Both the position numbers and the translations under genes were made by a program. This document shows, piece by piece, positions 1 to 64,000 of a stretch of DNA of 64,000 nt. The first letter of the stretch is position 1. Each line of letters starts with the position of its first letter. The notes beneath the pieces were generated by a model. The model saw nothing but the letters and a program-made list of their open reading frames with translations, had not been told where the DNA came from and made no database searches. This DNA is from an uncultured Pseudokineococcus sp. (GTDB lineage Bacteria; Actinomycetota; Actinomycetes; Actinomycetales; Quadrisphaeraceae), in NCBI RefSeq assembly GCF_947495735.1, contig NZ_CANMAA010000004.1, positions 1 through 64,000 on the forward strand, given 5' to 3'.

Positions 1-174
1 CGTGCGGGGCTGGGTCCGGGCGGCGGCCCCCCCCCCCCCCCCGGCGGGGCGCCCCCGGGGGGCCCGGCCGGGGGGCGCCGCCCCCCGCAGCGGGCGGCGC
101 CCGGGCCCGGGGCGGGGGGGGGCGCCCGGGCCGGCTCGCGTCCGGCACCGGACGGGTCCGGTGCCGGACGGGGT
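1..174. other. Gene-free window edge, extreme GC
   Basis: No supportable gene. The first 130 bases are almost pure G and C, with a run of 16 C at 27-42 and a run of 9 G at 114-122. Homopolymers of this kind are prone to assembly error. Apart from the uppP terminator hairpin at 140-169 I see nothing else here. Confidence 0.6.
140..169 (-). terminator. Hairpin behind uppP
   Basis: A perfect 14-bp inverted repeat, GTCCGGCACCGGAC, with a 2-base centre, lies 5 bases past the uppP stop. Each arm is itself palindromic. There is no U tract, as is usual for high-GC actinobacterial terminators, so the call rests on stem strength and position. Confidence 0.6.
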
Positions 175-1032
175 TCAGGGCCCGAGGGGCGTCGGCACGG
201 GGCTGGCGTCGACGGCTCCGGTGAGCAGCAGCACCGCGAGGGCTGCGGCGAGCGCGAGCCGGTAGAGCACGAACGGGCGGAACGTGTGGGTGCTGATGTA
301 GCGCAGCAGCCAGGCGATGACCGCGAGGCCCACGACGAACGAGACCGCCGTGGCGAGGACGGTGGGACCCCACGACACCGACCCGGCCCCGCCCTCCCCC
401 AGCTCGGAGACGAGCTGGAAGCCGCCGGAGGCGACGACCGCCGGGATGGCCAGCAGGAACGCGTAGCGCGCGGCCGCCTCGCGGCGGTACCCGAGCAGGA
501 GGCCCGCGGTGATGGTCCCGCCCGAGCGCGAGACGCCCGGGATGAGGGCCAGCGCCTGGGCGAAGCCGTAGAGCAGGCCGTCGCGCCAGGAGAGGTCGGA
601 CAGGTCCTTGCGGGTGGTGGCGCGCGCGTCCGCCACGCCGAGCAGGACGCCGAAGACCGCCAGGGCGACCGCCGTGATCCACAGGTTCCGGAGCTGGGTC
701 TCGATGGCGTCCTGGAAGACGAGGCCGAGCACGCCGATCGGGACGGACCCGAGGATGACGAGCCACCCCATCCGGGCGTCCGGGTCGTCGCGCGGCGCGC
801 GCCCCACCAGCGACAGCGACCACTGCCGGACGATCCGCACGATGTCGCGCCAGAAGTAGAGGACCACGGCGGCCTCGGTGCCGAGCTGGATGATCGCGGT
901 GAACGCGGCCCCGGGGTCGCGGCCGTCGAACAGCAGCTGGCCGACGATGCTGACGTGCGCGCTCGAGGAGATCGGCAGGAACTCCGTGAGCCCCTGCACG
1001 AGACCGAGGACGAGCGCCTCGACCCAGCCCAT
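175..1032 (-). CDS. uppP: Undecaprenyl-diphosphatase UppP (BacA family)
   Basis: Integral membrane enzyme that removes a phosphate from undecaprenyl diphosphate, recycling the lipid carrier of peptidoglycan synthesis. It is 285 aa, the usual family length. Both signature regions are present: [10 protein letters not shown] at residues 17-26 and PGVSRSGGT at 165-173, which supply the catalytic Glu, His, Ser and Arg. Several hydrophobic segments follow to the C-terminus. The ATG overlaps the stop of the upstream LLM gene by one base (TGATG), so the two are translationally coupled. A strong hairpin follows the stop. Confidence 0.97.
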
Positions 1033-2147
1033 CAGGAGCCGGCCCCGCTGGCGTCGAGCGCCTCGGCGACCGTGCGCAGGACGGCGACGCGCTCGGCCTC
1101 GGTGCGCCCGTCGGGCAGCACCGACAGCGTCGTCACGCCCGCCTCGGCGTAGGCGACCAGGCGGTCGCGCACCGCGGCGGGCGGCCCGACGAGGCTCGTG
1201 GCCTCCACGAGGCCGCGCGGCACGGCGGAGGCCGCCTCGCGGTGGCGGCGGTCGAGGTACAGGTCCTGCACGAGGGCGGCCTCCTGCTCGTAGCCCAGCC
1301 GGACGGCCAGGGCGTTGTAGAAGTTCTGGTCGCGGCTGCCCATGCCCCCCACGTAGAGGGCGATCCGGGCCCTCAGCGCGTCGAGGCGACCCGCCTCGTC
1401 GTCCTCGCGGGCGGAGGTGCCGGCCGACGGCGCCGCGGCGACGGAGGCGACGACGTCGAGGGGCGCGCTCGGGCCCTGGGCGCGGGCGCGGCCGGCGCGC
1501 AGGTGGGACAGGCTCTCCCCCAGGTGCTCCGGCGAGACGAGGACGCCGAGCCAGCCGTCGGCGATCTCGCCCGCGAGCTCGAGGTTCCTCGGCCCGACGG
1601 CCGCGAGGTAGACCGGGACGTCCGCTCGCAGCGGCCGGGTGGACAGCCGCAGCGCGCGCCCGGGCCCGTCCGGCAGCGGCAGCCGCAGGTGGCGGCCGTC
1701 GTAGCGGACCTCCTCGCGGCGCAGGGCCATCCGCACGACGTCGACGTGCTCGCGGGTGCGGCGCAGCGGCTCGGCGAAGGGGACGCCGTGCCAGCCCTCG
1801 GAGACCTGCGGCCCCGAGACACCCAGGCCGAGGCGGAAGCGCCCGCCGGACAGGGCGTCCAGCGACGCGGCGGTCATGGCGGTCATGGCGGCGCTGCGGG
1901 CGGGGATCTGGAGCACGCCGCTCCCCACGTCGATCCGCGTGGTGGTCGCCGCGACGCACGACAGGACGGTGACGGCGTCGCTCCCGTAGGCCTCGGACGC
2001 CCAGGCGACGTCGTAGCCCAGGTGCTCGGCCTGCTGGGCCAGACGCACTCGCGCCCAGGGGTCCTCGTCCGTCCCGCGCCCTCCCGGGCCTGCCGTCCCC
2101 GAGGTCCCGGGAGCGGGTCCCTGACCGAGGTCGACACCCAGCTGCAC
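1032..2147 (-). CDS. LLM-class (luciferase-like) flavin/F420-dependent oxidoreductase
   Basis: A TIM-barrel oxidoreductase of the bacterial luciferase superfamily, 371 aa with the chosen start. The N-terminus has the family-like GVDLG strand, then the [12 protein letters not shown] helix and an [15 protein letters not shown] segment near residues 120-135. In actinomycetes most such proteins use coenzyme F420; the substrate cannot be read from sequence. I chose the GTG at 2147 because TACTGT stands 7 bases before it, as for a leaderless message. A longer reading from 2225 is open but would run through that promoter. It forms an operon with uppP and diverges from the aldo/keto reductase gene. 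Confidence 0.85.
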
Positions 2148-2160
2148 GAACCCGACAGTA
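2148..2160 (-). promoter_or_regulatory. Leaderless promoter of the LLM gene
   Basis: On the minus strand TACTGT (2160-2155) is followed by 7 bases and then the GTG. This places transcription start at or next to the start codon. No ribosome binding site is visible. Confidence 0.55.
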
Positions 2161-2333
2161 GCGACCGCAGGGCCTGCGACGAGCCGCACCACGGCGGCCG
2201 CGGCACGTCGCGCCCCCACGTCCACCCGTCCGCCCGCGCCGGCCGGCAGGCGCCCCCTGCCGCCCGTCCCGGCGGCGGCCGACCACCTCGCGGGTGCAGG
2301 GGCCGCTGGTGCAGGGGCTCTCGGGGCGGTGGC

Positions 2334-2347
2334 TACGCTCGACCCCC
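2334..2347 (+). promoter_or_regulatory. Leaderless promoter of the aldo/keto reductase gene
   Basis: TACGCT at 2334-2339 is followed by 8 bases and then the ATG at 2348. There is no purine-rich ribosome binding site between them. Confidence 0.55.
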
Positions 2348-3307
2348 ATGGAGACCCGGCGCGTGGGACGGTCCGGTCTGCGGGTCTCCCGGTTCGGGCT
2401 CGGCACCCTGACGTGGGGTCGGGACACCGACGAGCACGAGGCCTCGGAGCAGCTGCGCGACTTCGCCGACGCGGGCGGGACCCTGGTCAGCTCGGCCGCC
2501 TCCGGCACCGGGGAGGCCGAGGAGCTGCTCGGCGCGCTGCTGCACGACGTCGTCCCCCGCCGGGACCTGGTGCTCGCCCTGCGCGTGGGCGCCCGCGGTG
2601 CGGGCCGCGAGCGCCGCGCCGACGGCTCGCGGCGGGCGCTGCTCGCCGACCTGGACGCCTCGCTGGCGCGGCTGCGCACCGACCACGTGGACCTGCTGCT
2701 GCTGGAGGGCTCCGGCTCCGCGCCGGTCGAGGAGTCGCTGTCGGCGCTCGAGGACGCCCAGCGCTCCGGCCGCGCCCGCTACGCGGGCCTGGCCGAGCAC
2801 GGCGCCTGGCAGGCGGCCCGCGCCGCCTCGCTGGCGTCGACGCCGCTCGTGGCGGTGGAGGCGGAGCACTCGCTCGTGGCGCGCTGGGCCGACGTCGACC
2901 TGCGCGAGGCGGCGGCGGCCACCGGGCTCGGGCTGCTCGCGCGCAGTCCGCTGGGCGGCGGCGTGCTCACGGGCAAGTACCGCCACGCGCTGCCGGCGGA
3001 CTCCCGCGCGGCCTCGCCGCACCTCGTCCACGTGGTGGAGCCGCACCTGGACCCCTCGGCGCGCGGCGTCGTCGAGGCGGTCTGCACCGCCGCCGACGGG
3101 CTGGAGCGCTCCCCGCTGGAGGTGGCCCTCGCGTGGGCGGCCGACGGCCCCGGCGTGGCCAGCGCGGTCACCGGCGCTCGCACGGCGGCGCAGCTGCGGG
3201 CCGCCCTCGCCGGGGACGACCTGCGCCTGCCGGGGCAGATCCGCGCTGCGCTGGACGAGGTCTCGGCGGGCCGCACGGCCGTCGGCCGTCCCGTCGTCCG
3301 CGGCTAG
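2348..3307 (+). CDS. Aldo/keto reductase-fold protein lacking the catalytic tetrad
   Basis: 319 aa, AKR fold over its whole length. It has the family N-terminus ([15 protein letters not shown]), and the C-terminal NADP(H)-binding features [12 protein letters not shown] and TGARTAAQL look intact. The four catalytic positions do not: aligned by eye with typical AKRs, Asp reads Ser48, Tyr reads Gly53, Lys reads Arg79 and His reads Glu120. Reading frame and flanking motifs are unbroken, so this is not a frameshift. It probably binds a nucleotide without normal AKR chemistry, perhaps as a sensor or scaffold (inference). The ATG at 2348 is supported by the leaderless promoter. Confidence 0.85.
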
Positions 3308-3367
3308 GTCGCGCCCGGCCGTCGTCCGCGGTCGCCCGAGACCGGACCGGACGTCGCCCGCCCGGGC

Positions 3368-3712
3368 TCAGAGGCGGGGGCGGGTGTCGTCCTCGTCCTC
3401 GTCCTCGTCGTCGTCCGAGTCGTCGTCGTCCGAGTCGTCGTCGTCCGAGTCGTCGTCGTCCGAGTCGTCGTCGTCGTCCTCGTCGTCCGAGTCGTCGTCG
3501 TCCTCGTCGGAGTCGTCGAACAGCACGAAGGGCGTGACCTCGTCGAAGACGTCGTAGAGCGCCTCGTCGTAGACCTCGAAGGCGTCCGCGAGGGACTGGT
3601 AGGCGTCCTTGACCACGCGGTCGGTCTCGGAGCGACGTCGCTCGACGGCGTCGAGGTGCGCCTCGAGCGCCCCGACGAGACGTGCCAGGGCCGCGCGGGG
3701 CTCGGTGCTCAT
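3368..3712 (-). CDS. Small conserved protein with a Ser-Asp repeat tail
   Basis: 114 aa, no recognised enzyme domain. Residues 1-65 look like a helical domain (A-L-A-R-L-V-G-A-L-E-A-H-L, then V-K-D-A-Y-Q-S-L-A-D-A-F-E-V-Y-D-E-A-L-Y-D) of a type I recall as an uncharacterised actinobacterial family. Residues 66-110 are almost all Asp, Ser and Glu in S-D-D-D-D units coded by 15-bp direct repeats. The protein is very acidic and soluble, with no signal peptide. The start ATG is fixed by TACGGT 6 bases upstream. It converges with the aldo/keto reductase gene. Confidence 0.75.
   Translation of the reverse strand: MSTEPRAALARLVGALEAHLDAVERRRSETDRVVKDAYQSLADAFEVYDEALYDVFDEVTPFVLFDDSDEDDDDSDDEDDDDDSDDDDSDDDDSDDDDSDDDEDEDEDDTRPRL
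3418..3475 (-). repeat. 15-bp tandem repeat coding the acidic tail
   Basis: Near-perfect 15-bp units (gtcgtcgtccgagtc on the plus strand) repeat about four times in frame and code Ser-Asp-Asp-Asp-Asp. A shorter imperfect stretch continues to about 3510. Confidence 0.85.
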
Positions 3713-3724
3713 GGGAGGACCGTA
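3713..3724 (-). promoter_or_regulatory. Leaderless promoter of the acidic-tail gene
   Basis: Minus-strand TACGGT followed by CCTCCC and the ATG at 3712. The same arrangement (CTACGGTCC, then CCCATG) occurs in front of glgA. Confidence 0.55.
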
Positions 3725-3904
3725 GCCGCGCGACCGGGTGCGGGGCGACGGCTGGGCGAGGCGCTGGTCCCGCGCTCCCCGACCCCCTGCGGCGAGGCCC
3801 TCCCGGGGTCGGGCGGGCGCGGGCGCGCAGTGGTGGTACGACGCGGCGCGGGCCCGGCCCGCGCACCCCCGCGCGGCGCGCGCGTCGTGGCACGATGGCG
3901 CGCG

Positions 3905-4198
3905 ATGGACGCCAGCCGACGCACCCCGCGAGGCGGGGACCAGCCCTCCGAGCGGCCCACCCACGAGGTCGCCGACCGTCGCGAGGCCGGCGCCGGGCCC
4001 GAGCGGCTCCGGGCCTCCTCCTACGAGTACCGCGAGGTGGTCCTGCCCCGGGGCACGTCCCGGGGCCAGGCCCGCGCGCTCCTCACCGAGGAGGCCGAGT
4101 ACGGCAAGTGGGAGCTCGCCGGGGTGCGCCTGTACATGGGCGGCCTGCGACGGGTGGTGCTGCGCCGCCGCATCATCCGCATGCAGCGGACGGCCTAG
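3905..4198 (+). CDS. DUF5703 family protein
   Basis: 97 aa. The C-terminal 60 residues carry the DUF5703 pattern: Y-E-Y near residue 41, LPRGTSRGQARALLTEEAE at 47-65, W-E-L, RLYMGG and a basic end RRVVLRRRIIR. The function of the family is unknown. The N-terminal 38 residues are polar and probably disordered. Only one reasonable ATG (3905) precedes the domain; there is no strong ribosome binding site. The neighbours LLM oxidoreductase, aldo/keto reductase and M20 hydrolase form a grouping I recall from other actinomycetes, but it gives no functional clue. Confidence 0.85.
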   Translation: MDASRRTPRGGDQPSERPTHEVADRREAGAGPERLRASSYEYREVVLPRGTSRGQARALLTEEAEYGKWELAGVRLYMGGLRRVVLRRRIIRMQRTA

Positions 4199-4365
4199 GG
4201 CCCCGAGCGCGCCCCGCACGTCGGTGCCGGACCGCCCCCCGACGACGGTCCCCCTCGCGCGTCGACGCCGAGGTGCCACCCGGTGGCGCCCCTGCCGGTA
4301 CCTCGACGTCGTGAGGCCACCTGCTGGCGCCCCCTCGACGTCGAGCTGCCGCACGGGGGCGCCGG

Positions 4366-4398
4366 CGGCCCCACCCCGTCAGTGACGGGGCGGGGCCG
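4366..4398. terminator. Bidirectional terminator between DUF5703 and M20 genes
   Basis: A nearly perfect inverted repeat of about 15 bp (CGGCCCC-A-CCCCGT paired with ACGGGG-C-GGGGCCG, one mismatch) lies between the convergent stops at 4198 and 4414. It suits termination from both sides. Confidence 0.7.
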
Positions 4399-4413
4399 GG
4401 GCCGCGACGGGCC

Positions 4414-5793
4414 TCAGCAGGTGCGCAGGAGCCGGTCCAGCACGCGCGTGCCGAAGCGCAGCGCCTCGGTGGGGACGCGCTCGTCGACGCCGTGGAACAT
4501 GCCCGCGAAGTCGAGCTCGGGCGGCAGCTGCAGCGGGGCGAAGCCGAAGCCGCGGATGCCGAGGCGAGCCAGCGCCTTGTTGTCGGTGCCGCCGGACAGG
4601 CAGTACGGCAGGACCCGGGCTCCCGGGTCCTCGGCCAGCAGCGCAGCCACCATGGCGTCCGGCAGGGCGCCCTCGAGGTCGGTCTCGAGCGCGGTGTCGG
4701 CGTGGACGACCTCGACGTCGACGCCCGGGCCGGCGAGCTCGCGCACGACCTCCAGCACGTGCTCGCCCTGGCCGGGCAGCGTGCGGCAGTCGACGAGCGC
4801 CGTCGCGGTGCCCGGGATGACGTTGTGCTTGTAGCCGGCCTCGAGCTGCGTGGGGTTGGACGTGTTGCGCAGCGTCGCCCCCACCCAGTTCGCCGTGGTG
4901 CCGAGGACCTCGGTGAGCGCGCCGAAGTCCTCGGGGTCCAGGGGCTCGCCGGTGACGTCCTGCACGCCCTCGAGGAAGGCGCGGACGGTCGGGCGCAGCT
5001 CCAGCGGCCAGCGGTGGGCGCCGATCCGCGCCACCGCCCCCGCTAGCCGCGTGACGGCGTTGTCGTCGTTGACCTGGCTCCCGTGCCCGGCCCGGCCGTG
5101 CGCCACGAGCCGGACCCACGCGATGCCCTTCTCGGCCGTCTGCAGGAGGTAGCAGCGCTGCCCGGCGATGTCGAGGGAGAAGCCGCCCACCTCGCTGATG
5201 GCCTCGGTGGCGCCCTCGAAGAGGTCCGGGCGGGTCTCCACGAGGAAGCCGGCGCCCTTGGCGCTGCCGGCCTCCTCGTCGGCGGTGAAGGCCACGACCA
5301 GGTCGCGCGGGGGCGTGCGGCCCTCCCTGGTCATCTGCCGGACGACGGACAGGATCATCGCGTCCATGCCCTTCATGTCCACGGCGCCGCGGCCCCACAG
5401 GCAGCCGTCGCGGACCTCCCCGGCGAAGGGGTCCACGCTCCAGTCCGCGGCGCGCGCCGGGACGACGTCGAGGTGGCCGTGCACGACCAGGGCGCCGCGG
5501 CTGCGGTCCTGCCCGGGGATGCGCAGGACGACGCTCGCGCGTCCCGGGTCGCTCTCGAGCAGCTCGGCGGACAGGCCCACCTCGTCGAGCAGGCCCATGA
5601 CGTGCTCCGCCGCGGCCCGCTCCCCCGGCCCGCTGCCGTCGCCGTAGTTCGACGTGTCGATGCGGATGAGGTCGCGGGCGATCTCGACGACCTCCTCCGC
5701 GGCCGGGGGGACGGCCCCGCCCGCGGCCCGGCCCGCGGGCTGCTGGTCGGTCGCCTGCTGGTCCGCCTGCTGCTGGTCCGTCGTCTGGGGCAT
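4414..5793 (-). CDS. M20 family metallo-hydrolase (peptidase/deacylase)
   Basis: 459 aa, cytoplasmic M20 dizinc enzyme that cleaves an amide or peptide bond. Metal and catalytic motifs are complete: HGHLDVVPA (His, Asp), WGRGAVDMKGM (bridging Asp), FTADEEAGS (catalytic Glu-Glu) and the C-terminal SGGTDNKAL region. A dimerisation lid lies between about residues 200 and 320. Specificity (dipeptidase, acetylornithine or succinyl-diaminopimelate deacylase) cannot be told. Residues 4-20 are a Gln-rich low-complexity leader. The ATG at 5793 is preferred because TAGCGT lies 7 bases upstream and the earlier GTG at 5802 would fall inside that hexamer. Confidence 0.9.
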   Translation of the reverse strand: MPQTTDQQQADQQATDQQPAGRAAGGAVPPAAEEVVEIARDLIRIDTSNYGDGSGPGERAAAEHVMGLLDEVGLSAELLESDPGRASVVLRIPGQDRSRGALVVHGHLDVVPARAADWSVDPFAGEVRDGCLWGRGAVDMKGMDAMILSVVRQMTREGRTPPRDLVVAFTADEEAGSAKGAGFLVETRPDLFEGATEAISEVGGFSLDIAGQRCYLLQTAEKGIAWVRLVAHGRAGHGSQVNDDNAVTRLAGAVARIGAHRWPLELRPTVRAFLEGVQDVTGEPLDPEDFGALTEVLGTTANWVGATLRNTSNPTQLEAGYKHNVIPGTATALVDCRTLPGQGEHVLEVVRELAGPGVDVEVVHADTALETDLEGALPDAMVAALLAEDPGARVLPYCLSGGTDNKALARLGIRGFGFAPLQLPPELDFAGMFHGVDERVPTEALRFGTRVLDRLLRTC

Positions 5794-5806
5794 GTCTCGC
5801 ACGCTA
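5794..5806 (-). promoter_or_regulatory. Leaderless promoter of the M20 gene
   Basis: Minus-strand TAGCGT (5806-5801), 7 bases, then ATG at 5793. No ribosome binding site is present. Confidence 0.55.
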
Positions 5807-5904
5807 CTCGCGGCAGCCCCGAGCGCCCGGCCCGCCGAGTCGGGTGGAGCCGGCCGGGCCCCGGTGCCGCCCTCGAGCGGTCGGGGCCGCCCCCCGGTGC
5901 GTGG

Positions 5905-5910
5905 TAACTT
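5905..5910 (+). promoter_or_regulatory. Possible -10 of tRNA-Leu
   Basis: TAACTT about 37 bases before the tRNA 5' end, in the only locally AT-richer stretch. No convincing -35 is seen, so this is a weak call. Confidence 0.35.
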
Positions 5911-5946
5911 TTCTCCCGCTCGCGGCCCTCGGGTCGCACGGCACCT

Positions 5947-6034
5947 GTCCGGGTGGCGGAATGGCAGACGCGCTAGCTTGAGGTGCTAGTGCCCTTTATC
6001 GGGCGTGGGGGTTCAAGTCCCCCTCCGGACACCA
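5947..6034 (+). tRNA. tRNA-Leu (anticodon GAG)
   Basis: Complete class II tRNA read by folding. The acceptor stem GTCCGGG pairs with TCCGGAC (one G-U). The anticodon stem CTAGC/GCTAG encloses TTGAGGT, with anticodon GAG at 5980-5982, reading CUC/CUU. The long variable arm is GCCC/GGGC, and the T arm is GGGGG-TTCAAGT-CCCCC. The discriminator is A and CCA is encoded (6032-6034). No intron. Confidence 0.97.
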
Positions 6035-6037
6035 GCA

Positions 6038-6071
6038 GACGGGCCGTCCCCCACGCGGAGGGCGGCCCGTC
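6038..6071. terminator. Terminator after tRNA-Leu
   Basis: GACGGGCCGTCC pairs with GGGCGGCCCGTC across an 8-10 base loop, starting 3 bases past the tRNA CCA. It lies between the tRNA and the convergent exporter gene (stop at 6121) and may serve both. Confidence 0.7.
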
Positions 6072-6120
6072 CTCGTCCGCCGCCCGCTCGTCCTCCCGGG
6101 GGCTCGTCCTCCCGGGCCGC

Positions 6121-7680
6121 TCAGCCCGCCGGTCGCCCGGCCCGGTCGAGACGGCCTCCCGGCACGCCGACGGCGGCCGCGAGCGCTCCGAGGGCCAGCA
6201 GCCCGGCGCACAGGAGCATCGCCGCGCGGAAGGCGGGCGTGAGCAGGGCCGGGTCGGCGTAGGCGTCCCCCGTGAGCCCGACGAGGGCGGGCAGCGCCGC
6301 GACGGCGAGCAGCCCGGCCGAGCGGGCGACGGCGTTGTTGACCCCGCTGGCGGTGCCCGACAGCGCGTCCGGCGCCGCGGCGAGCACGGTGGCCGTCAGC
6401 GGGGCCACCGTGATGACGAGGCCGGCGCCGAGCAGCAGGACACCCGGAAGCACGTCGACGGGGTAGGTGTCCCCCGGGCCGACGAGGGCGAGCAGCGCCA
6501 CGCCGACCGCGCCGACGAGGGGGCCGACGACCAGCGGCAGGCGGGGCCCGGTGCGCGCGGCCGCGGCGCCCGAGCGTCCCGAGAGCAGCAGCATGAGCAG
6601 GGTCGAGGGCGCGCTCGCGGCGCCCGCCGCGAGCGCGCTCCACCCGAGGGAGACCTGCAGCTGCAGCACCAGGAGCAGCATCACGCCCCCGAGCGCGGCG
6701 TAGACGGCGAAGGTGCCCGCGTTGACCGCGGTGAAGACGCGGGAGGCGAAGAGCGCCGGCGGCACGACGGGGAAGGCGGTGCGGCGCTCGCGCACGACGA
6801 AGGCCGCCACCCCCGCGACGCCGACCGCGGCCGCCAGCAGCGCACCCGGCCCCCAGCCGCCGTCCGGTCCTGCGACGAGGGCGTACGTCACCCCGCCGAG
6901 CCCGACGGCGCTGGCGAGGGCGCCCGGCACGTCCAGCGACGGCGCGCGCTCCGGCGAGCGCGACTCGGGCACGTGCCGAAGGCCGAGGACGACGACGACC
7001 GCCGCGAGGGGCAGGTTGAGCAGGAAGACCGCTCGCCAGTCCCACTCGACCAGCCACCCGCCGACGAGGGGGCCGGCGGCCCCGGCCACGCCCGTCAGGC
7101 CGGACCAGGTGCCGATGGCCCGGGCCCGGTCCTGCGGCGCGAAGCTCGCCTGGAGGACCGCCAGGCCGCCGGGCGTCAGCAGCGCGCCGCCGACGCCCTG
7201 GACGGCCCGGGCGGCCACCAGCGTCGGCACGTCCGGGGCCAGGGCGCAGGCGGACGAGGCGAGCGCGAAGAAGACCGCTCCCACGAGCAGGACGCGGCGT
7301 CGGCCGTACCGGTCCCCGAGGGAGCCGCCGAGGAGCACGAGGGAGGACAGGGCGAGCAGGTAGGCCGTGACCGTCCACTGCAGGCCGGCGACGTCGGCGC
7401 CCAGGTCCTGCCCGATGCTCGGCAGCGCGACGTTGACCACCGTGCCGTCCAGGAAGGCCATGCCCGAGCCGAGGACGAGGACGAGGAGCACGGCCCTCCC
7501 CTGGGCCGTGCCCGTGCGCAGCCCGCCGACGGGCGCCTCGACGGCCGCCCGGTGCCCTCCCCGCCGGTCGTCGTGCTGGCTGGGCTGACGGCCCTGGTGG
7601 TGGTGCGGGCCGGGCTCGTGGTGGCCGGGGACGCCGCCCGGGCCGACCGGCTGCGGCGGAGGCGGCGTCGGGTGGCTCAC
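6121..7680 (-). CDS. MFS drug exporter, DHA2 (EmrB/QacA-like) family
   Basis: 519 aa proton-antiport exporter, likely 14 transmembrane helices. Motif A (GGSLGDRYGRRR) follows the second helix. The antiporter motif C is seen as GLTGVAGAAGPLVGG near residues 190-205. The first 55 residues are a Pro/His-rich cytoplasmic leader, unusual for the family. Substrate unknown; DHA2 proteins export hydrophobic drugs or metabolites. No regulator gene is adjacent. The GTG start is supported by TAGCCT 6 bases upstream. Confidence 0.9.
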   Translation of the reverse strand: MSHPTPPPPQPVGPGGVPGHHEPGPHHHQGRQPSQHDDRRGGHRAAVEAPVGGLRTGTAQGRAVLLVLVLGSGMAFLDGTVVNVALPSIGQDLGADVAGLQWTVTAYLLALSSLVLLGGSLGDRYGRRRVLLVGAVFFALASSACALAPDVPTLVAARAVQGVGGALLTPGGLAVLQASFAPQDRARAIGTWSGLTGVAGAAGPLVGGWLVEWDWRAVFLLNLPLAAVVVVLGLRHVPESRSPERAPSLDVPGALASAVGLGGVTYALVAGPDGGWGPGALLAAAVGVAGVAAFVVRERRTAFPVVPPALFASRVFTAVNAGTFAVYAALGGVMLLLVLQLQVSLGWSALAAGAASAPSTLLMLLLSGRSGAAAARTGPRLPLVVGPLVGAVGVALLALVGPGDTYPVDVLPGVLLLGAGLVITVAPLTATVLAAAPDALSGTASGVNNAVARSAGLLAVAALPALVGLTGDAYADPALLTPAFRAAMLLCAGLLALGALAAAVGVPGGRLDRAGRPAG

Positions 7681-7692
7681 CTGCGGAGGCTA
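7681..7692 (-). promoter_or_regulatory. Leaderless promoter of the MFS gene
   Basis: Minus-strand TAGCCT (7692-7687), 6 bases, then GTG at 7680. Confidence 0.5.
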
Positions 7693-7873
7693 GGTGCGCG
7701 CAGCGCGTCGGGCGGGGCGAGGCCCGGGGCGGGCAGCGGACCTCCGGGGCGGCGCGGTCCCCGCGCGGGTGTGGTCTGCAGCACACTGGCGCCCGTCACC
7801 CGGACCCGGCGCGGCCGGTGGCGCCCCGCGTCAGCGCGGGCGCAGCGGCCGGGCCCCGCCCCCGAGGAGCCCC

Positions 7874-10750
<2,877 letters not shown>

Positions 10751-10813
10751 CCCCGGCGCGCCCGGCCCGCGGCCGCCCTGCCCGCACTCTGCCGCCGCAC
10801 CGCCGTCCAGCAC

Positions 10814-10933
10814 AGGCCCTTCCTGCACGGGCCCTTCCTGCACGGGCCCTTCCTGCACGGGCCCTTCCCGCACGGGCCCTTCCCGCACGGGCCCTTCCCG
10901 CACGGGCCCTTCCCGCACGGGCCCTTCCCGCAC
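10814..10933. repeat. 15-bp tandem repeat array, eight units
   Basis: Eight contiguous 15-bp units GGGCCCTTCCYGCAC with the first base changed in unit 1. Units 1-3 read CTGCAC and units 4-8 CCGCAC. Each unit contains the palindrome GGGCCC, so the array can form many alternative stems. It lies 63 bases past the ppc stop. All six frames stay open across it, which explains spurious ORFs. Confidence 0.95.
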
Positions 10934-11016
10934 TCTGTCGGCACACTGCCGTCAGGCGAGGCCCGTGGCGGCGAAGTGCCGACAGGGTGCGGGCTGGCGC
11001 GGACGGGGGGATCGAC

Positions 11017-11643
11017 GTGGTGCGGGACGACGGGGGGCGGGACGACGGGGCGCGGGACGACGGGGCGCGGGACGACGGGGCGCGGGACGACGGGGCGCGG
11101 GACGCGCGGACGGCGCTCGCCCGCGTCCGCACGCCCGAGGACGCCCTGGCGCTCTTCGACGCGCTGCCCGCCGTGGAGGTCGATGACGTGCTCGGCTCCT
11201 GGTGCGGGGCGACCGTGGGGACCGGCCACCCCCTCGACGGGCTGCTGGAGCTCTACGGCTGGCACGGCAAGCGCTTCGACAGCGCCGACGTCGTGCACCC
11301 GCTGGTCTTCGCCGACGCCCGCGGGCGCTTCGCCGTCGACCCCGCCCTGGTCCCGCTGCGCCTGCTGGTCCGCTTGAGCGGGCCGCTGCACGACGAGCGG
11401 GTGGCCGGGGTGCTGCGCGGGGCGCGGAGGCTGCGCGCCACGAGGAGGCCGAGGGCGCGGCTGCGCACCGTCCGCCACCGCGGCGTCGAGACCGCGACGA
11501 TGACCTACGACGCCCTGGCCGTCGACGACCACTTCCGCGCGCTCGGCGACGACGCGCTCCTGGGGGTGATGGACGCGCGCGGCCTGGACAGGCCCTTCGT
11601 CTTCTCGCTGCACCGGGAGAGCGGTGGCGCCCCGCAGGACTGA
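11017..11643 (+). CDS. GXWXG / DUF4334 domain protein
   Basis: 208 aa. Residues about 45-105 hold the GXWXG domain (G-S-W-C-G, TGHPLDGLLE, GWHGKRFDSADVVHPLVF). Residues about 140-205 hold DUF4334 (RGVETATMTYDALAVDDHF, then MDARGLDRPFVFSLHRE). The function of this domain pair is not established. The N-terminus is five imperfect R-D-D-G-A repeats coded by 15-bp units. I chose GTG 11017 because a GGGGGG stretch lies about 6 bases before it; GTG 11020 or 10987, or a start after the repeats, cannot be excluded. Confidence 0.75.
   Translation: MVRDDGGRDDGARDDGARDDGARDDGARDARTALARVRTPEDALALFDALPAVEVDDVLGSWCGATVGTGHPLDGLLELYGWHGKRFDSADVVHPLVFADARGRFAVDPALVPLRLLVRLSGPLHDERVAGVLRGARRLRATRRPRARLRTVRHRGVETATMTYDALAVDDHFRALGDDALLGVMDARGLDRPFVFSLHRESGGAPQD
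11023..11105 (+). repeat. 15-bp in-frame tandem repeat
   Basis: About five units of cgggacgacggggcg, the first diverged, coding Arg-Asp-Asp-Gly-Ala at the N-terminus of the GXWXG protein. It has the same period as the array 90 bases upstream, but an unrelated sequence. Confidence 0.85.
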
Positions 11644-11735
11644 TCGCTCGCGCCGCTCCCCCGCCGCGGGTCTCGAGCGACGACGCCCGGGTCCCGCGAC
11701 GAGGGGTGACGTCCAGCCCCGCTCAGTGGTGCGGA

Positions 11736-11741
11736 TAGCGT
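11736..11741 (+). promoter_or_regulatory. Possible -10 of the SpoIIE-type phosphatase gene
   Basis: TAGCGT, matching the TANNNT hexamers used elsewhere in the window, would give a leader of about 45 bases before GTG 11793. Confidence 0.35.
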
Positions 11742-11792
11742 GCGACCTGGCCATATCGGGTCAGAGCTCGCTGAGGAGGGTGACCGCCGGCT

Positions 11793-13676
11793 GTGGACGT
11801 CCCTGCGCCCTCCCCGACGGGGCCCTCCCCGACGACTCCCTCCCCCACGGACTTCCGCGCGCTGTTCGAGGGGCTGCCCACCGCCTACCTGGTGATGTCG
11901 ACGGACCTGGTGATCGTCGAGGTCAACCGGGCGTACTGCCACCTGCTGGGGCGCACCCGGGAGGACCTGGTCGGCCGCTACGTCTTCGACGCCTTCCCGC
12001 CCTCGCCCGAGGCGCTCGACGACCAGGGCCGCAACACCCTGCAGGTCTCCTTCGAGCGCGCCCGCGACAGCGGGCAGCCGGACGCCCTGCCGCTGTACAC
12101 CTACGGCGTGGCCGACCCGGCCACCGGGCGCGTCGTCGAGCGCCACTGGTCGCTCATCGCGGCGCCGCTGCTGGACGAGGACGGGCGCGCCACGGCCGTG
12201 CTGCAGCGGGTGGAGGACGTGACCGACTACGTCCTGGCCAGCCAGGCGCTCGCGCAGGGCGGCGGGGGCGAGCAGCCGGGGAGCGCGCGGCTGGCCGAGG
12301 TCGAGGCGGAGCTGCGCGCCCGCGTCCAGGAGCTCCAGGCGGCCCGCGAGGCCGAGCGGGCTGCGGCCCGCACCGTCACCGCGCTGGCCGAGGTGACCCT
12401 CCAGCTCGCGCGGGTCGACACCGTGCAGAACCTCACCGAGGTCGTGACGCGCCAGGGCCTGAGCGCCCTCGGCGCCCAGGGCGGGGCCGTCGCGATCCGC
12501 GACGGCGACGCGGTGCGCCTGTCCATGAGCGGGCTGGGGCCGCGGGCGCCGCTGACCTACGCCGAGATGGCGGCCGACGACCCCCTGCCCACCCCCGTGG
12601 CCGCGACCACCGGGCGCAGGACCTTCCTGACCGACGAGGCGGCCTGCCGCGCGTACGGGCACGGGATGCCCGAGGCGGTGAGGCTGACCGGGTGCCAGGC
12701 GTGGGCCTTCCTGCCCCTGCTGGTCGGGGGCGTGCCGCGGGGCTCGCTGTCGGTCGGGTACGCGCGGCCGCAGTCCTTCCCCGCGCCGGTCGTGGAGGTC
12801 CTGGACGCCTTCGCCGCGCAGTGCGCGCAGGCGCTGCACCGCATCCGCTCCCGCGAGGCCGAGCGCGCCCGTGCGGCGCAGGCGGTCGCGGCGTCGGTCA
12901 CGCTGCAGCGGGCGATGCTGACCGAGCTGCCCCAGCCCGACCACCTCCAGCTGCACGCCCGCTACGTCCCCGCCGCCGACACCGAGCAGGTCGGGGGGGA
13001 CTGGTACGACGCCGTCGTGATGCCCGACGGCGCCACCACGCTGGTGATCGGCGACGTCATCGGCCACGACATGAGAGCTGCAGCCGCGATGGGCCAGCTG
13101 CGCGCGACGACCCGGGCGATGGCCTGGGCCTTCGCCGAGCCCGCGTCGCACGTGCTGACCCGGGTCGACCAGGCCATCGCCGGGCTGCGCCTCGACACCA
13201 TGGCCACCTGCCTGCTCGCCCGCATCGAGCAGGACCCCGCCGCCGCCCGGCAGGGCCTGCGCCGGCTGCGGTGGTCCAGCGCCGGGCACCCGCCGCCGCT
13301 GCTGCTGACCGCCGAGGGCACCGCCACCCACCTCCCCGGCGACAGCGACCTGCTGCTCGGCGTGGCCCCCTCCGCGGACCGCCACGACCACCTGGCGGAC
13401 CTCCCGCCCGGCTCCACGCTGCTCCTGCACACCGACGGCCTCGTCGAGCGGCGCGGCCGCCCGCTCGCCGACGGCCTGGAGGCGCTCCGGCGGGCTGCCG
13501 AGCGGCACGCCCCCCTCGAGCTCACCGCCCTCGTCGACGCCCTGCTCGAGGACCTCGTCCACGCCGACACCACGGCGCGCGACCCCCGCACCAGCGACGA
13601 CGTGGCCGTGCTGGCCATCCGCATGCACCCCGAGGACGCCCCCCGGCCCCCCGAGGCCGGGCCCGGGCACCTGTGA
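11793..13676 (+). CDS. PAS-GAF-SpoIIE (PP2C) serine phosphatase
   Basis: 627 aa cytoplasmic signalling phosphatase. Order of parts: Pro-rich leader (1-18), PAS sensor (about 20-140), a short coiled coil (about 165-195), GAF domain (about 195-350), then a PP2C/SpoIIE catalytic domain. Metal-binding motifs are present: VGGDWYDA near 400, IGDVIGHDM near 418, SAGHPPP near 495, HTDGL near 546 and TSDDVAVL near 600. Such proteins usually dephosphorylate anti-sigma-factor antagonists (RsbU role). No anti-sigma or antagonist gene is beside it. A GAGGAGGG lies 12 bases before the GTG. Confidence 0.9.
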   Translation: MDVPAPSPTGPSPTTPSPTDFRALFEGLPTAYLVMSTDLVIVEVNRAYCHLLGRTREDLVGRYVFDAFPPSPEALDDQGRNTLQVSFERARDSGQPDALPLYTYGVADPATGRVVERHWSLIAAPLLDEDGRATAVLQRVEDVTDYVLASQALAQGGGGEQPGSARLAEVEAELRARVQELQAAREAERAAARTVTALAEVTLQLARVDTVQNLTEVVTRQGLSALGAQGGAVAIRDGDAVRLSMSGLGPRAPLTYAEMAADDPLPTPVAATTGRRTFLTDEAACRAYGHGMPEAVRLTGCQAWAFLPLLVGGVPRGSLSVGYARPQSFPAPVVEVLDAFAAQCAQALHRIRSREAERARAAQAVAASVTLQRAMLTELPQPDHLQLHARYVPAADTEQVGGDWYDAVVMPDGATTLVIGDVIGHDMRAAAAMGQLRATTRAMAWAFAEPASHVLTRVDQAIAGLRLDTMATCLLARIEQDPAAARQGLRRLRWSSAGHPPPLLLTAEGTATHLPGDSDLLLGVAPSADRHDHLADLPPGSTLLLHTDGLVERRGRPLADGLEALRRAAERHAPLELTALVDALLEDLVHADTTARDPRTSDDVAVLAIRMHPEDAPRPPEAGPGHL

Positions 13677-13760
13677 GCCCGCCCGCTCCTCCGGACGGCC
13701 CGCCGGCGACGGCACGACCCTCGGCCGGGGCTGACCCGGGGCGCTCCCTCGCCGCGGACC

Positions 13761-13773
13761 TACCGTGGCGCCC
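13761..13773 (+). promoter_or_regulatory. Leaderless promoter of the YbaK gene
   Basis: TACCGT, 7 bases, then ATG at 13774. Confidence 0.55.
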
Positions 13774-14334
13774 ATGAGCGAGACCACCACGAGCGAGACG
13801 ACGCTGACCTGGGTGCCCGCGCTGGAGCGCCCGGACCTCCTGGCGGAGCCCGTCGTCGCCGCGCTGCGCGCCCTGCCCGCCGACGACGCCGCGCAGGTGC
13901 TCGTGGCCGAGATCGACCCCGGCGTCGCCGACACCGCGGCGCTCGTCGAGGCCTCGGACGTCGCGCTCGAGGAGTGCGCGAACTGCGTCCTCGTCGCCGG
14001 GAGGCGGGACGGCGAGCAGCGGGTGGCCGCGGCGATGGTGCGGGGCAGCGACCGCGCCGACGTCAACGGCCTGGTCAAGCGCACCCTCGACGTCCGCAAG
14101 GCGTCCCTCCTGCCCCACGACGACGCGGTCGCCGCCTCGGGCATGGAGCACGGCGGCATCACGCCCGTCGGGCTGCCGGCCGGCTGGCGCGTGCTGGTCG
14201 ACGCGGGCGTGGCGGCGCTCCCCCGCGCCGTCGTCGGCAGCGGCGTGCGCCGCTCGAAGCTCGCCCTGCCCGGAGCGCTGCTCGCGCGGCTCCCCGGCGC
14301 CGAGGTGCTCGACGGGCTCGGCCGTCCCTCCTGA
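13774..14334 (+). CDS. YbaK/EbsC family protein (aminoacyl-tRNA deacylase-like)
   Basis: 186 aa. Proteins of this family hydrolyse mischarged aminoacyl-tRNAs in trans (YbaK on Cys-tRNAPro, ProX on Ala-tRNAPro). Visible features: the central ECANCVLV strand, V-N-G-L-V-K-R near residue 93-99, and GMEHGGITPVGLPAGW, which matches the G-x-x-S/T-P-x-G family motif. The N-terminal 45 residues are longer than in minimal YbaK. Start fixed by the leaderless promoter. It converges with the TrmH gene 66 bases on. Confidence 0.85.
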   Translation: MSETTTSETTLTWVPALERPDLLAEPVVAALRALPADDAAQVLVAEIDPGVADTAALVEASDVALEECANCVLVAGRRDGEQRVAAAMVRGSDRADVNGLVKRTLDVRKASLLPHDDAVAASGMEHGGITPVGLPAGWRVLVDAGVAALPRAVVGSGVRRSKLALPGALLARLPGAEVLDGLGRPS

Positions 14335-14400
14335 GGGCACGCGTCTCAAGCGGACGAGGGCTGCGAGATCCGCCGGTCGGCCTGCTCAGGCGGAGGAGAC

Positions 14401-15285
14401 CTACGAGGTCCGGGGCCGCAGCGCCCAGAACGCCACGGCGCTGGCGGCGGCGACGTTGAGGGAGTCCACGCCGCCGGCCATCGGGATGCGCGCGACGACG
14501 TCGCTGCCGGCCACGGCGGCGCGGGACAGGCCGTCCCCCTCGGTGCCCAGCAGGAGCGCCAGGCGCTCGGGCGGGTCGGCCGCGAGGTCGTCGAGGCTGA
14601 CGGCGTCCTCGGCGAGCGCGAGCGCGGCGACGGCGAAGCCGCGCTCGCGCAGGAGGTCGAGACCGCCGGGCCACGGGTCGAGCCGCGTCCACGGCACCTG
14701 GAACACCGTGCCCATCGAGACCCGCACGGAGCGCCGGTACAGCGGGTCCGCGCAGCGCGGGGTCACCAGGACGGCGTCCACGCCCAGGGCTGCGGCCGAG
14801 CGGAAGACGGCGCCCACGTTCGTGTGGTCGACGACGTCCTCCAGCACCGCGACGCGCCGCGCGCCGGCCAGCACGTCGTCCAGCGCGGGAAGCGCCGGCC
14901 GCTGCATGGCCGCCAGGGCCCCGCGGTGCAGGTGGAACCCCGTGATGGCGCGCAGCGCCGGCTCGTCGGCGACGTGCACGGGCACGGGCGTCCCGTCCGC
15001 GCCGACGCCGTGGCGCGCCAGCAGCGGCAGCACGTCAGGCAGCCACCGCGACGCGAGCAGCAGCGAGCGGGGCCGGTGGCCCGCCTCGAGCGCCCGCTCC
15101 AGCACGGTGTGCGACTCGGCCATGTACAAGCCCTCCGCCGGCTCGCGCCGGCGGCGCAGGGCGACGTCGGTCAGCCCGGTGTAGTCGCCCAGGCGCGGGT
15201 CGGCCGGGTCCTCCACGCGGTCGACGACGACGCCGGCCGGCACCTCGACGCCGTCGGGGACGAGTCCCTCGCGGTCGTCGCTCAC
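14401..15285 (-). CDS. TrmH/SpoU family RNA 2'-O-methyltransferase
   Basis: 294 aa SAM-dependent methyltransferase of the knotted SPOUT class. The three SpoU motifs are clear: HTNVGAVFRSAAALG, LLLGTEGDGLS and IPMAGGVDSLNVAAASAV, the last forming the trefoil-knot SAM site. An N-terminal substrate-binding region of about 130 residues precedes the catalytic domain. It likely modifies rRNA or tRNA; the target is unknown. The GTG start overlaps the stop of the TauE gene by four bases (GTGA), making it the last gene of a three-gene operon led by an ABC ATPase. Confidence 0.9.
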   Translation of the reverse strand: MSDDREGLVPDGVEVPAGVVVDRVEDPADPRLGDYTGLTDVALRRRREPAEGLYMAESHTVLERALEAGHRPRSLLLASRWLPDVLPLLARHGVGADGTPVPVHVADEPALRAITGFHLHRGALAAMQRPALPALDDVLAGARRVAVLEDVVDHTNVGAVFRSAAALGVDAVLVTPRCADPLYRRSVRVSMGTVFQVPWTRLDPWPGGLDLLRERGFAVAALALAEDAVSLDDLAADPPERLALLLGTEGDGLSRAAVAGSDVVARIPMAGGVDSLNVAAASAVAFWALRPRTS

Positions 15286-16130
15286 CGCACGAAGAGCGCG
15301 ACGAGCGCCACCACGCCGAGGACCACGATGGTCGCCCGCAGCACCCCGTTCGGCAGCCGACGACCGATCGAGGCGCCGAGCAGCCCGCCGACGAGCGAGC
15401 CCACCGCGATGACGAGAACGGCCTCCCACACGATGCGGTCGAAGCCGACGACGACGTACGCGGTCGCGGCGACCACGTTGACGACGAGGGACAGGAGGTT
15501 CTTCATCGCGTTGAGCCGCTGGATCGGCTCGACCAGCAGGGCGCCGTGGGCGCCGACGAGGAGGATCCCCTGCGCGGCGGTGAAGTACCCGCCGTAGATC
15601 CCGATGAGGAAGGTGACGAGCAGCAGCACCACCTGGCCGGTGCGTCCCGGCCCGCTCGCCGACGGCGGGGCCCCGGCGCCGGCGGCCTGCTCGCTCCCGG
15701 CCGAGGCCAGCCGTCGCTCCAGGCGCCGCTTCGTGCGCGCCTGCAGGCGCGGCTGCAGCAGGACCAGGGCGATGGCCAGGACGACCAGGACCGGCACCAC
15801 CGTCTCGAAGGTGGTCGCGGGCAGGTGCAGCAGCAGGAAGGCCCCGAGCAGGGCCCCCAGCACGGACATGGGGATGAGCTGCGCCGCCCGTGCGCCCTGC
15901 CCCCGCAGCTCGCGGCGGTAGCCCCAGGTGCCCGAGATGCCGCCGGTGACGAGGCCGACGGCGTTGGACATGGTCGCGGAGACCGGAGGCACGCCGAGGG
16001 CCACCAGCGTCGGGAAGGTGACGAGCGTGCCGGAGCCGACGACGGCGTTGATGGCGCCGGCCCACACGGCGGCGACGGCGAGGACCAGCAGCTGCCAGCC
16101 GGTGAGGTCGCCGAGGAGCGCCTCGCTCAC
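15282..16130 (-). CDS. TauE/SafE family membrane transporter
   Basis: 282 aa, about eight hydrophobic helices in two repeats. It shows the family-like N-terminal GAINAVVGSGTLVTFPTL and the second-half GIYGGYFTAAQGILL. Related proteins export sulfite or organosulfonates, or are uncharacterised; substrate unknown here. A polar loop of about 35 residues joins the halves. GTGA overlaps at both ends with the ABC ATPase upstream and the TrmH gene downstream show a tight operon, although the three functions are not obviously linked. Confidence 0.9.
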   Translation of the reverse strand: MSEALLGDLTGWQLLVLAVAAVWAGAINAVVGSGTLVTFPTLVALGVPPVSATMSNAVGLVTGGISGTWGYRRELRGQGARAAQLIPMSVLGALLGAFLLLHLPATTFETVVPVLVVLAIALVLLQPRLQARTKRRLERRLASAGSEQAAGAGAPPSASGPGRTGQVVLLLVTFLIGIYGGYFTAAQGILLVGAHGALLVEPIQRLNAMKNLLSLVVNVVAATAYVVVGFDRIVWEAVLVIAVGSLVGGLLGASIGRRLPNGVLRATIVVLGVVALVALFVR

Positions 16131-17032
16131 GCGATCGCCGAGCGCGCGGACCAGCGACCGCCCGCGCGCTCGACCTGCAGGCGCAGGCCGAAGGCCTCCC
16201 CCAGCGCCTCGGCGGTCAGCACCTGGTCCACCGGGCCCTGGCCCACGACGCGACCCGCGCGCAGGAGCAGCGCGTGGGTGACGCCGGGCGGGATCTCCTC
16301 GACGTGGTGGGTCACGAGGACCAGCGCCGGGGCCGCCCGGTCCGCGACGAGCGCGGCGAGGCGCCGCACGAGGTCCTCGCGGCCGCCCAGGTCCAGGCCG
16401 GCCGCCGGCTCGTCGAGCAGCACGAGCTCGGGGTCGGACATCAGGGCGCGAGCGATCTGGACGCGCTTGCGCTCGCCCTCCGAGAGCGTCCCGTAGGTGC
16501 GCTGCTCCAGGCCGCCGACCCCGAGGGTGACGAGCAGCTCGCGTGCGCGCTCGTGGTCGGGGCCCTCGTACTCCTCGCGCCAGCGGCCCACCATCCCGTA
16601 GGAGGCCGTCAGGACGACGTCGACGACCTTCTCCGCGGCCGGCACGCGCTCCGCCAGGGCGGCGCTGGCCAGGCCGATCCGCGGGCGCAGCTCGAAGACG
16701 TCGACGAGCCCGAGCTCCTCGCCGAGGACCTCGGCCCGCCCCCGCGTGGGGTGCATCCGCCCGGAGGCCACCTGCAGGAGCGTCGTCTTGCCCGCGCCGT
16801 TGGGGCCCAGGACGACCCAGCGCTCGTCGGCCCCGACGGCCCAGGAGACCTCGTCGAGCAGCGGGCGACCGTCGCGCACGACCGTGACGTCGGTGAGGTC
16901 CAGCACCGGCTCCTCCGGCGCGCCCTTCGCCGTCGGCACCGCCGCACGGGGGGCCGGTCGTCGGGCGGGCGCCTCGGGACGGGGGGCTCCGGGACCCGGT
17001 GCGGTGCTCGTGCGGCCGGTGCCCTCGCTCAT
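16127..17032 (-). CDS. ABC transporter ATP-binding protein (solitary)
   Basis: 301 aa nucleotide-binding protein. Walker A GPNGAGKTT near residue 76, signature LSEGERKRV, Walker B LVLLDEPAAGLD and an H-loop T-H-H are all present. No permease or binding protein is next to it; the operon partners are a TauE-type carrier and a TrmH methylase. I recall similar stand-alone ATPases in mycobacteria, with unknown partners. The first 40 residues are Pro/Ala-rich. The ATG start is backed by TAAGGT 7 bases upstream. Confidence 0.9.
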   Translation of the reverse strand: MSEGTGRTSTAPGPGAPRPEAPARRPAPRAAVPTAKGAPEEPVLDLTDVTVVRDGRPLLDEVSWAVGADERWVVLGPNGAGKTTLLQVASGRMHPTRGRAEVLGEELGLVDVFELRPRIGLASAALAERVPAAEKVVDVVLTASYGMVGRWREEYEGPDHERARELLVTLGVGGLEQRTYGTLSEGERKRVQIARALMSDPELVLLDEPAAGLDLGGREDLVRRLAALVADRAAPALVLVTHHVEEIPPGVTHALLLRAGRVVGQGPVDQVLTAEALGEAFGLRLQVERAGGRWSARSAIA

Positions 17033-17045
17033 GCGCGCGACCTTA
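17033..17045 (-). promoter_or_regulatory. Leaderless promoter of the ABC ATPase/TauE/TrmH operon
   Basis: Minus-strand TAAGGT (17045-17040), 7 bases, then ATG at 17032. Confidence 0.55.
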
Positions 17046-17129
17046 CTGCCGCGGCGCCGTCCTCCCCCGCCCGCGCCGCCGCGCCGGGGAGGGCGCGCCG
17101 GCCGCTCCGGAGCTGCCCCGAGGGCCTCG

Positions 17130-17142
17130 TACCCTCGTCGGC
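17130..17142 (+). promoter_or_regulatory. Leaderless promoter of the gene at 17143
   Basis: TACCCT, 7 bases, then GTG at 17143. It diverges from the ABC ATPase promoter 85 bases away. Confidence 0.55.
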
Positions 17143-17922
17143 GTGATCGACCTCCCCCGGTCCGCGCGCCTGGCCGCCTGGGGCACGGCGGCGCTGCGCG
17201 GCGACGTGCCGCTCGCCGCGGCCGTGCGCGCCGTCCAGCGCGACGACGAGCCCCACACCACCGCCGGCGACGCCTCCGCGACCGACCTGCCCGAGCTGCT
17301 CGAGGGCTGGCGCGCCGCCGGCCACCGGGGGCTCCGCGTGGTGCTGCCCGCCCCCGGGGACGTCGCGGGCCTCCCCGGCCCGGCGTCGTTCAACGTCGAG
17401 GCCCTGGACGCGGGCGAGGCCGTCCTGACCGACGACGAGGACGGCGCGGGGCGGCGCTGGGGCGCCTGGCCCGACGTCACCGAGTTCGGCTCGGCGCTGG
17501 AGCCGGGCGCGATGGTCACCTGGCGCGCCGAGCTCGTGCAGCGGCCCGCCGCTCCCCCGTCGACGACGCTGGCCGACGCCGAGCGCCAGCTGGACCGCTC
17601 GCTGCGCCAGGCGCTGGACGCGCTGCACCGCCTGGACGTCGCGCGCTGGCGCGAGGACGCCGCCGACCGCATCGCCCTCGTGCGCGACGGCGGGCTGCCG
17701 CGCGACGCCGTCCCCGCCTCGACGCCGCCGCGCGCGCAGCGCGTCCTCGGCACCGCCGTCCGCCTGCGCGGGATCGTCGCGCTGGCCTCGGAGGACGACG
17801 GCGCCGTCGTCACCGGGTGGGAGGCCCGCGGCCGCACCGAGGCGCTGCGGGGCGTCGAGGCGGTCGCCCGCCACGCCGTCGTCGCGGCCGTCAACGCCGT
17901 CCTGGAGCCCGCGCGCCGCTGA
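17143..17922 (+). CDS. Conserved hypothetical protein
   Basis: 259 aa; I do not recognise a characterised domain. It has no signal peptide and no membrane segment. Codon use matches that of its neighbours, with strong G/C at third positions. The N-terminal half has LPELLEGWRAAGHRGLRV and LPAPGDVAGLPGPASFN, the middle holds a charged helix around DAERQLDRSLRQALDALHR, and the C-terminus is Ala-rich and helical. The divergent position beside the ABC ATPase and the promoter-like hexamer before the GTG support it as a real gene. It converges with glgA. Confidence 0.7.
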   Translation: MIDLPRSARLAAWGTAALRGDVPLAAAVRAVQRDDEPHTTAGDASATDLPELLEGWRAAGHRGLRVVLPAPGDVAGLPGPASFNVEALDAGEAVLTDDEDGAGRRWGAWPDVTEFGSALEPGAMVTWRAELVQRPAAPPSTTLADAERQLDRSLRQALDALHRLDVARWREDAADRIALVRDGGLPRDAVPASTPPRAQRVLGTAVRLRGIVALASEDDGAVVTGWEARGRTEALRGVEAVARHAVVAAVNAVLEPARR

Positions 17923-17923
17923 G

Positions 17924-17943
17924 CCCGGCCGTCGCAGGCCGGG
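17924..17943. terminator. Bidirectional hairpin before the glgA stop
   Basis: CCCGGCC-GTCGCA-GGCCGGG lies in the 25-base gap between the convergent genes ending at 17922 and 17948. Confidence 0.6.
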
Positions 17944-17947
17944 ACGG

Positions 17948-19252
17948 CTACCGGCGGTCCCCGAGCACGGAGCGGTAGACCTCCAGGGTCCGCTCGCCGA
18001 TGGCGCTCCAGGAGAACTCCGCGACCGCGCGCTCGCGCCCGGCCGCGCCGCGGCGGCGCGCCTCGGCCACGTCGGACGTCGCCTCGGTCAGCACGCGGGC
18101 GAGGTCAGCCGCGAAGGCCTCGGGGTCGGTGGGGGCGCCGGTGCCGTCCTGCACCTGGTCGAGGGGCACGAGCCAGCCGGTGCGGCCGTCGTCGACGACC
18201 TCGGGGATGCCGCCGGTCGCCGTCCCGACGACGGCGGTGCCGCAGGCCATCGCCTCGAGGTTGACGATGCCGAGCGGCTCGTAGACCGACGGGCAGACGA
18301 AGACCGTGGCGGCCGAGAGCACCTGGCAGAGCTCGGCGCGCGGGAGCATCCGGTCGATCCGGACCACGCCGCTGCGCTGCTCCGCCAGCGCGGAGACCAG
18401 CTCGTCGACCTCCGCGGCGATCTCCGGGGTGTCCGGGGCGCCGGCGCACAGCACGAGCTGGACCTCCGGCGGCAGCTGGGCGGCGGCGCGCAGCAGGTGC
18501 GGCAGGCCCTTCTGCCGGGTGATCCGCCCGACGAAGACGACGCTGGGGGCGTCGGGGTCGATGCCCAGCGAGCGCACGTGCTCGGTCGCCCCCGCCGAGT
18601 CGTCCCGCTGCCAGTCGTCGGCGTCGATGCCGTTGTGGACCACGTGGACGCGCTCGGGGTCGACGCCCGGGTAGCAGCGCAGGATGTCGGCGCGCATGCC
18701 GGCGCTGACGGCGACCACGGCGTCGGCCGTCGTCATGGCCTGCTCCTCCGCCCAGCTGGAGAGGGCGTAGCCGCCGCCGAGCTGCTCGGCCTTCCACGGC
18801 CGCAGCGGCTCCAGGCTGTGGGCGCTGACGACGTGCGGGACGCCGTGCAGCTTCGCCGCCAGGACGCCCGCGGTGTTGGCGTACCAGGTGTGGCTGTGCA
18901 CGAGGTCGGTGCCCTCGGCCGCGGCCACCATGCCGAGGTCGACCCCCAGCGTCCGCAGCGCGGCGTTGGCGCCCGCGAGCGTCTCGGGCTCGGGGTGGGC
19001 CGTCACCCCGTCCTCGTCGCGCGGGGCGCCGAAGCACTGCACGCGCACGTCGGCGAGGGGTCGCAGGGCCCGCGCCAGCTCGGCGACGTGGACGCCGGCC
19101 CCGCCGTAGACCTCCGGCGGGTACTCGCGGGTCAGCAGGTCCACGCGCAGGCGGTCGGCCGCGGCGGCGCCGGACGGGGACTGCGGTCGACCCGGCTCGG
19201 CACCGGGTCCGGTGCCCGGGGAGGCGGCGGTGGACGAGGCGTCGCTGACCAT
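17948..19252 (-). CDS. glgA: GT4 glycogen synthase / maltose-1-phosphate synthase type
   Basis: 434 aa retaining glycosyltransferase of the GT-B fold. It transfers glucose from ADP-glucose; in actinomycetes the close homologue GlgM makes maltose 1-phosphate for the GlgE route of alpha-glucan synthesis. Motifs: VYGGAGVHVAELARAL near residue 48 (donor loop), GRITRQKGLPHLL near 230, and EPLGIVNLEAMACGTAVVGT near 325 with the E-x7-E signature. The first 33 residues are disordered. It is divergent from glgC over 96 bases, with both promoters leaderless, so donor synthesis and use may be co-regulated. Confidence 0.92.
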   Translation of the reverse strand: MVSDASSTAASPGTGPGAEPGRPQSPSGAAAADRLRVDLLTREYPPEVYGGAGVHVAELARALRPLADVRVQCFGAPRDEDGVTAHPEPETLAGANAALRTLGVDLGMVAAAEGTDLVHSHTWYANTAGVLAAKLHGVPHVVSAHSLEPLRPWKAEQLGGGYALSSWAEEQAMTTADAVVAVSAGMRADILRCYPGVDPERVHVVHNGIDADDWQRDDSAGATEHVRSLGIDPDAPSVVFVGRITRQKGLPHLLRAAAQLPPEVQLVLCAGAPDTPEIAAEVDELVSALAEQRSGVVRIDRMLPRAELCQVLSAATVFVCPSVYEPLGIVNLEAMACGTAVVGTATGGIPEVVDDGRTGWLVPLDQVQDGTGAPTDPEAFAADLARVLTEATSDVAEARRRGAAGRERAVAEFSWSAIGERTLEVYRSVLGDRR

Positions 19253-19264
19253 GGGCGGACCGTA
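19253..19264 (-). promoter_or_regulatory. Leaderless promoter of glgA
   Basis: Minus-strand TACGGT (19264-19259), 6 bases, then ATG at 19252. Confidence 0.55.
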
Positions 19265-19336
19265 GCGCCCGGGCGGCTCCGGCGGCGGGGTGGGACGGCC
19301 CGCGACCTGACGCCTTGCGCGCTGGGGACGGACCCC

Positions 19337-19348
19337 TAGGGTCGCCCC
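19337..19348 (+). promoter_or_regulatory. Leaderless promoter of glgC
   Basis: TAGGGT, 6 bases, then ATG at 19349. It lies back to back with the glgA promoter. Confidence 0.6.
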
Positions 19349-20602
19349 ATGTCCAGCCCTCGCGTCCTCGCCATCGTCCTCGCCGGCGGCGAGGGCAAGC
19401 GACTGATGCCCCTGACGGCCGACCGCGCGAAGCCGGCCGTGCCGTTCGGCGGCACCTACCGGCTCATCGACTTCGCCCTGAGCAACGTCGCCAACTCGCG
19501 CTACCTGCAGATGGTCGTGCTCACGCAGTACAAGTCGCACAGCCTCGACAAGCACATCTCCATGACGTGGCGCATGTCGACCATGCTCGGCAACTACGTC
19601 ACGCCGGTGCCGGCGCAGCAGCGCGTCGGCAAGAACTGGTACCTCGGCAGCGCCGACGCCATCTACCAGAGCCTCAACCTCATCGACGACGCCAAGCCCG
19701 ACATCGTGGTCGTCGTCGGCGCCGACCACGTGTACCGCATGGACTTCTCCCAGATGGTCGACGCCCACGTGGCCGCCGGCGCCGGCTGCACCGTCGCGGC
19801 CATCCGCCAGCCCGTCGGGATGGCCGACCAGTTCGGCGTCATCGAGGTGGGCGCGGGCGAGGACCTGGCGACGACGCCGCGGATCACGGCCTTCCGCGAG
19901 AAGCCGAGCGACCCGACGACGATCCCCGGCTCCCCCGGCGAGATCCTCGCCTCGATGGGCAACTACGTCTTCGACACCGACGCCCTCGTCGAGGCGGTCA
20001 CCCGCGACGCCGCGGACGACTCCTCCAAGCACGACATGGGCGGCGACATCGTCCCGGACTTCGTCTCCCGCGGGGGCGCCGCTGTCTACGACTTCCAGCG
20101 CAACGACGTCCCCGGGGCCACCGACCGCGACCGCGGCTACTGGCGCGACGTGGGGACGATCGACTCCTACTACGACGCCCACATGGACCTCACCTCGGCG
20201 CTGCCCGTGTTCAACCTCTACAACGACAGCTGGCCGATCCTGTCCCAGCAGCGGCCGCTGCCGCCGGCGAAGTTCGTCCACGGCTGGCACGGGCGCGCGG
20301 GCACCGCGGTCAACTCGATCGTCGCCCCCGGCGTCGTCGTCTCCGGCGCCACGGTGGAGGGGTCGGTCCTCGCGACCGGCGTCACGGCGCACTCCTGGAG
20401 CTCGGTGACGGACTCGGTGCTGCTCGACGGCGTCCAGGTCGGTCGCCACGCCGCCGTCCGCCGCGCGATCCTCGACAAGAACGTCGTGGTCCCCGAGGGC
20501 GCGCGCATCGGCTTCGACCCGGAGGAGGACCGCGCGCGGGGCTTCGTCGTGACGCCGTCCGGCATCACCGTCGCGGGCAAGAACGCGGTGGTCCAGCCCT
20601 GA
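19349..20602 (+). CDS. glgC: Glucose-1-phosphate adenylyltransferase
   Basis: 417 aa tetrameric enzyme making ADP-glucose from ATP and glucose 1-phosphate, the donor for GlgA across the divergent promoter region. Motifs: [20 protein letters not shown] near residue 11 (nucleotide site), GADHVYRMD near 125 (catalytic Asp), FREKPS, and [15 protein letters not shown] near 262. The C-terminal third is the left-handed beta-helix. Length and order are normal. It is followed with no gap by serB. Confidence 0.97.
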
Positions 20603-21567
20603 GCGCACCCGACGCGGGGCGCGGCGACGCCGCGGCCCCGACGTCGGGGGGCGGCCTCGCGGCGCGGGTCCTCCTGCTCGGCGAGGTGCTGCCCGGCGCC
20701 GCCGACGAGCTCGGGTCCCGCCTGGGGTCGCGGGGTGCGCGGGCCGCCGCGCCGCGGGCGCTCCCCGCGCTGGGGGACCCGCCCGAGCGGGGCGTGGCCG
20801 CCGGCGTCGAGTGGCTCGTCCGCCCTCGCCCCGGGCAGTCGCTCCCCGAGCTCCTCGACGACCTGCGGGCGGTCGTGGCCGGCGCTGCTCCGGGCCCGCG
20901 CGCCGAGGTCGTCGTCACGGACCGCCGGGAGGGCCTGCCCCGCCTGGTCGTCCTGGACGTCGACTCCACCCTCATCACCGGTGAGGTGGTCGAGATGCTC
21001 GCCGCGCGGGCCGGCGTCGAGGAGGAGGTCGCCCGGGTCACCGAGGCCGCCATGCGCGGCGAGGTGGACTTCACCGGGAGCCTGCACCGGCGGGTGGCCC
21101 TGCTGGAGGGGCTGCCCGTGGCGGTCCTCGACGAGGTGCGCGCGGAGGTCGTCCCCTCCCCCGGCGCCGCGGCGATGGCGCGCTCGCTGGCCGACGCCGG
21201 CGTGCCCGTCGGGGTGGTCTCCGGCGGCTTCGCCGAGGTCGTCGAGCCGCTGGCGGCCTCGCTGGGCATCCCCGCCGCCCGGGCGAACCGGCTCGAGGCG
21301 GTCGGGGGGCGGCTGACCGGGCGCGTCCTCGGCGACGTCGTCGACGCGCCCGCCAAGGAGGTCTTCCTCCGCGAGCTGGCCGAGCGGCACGACGTCCCGC
21401 TCGAGGGGACGGTCGCCGTCGGCGACGGGGCCAACGACCTCGCCATGGTCAGGGCCGCCGGGACGGGGGTGGCCTTCTGCGCCAAGCCGGTGCTCGAGGC
21501 CGCCGCCGACGTCGTGCTGCGACGACGCGACCTCACCGCCGTCGCCCACCTCGTCGGGGCCGGCTGA
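20599..21567 (+). CDS. serB: Phosphoserine phosphatase
   Basis: HAD-family enzyme for the last step of serine synthesis. The catalytic domain is complete: [17 protein letters not shown] with the nucleophile and acid Asp pair, [14 protein letters not shown], the K in DAPAKEVFL, and [11 protein letters not shown]. About 110 residues precede it and look like a diverged ACT domain beginning R-V-L-L-L-G-E-V. No ATG, GTG or TTG precedes that strand. The only in-frame candidate is CTG at 20599, overlapping the glgC TGA (CTGA). A GTG at 20686 is the conventional alternative but cuts off the first strand. Confidence 0.85.
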
Positions 21568-21643
21568 CGGGCCGTCGGCCGGGCGCCGGCCGTCGGGCCG
21601 CCCCGGCACCCGTGCGGGCGGGGACGGCGCCGCCGCCGGTCGC

Positions 21644-22147
21644 CTACGGCGTGAGGACGTCCGCGAGCTCGGCGGCGGCGGCGGTCAGGTCGTCCCAGGT
21701 CCCGTCGACCTGGAGGACGGCGGCCTCGGCGGTCCCGAGCCCCGCCATGACCCGAGCCCGGCGCCGGGCGGCCTCGTCGTCGCGCGAGGGGCCGGCCAGC
21801 GCGACGGCCAGGCCCGAGGCGCCGGGCTCGTGGCACACGAGCAGAGCCGTCCGCGCCCCCTCCGGCAGCCGCTCGAGGAGCGCGGCGAGGCGCGCCGGGC
21901 TGGCCTCGTAGACGTCGGGCTCGACCTGCAGCGGCCAGGCGTCGTCGGCGACGACGATCTCGGCCGTGCGGCGGGCCCGCGGCGCGTCCGAGCTGACCAC
22001 GACGTCCGGCACCAGCCCGCGCCGGCGCAGGAGGTGCCCGGCCGCGAGCGCCTGCCGCTCACCGGCCTCCGTCAGCGGCCGCGCGTGGTCGGGCCCCGAC
22101 CCGGCCGGGGCGGCAGAGGCGTGGCGCAGGACGACGAGGACGGCCAG
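21644..22147 (-). CDS. SixA-type histidine phosphatase
   Basis: 167 aa, histidine phosphatase superfamily, SixA branch, which acts on phosphohistidine proteins. It begins at once with the catalytic strand LVVLRHASAA (His of the R-H-A/G motif), has SSDAPRARRTAEIV for the second Arg, and LLVCHEPGASGLA for the second His. No ATG, GTG or TTG lies near the proper N-terminus. A GGGGAG ribosome binding site overlapping the end of fabI stands 6 bases before CTG 22147, which would give M-A-V-L-V-V-L-R-H. Translational coupling with fabI is likely. Confidence 0.85.
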   Translation of the reverse strand: MAVLVVLRHASAAPAGSGPDHARPLTEAGERQALAAGHLLRRRGLVPDVVVSSDAPRARRTAEIVVADDAWPLQVEPDVYEASPARLAALLERLPEGARTALLVCHEPGASGLAVALAGPSRDDEAARRRARVMAGLGTAEAAVLQVDGTWDDLTAAAAELADVLTP

Positions 22148-22149
22148 CG

Positions 22150-22911
22150 TCAGCTCCCCATCGCGTGGACGCCGCCGTCGACGTGGACGATCTCGCCGGT
22201 CGTCGCGGGGAACCAGTCCGACATCAGCGCGACGCAGGCGCGGGCGGCCGGCTCGGTGTCCGCGAGGTCCCAGCCGAGCGGTGCCCGCTGCGGCCAGCTG
22301 TTCTCGAAGGCCTCGAAGCCCGGGATCGACTTGGCGGCCATCGTGCGCAGCGGCCCGGCCGAGACCAGGTTGACGCGCGTGCCCTCGGGGCCGAGGTCGC
22401 GCGCCAGGTACCGGGCGACGGACTCGAACGCGGCCTTGGCCACGCCCATCCAGTCGTAGACCGGCCAGGCGAAGCTGGCGTCGAACGTCAGGCCCACGAT
22501 GCTGCCGCGCTCGGCCATGAGCGGCTTGGCGGCGACGGCCAGCGACTTCAGGCTGTACGAGGAGATCTGCAGCGCCGCGGAGACGTCCTCCCAGCTGGCG
22601 TTCATGAAGTCGAAGGCGCCCTGGGGGGCGAAGCCGATCGAGTGCAGCACGCCGTCGATGCCCTCGACGTGCTCGCGGACGCGGTCGGCCAGCGCGTCGA
22701 GGTGCTCCTGGTTCGACACGTCCAGCTCCACGACGGGCGCCGGCTCGGGCAGGCGCCGGGCGATCGCCTGCGTGATCCGCATCTGGCGGCCGAAGGAGGT
22801 CAGCACCACCGTGGCGCCCTCCTGCTGGGCCACCTGGGCCACGCGGAAGGCGATCGAGGCGTCCGTCAGGACCCCCGTGATGAGCAGCCGCTTGCCGTCC
22901 AGGATCCCCAT
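22150..22911 (-). CDS. fabI: Enoyl-[acyl-carrier-protein] reductase (InhA type)
   Basis: 253 aa short-chain dehydrogenase-fold enzyme that reduces the trans-2-enoyl-ACP double bond with NADH in fatty-acid elongation. Features: GKRLLITGVLTDASIAFRVA, the FabI-type cofactor loop; HSIGFAP near residue 92; and catalytic Tyr-x6-Lys in YDWMGVAK near 157-164. The C-terminus is GEIVHVDGGVHAMGS. It lies after fabG, the order of the mabA-inhA pair of mycobacteria. 132 bases with 17-bp repeats separate the two, so it may also have its own promoter. sixA follows without a gap. Confidence 0.97.
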   Translation of the reverse strand: MGILDGKRLLITGVLTDASIAFRVAQVAQQEGATVVLTSFGRQMRITQAIARRLPEPAPVVELDVSNQEHLDALADRVREHVEGIDGVLHSIGFAPQGAFDFMNASWEDVSAALQISSYSLKSLAVAAKPLMAERGSIVGLTFDASFAWPVYDWMGVAKAAFESVARYLARDLGPEGTRVNLVSAGPLRTMAAKSIPGFEAFENSWPQRAPLGWDLADTEPAARACVALMSDWFPATTGEIVHVDGGVHAMGS

Positions 22912-22930
22912 GCGCGTCTCGTCCCTCTCG

Positions 22931-22981
22931 TCGGTGCAGCGTGTGCGTCGGTGCAGCGTGCCTGTCGGTGCTGCGGGTCTG
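22931..22981. repeat. Three imperfect 17-bp direct repeats between fabG and fabI
   Basis: Units beginning TCGGTGCAGCGTG, TCGGTGCAGCGTG and TCGGTGCTGCGGG stand exactly 17 bases apart; a more diverged fourth may follow. They occupy the fabI leader. Confidence 0.8.
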
Positions 22982-23043
22982 TCGAGCTCGGTGCTGGGAC
23001 GGGCGGTGCCCCGGCCCGGCCCGCCGTGCGGGTGGGGCGCGGG

Positions 23044-23901
<858 letters not shown>

Positions 23902-24101
23902 CCGGAGGCGGCGCCGCCGCGCCGCGTCGCGACACGGGGCGGCGGGGCGGGTGCCCGGCGCCGCGTCGCGGCGCCGCCGGCCGTCGGCGGCGACCCCCGG
24001 TCCGGAGGCGGCCCGACCGCTCCTGGGACGTCCGCGCGGACGGGTGGTCGCGGGTCTCGTCCGTCCGCGACCCCGGCACGCAGGGTCGCCAGGGGGCCGC
24101 A

Positions 24102-24114
24102 TACCATAGGTGTC
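24102..24114 (+). promoter_or_regulatory. Leaderless promoter of the DUF3099 gene
   Basis: TACCAT, 7 bases, then GTG at 24115. Confidence 0.55.
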
Positions 24115-24768
24115 GTGGGAAACACCAGCGCCGCAGGCGCTCATCGCACCGCCCCGGGCACGTCCGGGCGCGTCCTGCCCCCCTCGCCCCAGTCCTCCTC
24201 CGGCCGGACCTCCTCCGGCCGGACCCCGTCCGGCCAGCGCGGCCCCTGGCTCCGCCGCGACGACGCGTCGGTCCAGCGCATCACCACCGCCCCGGTCGGC
24301 CAGCGCGTGCACCAGCAGCAGCAGATCGGCCGCTACCTGCTCTCGATGGGCGTCCGCACCGGCTGCTTCGTCCTCGCCGTCCTCGTCGCCGTCTCCGGCG
24401 GCAGCGCCCTCATGTGGCTGACGTGGGTCCTCGTCGGGCTCGCCGTGGTGCTGCCCTACGTGGCCGTCCTGGTGGCCAACGCCGGCCGCGAGACCGTCAA
24501 GCCGACCAGCACCCAGGTGACGGCGCCCCTCCAGCCCGCCCTCACGAGCGCGCCGGCCCGCCCCGCGGAGGAGCCGCTCGTCGGGCACGTCGCGGAGGGG
24601 CCGCGCCCGGGCGAGGGAGCGCAGGACGTCGGGGCGACCTGGTCCGACGCGCCGGGCGGGAGTGACGGCTCCCGCCGCTGGGACACCGAGCGGCTCCGAC
24701 CGCCGGCGCAGGGCAGCCGCACGCCCGGTGGCGCCGGCGCCGCGGACGACCCGCGCCGCGTCGCGTAG
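24115..24768 (+). CDS. DUF3099 family membrane protein
   Basis: 217 aa. The DUF3099 core spans about residues 50-125: a polar QRIT segment, QQQQIGRYLLSMGVRTGCFVL, and two closely spaced transmembrane helices at about 80-98 and 102-122. The N-terminal 48 residues contain repeated S-S-G-R-T units; the C-terminal 90 are polar and disordered. No function is known. It is placed between the fabG-fabI group and SURF1, an order I recall from streptomycetes. Confidence 0.85.
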   Translation: MGNTSAAGAHRTAPGTSGRVLPPSPQSSSGRTSSGRTPSGQRGPWLRRDDASVQRITTAPVGQRVHQQQQIGRYLLSMGVRTGCFVLAVLVAVSGGSALMWLTWVLVGLAVVLPYVAVLVANAGRETVKPTSTQVTAPLQPALTSAPARPAEEPLVGHVAEGPRPGEGAQDVGATWSDAPGGSDGSRRWDTERLRPPAQGSRTPGGAGAADDPRRVA

Positions 24769-25018
24769 GCGTCCCCACCGGTCGGGCGACTTCCTCACCC
24801 GTCGGTGGACCGGAGCTCGTCGGAGGCCTCGCCGTGCGCGCCCGCGTGCCATACTCCTCTCCGGCGCAGCCCGTCCCCCCCGTCGGGCGTGCGCCGAGGG
24901 CGCCGGGCGGCGTCCCCCCCGTCGTCGCCCGGCGCCCGTCTGCGTCTCCGGCCGGTGTGCACCGCGGCCCGTGCGCCCCGGCGACGACGCCGCGCCCGCC
25001 GCGGAGGACACTGGAGCC

Positions 25019-25270
25019 GTGCCCGACCTCCCCCACGAGTCCCCCGAGCCGGTGACCCCCGCTCCGGCGCTCGTCTGCAGCGCCCGCGGCTGCCGCGCCG
25101 CGGCTGCGTGGGGCCTGCGGTGGAACAACCCCTCGCTGCACCAGCCGGAGCGGCGCAAGACGTGGCTGGCCTGCGACGAGCACCGTGAGCGCCTGTCGTC
25201 CCACCTCGCCGTGCGGCGGTTCCTGCGCGAGGTCGTGCCCGTCGACGAGCTCACGAGCGGGCGCGAGTAG
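25019..25270 (+). CDS. Small conserved Cys-containing protein
   Basis: 83 aa. The conserved part runs from about residue 20: C-S-A-R-G-C, a W-G-L-R-W-N-N-P-S-L-H strand, R-R-K-T-W-L-A-C-D-E-H. The two C-x4-C and C-x2-H groups could bind zinc (inference). I recall homologues next to SURF1 in actinomycetes, sometimes carrying an unsupported acetone carboxylase label. GGAG stands 3-6 bases before the GTG. Only 3 bases separate it from the SURF1 gene, so the two are co-transcribed. Confidence 0.75.
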   Translation: MPDLPHESPEPVTPAPALVCSARGCRAAAAWGLRWNNPSLHQPERRKTWLACDEHRERLSSHLAVRRFLREVVPVDELTSGRE

Positions 25271-25273
25271 GCC

Positions 25274-26257
25274 GTGCGCTTCCTCCTCTCGCGGCGGTGG
25301 CTCGCCGGCCTCGCCCTCGCCGTGGCCTTCGCCGTCGTCTGCGTGTCCCTCGGGCTGTGGCAGTGGGACCGCAGGACGGCGCGCCACGAGGCCAACATGA
25401 TCATCACGGCCAACTACGGGCAGCAGCCGGCTCCCCCGGGGCAGCTCCTCCCCTCGCAGGGGGTCGACCTCCCCGCGGGCGACGAGTGGCGCCCCGTGGT
25501 GGCGACCGGGCGCTACCTGGAGGACGGCACCGTCCTGCTGCGCCAGCGGCCGCTCGACGGGACGAACGGGTTCCACGTCCTGGTGCCCCTCCTCCTGGAG
25601 GGGGTGGAGGGCAGCGCGCCCAGGGCCCTGCTCGTCGACCGCGGGTTCCTCCCCTCGGGGGACGAGGCCGGGGCCGTGGACGTCCCGCCGGCGCCCGGGG
25701 GCGAGGTCACCGCGGTCGTGCACCTGCGGCCCGCCGAGGAGGCCTACGGCGAGGCGCCCGAGGGCCAGACCCGCAGCATCGACCCGCAGGGGCTCGCGGC
25801 CCGGGCTCCCACGAGCGCCGCGCTCGCCGGCGCCCAGCTCGTGGACGGCGCCTACGGCGTCCTGGCGCAGGAGCAGCCGACGGCCGGTGCTGCGCCGCAG
25901 CTGCTGCCCGCGCCCCCCGTCGACGAGGGCCCCCACCTGTCCTACGCCTTCCAGTGGTGGGTCTTCGCCGCCGGCGGCTTCGTCGGCTACGGCGTCGTCG
26001 CCCGCCGCCACGCGGCGGACCTGCGCGAGGACGCCGAGGCCGACCGCGACCGAGACGGCGGTCCGCCTCCGGACGACTCCCCGGACCGCGTCCACGACCC
26101 CGTCGCCGGTGCGGCGGAGCGGACCGGTCCCCGGTCGGGGCGGACGCCGACCGGCAGCCGCCGACGGCGCGCGCAGGCGCCCCGGCGACGGCCGACCGCC
26201 GAGGACGAGGAAGACGCGCTCGTCGACGCCGCCGAGCGCACGCGGGGCGGCAGCTAG
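25274..26257 (+). CDS. SURF1 family cytochrome oxidase assembly protein
   Basis: 327 aa membrane protein of the SURF1/Shy1 family, which helps haem a insertion into cytochrome c oxidase. The first helix (about 10-28) ends in the family motif GLWQWDRR. The extracytoplasmic domain follows with GRYLEDGTVLLRQRPLDGTNGFHVLVPL, and the second helix carries LSYAFQWWVFAAGG near residue 222. The last 75 residues are a long, charged, Arg-rich cytoplasmic tail not usual in the family. Functionally linked to ctaA/ctaB at 39-42 kb. A 17-bp repeat array begins at the base after its stop. Confidence 0.9.
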   Translation: MRFLLSRRWLAGLALAVAFAVVCVSLGLWQWDRRTARHEANMIITANYGQQPAPPGQLLPSQGVDLPAGDEWRPVVATGRYLEDGTVLLRQRPLDGTNGFHVLVPLLLEGVEGSAPRALLVDRGFLPSGDEAGAVDVPPAPGGEVTAVVHLRPAEEAYGEAPEGQTRSIDPQGLAARAPTSAALAGAQLVDGAYGVLAQEQPTAGAAPQLLPAPPVDEGPHLSYAFQWWVFAAGGFVGYGVVARRHAADLREDAEADRDRDGGPPPDDSPDRVHDPVAGAAERTGPRSGRTPTGSRRRRAQAPRRRPTAEDEEDALVDAAERTRGGS

Positions 26258-26427
26258 ACCGGTCAGCGGCCGCTACCGGTCAGCGGCCGCTACCGGTCAG
26301 CGGCCCTGACCGGTCAGCGGCCCCGACCGGTCAGCGGCCCCGACCGGTCAGAGGCCCCGACCGGTCAGAGGCCCCGACCGGTCAGCAGCACCGACCGGTC
26401 AGCAGCACCGACCGGTCGGGGCCACCG
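26258..26427. repeat. 17-bp tandem repeat array, ten units
   Basis: Ten head-to-tail 17-bp units starting at 26258, 26275, 26292 and so on to 26411, each beginning ACCGGTC (palindrome ACCGGT). The variable part drifts from CAGCGGCCGCT through CAGCGGCCCCG and CAGAGGCCCCG to CAGCAGCACCG in neighbouring pairs, a pattern of stepwise duplication. It starts directly after the SURF1 stop codon. Confidence 0.97.
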
Positions 26428-26600
26428 AGTGAGGGAGCGACCGCGGCGCACCGCGCGACGTCCGGCCCGGGTCGCCGACCGGGACCGAGGCCGCGGCGCC
26501 CGAGGTGGTGCCCGTCGACCTGGGCGACCGAGCCGCCGTCGTCGTCGACCGCGTCGGCCGGGCTGCCGCGACGCGCGGTGCCGGTGAGGAGTCGCGCGGT
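26428..26600. other. Gene-free stretch after the 17-bp array
   Basis: Together with the array this makes 343 bases between SURF1 and the convergent ABC exporter. Codon-like composition persists on the plus strand but no start, domain or ribosome binding site supports a gene. A gene remnant cannot be excluded. Confidence 0.4.
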
Positions 26601-28559
26601 CTAGCTCGACGCCGGTGCGGGCGCCCGGTCGGCCGGGTCGCCGCCGGGGGCGGGGCGCGCCGCCGCGGGCGGGTCGGCGAGCTGGGTGCGGTGCAGCACG
26701 GCGTAGGGCCCGCCCTGCGCCAGGAGCTCCTCATGGGTGCCGGTCTGGACGACGCGCCCGTCGTCGACCACCGCGATGAGGTCGGCGCTGCGCACCGTGG
26801 ACAGCCGGTGGGCGATCACGATGCTCGTGCGGCCCTCGAGCGCCCGCTCCAGGGCGAGCTGCACCGCGGCCTCCGAGCGCGAGTCCAGGTGGGCGGTCGC
26901 CTCGTCCAGCACGACGACGTCGGGCGCCTTGAGCAGCAGGCGCGCGAGCGCCACGCGCTGCTTCTCCCCGCCGGAGAGCCGGTGGCCGCGGTCGCCGACC
27001 ACGGTGTCGAGGCCCTCGGGGAGGTCGCGGACGACGTCGAGGACCTGGGCGTCCTCCAGCGCGGCGACGAGGTCGGCCTCCGAGGCCTCGGGGCGCGCGT
27101 AGAGGAGGTTCGCGCGGACGGTGTCGTGGAACATGTGGGCGTCCTGCGTCACGACGCCGACGCGGTCGTGCACCGAGGCCAGCCGCGCGTCCCGCAGGTC
27201 GACGCCCCCGATCCGCACGGCGCCCTCGGTCGGGTCGTACAGGCGCGCGACGAGGGCCGTGATGGTGGTCTTGCCGGCGCCGCTGCGCCCGACGAGCGCG
27301 AGCACCTGGCCGGGGGCGACGTGCACGTCGACGCCGGTGAGGGCGGGCTCGGAACCGGTCGCCGAGGTCGGCGAGCTCGCCGGTGACGTGGCGTCGGCCG
27401 TGACGCCCTCGAGGGAGCGCAGGCCGTCGCCCGTCCGCGGGTAGGTGAAGCCCACGCCGTCGAGGTGGACGTCGAGGGGCCCCGCGGGCAGCTCGGCGGC
27501 GTCCGGCGCCTCGACGAGCGGCGAGGGCAGGTCCAGCACCTCGAAGACCCGCTCGAAGCTGACCAGGGCGCTCATGACGTCGACGCGGACGTTCGCGAGG
27601 GAGGTGATCGGCCCGTAGAGGCGCGTCATCAGCGCCGCGAGCGCCACGACCTCGCCCACCTCGAGCTGGCCGCCGATCGCCAGCAGGCCGCCGACGCCGT
27701 AGACGAGGGCTGCCGCCAGCGCGGTCACCGTCGTGAGCGCCGTGAAGAAGACGCGGTTGGACATGGCGATCGAGGTGCCGATGCGCCGCACGCGGTCGGC
27801 GCGCTCGCGGAACTGCGCGTCCTCCTCCTCGGGCCTGCCGAAGAGCGTGACCAGCAGGGCGCCGGAGACGTTGAACCGCTCGGTCATCCGGTTGCCGAGG
27901 TCGGCGTTCAGCTCCATCGACCGGCGCGTGAGCCCGGACAGCCGACGGCCCACGCGGCGCGCGGGGATCCAGAACAGCGGCAGCAGCACCAGGGCGGCCA
28001 GGAGCAGGACCGGTGCCCGGCTGAGGACCACCCCGCCGGCCAGCACGAGCAGGACGACGTTGGACACCACCGACTGCAGCGTCGAGGTGAAGGCCTGCTG
28101 GGCCCCGGCGACGTCGGTGTTGAGCCGCGTCACGAGGGCGCCGGTCTGCGCGCGCGTGAAGAAGGACACCGGCTGGCGCTGGACGTGGGCGAACACCGAC
28201 GTCCGCAGGTCGTAGATCAGCCCCTCCCCGATCCGGGAGGAGTACCAGCGCTGGGCGAGGGTGATGCCGCCCTCCACGAGCGCCAGGACGGCCACCACCC
28301 CCGCGAGGGCCACCACGACGCCGCGGTCCCCCGGCACGACGCCGCGGTCGATGATGGCGCCGAGCAGCAGCGGCGTCGCCACCGCGGCGGCCGAGCTGAG
28401 CACCACGAGCCCGAGGAAGGCGGCCAGCTGCCCGCGGTAGGGGCGCGCGAGGCCCGCGATGCGGCCCCAGGTGGCGCGGTCGACGCCCGTGCGGCGCACC
28501 GACGGGTCGCGCGAGAAGCTCCGCAGGGTCGTCCACGACACCGCCCCGTGCCCGCTCAC
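26601..28559 (-). CDS. ABC exporter, fused permease-ATPase
   Basis: 652 aa half-transporter (six transmembrane helices, about residues 40-335, then an ATPase domain), expected to act as a dimer in export. Walker A GRSGAGKTT, Q-loop TQDAHMF, signature LSGGEKQRVALARLL, Walker B VVVLDEATAHLDS and the H-loop IAHRLST are intact. Between the first ATPase strand (GFTYPRTGDG) and Walker A is an insertion of about 25-30 Ser/Thr/Ala-rich residues, unusual at that site. The C-terminal 30 residues are a disordered tail. Substrate unknown. The GTG start lies 61 bases past the HTH gene stop. Confidence 0.92.
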   Translation of the reverse strand: MSGHGAVSWTTLRSFSRDPSVRRTGVDRATWGRIAGLARPYRGQLAAFLGLVVLSSAAAVATPLLLGAIIDRGVVPGDRGVVVALAGVVAVLALVEGGITLAQRWYSSRIGEGLIYDLRTSVFAHVQRQPVSFFTRAQTGALVTRLNTDVAGAQQAFTSTLQSVVSNVVLLVLAGGVVLSRAPVLLLAALVLLPLFWIPARRVGRRLSGLTRRSMELNADLGNRMTERFNVSGALLVTLFGRPEEEDAQFRERADRVRRIGTSIAMSNRVFFTALTTVTALAAALVYGVGGLLAIGGQLEVGEVVALAALMTRLYGPITSLANVRVDVMSALVSFERVFEVLDLPSPLVEAPDAAELPAGPLDVHLDGVGFTYPRTGDGLRSLEGVTADATSPASSPTSATGSEPALTGVDVHVAPGQVLALVGRSGAGKTTITALVARLYDPTEGAVRIGGVDLRDARLASVHDRVGVVTQDAHMFHDTVRANLLYARPEASEADLVAALEDAQVLDVVRDLPEGLDTVVGDRGHRLSGGEKQRVALARLLLKAPDVVVLDEATAHLDSRSEAAVQLALERALEGRTSIVIAHRLSTVRSADLIAVVDDGRVVQTGTHEELLAQGGPYAVLHRTQLADPPAAARPAPGGDPADRAPAPASS

Positions 28560-28620
28560 CGCCGCCGTCCGAGCGGCTGCGCGCCCCGGAGGGGCAGCCC
28601 GGGGACGCCGCCCAGGGCCG

Positions 28621-28866
28621 TCAGGACGCCGCGCGCCGGCGGGTGCTCCCGCCGCGCCCGCGCAGCGCGGTGCCGCTCTCGGTGAGGAGCCGGTGGACGA
28701 ACCCGTAGGACAGGCCCTCCTCGCCGGCGAGCTGGCGGATGCTGGAGCCCTCGCCGTAGCGGGCCCCCAGCCGCTGCTGGAGCGCGGAGCGCTCCTCGGG
28801 GCTCAGCCGGCGCCGAGCGCCCGTCCCCTGGTCGTGCTCGTGCGACTCGTCCGGCGTGCCTGCCAC
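28621..28866 (-). CDS. Small helix-turn-helix protein (HTH_58-like)
   Basis: 81 aa. Residues about 20-72 form a helix-turn-helix domain: LSPEERSALQQRLGARYGEG, then S-I-R-Q-L-A-G-E-E-G-L-S-Y-G-F-V-H-R-L-L as recognition helices, ending G-T-A-L-R-G-R-G-G-S-T. I recall this as a conserved actinobacterial family of unknown target. An excellent ribosome binding site AGGAGG stands about 6 bases before the GTG. It lies between the ABC-F gene and the ABC exporter, all on the minus strand. Confidence 0.85.
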   Translation of the reverse strand: MAGTPDESHEHDQGTGARRRLSPEERSALQQRLGARYGEGSSIRQLAGEEGLSYGFVHRLLTESGTALRGRGGSTRRRAAS

Positions 28867-28998
28867 GACCGACCTCCTCGGGCTCCTCGTCCCGGACGAC
28901 CCCGACGGCCGTCCTCGCCCGAGCGATCATGACCCGCGACCGGGTCGGCGGCCAGCCGACGGCGTCCGGCACGAGCTGCCCCGCGTCACCGCCGTCCC

Positions 28999-30600
28999 TC
29001 AGGCCAGCTGCACGAGCTCGGCGTAGGAGGGGTTCCACAGGTCCTCCGTGCCGTCGGGCAGGACGACGACGCGCTCGGGCTCGAGCGCCTCCACGGCGCC
29101 CTCGTCGTGCGTGACGAGGACCACGGCGCCCGCGTAGCGCTGCAGCGCGGACAGCACCTCGGCCCGCGAGGCCGGGTCCAGGTTGTTCGTGGGCTCGTCC
29201 AGGAGCAGCACGTTCGCCGCGGAGACGACGAGGGTGGCCAGGGCCAGACGCGTCTTCTCCCCGCCGGACAGCACCGACACGGGCTTGCCCGAGTCGTCGC
29301 CGGTGAACAGGAAGGAGCCGAGGACGCTGCGCACCTCGGTGTCGCCCAGGTCGGGCGCCGCCGTGCGCATGTTCTCCAGCACGGTGCGCTCGGGGTCGAG
29401 GGTCTCGTGCTCCTGCGCGTAGTACCCGAGCCGCAGGCCGTACCCGGGCACCACGCGACCGTCGCCGTCGCTGCTCTCCACCCCGGCGAGCATCCGCAGC
29501 AGCGTGGTCTTGCCGGCGCCGTTGAGCCCGAGGATGACGACCCGGCTGCCGCGGTCGATGGCGAGGTCGACGCCGGTGAAGACCTCGAGCGACCCGTAGG
29601 TCTTGCTGAGGTTCTCCGCCGTGACGGGCGTGCGCCCGCAGGCCGCCGGCTCGGGGAAGCGCAGCTTGGCGACCTTGTCCTGCTGGCGCACGTCCTCCAG
29701 TCCGCTGACGAGGCGCTCGGCGCGCTTGGCCATGTTCTGGGCGGCGACGGCCTTGGTGGCCTTCGCCCGCATCTTGTCGGCCTGCGCCATGAGCGTCGAG
29801 GCCTTCTTCTCGGCGTTGGCGCGCTCGCGCTGCCGCCGCTTCTCGTCCGTGGCGCGCGCCGCGAGGTAGGCCTTCCACCCCACGTTGTAGACGTCCACCA
29901 CCGAGCGGGTCCCGTCGAGGTGCATCACCTTGTTGACGATGGCCTCGAGCAGCTCCACGTCGTGGCTGATGACCACCAGGCCGCCGGCGTACCGGGCCAG
30001 GTGCTCGCGCAGCCACGAGATGGAGTCGGCGTCGAGGTGGTTGGTCGGCTCGTCCAGCAGCAGGGTCTCCGCCCCGGAGAACAGCACCCGCGCCAGCTCG
30101 ACCCGTCGCCGCTGCCCGCCCGAGAGGGTCTTCAGCGGCTGGTCGAGCACGCGGGGAGGGAGCGCCAGGTTGGCCGCGATGGTCGCGGCCTCGCTCTCGG
30201 CCGTGTAGCCGCCCTGGGTGGTGAAGTCGGCGTCGAGCCGGGCCCAGCGCTTCATGGCCTTCTCGCGCACGGCGTCGTCCTCGCTGGCCATCCCGACCTC
30301 GGCCGCGCGCAGGCCGGCGACGATCGTGTCCAGGCCCCGGACGGCGAGGATGCGGTCGCGGGCGAGGACCTCGGGGTCGCCGGCGCGCGGGTCCTGCGGC
30401 AGGTAGCCGACCGGGCCGCTGCGCGTGATGGTGCCCCCGGCCGGCTGGGTCTCCCCGGCGAGCGTGCGGGTCAGCGTCGTCTTGCCGGCGCCGTTGCGGC
30501 CGACGAGGCCGACGCGGTCGCCCGCGCCGACGCGGAAGGTGGCACCCCCCAGCAGCAGGCGGGCGCCCGCTCGCAGCTCGACGTCCTGTGCAGTGATCAC
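28999..30600 (-). CDS. ABC-F family ATPase
   Basis: 533 aa with two ABC domains in one chain and no membrane segment. Domain 1: Walker A GRNGAGKTT near residue 36, signature LSGGQRRRVELA, Walker B LLLDEPTNHLD. Domain 2: GLNGAGKTT near 345, LSGGEKTRLALA, LLLDEPTNNLD. Between them is the linker typical of ABC-F ribosome-binding factors, Lys/Arg/Ala-rich (EKRRQRERANAEKKAS). Members act in translation quality control or antibiotic resistance by ribosome protection; which applies here is unclear. The GTG at 30600 has AAGGG about 8 bases upstream. Confidence 0.93.
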   Translation of the reverse strand: MITAQDVELRAGARLLLGGATFRVGAGDRVGLVGRNGAGKTTLTRTLAGETQPAGGTITRSGPVGYLPQDPRAGDPEVLARDRILAVRGLDTIVAGLRAAEVGMASEDDAVREKAMKRWARLDADFTTQGGYTAESEAATIAANLALPPRVLDQPLKTLSGGQRRRVELARVLFSGAETLLLDEPTNHLDADSISWLREHLARYAGGLVVISHDVELLEAIVNKVMHLDGTRSVVDVYNVGWKAYLAARATDEKRRQRERANAEKKASTLMAQADKMRAKATKAVAAQNMAKRAERLVSGLEDVRQQDKVAKLRFPEPAACGRTPVTAENLSKTYGSLEVFTGVDLAIDRGSRVVILGLNGAGKTTLLRMLAGVESSDGDGRVVPGYGLRLGYYAQEHETLDPERTVLENMRTAAPDLGDTEVRSVLGSFLFTGDDSGKPVSVLSGGEKTRLALATLVVSAANVLLLDEPTNNLDPASRAEVLSALQRYAGAVVLVTHDEGAVEALEPERVVVLPDGTEDLWNPSYAELVQLA

Positions 30601-30659
30601 GGCAGACCCTTCGGGGCGGTGCACCGGCGCTTCGGGCGCGGTGCGTCGGTGGCGTGGAG

Positions 30660-30665
30660 ATCGTA
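30660..30665 (-). promoter_or_regulatory. Possible -10 of the ABC-F gene
   Basis: Minus-strand TACGAT would give a leader of about 53 bases. It lies below the terminator that ends the suf operon. Confidence 0.4.
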
Positions 30666-30704
30666 CGGAGCGGGGCGGTCCGGGAGCGGTGCCGCAGGAC
30701 CGGA

Positions 30705-30728
30705 CCCCCCGCTCGCCCGCGCGGGGGG
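30705..30728 (-). terminator. Terminator at the end of the suf operon
   Basis: CCCCCCGC and GCGGGGGG pair across an 8-base loop, directly after the acVLRF1 stop at 30731. Confidence 0.65.
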
Positions 30729-30730
30729 CG

Positions 30731-31390
30731 TCAGGGGTCGGACACCGCGACGTGCAGCGCGCCCACCTGCGGCGCGAGGTCCTCCAGGACCCGGCGCCGC
30801 GGGTCGCCGCGCAGCTCGAGCACCTGCCGGGGCAGGCCGCCGACCGCGGCCACGCCGGCGGGCAGCTCGACGACCGCCTGGTCCAGCAGCCCGCGGTCGC
30901 CGGCCGTGCACAGCAGCGCCTCGGGCTCGGTCAGCGCGGCCCGGTGCGGGCCCCACACCCGTCCGGCGGCCGCCGCGGCGTCCCGCACGAGACCGGCCGA
31001 CTGGCCGGCCCGGCGGCGCGCGTAGCGCTGCTGGGACCACCCGCCGGCTGCCGTGCGCGACTGCACGTACGCGGTGCGCACCAGGGAGTCCAGGACCCGG
31101 GCGCCGCTCTGGTCGACCCGCACCACCCCGAGGACCGCACCCCCGCGTCGCAGCAGCAGGACGGCGGCGGTGCGGGGGCTGGTCGCCCGTGGCACGACCT
31201 CGGCGAGGTCGACCTCCTCCCCCGGTGTCGCCCCGCCGGTGAGGTCGAGCCCCACCGCGGAGACGAGCGCGCGCGAGCCGTCGGGCGCGCGCACGAGCAC
31301 CCGGCCGTCGCTCGCGGCCTCGGCCGCGAGCGCCCCGCCGTGGCCCTCGCCGAAGCGCGTGAACCAGCCGGGGACGCGAGCCGCGGGCAC
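30731..31390 (-). CDS. acVLRF1 family peptidyl-tRNA hydrolase-like release factor
   Basis: 219 aa with the chosen start. The actinobacterial VLRF1 group is related to eRF1/Vms1 and is thought to release peptides from stalled ribosomes. Family features: VPAARVPGWFTRFGEGHGG at the N-terminus, LRRGGAVLGVVR, and YVQSRTAAGGWSQQRYARRR near residue 95-115, containing the Gln pair at the proposed catalytic loop. GTG 31390 gives a proper N-terminus but has no close ribosome binding site. A CTG at 31474 overlapping the sufT stop (CTGA) is an alternative, adding 28 residues. Last gene of the suf operon. Confidence 0.85.
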   Translation of the reverse strand: MPAARVPGWFTRFGEGHGGALAAEAASDGRVLVRAPDGSRALVSAVGLDLTGGATPGEEVDLAEVVPRATSPRTAAVLLLRRGGAVLGVVRVDQSGARVLDSLVRTAYVQSRTAAGGWSQQRYARRRAGQSAGLVRDAAAAAGRVWGPHRAALTEPEALLCTAGDRGLLDQAVVELPAGVAAVGGLPRQVLELRGDPRRRVLEDLAPQVGALHVAVSDP

Positions 31391-31470
31391 GAGCGCGCTG
31401 CGCGTCGCCCCTGCGGCGCCGTCCGCGCAGGGCGGGTCGCCCCCGCCCTGCGCGCTCGCCCCGGGAGCGC

Positions 31471-31872
31471 TCAGATGTTGAAGCCGAGGGCGCGCAGCTG
31501 CTCGCGCCCGTCGTCGGTGATCTTCTCCGGGCCCCACGGCGGCATCCAGACCCAGTTGACGCTGTGCCCGGCGACGACGTCGACGAGCGCCGCCGACATC
31601 TGCTCCTCGATGACGTCCGTCAGCGGGCACGCCGCCGAGGTGAGCGTCATGTCGACGACGACGTGGTTGGCCTCGTCGACCGTCAGCCCGTAGATCAGCC
31701 CGAGGTCGACGACGTTGACGCCGAGCTCGGGGTCGACCACGTCGCGCAGCGCCTCCTCGACGTCGGCGACCTCCGCGGGGGTCGGCGCGGTGGCCGCGCC
31801 CGACGGCGCGGCGGGGGCCGCGTCGGCCGGTGCCGCGGGGGCGGTGGTGGGCTCGGTCGTGGTGTCGCTCAT
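31471..31872 (-). CDS. sufT: SufT/MIP18-type Fe-S assembly factor (DUF59)
   Basis: 133 aa. The DUF59 domain covers about residues 35-130: EEALRDVVDPELGVNVVDLGLIY (D-P-E motif), then MTLTSAACPLTDVIEEQM with the conserved Cys, and WMPPWGPEKITDDGREQLRALGF. Such proteins help Fe-S cluster maturation or transfer. The first 33 residues are an Ala/Pro/Thr-rich leader. Ribosome binding site GGGAGG lies 4-5 bases before the ATG. It follows sufC by 58 bases, where many actinobacteria instead have sufS and sufU. Confidence 0.93.
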   Translation of the reverse strand: MSDTTTEPTTAPAAPADAAPAAPSGAATAPTPAEVADVEEALRDVVDPELGVNVVDLGLIYGLTVDEANHVVVDMTLTSAACPLTDVIEEQMSAALVDVVAGHSVNWVWMPPWGPEKITDDGREQLRALGFNI

Positions 31873-31930
31873 GGTGCCTCCCGGGGTGGGCGGGTGTGCG
31901 GGCGTGCCGGCGCTGCGGCGCCGGCTGCGG

Positions 31931-32695
31931 TCAGGAGGCCGCGACCGCCGAGACGAAGCGGTCGTAGCCGTTCTCCTCGAGCTCGTCGGCCAGCTCGGGG
32001 CCGCCGGTCTCGGCCACGCGGCCGGCCACGAACACGTGGACGACGTCGGGGCGGACGTAGCGCAGGATCCGCGTGTAGTGGGTGATCAGCAGCACGCCGA
32101 CCTCCCCGCCCTCGCGGACGCGGTTGACGCCGTCGGAGACGATCTTGAGGGCGTCGACGTCGAGGCCGGAGTCGGTCTCGTCGAGGATGGCGAACTTCGG
32201 CTTCAGGAGCTCCATCTGCAGGATCTCGTGGCGCTTCTTCTCACCGCCGGAGAAGCCCTCGTTGACGTTGCGCTCGGCGAACGCCGGGTCCATCCGCAGG
32301 TCGGCCATGGCCGTGCGGACGTCCTTGACCCAGTGGCGCAGCGCGGGGGCCTCGCCGTCCAGGGCGGTCTTCGCGGTGCGCAGGAAGTTCGACACCGTGA
32401 CGCCCGGCACCTCGACGGGGTACTGCATGGCGAGGAAGAGCCCGGCGCGGGCGCGCTCGTCGACGCTCATCGCCAGGACGTCCTGGCCGTCGAGGGTCAC
32501 CGTGCCGCCGGTGATCGTGTACTTGGGGTGGCCGGCGATGGAGTAGGCCAGCGTCGACTTGCCGGAGCCGTTGGGGCCCATGATCGCGTGGGTCTGGCCC
32601 GAGTCGATGGTCAGGTCGACGCCGCGGAGGATCTCCGTCGGCTCGCCGTCGGTCTCGACGCTCACGTGCAGGTCGCGGATCTGGAGCGTGGCCAT
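31931..32695 (-). CDS. sufC: Fe-S cluster assembly ATPase SufC
   Basis: 254 aa cytoplasmic ABC-type ATPase that drives the SufBC2D scaffold. Walker A GPNGSGKST near residue 37, signature FSGGEKKRHEI, Walker B FAILDETDSGLDVDAL and the H-loop THYTRILRYV are the SufC forms. Length is normal. The ATG follows the stop of the Rieske gene after one base, so the two are coupled. Confidence 0.98.
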   Translation of the reverse strand: MATLQIRDLHVSVETDGEPTEILRGVDLTIDSGQTHAIMGPNGSGKSTLAYSIAGHPKYTITGGTVTLDGQDVLAMSVDERARAGLFLAMQYPVEVPGVTVSNFLRTAKTALDGEAPALRHWVKDVRTAMADLRMDPAFAERNVNEGFSGGEKKRHEILQMELLKPKFAILDETDSGLDVDALKIVSDGVNRVREGGEVGVLLITHYTRILRYVRPDVVHVFVAGRVAETGGPELADELEENGYDRFVSAVAAS

Positions 32696-32696
32696 G

Positions 32697-33131
32697 TCAG
32701 CTCTCCTTGCGGGCGTCGCCGGTGGCCGGCGCGTCCGGGGTCGTGGTGGTCTCGGGGGTGCCGGCGGCGTCGCGCGCGCCGGCGGTGCTGGGGCGGTCCT
32801 CGACGTCCACGAGCACGTCGTCGCCGTCGACCGTGACGCGGTAGACGGGGACGGCTCGGGTCGCGGGCAGGCCGGAGGGCTCACCGGTGCGCAGGTCGAA
32901 GCTGGAGCCGTGGAGCCAGCACTCGAGGGCGCAGCCCTCGATCGCGTCGTCCCCGCCCTCGGACAGCGCCACGGACTGGTGGGAGCACTCGTTCGCCAGC
33001 GCGTGGTGCTCGCCCTCGGCGTCGCGCACGACGACGACGGGCAGCAGCGTGCCGTCGGCGTCGGGGACGTCGACGGCGCGCAGGGTGCCCGGCGCCAGCT
33101 CGCCGGCGCCGAGCACGCGGACCGCGCTCAC
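32697..33131 (-). CDS. Rieske-type [2Fe-2S] ferredoxin in the suf operon
   Basis: 144 aa. The Rieske centre is read as C-S-H-Q near residue 47 and C-W-L-H near residue 68, the C-x-H and C-x2-H pairs that ligate the cluster, followed by the usual GSSFDLRTGEP. It matches non-haem dioxygenase ferredoxin subunits and is a common member of actinobacterial suf operons, perhaps feeding electrons to assembly. The C-terminal 35 residues are a Thr/Pro/Ala tail. The GTG overlaps the sufD stop by four bases (GTGA). Confidence 0.94.
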   Translation of the reverse strand: MSAVRVLGAGELAPGTLRAVDVPDADGTLLPVVVVRDAEGEHHALANECSHQSVALSEGGDDAIEGCALECWLHGSSFDLRTGEPSGLPATRAVPVYRVTVDGDDVLVDVEDRPSTAGARDAAGTPETTTTPDAPATGDARKES

Positions 33132-34504
33132 GCGCGGCCCGCCAGGACGGGCTCCGCCGCGACGGCGTCCGCCGCGGCGGCGGCGCCCGCGACCGGGCCG
33201 ACGGCCAGGTCGAGCTCGGCCTCGATGGCGGCCATCACGCGGTCGGTGACGGCCGGGACGCCGATGCGCTGGACGACGTCGGCGAAGAAGCCGCGCACGA
33301 CCAGGCGGCGGGCGACCTCCTCGGGGATGCCGCGCGAGCGCAGGTAGAACAGCTGCTCGTCGTCGAAGCGACCGGTGGCGCTGGCGTGGCCGGCGCCCTC
33401 GATGTCGCCCGTCTCGATCTCGAGGTTGGGCACCGAGTCCGCGCGGGCGCCCTCGGTGAGCAGCAGGTTGCGGTTGAGCTCGTACGTCTCCGTGCCCTGG
33501 GCCGCGGCGCGGATGAGGACGTCGCCGATCCAGACCGTGCGGGCCGTCTCGCCCTGCAGCGCGCCCTTGTAGCGGACGTCGCTGCGGCACCGCGCCTCGG
33601 CGTGGTCGACGAAGGAGCGGTGCTCCAGGTGCTGGCCGGAGTCGGCGAAGTAGACGCCGAGCATCTCGGCGCTCCCGCCCGGACCGGCGTAGCGGCTGGT
33701 GGAGGACAGGCGCACGACCGAGCCGCCCAGCGTGATGGCGATGTGCCGGTAGCTGGCGTCGCGGCCGACGCTGGCCTCCTGCTGGGAGACGTGCACGGCC
33801 TCGTCGTCCCACAGCTGCAGGCTGACGACGGTGAGCTCGGCGCCGTCGCCGACGACCACCTCGACGCCGTCGGCGTGGACGCCGCCCCCGGTGTGCTCGA
33901 CGACGACGACGGCGCGCGAGTGGCGCTCGGCCTCGACGACGAGGTGACCGGCGCCGCGGCTGCCCGGGCGACCGACGACGGAGACGTGGACGGGGCCGTC
34001 GAGCTCCACCTCGCGCGGGATGCGGACGTGGGTCGCGCTCGGGGACGCGGCGTCGGCGAGGACCGCCGCGCGGTCCTCGGGGACCAGGGCGGTGCCGCGG
34101 ACGCCCTCGCCCGCAGCCAGCGTCCCGACGTGCACGCCGTCGGGCGCCTGCACGACCACGTCGCGCGCGTCGGGGTCGGCCGGCGCGTCCTCGAGCAGAC
34201 CGCCGAGGCGGTCCAGCGGCGTGAAGCGCCAGACCTCCTCGCGCCCCGTGGGGACGGGGAAGTCGGCGACGTCGAAGGAGCGGGCGCGCTCCCCGCGGGT
34301 CGCCTCGAGCACGGCCTCGCCCGCAGCGGCGACGACGGCCGCGCCGGCGTCGTAGCTGGGCCCCGCCGAGCGCGAGGAGTCCAGCGTCACGTCGGTGGGC
34401 GCCTGCGCGGCGTGGTCGACGGCGTGCTCCTGGCGGGCGTCCGCCGGCGTGGTGGTGGAGCCCGCGGCCTCGGTGTCGTGCGGGCGCGTGTCGGGGGGAG
34501 TGAT
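33128..34504 (-). CDS. sufD: Fe-S cluster assembly protein SufD
   Basis: 458 aa partner of SufB in the scaffold. The SufD pattern is clear: FDVADFPVPTGREEVWRFTPL near residue 72, the central beta-helix, GALQGETARTVWIGDVLIR, ELNRNLLLTEGARADSVPNLEIET, and the C-terminal FYLRSRGIPEEVARRLVVRGFF. The start is odd. A strong ribosome binding site, GGAGG, stands 6 bases before an ATC (34504-34502), and no ATG, GTG or TTG lies at a suitable place. GTG 34390 has no ribosome binding site, and GTG 34663 lies at the sufB stop, upstream of two hairpins. About 70 variable residues precede the conserved part. Confidence 0.93.
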   Translation of the reverse strand: MTPPDTRPHDTEAAGSTTTPADARQEHAVDHAAQAPTDVTLDSSRSAGPSYDAGAAVVAAAGEAVLEATRGERARSFDVADFPVPTGREEVWRFTPLDRLGGLLEDAPADPDARDVVVQAPDGVHVGTLAAGEGVRGTALVPEDRAAVLADAASPSATHVRIPREVELDGPVHVSVVGRPGSRGAGHLVVEAERHSRAVVVVEHTGGGVHADGVEVVVGDGAELTVVSLQLWDDEAVHVSQQEASVGRDASYRHIAITLGGSVVRLSSTSRYAGPGGSAEMLGVYFADSGQHLEHRSFVDHAEARCRSDVRYKGALQGETARTVWIGDVLIRAAAQGTETYELNRNLLLTEGARADSVPNLEIETGDIEGAGHASATGRFDDEQLFYLRSRGIPEEVARRLVVRGFFADVVQRIGVPAVTDRVMAAIEAELDLAVGPVAGAAAAADAVAAEPVLAGRA

Positions 34505-34570
34505 GGCTGTCCTCCGTGTCGAGGTGGTGTCGTGGACCCGCGGCGCGGGGCTCAGCGGGGCCGAGGGGCT

Positions 34571-34598
34571 GCGGCGGGCCGTCGTCCGGGCCCGCCGC
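34571..34598 (-). terminator. Second hairpin between sufB and sufD
   Basis: GCGGCGGGCC pairs with GGCCCGCCGC across an 8-base loop. With the hairpin at 34600-34636 it forms a double stem in the 145-base gap, a possible attenuator or mRNA-processing site. Confidence 0.6.
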
Positions 34599-34599
34599 G

Positions 34600-34636
34600 C
34601 CACCGCCGGCCGCCCCGAGGGGCAGGCCGGCGGTGG
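34600..34636 (-). terminator. Strong hairpin between sufB and sufD
   Basis: A 12-bp perfect stem CCACCGCCGGCC/GGCCGGCGGTGG continues, past one bulged A, into GCCCC/GGGGC. It begins 14 bases after the sufB stop. Confidence 0.7.
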
Positions 34637-34649
34637 GAGGGAGGTGCGG

Positions 34650-36071
34650 TCAGCCGACCGCACCCTCCATCTGGAGCTCGATGAGGCGGTTGAGCTCGAG
34701 CGCGTACTCCATGGGGAGCTCGCGGGCGATGGGCTCGATGAAGCCTCGGACGATCATGGCCATGGCCTCGTCCTCGGCCATGCCGCGGGACATGAGGTAG
34801 AAGAGCTGGTCCTCGCTCACCTTCGAGACCGTGGCCTCGTGACCCATCGACACGTCGTCCTCGCGGACGTCGACGTAGGGGTAGGTGTCGGACCGGCTGA
34901 TCTGGTCGACGAGCAGCGCGTCGCAGCGCACCGTGGACGCGGAGTGGTGCGCGCCCTCGAGGACCTGCACGAGGCCCCGGTAGGACGTGCGGCCGCCGCC
35001 GCGGGCCACGGACTTGCTGATGATCGACGACGAGGTGCGCGGCGCCGCGTGCACCATCTTGGCGCCGGCGTCCTGGTGCTGGCCCTCGCCGGCGAAGGCG
35101 ATGGACAGCGTCTCGCCCTTGGCGCCCTCCCCCATGAGGAAGATCGCCGGGTACTTCATCGTCACCTTGGAGCCGATGTTGCCGTCGACCCACTCCATGG
35201 TGGCGCCCTCGGCCGCGGTGGCCCGCTTGGTCACGAGGTTGTAGACGTTGTTCGACCAGTTCTGGATGGTCGTGTAGCGGACGCGGGCGTCCTTCTTCAC
35301 GACGATCTCGACGACGGCCGAGTGCAGCGAGTCGCTCTTGTAGATCGGCGCCGTGCAGCCCTCGACGTAGTGCACGTACGAGCCCTCGTCGGCGATGATC
35401 AGCGTGCGCTCGAACTGGCCCATGTTCTCGGTGTTGATCCGGAAGTAGGCCTGCAGCGGGATGTCGACGTGCACGCCCGGCGGCACGTAGATGAACGAGC
35501 CGCCCGACCACACGGCGGTGTTCAGCGCGGCGAACTTGTTGTCCCCGGGCGGGATGACCGAGCCGAAGTACTCCTTGAAGAGCTCCTCGTGCTCGCGCAG
35601 GCCGGTGTCGGTGTCGACGAAGATGACGCCCTTCTCCTCCAGGTCCTCGCGGATCTGGTGGTAGACGACCTCCGACTCGTACTGCGCCGCGACGCCGGCG
35701 ACGAGGCGCTGCTTCTCCGCCTCCGGGATGCCGAGGCGGTCGTAGGTGTTCTTGATGTCCTCGGGGAGCTCCTCCCAGGACGTCGCCTGCTTCTCCGTCG
35801 ACTTCACGAAGTACTTGATGTTGTCGAAGTCGATGCCGTCGAGGTCGCTGCCCCAGGTCGGCATCGGCTTGCGGCCGAACATCTTCAGGGCCTTCTGGCG
35901 GGTGCGCAGCATCCAGTCGGGCTCGTTCTTGCGGCCCGAGATGTCGGCGACGACCTCCTCGTTGACGCCGCGGCGCGCGTTGGTGCCGGCGAGGTCGGAG
36001 TCGGCCCACCCGTAGGTGTAGGTGCCGATGCCCTCGAGCTCGGGGTTCAGTGCTTCGACGTCGGTGCTCAT
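34650..36071 (-). CDS. sufB: Fe-S cluster assembly protein SufB
   Basis: 473 aa scaffold subunit on which [4Fe-4S] clusters are built. Family features: [20 protein letters not shown] near residue 36, FVPP-like [28 protein letters not shown] with a conserved Cys, [14 protein letters not shown], and [26 protein letters not shown]. Unlike several mycobacterial SufB proteins it carries no intein. GGAGGG lies about 9 bases before the ATG, which overlaps the sufR stop by four bases (ATGA). Confidence 0.98.
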
Positions 36072-36928
36072 CGGCGGGGTCCCTCCGGACTGCTCGGGGT
36101 GTGGCCAGTGGTATCGCGAGTGCTGGTGCCCGCCGGCGGGGCCGGCGCGGCGCCCCCGCGGTGCGGTGGTGCGGGGGGCTGCTGCGCCGCGGGGTCCAGG
36201 GCGGTGCTGCGGGGAGGATCGGGTCTGCCGGGGCGGGCGGTGCTGCGGGGCGGGTCGAGCGGCACGTGCGTGGTGCACACGCGCCCCCCGGCGCCCAGCG
36301 TCGCCAGGCGGCGGGTCCCGACCCCGAGGAGCTCGGAGAAGGCCGCCGTCTCCGCGTCGCAGAGCTCGGGGAACGCGGCCGCCGCCTGCTGCACCGGGCA
36401 CCTCCCCTGGCACAACTGGACCGCCGCGACGCCTGTTCCCGTGTCGACCGGCCGCGTGCTGGCGGCGAAGCCGTCCCGGCCGAGGGCGCTGACGAGCGCG
36501 TGGACCCTCGCGGGCACGCCCGGGCCGGCGGCCTCGACGTCCGCCGCGTACCGCGCCCGGAGCTGGTCCGCCCGGTGCTCGGCGTAGGCCCGGACGCCCG
36601 CAGCGCCCGTGGTGGCGGCCAGGTGGTGCAGGAGGTCCACGGCCAGCTCGCCGTGGCCGTCCTGGCCGCCGGGAGCGCGCCGCGTCGCGACGAACTCCTT
36701 GGCCGGGCGCCCCGGACCGCGCGCGCCCCCCGCCTCGGGGCGCTGCTCGCGCCCCGCGACGAGGCCCTCGGCCGCCATGGCGTCGAGGTGGCGGCGCACC
36801 GCCGCGGCGGTCAGGCCCAGGACCCGCGCGACGGCGCCCGTGGTGACCGGCCCGTGCTCGACGACGACGGCGAGGACGCGCTCGCGCGTCGTCGCCTCGC
36901 TCGTGCGGGCCGCCGCCGGGGTTTTCAC
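36068..36928 (-). CDS. sufR: Fe-S-sensing transcriptional regulator SufR
   Basis: 286 aa. Residues about 8-70 form a winged helix-turn-helix ([36 protein letters not shown]). The C-terminal half holds the Cys residues expected to bind the sensor cluster: [13 protein letters not shown] and V-C-T-T-H-V. Known homologues repress suf operons when carrying a [4Fe-4S] cluster. The last 60 residues are Pro-rich with a repeated P-P-R-S-T motif and look disordered. The GTG at 36928 lies inside a candidate operator. Confidence 0.93.
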
Positions 36929-36939
36929 GACGCCAGTGT
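36925..36939 (-). promoter_or_regulatory. Candidate SufR operator over the sufR start
   Basis: Minus-strand ACACTGGCGTCGTGA. This differs at one base from ACACT-N5-TGTGA, which I recall as the mycobacterial SufR site. It covers the GTG of sufR, fitting autorepression of the whole operon. Confidence 0.45.
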
Positions 36940-37080
36940 GACGAAACCCGCCGGGGGGCGTCCAGTGAGGCTCCCCTTGCCACGAGCGGGCCCTCGCGCA
37001 GCGGCCGCCGGGCGAGCGCCCCGCGGCGCCCCGCCCCCGTGCGCGGGGGGCGGGCGGGAGGGCGAGGGGCACGGGCGACC

Positions 37081-37094
37081 TAGACTCCCGGCCC
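37081..37094 (+). promoter_or_regulatory. Leaderless promoter of the ABC exporter pair
   Basis: TAGACT, 8 bases, then GTG at 37095. Confidence 0.5.
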
Positions 37095-38045
37095 GTGGGT
37101 GGTCCTCCGGACGGCTCCCCGTCCGCGGGGGCCGCGCTGCGCGTGCGCGGCCTCGTCAAGCGGTACGCCGGTCGGCTCGCCGTCGACGGGCTCGACCTCG
37201 ACGTCGCCGCCGGCTCGGTGACGGCGCTCCTGGGCCCCAACGGCGCCGGCAAGACGACGACCGTCGAGTGCTGCCTCGGGCTCCGGCGGCCCGACGCCGG
37301 GTCGCTCCAGGTGCTCGGGACCGAGCTCGCCGAGGCCACCGCCAGCGCTGACCACCGGGCCGCCGTCGGCGCCATGCTGCAGGACGGCGGCCTGCCGACG
37401 TCCGCGCGGCCGATGAGGCTCCTGCGGCACCTGGCCCGCCTGCACGCCCGGCCCCGCGACGTCGACGTCCTCGCCGAGCGGCTGGGGATCCCGGCCTTCG
37501 CGCGGACCTCGGTGCGACGGCTCTCCGGGGGCCAGCGCCAGCGGCTCGCGCTCGCGGCCGCCCTCGTGGGTCGTCCCCGCCTGGTCTTCCTCGACGAGCC
37601 GACCGCCGGGCTCGACCCCGCAGCCCGCCTCGTCGTCTGGGAGCTGGTGCGGGAGGTCGTCGCCGACGGCGCGGGCGTGCTGCTGACCACCCACGACCTC
37701 GACGAGGCGGAGCGGCTGGCCCAGCACGTCGTGATCGTCGACGGCGGCCGGGCGCTGGCCACCGGCTCGCCCGGCGTCCTGACCGCCCGCTCGTCCGCCT
37801 CGGTGCGCTTCACCGCCAGCCCCGGCCTGGACCTCGGGCCGCTGCGGCAGGCCCTGTCGGAGGACGTCGCCGTCAGCGAGCCCGCGCCCGGCTCCTACGT
37901 CGTCTCGGGGGACGTCGACCCGCAGGTGGTCGCGGGCGTCACGTCCTGGTGCGCCCAGCGCGGCGTGATGCCGGAGGCCCTGTCCGTCGGCCGGCCGAGC
38001 CTGGAGGAGGTCTTCCTGGACCTCACCGGCCGGAGCCTGCGGTGA
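37095..38045 (+). CDS. ABC transporter ATP-binding protein
   Basis: 316 aa ATPase of the ABC-2 export type (DrrA/CcmA-like). Walker A GPNGAGKTT near residue 50, signature LSGGQRQRLALA, Walker B LVFLDEPTAGLD and H-loop THDLDEAERL are complete, with a C-terminal regulatory domain of about 90 residues. Its partner permease follows with a GTGA overlap. Position between suf and ctaA recalls an order found in other actinomycetes, but the substrate is unknown. Confidence 0.93.
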   Translation: MGGPPDGSPSAGAALRVRGLVKRYAGRLAVDGLDLDVAAGSVTALLGPNGAGKTTTVECCLGLRRPDAGSLQVLGTELAEATASADHRAAVGAMLQDGGLPTSARPMRLLRHLARLHARPRDVDVLAERLGIPAFARTSVRRLSGGQRQRLALAAALVGRPRLVFLDEPTAGLDPAARLVVWELVREVVADGAGVLLTTHDLDEAERLAQHVVIVDGGRALATGSPGVLTARSSASVRFTASPGLDLGPLRQALSEDVAVSEPAPGSYVVSGDVDPQVVAGVTSWCAQRGVMPEALSVGRPSLEEVFLDLTGRSLR

Positions 38046-38830
38046 GCGCCGCCCCGGCCACGCCGCGGGCCCCGGTGCCGCCGCGCGCCGCGAGCCCGGC
38101 CGCCCGCGTCCTCGCGCAGGCGCGGTGGGAGGCGGGCACGATGCTCCGCAACGGCGAGCAGGTGCTGCTCACGCTGGTGCTCCCGGCCCTGGTGCTCGTG
38201 GGGCTCTCCCGGACCGAGGTCGTGGACCTCGGGCTGGCCCCCGGGGAGCGCGCCGTGGACGTCGTGGCGCCGGGCGTCCTCGCCCTGGCCGTCCTGTCCA
38301 CGGCCTTCACCGGCCAGGCCATCGCGACGGGCTTCGACCGGCGCAGCGGGGTGCTGCGCCTGCTCGCGACGACGCCCCTGGGCCGCGGCGGGCTCCTGGC
38401 CGGCCGGGTCCTGGGCGTCCTCGCGGTCGAGGTCGTGCAGGTGCTGGTGCTCGGCGCGGTGGCCCTGGCCGTCGGCTGGCGCCCGGACCCCGTGGGGCTC
38501 CTGCCCGGCGCCCTGCTCGTGCTCGTGGGCACCGCGGCGCTGACGGCCCTGGCCCTGCTGCTGGCGGGCGTCCTGCGGGCCGAGGCGGTGCTGGCGGTCG
38601 CCAACCTCGTGTGGGCGGCCCTGCTGGTGGGCGGCGGCGTCGTGGTCCCCGCCGCCGCGCTGCCCGGCGCCTGGGGCGCGCTGGTGCACGTCCTGCCCTC
38701 GGGCGCTCTCGGGGAGGGGCTGCGCCGGGCCTCCGCGGACGGCTCGCTCGACGTGCCGGCCCTGCTCGTGCTCGCGGTGTGGGCGGTGGTCGCGGCGGCC
38801 GCGGCCCGGCGCTGGTTCCGCTGGGACTGA
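38042..38830 (+). CDS. ABC-2 type transporter permease
   Basis: 262 aa with six predicted membrane segments from about residue 38 to 257. The ABC-2 pattern is visible: RNGEQVLLTLVLPALVLVGL at the start, TAFTGQAIATGFDRRSGVLRLLATTPLGRGGLLAGR in the middle, and VLPSGALGEGLRR before the last helix. It is coupled to the ATPase gene by GTGA. 48 bases then lead to ctaA, which has its own promoter hexamer. Confidence 0.92.
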   Translation: MSAAPATPRAPVPPRAASPAARVLAQARWEAGTMLRNGEQVLLTLVLPALVLVGLSRTEVVDLGLAPGERAVDVVAPGVLALAVLSTAFTGQAIATGFDRRSGVLRLLATTPLGRGGLLAGRVLGVLAVEVVQVLVLGAVALAVGWRPDPVGLLPGALLVLVGTAALTALALLLAGVLRAEAVLAVANLVWAALLVGGGVVVPAAALPGAWGALVHVLPSGALGEGLRRASADGSLDVPALLVLAVWAVVAAAAARRWFRWD

Positions 38831-38866
38831 CGCCCTCCCGCCGCAGGGCCGGCCCGTGGGCTCCCC

Positions 38867-38878
38867 TACCCTGAGCGG
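38867..38878 (+). promoter_or_regulatory. Leaderless promoter of ctaA
   Basis: TACCCT, 6 bases, then GTG at 38879. Confidence 0.55.
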
Positions 38879-39895
38879 GTGAGCAGCTCCTCGGTCGCAG
38901 CCCGCCCGGCGGCCTCCTCCCGCGCCCCCGGTGGCGGCGGCGGGGCACCGCGCTGGGTCGTCGCCGTCCTCGCCGTGAACCTCGTCGCGCAGGTCCTGAT
39001 CGTGCTGACCGGCGGTGCCGTGCGCCTCACCGGCTCCGGCCTCGGGTGCCCGACGTGGCCGGCGTGCACCGCCGGCTCCTACACCCCGGTGTACTCCCCC
39101 GAGCTGGGCATCCACGACGACATCGAGTTCGCCAACCGGCTGCTGACCTTCGTCGTCGGCCTCGCCGCCCTCGCCTCGCTCGCGGCGGTGAGCCGCCTGG
39201 TCGTGACCGGGCGGCGTCCCTCCTCCCTGCTCCTGCTGGGTGCGGCCCCGCTGGTCGGCGTGGTGCTCCAGGCCGTCATCGGCGGCATCACCGTGCTCAC
39301 GCGCCTGCACCCGGCCACCGTCGCGACGCACTTCCTGGTCTCCTCGGCGCTCGTGGCCGCCTCCACGGCGCTGCTCCTGCGGGTGCGCGAGGACGCCGAC
39401 GCCCCGCCCCGCCCCGTGGTCCCGCAGCTGGTGCGGCGCCTCGCCCAGGCGGCGGGCGCCGTGCTCGGCGCGGTGCTGGTGCTCGGCACGATCGTGACGG
39501 GCGCGGGTCCGCACTCGGGCGACGCCGAGCACCCGGCGCGCCTCGGCTTCGACACCGAGGTCGTCTCCCGCGTGCACGCGGACGCCGTCGTGCTCCTCCT
39601 GCTCGTCGTCGTCGCCCTCGCGGTCCTCCTGCGCCGCACGGGCGCGCCCCGCAGCGCCCGGCGCCGCGTCGACGTCCTCCTCGCCGTGCTGCTGGCGCAG
39701 GGCCTCGTCGGCTGGGTCCAGTACGCGACCGACCTGCCCGAGCTGCTCGTCGCGCTGCACATGCTCGGCGCCGGCCTGGCCGTCGTGGCCACCACCGCGC
39801 TCCTCATGGCGCTGCGCACGCGGGACCCCGACGCCGCGACGACGACCACCGGTCCTGAGCACCTGAGCAGCTCGACCGGCGCCGCCGCCTCCTGA
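38879..39895 (+). CDS. ctaA: Haem A synthase
   Basis: 338 aa, eight transmembrane helices, turning haem O into haem A for aa3-type oxidase. It has GSGLGCPTWPAC with the Cys pair (57 and 63), HPATVATHF (His151), SRVHADAV and ALHMLGAG as haem-ligand histidines. The first histidine position, in the E-x-x-H-R motif of Bacillus CtaA, reads Asn86 in EFANRLL; I recall Asn as common here in actinobacteria. It works with CtaB (haem O synthase) encoded 1.1 kb on. A 16-bp repeat array follows its stop. Confidence 0.93.
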   Translation: MSSSSVAARPAASSRAPGGGGGAPRWVVAVLAVNLVAQVLIVLTGGAVRLTGSGLGCPTWPACTAGSYTPVYSPELGIHDDIEFANRLLTFVVGLAALASLAAVSRLVVTGRRPSSLLLLGAAPLVGVVLQAVIGGITVLTRLHPATVATHFLVSSALVAASTALLLRVREDADAPPRPVVPQLVRRLAQAAGAVLGAVLVLGTIVTGAGPHSGDAEHPARLGFDTEVVSRVHADAVVLLLLVVVALAVLLRRTGAPRSARRRVDVLLAVLLAQGLVGWVQYATDLPELLVALHMLGAGLAVVATTALLMALRTRDPDAATTTTGPEHLSSSTGAAAS

Positions 39896-39900
39896 CGCCC

Positions 39901-39964
39901 CCAGCACCCCTGGACGCCAGCACCCCCGGACGCCAGCACCCCCGGACGCCAGCACCCCCTGACG
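39901..39964. repeat. 16-bp tandem repeat array, four units
   Basis: Four contiguous units of CCAGCACCCCCGGACG, with single changes in the first and last. It starts 5 bases after the ctaA stop. A matching inverted segment (GGGCGCTGGGGG) follows near 39977 and could pair with it. Confidence 0.92.
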
Positions 39965-40096
39965 TCGTCGTCACCGGGCGCTGGGGGCCCGCGTCGGAGG
40001 GCGAGGGGCGGCGGCGGTCGCACGGGGTCGTGGTCGTGAGCCGATCGTGACCGCAGAGTGCTGGAGGACGCCCCGCCGGCGCCCGAGGATCTGACC

Positions 40097-40888
40097 ATGA
40101 CCCCGCACGACCAGCGCCCCGGCCCGCGGACGCGCGTCCCCCGCTCCCGCGCCGCCCGGGCCACCGCGTCCGGTGCGGTCGCCGCCGGCCTCCTCGCCCT
40201 CCTCCTGGGCTGCGGCGGCGACGGCGTGACCGCGGGCCCCGCCATCTCACCGGCCGCCGCGACGACCCCCCGCGCTCCGGAGACGACCGGGGGCGCCGCC
40301 GACGCCGGGACGGCGGAGGGCACGACGGGCGCCGGCGAGCCCGACGCGCCCTCGACCGGGGCGGCGTCGACCCCCGTCCCGTCCACCACCCCCGCCTCGT
40401 CGCCCGCGACGGACGCAGGGGCGACGCCCGAGGACCTCCGGGCCCCGCAGGAGCACGACGCCGGCACCGGGACCTCCGAGCAGGAGGCGGTCGGGGGCGG
40501 GCTGTCGGTCGTGGACGTCCGCACCGGGCGCCACGAGGGCTTCGACCGCGTCGTGCTCGAGCTCGCCGGGGAGGACGGCGGCGAGCCCGGCTGGCACGCC
40601 CACTACGTCGACGAGCCGACGCAGGACGGCTCGGGCGCGCCGCTGCAGGTCACCGGCAGCAGCCACCTCGCCGTCGTGGTGCGAGGCCTGGGCTACCCCT
40701 TCGAGACCGGCCAGGACGAGGTGCTCGGCAGCACGAGCGGCGAGGGCACCGAGCTGGTCCGGGAGGTCCTCGTGGGCGGCGTCCACGAGGGCCAGGCGCA
40801 GGTGGTCGTCGGCCTGGACGAGGAGGCGCCCTACCGCATCACGCGGCTGGCCGACCCTCCTCGGGTCGTCGTCGACGTCCTCACCTGA
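40097..40888 (+). CDS. AMIN-like domain lipoprotein
   Basis: 263 aa exported lipoprotein. A signal segment at about 22-37 ends in the lipobox L-L-G-C with the lipidated Cys near 38. A long Thr/Ser/Ala/Pro linker follows (40-135), then a beta-rich AMIN-like domain at about 140-263 (VVDVRTGRHEGFDRVVLEL, then VVVRGLGYPFETG, ITRLADPPRVVVDVLT). AMIN domains often bind cell-wall components. GAGGA lies 7 bases before the ATG. Whether it takes part in oxidase assembly like its neighbours is unknown. Confidence 0.85.
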   Translation: MTPHDQRPGPRTRVPRSRAARATASGAVAAGLLALLLGCGGDGVTAGPAISPAAATTPRAPETTGGAADAGTAEGTTGAGEPDAPSTGAASTPVPSTTPASSPATDAGATPEDLRAPQEHDAGTGTSEQEAVGGGLSVVDVRTGRHEGFDRVVLELAGEDGGEPGWHAHYVDEPTQDGSGAPLQVTGSSHLAVVVRGLGYPFETGQDEVLGSTSGEGTELVREVLVGGVHEGQAQVVVGLDEEAPYRITRLADPPRVVVDVLT

Positions 40889-40986
40889 GGCGGGCTCCCC
40901 CACGGCGGGGCCGCCCCGGGGTGGTGTCGTCACCGGGACGACCGCGGTCGTCACCGCGACGGGGGGTCACCGCCAGGGGGCGAGCG

Positions 40987-42000
40987 TCACCACCAGGGGA
41001 CGAAGGGGTCCACGCCGACGGCGACGAAGAGCAGGCTCAGGTACGAGATGGAGACGTGGAAGACGCGCATGGCGCCGGCCGTCGCCACGGGGTCGGGCGA
41101 GGCGTCCGCCAACCGGGCGCGGCGGCGCAGGCCGTGCGCCTCGACGAGGAACCACGCCCCGAGGAGGACCGCGCCGAACGTGTACACCGGGCCCGTGCCC
41201 GCCACGGGCACGAGCAGCAGCGAGCAGGCCACCATCGCCCACGAGTAGGCGATGATGCGCCGCGCGACCAGCGCGGGCCGCTCGACGGCGCCGAGCATCG
41301 GGACGTCGACGCTGCTGTAGTCGCGGGCGTACCGCATCGACAGCGGCCAGTAGTGCGGCGGCGTCCACAGGAAGATGACGCCGAACAGGACCAGGGCCTC
41401 CCAGTCCAGGCCGCCGGTCACCGCGGACCAGCCGATCAGGACGGGCATGCAGCCCGCGGCCCCGCCCCAGACGATGTTCTGGGACGTGCGGCGCTTGAGC
41501 CCGAGCGTGTAGACGAAGAGGTAGAAGGCGATCGCGGCCAGCGCCAGGCCGGCCGAGAGCGGGTTGACCAGCACGGCGAGCCAGGCGGTGGAGAGCACGC
41601 CGAGGCCGGTGCCGAAGACGAGGGCCTCGCGCGGGGACACCTCGCCGGTGACCAGCGGGCGCTCGCGGGTGCGGTCCATGCGGGCGTCGATGTCGCGGTC
41701 GACGTAGCAGTTCAGCGTGTTGGCGCTGCCCGCGGCCAGCGCGCCGCCGACCAGCGTGGCGAGGACGAGGCCGACCGGCGGCAGGCCCCCCGCGGCCAGG
41801 AGCATCGTCGGCACGGTCGTGATGAGGAGCAGCTCGATGATGCGCGGCTTCGTCAGCGCCAGGAACGCGGCGGCGCGGGACCGCGTCGGCCGGCCCGCCT
41901 CCGAGGGGTGCAGCGGGCCGGAGGCGGCAGGGCCCTCGGGTGCCTTGGCGCGCCCGGAGCCCGCGACGTGCTCGGCGTGCACCGGGTCGGTCGCTCTCAC
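40987..42000 (-). CDS. ctaB: Protohaem IX farnesyltransferase (haem O synthase)
   Basis: 337 aa UbiA-family prenyltransferase, about nine transmembrane helices, adding farnesyl to haem B. Motifs: [17 protein letters not shown] near residue 47, [15 protein letters not shown] near 95 (first Asp-rich site), [21 protein letters not shown] and [13 protein letters not shown] (second site). The first 45 residues are a polar leader. GAGGA is 4 bases before the GTG. It diverges from tkt over 518 bases and converges with the AMIN lipoprotein gene. Confidence 0.96.
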
Positions 42001-42124
42001 TGGGTCCTCGTCCGATCCGTCGGGGGGTGGTGGGAGGAGCTGGCGCGGCTGCGGCGCGGAGGAGGGTCCGGCGCCCGGCCGAGCCCCTCCCGCGCGAAGG
42101 CGGCGAGGTGCGTCCTCGGGGCCG

Positions 42125-42130
42125 ATCGTA
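42125..42130 (-). promoter_or_regulatory. Possible -10 of ctaB
   Basis: Minus-strand TACGAT, about 125 bases before the GTG of ctaB. The ribosome binding site of ctaB agrees with a leadered message. Confidence 0.4.
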
Positions 42131-42245
42131 CGCGCCCGCCCCCGGGAGCCCTCGTGCGCCCCGCGGGCCGTCGGCGCCCGGGGCCCTGCGCCGCGCCGGG
42201 CGCCCGAGGGGTGGTCGCGCGCGAGCGTCGGGGTGCCCGCCCCAC

Positions 42246-42251
42246 TAGGGT
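42246..42251 (+). promoter_or_regulatory. Possible -10 of the tkt operon
   Basis: TAGGGT, the same hexamer as at glgC and gap, 268 bases before the tkt ATG. Confidence 0.4.
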
Positions 42252-42518
42252 CGGAGCGGACCTCGACGGAGCGCCGCGGGCCGGAGCCGAGGACGGGACG
42301 ACGACCGGGAGACCGGCCGGGAAGACGCGGTCCCGTCCGCGCGCTGCTCCTGCTCACCGGGCCCGCTCGGCTCAGCAGCCCTCCCGGGCCGCCGACCGGC
42401 GCTCCCGACGGGGCCCGCCAGGCTCCAGACCGAGCTCGTGCACGGCACGGGCGCACCGCGAGAGCAGGCCGGCGTCCGGCGCACCCGCCGGGCGGGGCCG
42501 CGAAGGGACGCTCCCCCC

Positions 42519-44696
42519 ATGGACATCGAGACGACGGCCGACTCCTTCACCTGGACCGACGCCGACCAGCGCGCCGTGGACACGGTCCGCGTGCTCGCGG
42601 CCGACGCGGTGCAGAAGGTGGGCAACGGCCACCCCGGCACGGCGATGAGCCTCGCGCCGGCCGCCTACCTCCTCTTCCAGAAGGTCATGCGGCACGACCC
42701 CTCGGACGCGCACTGGCACGGCCGCGACCGCTTCGTCCTGTCCGCCGGCCACTCCAGCCTGACGCTGTACATCCAGCTGTACCTCGCCGGCTACGACCTC
42801 TCGCTCGAGGACCTGCAGCAGCTGCGCACCTGGGGCTCGAAGACCCCGGGCCACCCCGAGTTCCGCCACACCGACGGCGTCGAGATCACCACCGGCCCCC
42901 TGGGCCAGGGCCTGGCCAGCGCGGTCGGCATGGCCATGGCGGCCCGCCGCGAGCGCACGCTGCTCGACCCCGACGCCGCGCCCGGCGAGAGCCCCTTCGA
43001 CCACACGATCTACGTGATCGCCTCCGACGGCGACATGCAGGAGGGCGTCACCTCCGAGGCGGGCTCCCTGGCCGGCCACCAGGAGCTCGGCGACCTCGTC
43101 GTCATCTACGACGACAACAAGATCTCCATCGAGGACGACACCGACATCGCCTTCAGCGAGGACGTGCTGGCCCGCTACGCCGCCTACGGCTGGCACACCC
43201 AGCACGTGGACTGGACGAAGGGCGGCACCTACGCCGAGGACCCGGCCGAGCTCCACGCCGCCCTCACGGCGGCGCGCGCGGAGACGGGGCGTCCCTCGAT
43301 CATCAAGCTGAGCACCGTCATCGCGTGGCCGGCCCCGACGATGCAGGGCACCGGCGCCTCGCACGGCGCCGCGCTCGGCGACGACGAGATCCGGGCCACC
43401 AAGGAGATCCTGGGCTTCGACCCCGACCGCACCTTCCAGGTCGACGACGAGGTCCTCGGCGTCACGCGCAGCTCCACCGAGCGCGCGCGCGAGACCCGCG
43501 CCGCCTGGGAGGAGCGCTACACCTCCTGGCGCGAGGCGAACCCCGAGCGGGCCGACCTCCTCGACCGCATGTCCGAGCGGCGCCTGCCCGAGGGCTGGAC
43601 CGACGCGCTGCCGGAGTTCCCCGCCGGGAAGGGCGTCGCCACGCGCTCGGCCTCGGGCGACGTCCTGTCCGCCCTGGCGCCCGTGCTGCCCGAGCTGTGG
43701 GGCGGCTCGGCCGACCTCGCGGGCTCGAACAACACGACGATGGCCGACGTCAGCTCCTTCGTGCCGGCCGGGAGGGCCACCAAGAAGTTCCCGGGCGACG
43801 AGGGCGGCCGCACGCTCCACTTCGGCATCCGCGAGCACGCCATGGGCTCGATCCTCAACGGCATCACGCTGCACGGCGGCACCCGCGCCTACGGCGGCAC
43901 CTTCCTGGTGTTCAGCGACTACATGCGCCCCGCGGTGCGCCTCGCGGCCCTCATGGCCGTGCCGACGATCTACGTCTGGACGCACGACTCCATCGGCCTG
44001 GGCGAGGACGGCCCGACGCACCAGCCCATCGAGCACCTGGCCGCCCTGCGCGCCATCCCGGGCCTGGACGTCATCCGCCCGGCGGACGCCAACGAGACGG
44101 CCTGGGCGTGGCGGGGGCTCCTCGAGCGCACCGACCGCCCGGCCGGCCTGGCGCTGACGCGCCAGAAGGTGCCCACCTTCGAGCGGGGCGACGGCGCGGC
44201 GCAGGGCTCGACCCTCGGCTCCGCCGAGGGCGTCCTGCGCGGCGCGTACGTGCTGGCCGAGGCCGACGGCGGCGAGCCCGACGTCATCCTCGTCGGCACG
44301 GGCTCCGAGGTGCAGATCGCCATGGCCGCCCGCGAGGAGCTGGCGGGCGAGGGCGTGCGCGCCCGCGTCGTGTCCATGCCCTGCCGCGAGTGGTTCGACG
44401 AGCAGGACGACGACTACCGCGACTCCGTGCTGCCGGCCGGCGTCCGGGCGCGCGTCTCCGTCGAGGCCGCCGTGGCCCAGGGCTGGCGCGACGTGGTCGG
44501 CGACGCCGGCCGCACCGTCTCCATCGAGCACTTCGGCGCGTCCGCGGACTACGAGACCCTCTACCGCGAGTTCGGCCTGACGGGCGAGGCCGTCGCCGAG
44601 GCGGCGCGCGACTCCCTGCGCGCGGTCCGCGACGGGGCCACCCCCGGTGGCGCCTCCACCACGGCCACCGAGGGCGGCGCCGCCGACCAGCAGTGA
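42519..44696 (+). CDS. tkt: Transketolase
   Basis: 725 aa thiamine-diphosphate enzyme that moves two-carbon units between pentose-phosphate sugars. Motifs: [14 protein letters not shown] near residue 30, [16 protein letters not shown] near 125, the ThDP site [18 protein letters not shown] ending in DDNKISIE near 170-205, and [21 protein letters not shown] near 490. Length is normal. AAGGGA lies about 11 bases before the ATG. First gene of the pentose-phosphate operon; tal follows after 103 bases. Confidence 0.98.
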
Positions 44697-44799
44697 GCGA
44701 GCGCGGGGGGCCGCGCCGACCGGCCGGCCCCCCGCGACCCCGCGCCGCGAGCCGCGGCGCCCGCGAGAGCACACCCGCAGACCTCCCGGAGGACCCGAG

Positions 44800-45957
44800 A
44801 TGACCACCACCCCCAGCACCGGCACCGACCCGCTCGCCCAGCTGTCCGCGGAGGGCGTGTCCGTCTGGCTCGACGACCTCTCCCGCGAGCTGCTCGAGTC
44901 CGGCGAGCTGCAGCGGCTCGTCGACGAGCGCAGCGTCGTGGGCGTCACGAGCAACCCCACGATCTTCGCCAGCGCGCTCACCAAGGGCGACGCCTACGCC
45001 GAGCAGACCACCGAGCTCGCCCGCCAGGGCGTCGGCGTGGACGAGGCCGTCTTCCGGATCACGACCGAGGACGTCCGCCGCGCCTGCGACCTCTTCGCGC
45101 CCGTCTACGAGCGCTCGGGCCACCACGACGGTCGCGTCTCGCTCGAGGTCGAGCCGGGCCTCGCCCACGACACCGAGGGCACCGTCTCGGCCGCCCGCGC
45201 CATCTGGGCCGCCGTGGACCGCCCCAACCTCCTGGTGAAGATCCCCGCCACCCTCGAGGGGCTGCCCGCCATCACGACCGCCCTGTCCGAGGGCATCAGC
45301 GTCAACGTGACGCTGATCTTCTCGCTCGACCGCTACCGCGCGGTGATGAACGCCTTCCTCACGGGGCTCGAGCAGGCCCGCGAGGCCGGTCGCGACCTCA
45401 CCTCGATCGCCTCCGTGGCGTCCTTCTTCGTCAGCCGCGTCGACGGCGAGATCGACGGGCGCCTCGAGGCCCTGGGCACCGACGAGGCCCTGGCCCTGCG
45501 CGGGCAGGCCGCGCTGGCCAACGCCCGCCTCGCCTACGCGGCGTACGAGGAGGTCTTCTCCACCCCGCGCTGGGAGGTCCTGGAGCAGGCCGGCGCGCGC
45601 GTCCAGCGCCCCCTGTGGGCCTCGACCGGGGTCAAGAACCCCGACTACCCCGACACCATGTACGTCACCGAGCTGGTCGCCCGCGGCACCGTGAACACGA
45701 TGCCCGGGTCCACCCTGGACAAGACCTTCGACCACGCCCAGGTGCACGGCGACACGCTCACCGGCACGGCGGAGGCCTCCACCGCGGTGATGGACCACCT
45801 CGAGCGCCTCGGCATCTCCTACACCGAGGTCGTCGACCAGCTCGAGGTCGAGGGCGTCAAGAAGTTCTCCGACTCCTGGACGGAGCTGCAGCAGACCGTC
45901 TCCGAGGAGCTCGCGCGCCTGTCCCCGTCCGGCGACGACGCGCAGGACCAGAAGTGA
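44800..45957 (+). CDS. tal: Transaldolase
   Basis: 385 aa TIM-barrel enzyme moving a three-carbon ketol unit between sedoheptulose 7-phosphate and glyceraldehyde 3-phosphate. Features: [19 protein letters not shown] near residue 48, the Schiff-base Lys in [16 protein letters not shown] near 145, and [19 protein letters not shown] near 270. The length fits the actinobacterial subfamily. GGAGGA stands 6 bases before the ATG. Its stop overlaps the pgi start (GTGA). Confidence 0.97.
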
Positions 45958-47648
45958 CCGCAGAGGCGACCGGGGCGCCCGCGCCCGAGCTGTCCGTCGC
46001 GGCCACCGGCGACGCCGCCCGCGCCGTCTCCGCGCACGTGCCCGCGCTCGTCGCGGACCGCGTGGCCAGCCGCGTCGCGGCGCAGGAGGCCGACCTCTGG
46101 GGCCCCGACGCCGCCGACGAGGCCGGCAAGCGCCTCGGCTGGGTGGACGTCGCCGCCCGCTCGGGCGACCTCCCGGCCCGCGTGGAGGAGCTGCGCGCCG
46201 AGCTCGCCGCCGAGGGCGTCGACCGCGTCGTCCTGTGCGGCATGGGCGGCTCCTCGCTCGCGCCCGAGGTCATCACCGCGACCGCGGGCGTCCCGCTCGT
46301 CGTCCTCGACGGCACCGACCCGGGCCAGGTGCGCCGGGCGCTGGCCGAGGGCCTCGAGCGCACCGTCGTGGTCGTCTCGAGCAAGTCCGGCGGGACGGTG
46401 GAGACCGACTCCCAGCGCCGCGCGTTCGTGGCGGCGATGACCGAGGCCGGTGTGGACGCGGCCCGCCGCGTCGTCGTCGTCACCGACCCGGGCTCCCCCT
46501 TCTCCCAGATGGCGCGGGACGAGGGCTACCGGGCGCTGTTCGAGGCCGACCCCGACGTCGGCGGGCGCTACTCCGCCCTCACCGCCTTCGGCCTGGTCCC
46601 CTCCGGCCTGGCGGGTGCGGACGTGCGCGGCCTGCTCGACGACGCCGCCGAGGCCCTCGCCCTGCTGGCCGCCGACGACGACGGCAACCCGGGCCTGCAG
46701 CTCGGTGCGGCCCTCGGCGGCACCGACCCCCTGCGGGACAAGCTCGTGCTCGTCGAGGACGGGACGCCGCTGCGCGGCTTCGGCGCCTGGGCCGAGCAGC
46801 TGGTCGCCGAGTCGACCGGGAAGCTCGGCACCGGGCTGCTGCCCGTGGTCGTGGCCGGCACGTCCTCGCCCGAGGTGGCCTCCTCCCCCGCGGACGCCGT
46901 CGTCGTCCGGCTCGTCGGGCCGGGCGGCAGCGACGACGCCGCCCCGGACGAGGACCCCTCCTCGGCCCGGACCTCGGCGGCGGAGGTCCGCGTCGCCGGC
47001 TCGCTGGGCGCCCAGATGGCGCTGTGGGAGACGGCGGTCGTCGTCGCGGGTCGACTGCTGGGCATCAACCCGTTCGACCAGCCGGACGTGGAGAGCGCCA
47101 AGAACGCGACCCGCGAGCTCCTCGAGGGCTCGCCGGAGACCGAGGAGCCCCTCGCCGTCGACGGCGACGTGGAGCTCCGCGGCACGTCCGAGCTCGAGGG
47201 CGCCACCACGCTCGAGGCCGCGGTCGAGGCGCTGCTGTCCCAGCTCTCGCAGGTGGAGGACGACCGCGGGTACCTCGCGGTCATGGCCTACCTCGACCGC
47301 GAGGCCGACGCCGACCTGGAGGAGGTCCGCGAGGAGCTCGCCGCCCGCACCGGGCGACCGGTCACCTTCGGCTGGGGCCCGCGGTTCCTGCACTCGACCG
47401 GCCAGTACCACAAGGGCGGTCCCGCGACGGGCGTCTACCTCCAGATCACCTCCGCCCCCGCCGGCGAGGACCTGCCCATCCCCGACCGCCCGTTCACCTT
47501 CGGCGGTCTCCAGCTCGCGCAGGCCGCCGGTGACGCGGGCGTCCTCGCCGACCACGGCCGCCCCGTGCTGCGCCTGCACCTGACCGAGCGCTCGGCGCTG
47601 GGTCGCGTGCGGGCCGCCCTGGCCGGCGGAGACGGCGGGGGCCGATGA
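45954..47648 (+). CDS. pgi: Glucose-6-phosphate isomerase, actinobacterial operon type
   Basis: 564 aa protein with two SIS-type sugar isomerase domains, linking glucose 6-phosphate and fructose 6-phosphate. It shows [15 protein letters not shown] near residue 92, [16 protein letters not shown] near 140, [35 protein letters not shown] near 365, and [16 protein letters not shown] near 480 with catalytic His and Lys. It differs from classic Pgi in length and motifs; similar genes lie between tal and zwf in streptomycetes. GTGA overlaps tal, ATGA overlaps zwf. Confidence 0.9.
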
Positions 47649-49222
47649 CCGCACCGACCACGGGTGCCCGGGGGGCGGGGCGGAGCCTCGGCCCCCGGGG
47701 GGAGGCCAACCCCCTGCGCGACCCGCGCGACAAGCGGCTCTCGCGCATCGCCGGGCCCTCGTGCCTGGTGATGTTCGGGGTGACCGGCGACCTCGCCCGC
47801 AAGAAGCTGCTGCCGGCGGTCTACGACCTGGCCAACCGCGGCCTGCTGCCGCCGGGCTTCTCCCTCGTCGGCTTCGCGCGCCGCGACTGGCGCGACGAGG
47901 ACTTCGGCAAGGTCGTGCACGACGCCGTCCGCGAGCACGCCCGCACCCCGTTCCGCGAGGAGGTGTGGCGCCAGCTGGCCGAGGGCCTGCGCTTCATCCC
48001 CGGCGAGTTCGGCGACGACGAGGCGTTCGACGCCCTCGCCCGCACGGTGCACGACCTCGACGAGGCGCGCGGCACCGGCGGCAACGTGGCGTTCTACCTC
48101 TCGGTCCCGCCGTCGAGCTTCCCCGTGGTCTGCGAGCAGCTCGACCGCTCGGGGCTCGCGCGGGCCCAGGACGGCTCGTGGCGGCGCGTCGTCATCGAGA
48201 AGCCCTTCGGGCACGACCTGGCCTCGGCGCAGGAGCTCAACGCCGTGGTCGAGCGGGTCTTCCCGTCGGACTCGGTGTTCCGGATCGACCACTACCTCGG
48301 CAAGGAGACGGTGCAGAACCTCCTGGCGCTGCGCTTCGCCAACGAGCTGTTCGAGCCGATCTGGAACGCCCAGCACGTCGACCACGTGCAGATCACCATG
48401 GCCGAGGACATCGGCATCGGCGGCCGGGCCGGCTACTACGACGGCATCGGCGCGGCGCGCGACGTCATCCAGAACCACCTGCTCCAGCTCCTGGCGCTGA
48501 CGGCGATGGAGGAGCCCGTCTCCTTCGGGGCCTCCGACCTGCGCGCCGAGAAGGAGAAGGTCCTCTCGGCGGTGCGCCACCCCGCGGCCGGGCTCGACAG
48601 CTCCACGGCCCGCGGGCGCTACGCCGCCGGCTGGCAGGGCGGCACGCCGGTGCGGGGGTACGAGGAGGAGGACGGCATCTCCGCGGACTCCACGACGGAG
48701 ACCTTCGCCGCCGTCAAGGTCGAGATCGACACCCGGCGCTGGGCCGGCGTGCCGTTCTACCTGCGCGCCGGCAAGCGGCTCGGGCGCCGGGTCACCGAGA
48801 TCGCCGTCGTCTTCCGGCGCGCGCCGCACCTGCCCTTCGAGCAGACCGCGACGGAGGAGCTGGGCAAGAACGCCCTCGTCGTCCGGGTCCAGCCCGACGA
48901 GGGCGTGACGCTGCGCTTCGGCTCCAAGGTGCCGGGCACGGCGATGGAGGTCCGCGACGTCACGATGGACTTCGGCTACGGGCACGCCTTCACGGAGTCG
49001 AGCCCGGAGGCCTACGAGCGCCTGATCCTCGACGTGCTCCTGGGCGACCCGCCGCTGTTCCCGCGCCACGAGGAGGTCGACCTGTCCTGGCGGATCCTGG
49101 ACCCGGTCATCGAGCACTGGGCCGCCCAGGGCCAGCCCGAGAGCTACCCGTCGGGGAGCTGGGGCCCCGAGAGCGCCTTCGCCATGATGGCGCGCGACGG
49201 CCGTGAGTGGAGGCGCCCGTGA
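47645..49222 (+). CDS. zwf: Glucose-6-phosphate 1-dehydrogenase
   Basis: 525 aa NADP-linked enzyme starting the oxidative pentose-phosphate pathway. It has the dinucleotide site GVTGDLARKKLLPAVY near residue 40, EKPFGHDL near 185, and the catalytic RIDHYLGKE near 212-220. The first 30 residues are an Arg/Gly-rich leader. The ATG overlaps the pgi stop, and its stop overlaps the opcA start. OpcA, next in the operon, is the known actinobacterial assembly or activating partner. Confidence 0.98.
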   Translation: MTAPTTGARGAGRSLGPRGEANPLRDPRDKRLSRIAGPSCLVMFGVTGDLARKKLLPAVYDLANRGLLPPGFSLVGFARRDWRDEDFGKVVHDAVREHARTPFREEVWRQLAEGLRFIPGEFGDDEAFDALARTVHDLDEARGTGGNVAFYLSVPPSSFPVVCEQLDRSGLARAQDGSWRRVVIEKPFGHDLASAQELNAVVERVFPSDSVFRIDHYLGKETVQNLLALRFANELFEPIWNAQHVDHVQITMAEDIGIGGRAGYYDGIGAARDVIQNHLLQLLALTAMEEPVSFGASDLRAEKEKVLSAVRHPAAGLDSSTARGRYAAGWQGGTPVRGYEEEDGISADSTTETFAAVKVEIDTRRWAGVPFYLRAGKRLGRRVTEIAVVFRRAPHLPFEQTATEELGKNALVVRVQPDEGVTLRFGSKVPGTAMEVRDVTMDFGYGHAFTESSPEAYERLILDVLLGDPPLFPRHEEVDLSWRILDPVIEHWAAQGQPESYPSGSWGPESAFAMMARDGREWRRP

Positions 49223-50472
49223 TCATCGACCTGCCCTCGACGTCGACGAGCGCCATCAACCGCCGCCTCGTCGACCTGCGCGAGACCGGCGGCGCCGTGG
49301 CGCTCGGCCGGGTGCTGTCGCTCGTCATCTGCACCGGTGACGAGGAGGCCGAGGAGGCCATCGCCGCCGCCAACGACGCCAGCCGCGAGCACCCGTGCCG
49401 CGTGCTCGTCGTCGCCCGCGGCAGCCGCCGCGGCGCCAGCCGGCTCGACGGCCAGATCCGCGTCGGCGGGGACGCCGGCGCGAGCGAGGTCGTCGTCGCC
49501 CGTCTGTACGGGGAGCTCGCGCGCCACGGCGACGCCGTCGTCGTGCCGCTGCTCCTCCCCGACGCCCCGGTCGTCGCCTGGTGGCCCGGCGAGCCCCCGG
49601 CCGTGCCGTCGCAGGACCCGATCGGGTCCATGGCGCAGCGGCGGATCACCGACTCCGGCGCGGCCCGGCGCCCGCTCAAGGCCCTCCAGGCGCTGGCGGC
49701 GGGGCACTCCCCCGGCGACACCGACCTGGCCTGGAGCCGGGTGACCCTGTGGCGCGGCCTGCTCGCGGCCGCGCTCGACCAGGCGCCGTACGACGCGGTG
49801 GACTCCGCCGTCGTCACCGGCGCCGAGGACTCCCCCAGCGCCGACCTGCTCGCCGCGTGGCTGGGGCTCGCCCTGGGCTGCCCGGTGACCCGGGTGCGCA
49901 GCGCCGGCGGCACCGGGGTGGTCGGGGTGCGTCTCGAGCGGCGCAGCGGGGCCGTGGAGCTCGTGCGCCCCGAGGGCGACACGGCGCTGCTCACCGCGCC
50001 GGGCCAGCCGGAGCGCAAGGTCGCCCTGCCGCACCGCAGCGTGCGCGACTGCCTCTCCGAGGAGCTGCGCCGCCTGGACCCCGACGAGGTCTACGGCGAC
50101 GTGCTCACCGAGGGGATGCGCCGCCTGGGACGCGCGCGCCGGCTCACCGAGGGCGCCGCCGCCGAGCGCGGCGCCGCCACGTCCCGCGGGGAGGCGCAGC
50201 AGCGCCTCGCCGGGCACCGGGCGTCCGAGCGCGAGACGGCCGACGCCGTCCGCGGCGCCGACCCGCAGGGGGCGCCCCCCGCGGAGGAGCCCACGGACGA
50301 CTCCGAGGTCGTGACGCAGGCGCCGGTGCCGCCCGCACCGGAGGGCTCCACCGACGGCGCCCGCGCCGTCGAGGGCTCCGGCGGCGGGGCGGTGCCCGAC
50401 GACGGCGGCGCCTCGGCCGCGGACGTGCCCGACGTCCTGGGCGTCGACGGCGGTCGCGGGGGCTCCGCGTGA
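49219..50472 (+). CDS. opcA: Glucose-6-phosphate dehydrogenase assembly protein OpcA
   Basis: 417 aa. The conserved part spans about residues 1-310: VIIDLPSTSTSAINRRLVDLRE at the start, LSLVICTGDEEAEEAI, VVAWWPGEPPAVPSQDPIGSMAQRRITDS near 120-145, and the C-terminal CLSEELRRLDPDEVYGDVL. The last 105 residues are a low-complexity Ala/Gly/Glu tail. OpcA is needed for full Zwf activity in actinobacteria and cyanobacteria. GTG 49219 is chosen because it gives the family N-terminus and a GTGA overlap with zwf. Confidence 0.96.
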   Translation: MIIDLPSTSTSAINRRLVDLRETGGAVALGRVLSLVICTGDEEAEEAIAAANDASREHPCRVLVVARGSRRGASRLDGQIRVGGDAGASEVVVARLYGELARHGDAVVVPLLLPDAPVVAWWPGEPPAVPSQDPIGSMAQRRITDSGAARRPLKALQALAAGHSPGDTDLAWSRVTLWRGLLAAALDQAPYDAVDSAVVTGAEDSPSADLLAAWLGLALGCPVTRVRSAGGTGVVGVRLERRSGAVELVRPEGDTALLTAPGQPERKVALPHRSVRDCLSEELRRLDPDEVYGDVLTEGMRRLGRARRLTEGAAAERGAATSRGEAQQRLAGHRASERETADAVRGADPQGAPPAEEPTDDSEVVTQAPVPPAPEGSTDGARAVEGSGGGAVPDDGGASAADVPDVLGVDGGRGGSA

Positions 50473-51320
50473 GCGCCGGGGAGGCCGCGGGGCAGCCGGA
50501 GGTCGCCGTCCTCGAGGACGCCGACGCCCTGGCGCAGCACGTCGCCGACCGCCTGCTGGCGTCGGTGGCCGCGGCGCTCGACGCGCGCCCCGCGCCTGCG
50601 CCGGTCCACGTCGTCCTCACCGGCGGACGCATCGGCGGCCGTGCCCTGGAGGCGGTGGCGGACGCGGTCGGCGCTGCCGACGACGACGCCGCGGCCGCCC
50701 GCGGCGCCGCCGGCGAGGGACCGGCGGCGCTGGACTGGACGCGCGTGCACCTGTGGTTCGGCGACGAGCGCTTCGTCGAGGCCACGAGCGACGAGCGCAA
50801 CGACGTGCAGGCGCGCTCGGCGCTGCGACGGGCCCCGGCGCTGCACGCCGTGCACTGGCACCCCATGCCGGCCGCCGGTGCCGGCGGCAGCAGCGAGGCG
50901 GTGGACGCCGCAGCGCGCTACGCGGCGGACCTCGCCGAGCACGCGGACGACCTCGGTCCGCAGGGCGTCTCGGTGCCCGGCGTGCCCGTCTTCGACGTCC
51001 TGCTGCTCGGGGTGGGGCCCGACGGGCACGTGGCCTCGCTGTTCCCCGGCCGCCCGTCCCTGGACCAGCGCGGTGCCACCGTCCTGGTGGAGGAGGAGGC
51101 TCCCAAGCCCCCGCCCCTGCGGCTCAGCCTGGGCCTGGACGCCGTGCGCGCGGCGGACGAGGTCTGGCTCGTCGTCTCCGGCGAGGACAAGGCCGAGGCG
51201 GTCGCGCGCGGGCTCGACCCCGAGGAGGACCCGCACCGGACGCCGGCCGCGGCCGCCCGCGGGCGCAGCGCCACGCGCTGGCTCGTGGACCGCGCCGCGG
51301 CCTCGCAGCTGCGGGGCTGA
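50469..51320 (+). CDS. pgl: 6-phosphogluconolactonase
   Basis: 283 aa, NagB/DevB fold, hydrolysing 6-phosphogluconolactone made by Zwf. Motifs: VVLTGGRIGGRALEAV near residue 40, LWFGDERFVEATSDERN near 95-112, and LLGVGPDGHVASLFPG near 178-194. It contains Ala-rich expansions (about 70-85 and 130-140). The GTG overlaps the opcA stop, so tal, pgi, zwf, opcA and pgl form an unbroken coupled set. A strong terminator follows. Confidence 0.96.
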   Translation: MSAGEAAGQPEVAVLEDADALAQHVADRLLASVAAALDARPAPAPVHVVLTGGRIGGRALEAVADAVGAADDDAAAARGAAGEGPAALDWTRVHLWFGDERFVEATSDERNDVQARSALRRAPALHAVHWHPMPAAGAGGSSEAVDAAARYAADLAEHADDLGPQGVSVPGVPVFDVLLLGVGPDGHVASLFPGRPSLDQRGATVLVEEEAPKPPPLRLSLGLDAVRAADEVWLVVSGEDKAEAVARGLDPEEDPHRTPAAAARGRSATRWLVDRAAASQLRG

Positions 51321-51350
51321 CCGGCCGCACCCGCCGGTCCGCGAGACGCG

Positions 51351-51384
51351 AGAAGGCCCGCTCCCCTCGGGGAGCGGGCCTTCT
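51351..51384. terminator. Terminator between pgl and rbpA
   Basis: AGAAGGCCCGCTCCCC pairs perfectly over 16 bp with its complement, with T-rich TTCT on the plus-strand side. It is placed between the convergent stops at 51320 and 51444, so it can serve both. Confidence 0.9.
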
Positions 51385-51443
51385 GCGTCGGCCTAGGACG
51401 AGCGGTCGGTCAGCACGTCCGGTCGACGATCACGTCAGGTCGA

Positions 51444-51794
51444 TCAGGGCACGAGCCGCCGGGCCCGCAGCGACTCGAGCGCCTCCTCGAGGATGGCCGC
51501 GCCGTCGGCGTCGTTGCGCCGCTCCTTCACGTAGGCCAGGTGCGTCTTGTAGGGCTCGTTGCGCATCGGCTGCGGGGGGTTCGCGCGGTCCTGGCCGGCG
51601 GGGAAGCCGCAGCGCGGGCAGTCCCACGTCTCCGGGACCGGCGCACCGGAGTCCTGGGCGAAGCTCGGGCGCGTCTCGTGCTCGTTGGCGCACCAGTACG
51701 AGATGACGACGCGGGGGGCGCTGTCACCCCGCTCGGCCTCGCCCATCGGTCCGGCACCGACCCGGCTGCCCCGGATCGCGTTCCCTCCTGCCAC
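51444..51794 (-). CDS. rbpA: RNA polymerase-binding protein RbpA
   Basis: 116 aa transcription factor that binds the group 1/2 sigma factor and stabilises the open complex; found only in actinobacteria. It shows the family N-terminus M-A-G-G-N-A-I-R-G-S-R-V-G-A-G-P-M-G, the zinc-binding Cys set in YWCANEHET and WDCPRCGFPAG, and the basic/sigma-interaction end PYKTHLAYVKERR. The ribosome binding site AAGGAGGAGG is among the best in the window. A small hairpin lies between it and secG. Confidence 0.98.
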   Translation of the reverse strand: MAGGNAIRGSRVGAGPMGEAERGDSAPRVVISYWCANEHETRPSFAQDSGAPVPETWDCPRCGFPAGQDRANPPQPMRNEPYKTHLAYVKERRNDADGAAILEEALESLRARRLVP

Positions 51795-51851
51795 CTGGCC
51801 CTCCTCCTTCGCTGCGCCGCTGCGGGCGCGCTCGTCCACTGGTCCGTGCGA

Positions 51852-51869
51852 GCCGGCCAGGAGGCCGGC
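51852..51869 (-). terminator. Hairpin between secG and rbpA
   Basis: GCCGGCC-AGGA-GGCCGGC, 7 bp perfect, followed toward secG by a second imperfect stem (CTCCCCGGC/GCCGGGAG). Confidence 0.5.
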
Positions 51870-51898
51870 GGTGCTCCCCGGCCGCGCCGGGAGGCGGG

Positions 51899-52153
51899 TC
51901 AGGTGCTGGGGTCGAAGCGCTCCACGAGGCCCAGCAGGATCACCACGGCGGCCCACAGGAGGGCCATGCCGATGGTCAGGCGGTTGAGGTTGCGCTCGGC
52001 GACGCCGGAGCTGCCGACGCTCGCGGACATCCCGCCGCCGAACATGTCCGACAGGCCCCCGCCCTTGCCCTTGTGCAGCAGCACCAGGAGGACTTGGAAG
52101 AGACCGGTGATGCCGAGGAGGACCAGCAGCACGACCCTCAGGACGTCGATCAC
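51899..52153 (-). CDS. secG: Preprotein translocase subunit SecG
   Basis: 84 aa inner-membrane protein of the SecYEG channel. Two transmembrane helices (about 3-22 and 54-76) flank a Gly/Lys loop HKGKGGGLSDMFGGGMSAS typical of SecG. GAGGAG stands 7 bases before the GTG. It lies downstream of tpiA, the usual actinobacterial order, but a terminator and its own likely promoter separate them. Confidence 0.95.
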   Translation of the reverse strand: MIDVLRVVLLVLLGITGLFQVLLVLLHKGKGGGLSDMFGGGMSASVGSSGVAERNLNRLTIGMALLWAAVVILLGLVERFDPST

Positions 52154-52267
52154 GGCGGTTCTCCTCGCAGGTGGTGCCCGGCGCGCGGCGGCGGCGGTCT
52201 GTGGTCGGCGTACCAGCGGTGCGGCGGGTCTCGGCGCCTCGGGGCGCGGGCACCCGCGGAAGGGCCC

Positions 52268-52273
52268 AGGGTA
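52268..52273 (-). promoter_or_regulatory. Possible -10 of secG
   Basis: Minus-strand TACCCT; the leader would be about 108 bases. Confidence 0.4.
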
Positions 52274-52360
52274 CGGGACTCCCGGTGCCTCCCGGGCCCG
52301 CGACGGGCGGTCGCGGCGGCCAGACCCCGGACGGCGTCCGCGGGCCGCGTCCGCGCGGGT

Positions 52361-52409
52361 CCCCCGGACGTCCCACTCCCCCGGACGTCCCACTCCCCCG
52401 GACGTCGGA
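52361..52409. repeat. 17-bp tandem repeat, nearly three units
   Basis: Units CCCCCGGACGTCCCACT start at 52361, 52378 and 52395, the third diverging after CCCCCGGACGTC. They lie next to the tpiA terminator. Confidence 0.9.
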
Positions 52410-52410
52410 C

Positions 52411-52446
52411 GGGGGCGTGGCGCAGCACGCGCTGCGCCACGCCCCC
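52411..52446 (-). terminator. Terminator of the gap-pgk-tpiA operon
   Basis: A perfect 16-bp stem (GGGGGCGTGGCGCAGC and its complement) with loop ACGC, 11 bases after the tpiA stop. Confidence 0.9.
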
Positions 52447-52457
52447 GCGAGGACGGC

Positions 52458-53258
52458 TCAGCGGCCGCCGTGGTGGTGCTGGTAGCGCACGATCGCGGCG
52501 AAGTCGCCGGGGTCGAGGCTCGCGCCGCCCACCAGGGCGCCGTCGACGTCGGCCTCGGCCATGACGGCCGCGACGTTGCTCGGCTTCACCGAGCCGCCGT
52601 ACAGGACCCGCACGCCGTCGGCGGCGGCGTCGCCGTGCACCTCCCGGAGGCGGGCGCGGATCGCCCCGCACACCTCCTGGGCGTCGGCGGGGGTCGCCAC
52701 CTCGCCGGTGCCGATGGCCCACACGGGCTCGTAGGCGACCACGAGGCCGGCCACGGCCGCGGCGTCCAGCCCGGCCAGCGAGCCGTCCACCTGGGCCAGG
52801 ACGTGCTCGACCTGGCGACCGGCCTGCCGGACGTCGAGCCCCTCGCCGACGCAGACGACCGGCGTGATGCCGTGCCGCAGGGCGGCTGCCGCCTTGGCGG
52901 CGACCACCTCGTCGGTCTCGCCGTGGCCCTCGCGCCGCTCGCTGTGGCCCACCGCGACGTAGGTGCAGCCGAGGCGCGCCAGCATGGCGCCGGACACGTC
53001 GCCGGTCCGGGCGCCGCTGTCGTGCGGCGAGAGGTCCTGGGCGCCGTAGCGCAGGTCCAGCCGGTCGCCGTCCACGAGCGTCTGCACCGTGCGCAGATCC
53101 GTGAACGGCGGGAGGACGACGACCTCGACGGAGGCCGGGTCGTGCTTGGCGTCCTGCAGGGTCCACGCGAGCTTCTGCAGCGTGGACGCCGCCTGGAGGT
53201 GGTCCAGGTTCATCTTCCAGTTGCCCGCCATGAGCGGGGTCCGTGCCGTGCTCGCCAT
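52458..53258 (-). CDS. tpiA: Triose-phosphate isomerase
   Basis: 266 aa TIM barrel. Catalytic residues: Lys in GNWKMN near residue 15, His in VGHSERREG near 100, and Glu in [11 protein letters not shown] near 172; the phosphate loop YGGSVKPSN is near 222. GGAGGG stands 8 bases before the ATG and overlaps the end of pgk, whose stop is 4 bases upstream. Last gene of the glycolytic operon. Confidence 0.98.
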
Positions 53259-53262
53259 CGCC

Positions 53263-55624
<2,362 letters not shown>

Positions 55625-55646
55625 TCCGAGACGGGGGTCGTGGGAG

Positions 55647-56627
55647 TCAGGCCTCGAGCATGTCGGGCGTGAGGCTGGCCTCGGTGCCCGGGACGCCCAG
55701 CTCGGTGGCGCGGCGGTCGGCCATCGCGAGCAGGCGGCGGATGCGGCCCGCGACCGCGTCCTTGGTCATGACGGGGTCGGCCATGGCCCCGAGCTCCTCG
55801 AGCGAGGCCTGGCGGTGCTCGGTCCGCAGGCGCCCGGCCACGAGCAGGTGCTCGGGCACGTCCTCGCCGAGGATCTCCAGCGCCCGCTCGACGCGGGCGC
55901 CGGCCGCCACGGCCGCGCGGGCCGAGCGCCGCAGGTTGGCGTCGTCGAAGTTGGCGAGGCGGTTGGCCGTGGCGCGCACCTCGCGCCGCATCCGGCGCTC
56001 CTCCCACACCATGACGGCGTCGTGGGCCCCGAGCCGGGTGAGCAGGGCGCCGATGGCGTCGCCGTCGCGCAGGACGACGCGGTCGACGCCGCGCACCTCG
56101 CGCGCCTTCGCCGTGATGCCGAGGCGCCGGGCGCTGCCCACGAGCGCCAGCGCGGCCTCGGGTCCGGGGCACGTGATCTCCAGGGAGGAGCTGCGGCCCG
56201 GCTCGGTGAGCGACCCGTGCGCCAGGAAGGCCCCGCGCCAGGCCGCCTCCGCGCAGCAGGCGGCGCCGCCGACCACCTGGGGCGGCAGCCCCCGCACGGG
56301 GCGCCCGCGGCCGTCGAGCAGGCCCGTCTGCCGCGCGAGGGCCTCGCCCTCCCGGACCACGCGCACGACGTACCGGGTGCCGCGGCGCAGCCCGCCGGGC
56401 GACAGGACGACGACGTCGCAGGAGGCCCCGAAGACCTCGGTGATGTCCTTGCGCAGCCGCCGCGCGGCGGCTCCCGTGTCGAGCTCGGCCTCCACGACCA
56501 CGTGCCCGGAGACGATGTGCAGGCCTCCGGCGAAGCGCAGCATCGCCGAGGTCTCGGCCTTGCGGTCGCACGAGCGCGTGACGGGGAGGCGGCTGAGCTC
56601 GTCCTTGACCTGGGCCGTCAGTGCCAT
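55647..56627 (-). CDS. whiA: DNA-binding protein WhiA
   Basis: 326 aa regulator of cell division and sporulation genes in actinobacteria, with a LAGLIDADG-like N-terminal fold and a C-terminal helix-turn-helix. Visible: the start [34 protein letters not shown] near residue 18, [21 protein letters not shown] near 120, and [18 protein letters not shown] near 224 leading into the HTH. Length fits the family. It lies in the usual uvrC-rapZ-yvcK-whiA order. Confidence 0.97.
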
Positions 56628-56706
56628 GCCGCCATCCTCCCACCGCCGCGCGGTCCGCCGGCACGCGCGGCGGGCAGCCGGGAGCCGCCCGGCCGCGGCC
56701 GCCCGG

Positions 56707-57747
56707 CTAGGGCCGGCCGGTCGTCGCCGGGCCCTCGAAGGCGTCGCGGAAGGCGGCGGCCAGGCGCAGGGGGTCGTGCGCGTCGTCCCGCCGCGAGCGG
56801 GCGACGCGGCGCAGCAGCAGCTGCGCCCCCAGGTCGGCGCACAGGCGCTCGAGGGGCTCGGGGTCGCCGACGGCGCGCGGGTCCGCCACGACCGCGTCCA
56901 CGCCCAGGTCGGGGGCGTGGGCCGCCAGGGCGCGCAGGTGGTCGGCGGCGGTGAGACCCGCGGTCTCCTGCTGGGAGGAGGTGAGGTTGAGCACGACGCA
57001 GCGGCGCGCCGTCGTCGTCGTGAGCGCCGACGCCAGCTCCGGCACGCACAGGTGCGGGAGGACGCTGGTGAACCAGGAGCCGGGGCCGAGCACGACCCAG
57101 TCGGCCTCCAGGACCGCCTCGACCGCCTCCGGGCACGCCGGCGGGTCCGGGGGCTGCAGGCGGACGGAGCCGATGCGGCCCGACGCGGTGGCCAGGGCCA
57201 CCTGGCCCCGCACGACCCGCGCGGGGCCGTCGCCGTCCACGGGTCGCACGTCGCCCTCGACGTCCAGGGGCACGAGCGACATCGGCAGCACGCGGCCCCG
57301 GGCGCCGAGCAGGTGGGCCACCCAGTCGAGCCCCGCGACCTGGTCGTCCAGCAGCTCCCACAGCGCGACGATGAGCAGGTTGCCGACCGCGTGCCCCCCG
57401 AGCTCGCCCTCGCCGCCGAAGCGGTGCTGGACGACGTCGGCCCACGTCCGGCCCCAGTCGGCGTCGTCGCAGAGCGCGGCGAGGGCCATGCGCAGGTCGC
57501 CCGGCGGGAGCACCCCCAGCTCCTGCCGGAGCCTGCCGCTCGAGCCGCCGTCGTCGGCCACCGTCACCACGGCGGTGAGGCGGTCGGTCAGGTGGCGCAG
57601 GGCGGACAGCGACGCCGACAGCCCGTGCCCCCCGCCCAGGGCCACCACCGACGGCCGTGCCGCTCCTCCGGCGGCGCCCCGGGGCAGGCCCCCCGGCGTC
57701 GCGGTGGGGCCGAGGACCGGCAGCGAGCCGGTGGCCGGGGCGCTCAC
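56707..57747 (-). CDS. yvcK: YvcK/CofD-like gluconeogenesis factor
   Basis: 346 aa. It has [22 protein letters not shown] near residue 35, [18 protein letters not shown] near 68, GNLLIVAL near 130 and the [19 protein letters not shown] segment near 205, the nucleotide-sugar binding region. YvcK homologues bind UDP-GlcNAc and affect peptidoglycan synthesis and carbon metabolism. The GTG overlaps the rapZ stop (GTGA). The first 30 residues are variable. Confidence 0.94.
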
Positions 57748-58925
57748 TCGCGCCCCAGGTCGCGGTGGACCACCCGGGCGCGGACGTCGGCCCCCGAGAG
57801 GCGCTGCGCCAGCTGCTCGCTGAGGGCCACCGACCGGTGCTTGCCCCCGGTGCAGCCCACGGCGACCGTGGCGAAGCCGCGGTGCTCGCGCCGGTAGCCG
57901 GCCACGACGGGCTCCAGCGAGGCCGCGTAGCGCTCCAGCCACTCCAGCGCGCCCTCCTGGCGCAGCACGAAGTCCCGCACGAGGTCGTCGCGCCCCGTGC
58001 TCGCGCGCAGGGAGGGGTCCCAGTACGGGTTCGGCAGGAACCGCACGTCGGTGACGTGGTCGGCGTCGACGGGGATGCCGTACTTGAAGCCGAAGGACAT
58101 GACGGTGAGCCGCAGCCGGGGCCGCGCCGAGTCCCCGAACAGCTCCCCGACGCGGGCGCCCAGCTCGTGGACGTTGAGGACGCTCGTGTCCACGAGCACG
58201 TCGGCCCCGCCGCGCAGGGCGGCGACGAGCTCCCGCTCGCGGCGGATGCCGTCGAGGATCCGCCCGTCCGCCTGCAGGGGGTGGGGGCGGCGCACCGACT
58301 CGAAGCGCCGCACGAGCGCCTCGTCGGAGGCCTCGAGGAACAGCACGCGGACGACGACGCCCCGGTCGCGCAGCTCGCCGAGGGCGGACTGCACCTCGGG
58401 GAAGAACTCCTGGCCGCGGACGTCGAGGACGACCGCCACCCGGGGCAGGCCCCGGCGCGCCCGCGCGGCGAGCCCCGCCAGCGCGCCGAGCATCTGCGGC
58501 GGCAGGTTGTCGACGACGTACCAGCCGAGGTCCTCCAGCCGGTCGGCGACCGTCGACCTGCCGGCCCCGGACATGCCCGTGATGACGACCACCTCGGTGC
58601 TCCCGCCGCGCGCCCCGGGCGGCGGCCCCTCCCCCGTCTCCTCGACCGGGTCGTCCCCCGGCGCCGGGCCCGCCGCGGGCACCGGCACCTGGCCCGCGCC
58701 GGGTCCCCCTGCGGACCCGGCCGCCGGTCCCGCGTCCGCGCTGGACCGGGGCCGCTCCTGCGAGGCGAGCGACCAGCCGGGCGGGTCGCCCCCCACCACG
58801 ACGGGCACCTCGCCGGTCTCCTCGAGGTTCCCCCACGGGCCGGTGCGGTGGCCGTCCGATCCCTCCTCGCGTGCCTCGTCGGGGAGGTGCCGGGCGTCGT
58901 CGGGGGGCGGGGGCTGCGCGTCCAC
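57744..58925 (-). CDS. rapZ: RNase adapter RapZ family P-loop protein, with long N-terminal extension
   Basis: 393 aa. The family part starts near residue 110: Walker [10 protein letters not shown] at 117-125, [10 protein letters not shown] at about 137, [36 protein letters not shown], and the C-terminal [20 protein letters not shown]. RapZ binds sugar amine signals and small RNAs in E. coli; the actinobacterial role is less clear. About 108 Pro/Gly/Glu-rich residues precede it, far more than usual. The start is real by ribosome binding site: GGAGGA lies 8 bases before GTG 58925. Confidence 0.93.
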
Positions 58926-59032
58926 GCGGGGATCCTCCCAGCGCCGCGCGGCGCCGTCGACGCCCGTCCCGCGCAGCGGCCGGCTCGCCCCCGCCCCTGG
59001 TGGGGCTCCCTCGTCGGGCCCTCCCGGCGCGC

Positions 59033-61192
59033 TCAGTCGTCGAGCAGCTCGCCGGTGGCCGTGTTGACGCGCAGCGGCGCCTCGTCGGCGCTCTCGCGAG
59101 GCTCCGGCGGCCCCCCGGCGGGCACGCGCTGCGCCGGCGCGAGGGCGTCCAGGACGGCGCGAGCCGTTGCGGGCCCCACCCCGGGGACCTCGCAGACCTC
59201 CTCGACCGTCGCGTCGCGCAGGCGCTTCAGCGAGCCGAAGCGCTTGAGCAGCGCCGTCCGCCGCGCGGGTCCGAGGCCCGGCACGTCGTCGAGGGCGCTG
59301 CGCGTCATCGAGGAGCTGCGGCGCTGCCGGTGGTAGGTGATGGCGAAGCGGTGGGCCTCGTCGCGCACGCGCTGCAGCAGGTACAGCCCCTCGCTCTGGC
59401 GGGGCAGCACCACCGGGAACTCCTCCCCCGGCAGCCACACCTCCTCCAGCCGCTTCGCGAGGCCGCACAGGGCGACGTCGGTGACGCCGAGCTCCTCCAG
59501 CGCCCGGGCGGCCGCGGCCACCTGCGGCTCCCCGCCGTCGACGACGACGAGCTGGGGCGGGTAGGCGAAGCGGCGCGGCCGGCCGGTGTCCGGGTCCACG
59601 GGCTGGTGCGCGGGCGCGCCGTCCGCCACGACCCCACCCGCCACCACCTCACCCGCGACGACCTCACCCGCGACGACCTCACCGGCTACCACCGGCTCCT
59701 CCGCCGGGGAGCCCGCGCCCCGCCCGCCGTCGGCGACGTGCCGCCGGAACCGGCGCAGCATCACCTCGTGGATCGCCGCCGTGTCGTTCTGGGCGTCACC
59801 GGCGCGCACCGACTCCCCGCGCACCGCGAAGCGGCGGTACTCGCCCTTGCGGGGCAGGCCGTCCTCGAAGACGACCATGGACGCCACCACCTCGGTGCCC
59901 TGGAGGTTGGAGACGTCGTAGCACTCCACGCGCAGGGGGGCGTCGGACAGGCCGAGCGCCTCCTGCAGCTCCTGGAGGGCGAGGCTGCGCGAGGTGAGGT
60001 CGCCTCCCCGGCGGGTCTTGTGCAGGGCCAGCGCCTGCGACGCGTTCTTGGCGACGGTCTCGAGCAGGGCGCGCTTGTCGCCGCGCTGGGGCACGCGGAC
60101 GTCGACGGCCGACCCCCGCAGCCCGGAGAGCCAGGCCGTCACCTGGTCGGCGTCGGTGGGCTCCACGGGCACGAGGACCTCCCGCGGCACGGCGCCGGTG
60201 GGCGCTCCGGAACCGGTCTCGCCCTCGCCGCCGGCGGCCGCGTCCGCGGTCGCGTCGGCGTCGCCGTAGACCTGCTGGAGCAGGTGCTGCACCAGCCCCG
60301 CGGTGGTGACGTCCTCGACCTTCTCCACGACCCAGCCGCGCTGGCCGCGGATGCGCCCCCCGCGCACGTGGAAGACCTGGACGGCGGCCTCGAGCTCGTC
60401 CTCGGCGAGCGCGAAGACGTCGGCGTCCGTGGCGTCGGGGAGGACGACGGCGCTCTTCTCCAGCGCCCGCCGCAGGGCCCCGAGGTCGTCCCGGCGGCGC
60501 GCCGCGCGCTCGAAGTCCAGGTCCTGCGACGCCTCGCGCATCTCCGCCTCGATGCGGCGCACGAACCGGCTCGCGTCGCCCGCCATGAACGAGGCGAAGT
60601 CCTCGGCGAGGGCCCGGTGGTCGTCCTCGCTGATGCGCCCCACGCACGGGGCGGAGCACTTGCCGATGTAGCCGAGCAGGCAGGGGCGCCCGACCTGCGC
60701 CGCGCGGCGCAGGACCCCTGCCGAGCAGCTGCGGATCGGGAAGACGCGCAGCAGCAGGTCGACGGTCTCGCGGATGGCCCAGGCGTGCGTGTACGGGCCG
60801 AAGTACCGGGTGCCCTTGCGCTTGCTCCCCCGCATCACCTGGACCCGCGGGACGGCCTCGCCCATCGTGATGGCCAGGTACGGGTAGGACTTGTCGTCGC
60901 GGTACTTGACGTTGAAGCGCGGGTCGTACTCCTTGATCCAGGAGTACTCCAGCTGCAGCGACTCGACCTCGGTCGAGACCGTCGTCCACTCCACGGACGC
61001 GGCCGTCGTGACCATCGTCTGCGTGCGCGGGTGCAGGTTCGCCACGTCCTGGAAGTACGACGCGAGCCGCTGGCGCAGGCTGCGCGCCTTGCCGACGTAG
61101 ATGACGCGGCCGTGCGCGTCGCGGAAGCGGTACACGCCCGGGGAGTCCGGGACCTCCCCGGGCTTCGGGCGGTAGGAGGACGGGTCGGCCAC
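59033..61192 (-). CDS. uvrC: Excinuclease ABC subunit C
   Basis: 719 aa nuclease making both cuts in nucleotide excision repair. Domains in order: GIY-YIG nuclease ([21 protein letters not shown], about 19-40), Cys-rich region ([18 protein letters not shown]), UVR motif (about 205-240), RNase H-like nuclease ([32 protein letters not shown]), and C-terminal HhH pair ([35 protein letters not shown]). A V-V-A-G-E pentapeptide repeat interrupts the RNase H-like domain at about 498-522. The GTG is fixed by TACGCT 6 bases upstream. Confidence 0.97.
59626..59700 (-). repeat. 15-bp in-frame repeat inside uvrC
   Basis: Four to five 15-bp units (cgacgacctcacccg on the plus strand, with substitutions) code V-V-A-G-E repeats between two strands of the UvrC endonuclease domain. 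Confidence 0.9.
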
Positions 61193-61204
61193 GGCTCCAG
61201 CGTA
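61193..61204 (-). promoter_or_regulatory. Leaderless promoter of uvrC
   Basis: Minus-strand TACGCT (61204-61199), 6 bases, then GTG at 61192. It lies in the short gap after the upstream EAL gene. Confidence 0.55.
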
Positions 61205-61246
61205 GGTCGGCCCGCTGACACCTCCGGACGCCCGGGGCCCCGGCCC

Positions 61247-63715
61247 TCAGCGCGGGGCGGCGCCGCCGCGTACCCGGTCGGCGACCCGCTGCGCGGGCAG
61301 TCCCGGTCCGTCCGCCCCCGTCTCGCGGCGCGCGGCCTCCGGGGCGGCGGCCTCGGGGTCGGGTGCTGCGGGGACGTCCGCCGCCGGCAGGGCGGCAGGA
61401 CGGCCGAGCACCTCGAGCGGCGGCGGGCCGGGGTGCGCCACGGCGTCCGCCCGCACCAGCGCCGGCACGTCCCGGGCGGGCAGGGCCGGCCACCAGAGCC
61501 ACCCCTGGCCCAGGGTGGCGCCGGCGCGGACGAGCGGGTCGACCTGCCAGTCCTCCTCGACCCCCTCGGCGAGCACGACCAGGCCGAGGGACCGGCTCAG
61601 GCTCACGAGGGCGTCGAGCACCCGGGCGGTGCGCGGCTCGTCCAGCGCCACGACGAGCGAGCGGTCGACCTTCACGACGTCCACCGGCAGCCGCGCGAGG
61701 TAGGTGAGCGAGGCGTAGCCGGACCCGACGTCGTCGACGGCGATCCGGCACCCGGCCGCGCGCAGGGCGGCCATGCTGGCGAGGGCCGGGTCCTGCTCGG
61801 CGACCAGGACGCTCTCGGTGACCTCGACGACGAGCGCCGACGCGGGCACGCCCGCCGCGGCCAGCTCGGCGGCGACCTGCGCGGGGTAGCCGGGGTCGCG
61901 CAGCTCGACCGGCGAGGCGTTCACCGAGAGCGTCAGCCCCCGCTCGGCGGCTCCCGCCGCGGCGAAGGCGGCCAGCCCCCCGCGCAGGGCCGAGAGGCCC
62001 ACGCCGCTCACGAGCCCGCTCGCCTCGGCCACCTCGACGAACTCGTCCGGACGGACGCCGCCGAGCACGTCGTCCTGCCAGCGGGAGAGCACCTCGAAGC
62101 CGCGGAGCCGGCCGGAGGACAGGTGCACGACCGGCTGCAGCTCCACGTGCAGGTCGGCCGCGGCGAGGGCCGAGCGCAGCCGCCGCTCCACCAGCGCCCG
62201 CCGGCGCACCCGCTCGGCCACCTCCCCGCGGAAGAGCGCGGTCCGGTCTCCCCCGGCGCGCTTGGCCGCGCTGACGGCCGTCGCCGCCTCGGCGAGCAGC
62301 TCCAGCGGCCGGGGGACCGCGGTGGAGGCGCCGGCGTCCACGCCGGAGACCCCGGCGCTGGCGACGAGCCGCACCCCGGCCGCCGCCGAGGTGGTGGCCA
62401 CGAGCGCGCGCGCCTCCTCGGCCACGGCCTGCGCCGCCTCGGGCCCGCAGGCGCACAGCAGGACCAGCTCGTCACCCCCCGTGCGGTGCGTGCGGGGCTC
62501 GCCGAAGCGGTCGGCGAGCCCCTCCGCCACCCGGGCCAGCAGGACGTCGGACGCCGTGCGCCCGAGCCGCTCGTCGACCTCGCCGAAGCCGTCGAGGTCG
62601 AGCAGCACGAGCGAGGCCGGGGCGCCGCCCTCGGTGACCGGGGCGAGGCGCTCGGCCAGGGCGCGGGCGTTGCCGAGGCCCGTCAGGGGGTCGTGGCGGC
62701 TCTCCTGCGACAGGCGTCGGAGGACGGCCACGCGGGCCCGCAGGCGCAGCACCTCCCGCAGGCCGGCGCTGGCGATGGCGAGGACGCCGAGCACGGCCGC
62801 GACGGAGCTGCCGGCACCGGTCGTCGCGAAGGCGGCCAGGGCGACGAGCCAGACGACGTAGACGGCAGCCGTGGTCACCACGGTGGCGTAGGTCTCCCCC
62901 TCGTCCGTGGTCGCGCCGCAGCGCCCGAGCGGGCGCCCGCGCCCGATCCCGTCCACCCCGCCCAGGATGACCGGCCAGACCAGGCACTGGACGGCGGCCA
63001 GCCGCCAGTCCCAGACGGCCGCACCGGCGACGAGCTCCCGCGTGACCGCGAGGTCGCCCACCGCGAGCGTGACCAGCCCGACCAGCACGACGAGGACGCC
63101 GGGGTCCCGGCCCACCATCGCGACCTGGGCGATCAGGCTGCAGAGCAGCAGGTACAGGAGCAGCACGCCGACGCAGAAGAGGACCAGCAGGGGCGGCCCG
63201 CCGACCGGGAAGACCGTCATCCAGACGGCCACGGCGAGCCCCAGCGCGAGGACGACCGCGTCGACCGCGAGGGTGCGCAGGGCCCCGCCGCGCCCGGTGG
63301 GACGCGGCAGCGCCAGGACGCCGAGCAGCGCGAGCGGCCCGGCGCACAGGCTCAGCGCGTCCCCGACGTTGGGGCGCGGCGGCGGGCCCGCGAGCACGAC
63401 GTCCACCAGGGCGCTCACCAGCTCCCCGCCGCACCAGGCGATCGCGGTCAGGGCGAACCACCGCCGGCACGAGCGCGCCGCCCGCGGCCCGCGCCGCGCC
63501 AGGACGAGCGCGCCGCCCGCGAGCCCCGACACGGCCACGACGAACGACGCGGTGAGGGGAGCGGCGCCGGGTTCGACCGCGGCGGTGGCCACGACGACGG
63601 CCGCGCAGGCGAGGCCCACGAGCAGCGCGACGGCGACCGGCCCCCGGCCCGCAGGAGCGGGGGCACGCGTCGGCGGAGTCCTCACCCTGGGCTCGTCGGC
63701 GGCAGCACCGCGCAC
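61247..63715 (-). CDS. Membrane GGDEF-EAL protein, degenerate cyclase and likely active phosphodiesterase
   Basis: 822 aa. About eight membrane helices (residues 25-330) are followed by a GGDEF domain (about 345-500) and an EAL domain (about 515-760). The cyclase signature reads T-G-G-D-E-L instead of GGDEF, and the upstream D-L-D-G-F lacks the usual Lys and Asn pair. The EAL domain keeps its metal and catalytic residues: E in GFEVLSRW near 539, N in SVNASP, E in VEVTES, DD in AVDDVGSGYASL, K in DVVKVDRS, E in LAEGVEE and Q in GQGWLWW. Expected role: hydrolysis of cyclic di-GMP in response to a membrane signal. The GTG start at 63715 is uncertain (63685 possible). Confidence 0.9.
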   Translation of the reverse strand: MRGAAADEPRVRTPPTRAPAPAGRGPVAVALLVGLACAAVVVATAAVEPGAAPLTASFVVAVSGLAGGALVLARRGPRAARSCRRWFALTAIAWCGGELVSALVDVVLAGPPPRPNVGDALSLCAGPLALLGVLALPRPTGRGGALRTLAVDAVVLALGLAVAVWMTVFPVGGPPLLVLFCVGVLLLYLLLCSLIAQVAMVGRDPGVLVVLVGLVTLAVGDLAVTRELVAGAAVWDWRLAAVQCLVWPVILGGVDGIGRGRPLGRCGATTDEGETYATVVTTAAVYVVWLVALAAFATTGAGSSVAAVLGVLAIASAGLREVLRLRARVAVLRRLSQESRHDPLTGLGNARALAERLAPVTEGGAPASLVLLDLDGFGEVDERLGRTASDVLLARVAEGLADRFGEPRTHRTGGDELVLLCACGPEAAQAVAEEARALVATTSAAAGVRLVASAGVSGVDAGASTAVPRPLELLAEAATAVSAAKRAGGDRTALFRGEVAERVRRRALVERRLRSALAAADLHVELQPVVHLSSGRLRGFEVLSRWQDDVLGGVRPDEFVEVAEASGLVSGVGLSALRGGLAAFAAAGAAERGLTLSVNASPVELRDPGYPAQVAAELAAAGVPASALVVEVTESVLVAEQDPALASMAALRAAGCRIAVDDVGSGYASLTYLARLPVDVVKVDRSLVVALDEPRTARVLDALVSLSRSLGLVVLAEGVEEDWQVDPLVRAGATLGQGWLWWPALPARDVPALVRADAVAHPGPPPLEVLGRPAALPAADVPAAPDPEAAAPEAARRETGADGPGLPAQRVADRVRGGAAPR

Positions 63716-63774
63716 CTTGAGGCGCCCCGGGGCGCGGTGGCCGTGCTCGTCGGGCGCACCATCCGTCCGGGCAC

Positions 63775-63857
63775 GCCAGCCGTCAGGGCGCGCCAGCCCT
63801 CCGGACGGGCCAAGCGCCCGGACGGCCAGCCGTCCGGACTGCCAGCCGTCCGGGGAC
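63775..63857. repeat. Imperfect 16-17 bp direct repeats, five units
   Basis: GCCAGC (once GCCAAGC) starts units at 63775, 63792, 63809, 63825 and 63841. Unit bodies resemble CGTCCGGAC and contain the palindrome TCCGGA or close variants. Confidence 0.75.
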
Positions 63858-63933
63858 GCCGGACGCTCGGGACGCAGGCCGTCCGGCTCGCCCGCACGCG
63901 GGCCCGGGCTCCCCCGGTGGTCGGCGCTTCGGG

Positions 63934-63997
63934 TGCGCTCCGGTCCCGGTGTGCTCCGGTCCCGGTGTGCTCCGGTCCCGGTGCGCTCGGGACCGGG
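63934..63997. repeat. 16-bp direct repeats, four units
   Basis: TGYGCTCCGGTCCCGG repeats at 63934, 63950 and 63966; a fourth unit (63982) reads TGCGCTCGGGACCGGG, with the core inverted. The array runs to the window edge. Confidence 0.85.
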
Positions 63998-64000
63998 CGC

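Follow-up and report, generated by a model that had tools for sequence, protein, structure and literature searches.

The aldo/keto reductases (AKRs) form a large superfamily, many members of which are annotated in genomes as reductases without test. In Kv-beta (AKR6A) the AKR fold serves as a regulatory subunit, which keeps Asp-Tyr-Lys and binds NADPH. The nearest solved structures, by sequence and by fold, to the protein described here are AKRs of the deoxynivalenol pathway (7utf and DepB, 8hwn), which differ from it in that Asp, Tyr, Lys and His are all kept in the alignment. A further close structure is that of AKRtyl (AKR12D1; 8jwk/8jwn), a tylosin reductase in which, according to excerpts of its description, the nicotinamide stacks on Trp214, the carboxamide touches Ser160, Asn161 and Gln186, the Y53F mutant is inactive and H130A suffers a 50-fold loss (PMC10923870). 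Excerpts of a second study report mere trace reduction by the D51N, K86M and H119F variants of codeinone reductase, and describe DRR, the P450-fused AKR domain of plant reticuline epimerase, which reduces imines with its Tyr kept (PMC8524200). A search of a partial literature collection on pseudoenzymes and inactive AKRs found no published AKR without all four tetrad residues.

We analyzed a 64,000-nucleotide stretch of DNA (the window) from an uncultured Pseudokineococcus sp., which encodes an AKR that resembles AKRtyl in its fold, in about 33% identity, in its cofactor-loop region and in having alignable contact positions, but in which the counterpart of Tyr53 is deleted and those of His130, Ser160, Asn161, Gln186 and Trp214 are replaced (AKRtyl residues from excerpts of PMC10923870). 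With DRR it shares a degenerate tetrad (Lys to Met and His to Pro in DRR), although the latter is a plant protein, fused to a P450, that keeps its Tyr and is active in imine reduction (excerpts of PMC8524200). We propose that the window protein is probably a pseudo-AKR that has lost its reaction centre, has kept the ADP end of its cofactor cleft and is selected for a non-redox role, of which that of a scaffold or ligand sensor would be the likeliest.

The gene and its conserved neighbourhood

The gene lies in the following configuration:

175..1032, minus strand: UppP, undecaprenyl-diphosphatase (NCBIfam NF001392)
1032..2225, minus strand: F420-type LLM oxidoreductase, the divergent neighbour, start codon uncertain (TIGR03559)
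2334..2339, plus strand: TACGCT, a -10-like box of leaderless type, 8 nt upstream of the ATG (TANNNT survey)
2348..3307, plus strand: putative pseudo-AKR gene, 319 aa, PF00248 (ORF, Pfam search, AlphaFold2 model)
3368..3712, minus strand: acidic repeat-tailed protein, without a Pfam or NCBIfam match, matched in 49 of 110 family loci
3905..4198, plus strand: DUF5703 protein (PF18963, E 2.8e-23)
4414..5802, minus strand: M20 peptidase (NF005913)

An unbroken frame of 319 codons plus stop runs from the ATG at 2348 to the TAG ending at 3307, and its product matches the Pfam Aldo_ket_red profile (PF00248) with an E-value of 1.3e-42. The AlphaFold2 model, built from a 52-sequence alignment (pLDDT 86.5, pTM 0.86), predicts a full AKR fold, the (beta/alpha)8 barrel, with the whole chain matched to solved AKRs. 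Its top PDB match is 7utf_C (Z 37.5, rmsd 2.5 over 291 residues; VIA-align), and Kv-beta (1zsx) is comparably close (Z 37.1), although, unlike for Kv-beta, the scanned neighbours include no evident ion channel. The nearest solved AKRs to the protein (7utf; AKRtyl, 8jwk and 8xr2; DepB, 8hwn) are about 29-34% identical to it, and the model of a relative with the Asp-Tyr-Lys-His tetrad reaches a Z of 41.3. The frame is intact in all four genomes of the genus examined, one copy ending at a contig edge, and the locus L038, 83% identical in the best segment, carries the same AKR sequence as one of these genomes (G003). No second copy of the family was found in the source genome (96.7% complete), in which the next-best AKR is only 39% identical; the genome has seven other AKR loci, and the six of them that were aligned serve as a control, five reading Asp-Tyr-Lys-His and one Glu-Tyr-Lys-His. 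Family members that bear Asp-Tyr-Lys are 41-62% identical to the window protein (median 55%), the closest intact orthologues standing at 61-62%.

The AKR belongs to a conserved actinobacterial block comprising UppP, the F420-type oxidoreductase, the AKR, the acidic protein, DUF5703 and M20. DUF5703 or M20 accompanies the AKR in 102 of 110 family loci, as both do in the window; the individual counts, in loci whose flanks are often cut, are 66 for DUF5703, 79 for M20, 50 for UppP, 49 for the acidic protein and 44 for LLM. In one genome of the genus (G002; L009/L119) there is no LLM match between the AKR and UppP, and the AKR is retained. The acidic protein has a Ser-Asp-rich repeat tail encoded by a 15-bp tandem unit (3386-3517); 15-bp tandem arrays also occur at 10806-10933 and 11008-11104 (97% and 95% matching), just past a large ORF that ends at 10750. 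A tRNA-Leu (gag) at 5947-6034 adjoins the M20 gene. Our search for literature on DUF5703, in a partial collection, found no paper.

Catalytic and cofactor-binding residues

The positions that bear on catalysis and cofactor binding, all on the plus strand, are:

2489..2491, plus strand: Ser48 codon, formerly the catalytic Asp (outside the tetrad-less groups, 236 of 239 relatives have Asp)
2501..2506, plus strand: Ser52-Gly53 codons, between which the catalytic Tyr is deleted in the alignment (Tyr in 230 of 239 relatives)
2582..2584, plus strand: Arg79 codon, formerly the catalytic Lys (Lys in 226 of 239 relatives)
2705..2707, plus strand: Glu120 codon, formerly the catalytic His, aligned to AKRtyl His130 (His in 118 and Gln in 85 of 239 relatives)
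2792..2797, plus strand: Ala149-Glu150, aligned to the carboxamide contacts Ser160-Asn161 of AKRtyl (excerpts of PMC10923870)
2858..2860, plus strand: Glu171, aligned to AKRtyl Gln186 (Glu in 63 of 193 intact relatives too)
2942..2944, plus strand: Arg199, aligned to AKRtyl Trp214, on which the nicotinamide stacks (excerpts of PMC10923870)
2414..2437, plus strand: kept family motif WGRDTDEH, residues 23-30, invariant in the 52-sequence alignment
2945..2980, plus strand: kept cofactor-loop motif [12 protein letters not shown], in which Arg204 (to Gly) is the only strongly conserved position altered
3002..3007, plus strand: Ser219-Arg220, also in the cofactor loop and kept (all 193 intact relatives, four of four genus members)
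3173..3196, plus strand: kept GARTAAQL, presumably at the adenosine 2′-phosphate end, conserved relative to intact relatives

The first-pass annotation had read this protein as an AKR with all four catalytic residues replaced, the tetrad having become Ser48-Gly53-Arg79-Glu120. Alignments to solved AKRs and to 282 unique sequences of the family show that it indeed lacks the Asp-Tyr-Lys-His tetrad of the superfamily, and the reading stands for Asp, Lys and His (Ser48, Arg79 and Glu120); the Tyr, however, is deleted, leaving a one-residue gap, and Gly53, which occupies the next column, ancestrally Gly or Ala, is not its replacement. As all four residues are likewise missing in the three other examined genomes of the genus, a frame slip or sequencing error is ruled out. 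So is a Tyr or Lys supplied from elsewhere in the site, because each of the four genus proteins (one cut at a contig end) has only two Tyr and one Lys in total, and these occupy ancestral, non-tetrad positions at which the residue is shared with 214-219 of the 219 relatives that keep Asp-Tyr-Lys. His174 and His233 stand where Tyr is conserved, outside the tetrad columns.

No new conserved site has formed at residues 48 and 120: the former is Ser in three members of the genus and Glu in one, and at the latter two members have Glu and the other two Gly. The combination of Ser and Arg in the Asp and Lys columns is seen only in this genus, one of whose four genomes reads Glu-gap-Arg-Glu. The spot of the former His is loosely held, as a low-complexity insert of 17-19 aa directly follows it in two genomes (G001, L034, and G003, L012). 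A metal site formed by Glu120, Glu150 and Glu171 was also considered and discarded, these residues not being kept across the four members and hence no shared feature.

Much of the nicotinamide pocket, too, is gone, whereas the residues of the adenosine-phosphate end are retained. The Ser, Asn and Trp columns of the pocket are altered in all four genus members; that of Gln186 is uninformative, with Glu in 63 of 193 intact relatives and Gln in one of the four members. Kept at the ADP end are Thr20, Trp23, Ser200, Pro201, Leu202, Lys210, Ser219, Arg220, Gly276, Arg278 and Gln282, whose roles we assume by assignment from Kv-beta and other AKRs, taking GARTAAQL to lie at the adenosine 2′-phosphate end of the cofactor site. 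With the ADP half of the cleft kept, the protein may still bind NADP(H) or some similar nucleotide to a degree, though these residues may be merely structural; given that the nicotinamide contacts are lost as well, it is doubtful that NADPH binds in full.

The losses are concentrated at the site. Among 239 relatives, namely those outside the three tetrad-less groups, 80 columns are conserved at 90% or more, and seven of these are altered in all four genus members; with the site columns picked from knowledge of AKRs, the catalytic and nicotinamide columns account for four of four and all others for three of 76 (Fisher p 2e-5). At thresholds of 80% and 70% the corresponding figures are five of five against 11 of 122, and six of six against 19 of 148. 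The set of 193 intact relatives was itself selected by Asp-Tyr-Lys, and the comparison with the 239 is the fairer one.

Tetrad-less relatives and the number of losses

Among the 282 unique sequences, Asp-Tyr-Lys-His occurs in 117 and Asp-Tyr-Lys-Gln in 76, Asp-Tyr-Lys being kept in 219 and His being the tetrad residue lost most often; as the family was sampled by similarity to the window protein, these counts are not natural frequencies. Orthologues with Asp-Tyr-Lys-His include those of Nocardioides soli (L115) and of Streptomyces loci such as L054. A partial loss, Asp-Tyr-Thr-Pro, is seen in another genus of the window's own family. An order-wide search at 1e-55 gave a match in 160 of 297 genomes, with another family of the order (f7) falling below that threshold; 98 further stretches were taken from the order-wide matches, and part of the listed matches was read.

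Two further lineages lack the tetrad. In f7 the AKR gene is present in 58 of 60 genomes examined, and of the 37 gene-bearing genomes read, 35 are tetrad-less (g10 and g97) and two bear Asp-Tyr-Lys-Glu (g96 and g98). In the 35, Glu stands in the Asp column, Arg in the Lys column and Asp or Glu in the His column. One of them has Tyr in the Tyr column and the other 34 have Ser, Phe, Ala, Thr or Cys, the residue there being alignment-dependent (Ala or Gly in one alignment, mostly Ser or Phe in another). UppP, the AKR and the acidic gene occur together in the f7 stretches examined, except for one (L332) without a UppP match. The block AKRs of the f7 genera g96 and g98 (L330 and L332) have Asp-Tyr-Lys-Glu, like the steroid 5-beta-reductase AKR1D1 as excerpted in PMC8524200. 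The second lineage is g71 (family f3), which reads Glu-His-Arg-Glu in four of four genomes seen, and in which the other block genes were not found within 11 kb of the AKR. Arg at the Lys column occurs in all three tetrad-less lineages, and nothing else is common to them. Omega in the two other lineages ranges over 0.046-0.247, and in most f7 pairs the AKR outpaces UppP and M20 (e.g., 0.188 versus 0.095 and 0.077, or 0.139 versus 0.015 and 0.008).

The tetrad loss is lineage-specific, because most relatives (219 of 282) keep Asp-Tyr-Lys. The suggestion of the first-pass annotation that the substitutions are conserved beside DUF5703 is thus not supported, since these relatives keep the residues though 102 of 110 loci are near DUF5703 or M20; the tetrad-less g71, lacking a block gene within 11 kb, further counters such a link.

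Three separate losses, the number that parsimony counts, would be the best reading of the alignments and trees, though not a proven one. The competing possibility, which we regard as rather unlikely, is that there were fewer, gene exchange or shared ancestry linking two or all of the tetrad-less lineages. In AU tests on the AKR tree, neither joining the genus with g71 (p 0.285) nor with f7 (p 0.152) is rejected, and in a coarser 96-row tree the topology joining it with g71 scores above the free one (p 0.917). Moreover, the AKR of the genus does not group with those of its own family, a join of the two being mildly rejected (p-AU 0.037); this separation may be due either to a long stem or to an old replacement in place. 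Against such links, and besides the parsimony count, the tetrad-less f7 clade is nested beside genera with Asp-Tyr-Lys-Glu (support 98/96 in a 63-row tree), and the window protein shares 32-45% identity with the 35 sequences from f7, as opposed to up to 62% with Asp-Tyr-Lys relatives. The flanking genes speak likewise: in a tree of UppP and M20 the genus groups (85/96) with four relatives, of which two have Asp-Tyr-Lys-His and two Asp-Tyr-Thr-Pro. Joining it with f7 on these genes is again not rejected (p 0.061).

Selection, promoter and candidate roles

The earlier proposal that the gene has its own promoter is supported by the TACGCT box, since 99 of 108 family members have a promoter-like TANNNT that starts 12-14 nt upstream of the start codon; farther upstream, thirteen four-position bins hold 0-4 such motifs each. 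A -10-like box this close to the start resembles the arrangement of actinobacterial genes with leaderless transcripts. Similar boxes are present upstream of the f7 AKR genes that were inspected, and the orthologous actinobacterial AKRs of the block, most of which keep Asp-Tyr-Lys, share both locus and promoter element with the window gene. Scans of 2100-4300 for sigma-70 promoters (TTGACA/TATAAT) and for terminators gave no match.

The AKR is under purifying selection comparable to that on UppP, M20 and LLM. Within the genus, five of the six pairs give it an NG86 omega of 0.146-0.258, and the closest pair (G001-G003), which has diverged little, gives 0.338; 60-fold resampling of three AKR pairs gave upper limits of 0.201-0.336. 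As NG86 probably underestimates dS at such G+C, the comparison with the neighbours in the same genomes outweighs the absolute values: omega is 0.149-0.274 for UppP, 0.178-0.272 for M20 and 0.179-0.218 for LLM, with 0.229-0.700 for DUF5703 and 0.450-0.556 for the acidic protein. Together with the open frames in the genus, this agrees with the first-pass view of a gene selected rather than decayed; and with its required catalytic residues missing, its nucleotide-end residues kept and purifying selection in force, the protein does look like the pseudoenzyme it had been suggested to be.

Hence, we favor a scenario in which the barrel and the adenosine-phosphate part of the cofactor cleft were retained while Asp, Tyr, Lys and His, and Ser, Asn and Trp of the nicotinamide pocket, were lost. 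The canonical AKR reaction should then no longer run, because the Tyr acid, the Lys/Asp pair and the nicotinamide pocket are all missing; by the precedent of DRR, a degenerate tetrad alone would be no proof of inactivity, and some residual redox chemistry is possible. Given selection like that on UppP, M20 and LLM, the window AKR must therefore do something else, most likely as an (oligomeric) scaffold or a ligand sensor. That the gene is kept with its reaction centre lost suggests that the intact relatives already have a second role, inherited by the pseudo-forms, and such a function in active relatives would explain the repeated loss of the site.

Another reading of the protein, unlikely in our estimate, is that of a relaxed gene heading for loss, in which the enzyme became dispensable in the genus and the frame is as yet unbroken. 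This picture fits the variation that the genus shows at two former tetrad positions out of four, the inserts that two genomes carry at the His site, the wide loss of His across the family (kept in 118 of 239) and the omega of the closest pair. It is opposed by the neighbour-like omega, by the mere seven of 80 strongly conserved columns altered in all four members, by four copies free of stop codons (one cut by a contig end) and by f7, in which the gene persists in 58 of 60 genomes with 35 of the 37 read tetrad-less.

Less credible still is a new, non-redox catalytic site built at the vacated barrel mouth from the charged residues Arg79, Glu120, Glu150 and Arg199, with Glu171. In the model these residues lie at or near the strand ends; Arg79, Ala149, Glu150 and Arg199 are common to the four members, and the Arg at the Lys position recurs in all three lineages. 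However, neither Glu120 nor Glu171 is present in every member, Glu171 is no novelty, being found in 63 of 193 intact relatives, and beyond Arg79 nothing is common to the three lineages. Continued hydride transfer, either to an imine or double-bond substrate for which a Tyr acid is dispensable or with Glu120 acting as the acid, is very improbable: DRR does reduce C=N bonds with Lys and His replaced by Met and Pro, AKR1D1 does function with Glu at the His place (both from excerpts of PMC8524200) and sister genera of another tetrad-less lineage do bear Asp-Tyr-Lys-Glu, but DRR keeps its Tyr and AKR1D1 uses its own as general acid (same excerpts), while the window AKR has neither the tetrad Tyr nor the nicotinamide contacts and the Y53F mutant of AKRtyl is dead (excerpts of PMC10923870).

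If the protein is a pseudo-AKR as we favor, a selected AKR without its whole reaction centre would point to a possible second role separable from the chemistry, and the label "aldo/keto reductase" may be wrong for the pseudo-forms. These and their intact orthologues at one locus make natural pairs for finding that role. On a broader and more speculative reading, which we hold to be possible though on the doubtful side, the block AKR would have a hidden non-enzymatic function in many actinobacteria, its centre having been lost at least three times with the ADP end kept, always with Arg for Lys, two lineages and one of the four genus genomes showing Glu-x-Arg-Glu/Asp. It would then be a matter of nucleotide-reading pseudo-reductases that act beside UppP, of cell-wall lipid recycling, and in a relative near MshC, of mycothiol synthesis. 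The relative in question is an Occultella (L041), in which the gene for the mycothiol ligase MshC is found on the far side of UppP.
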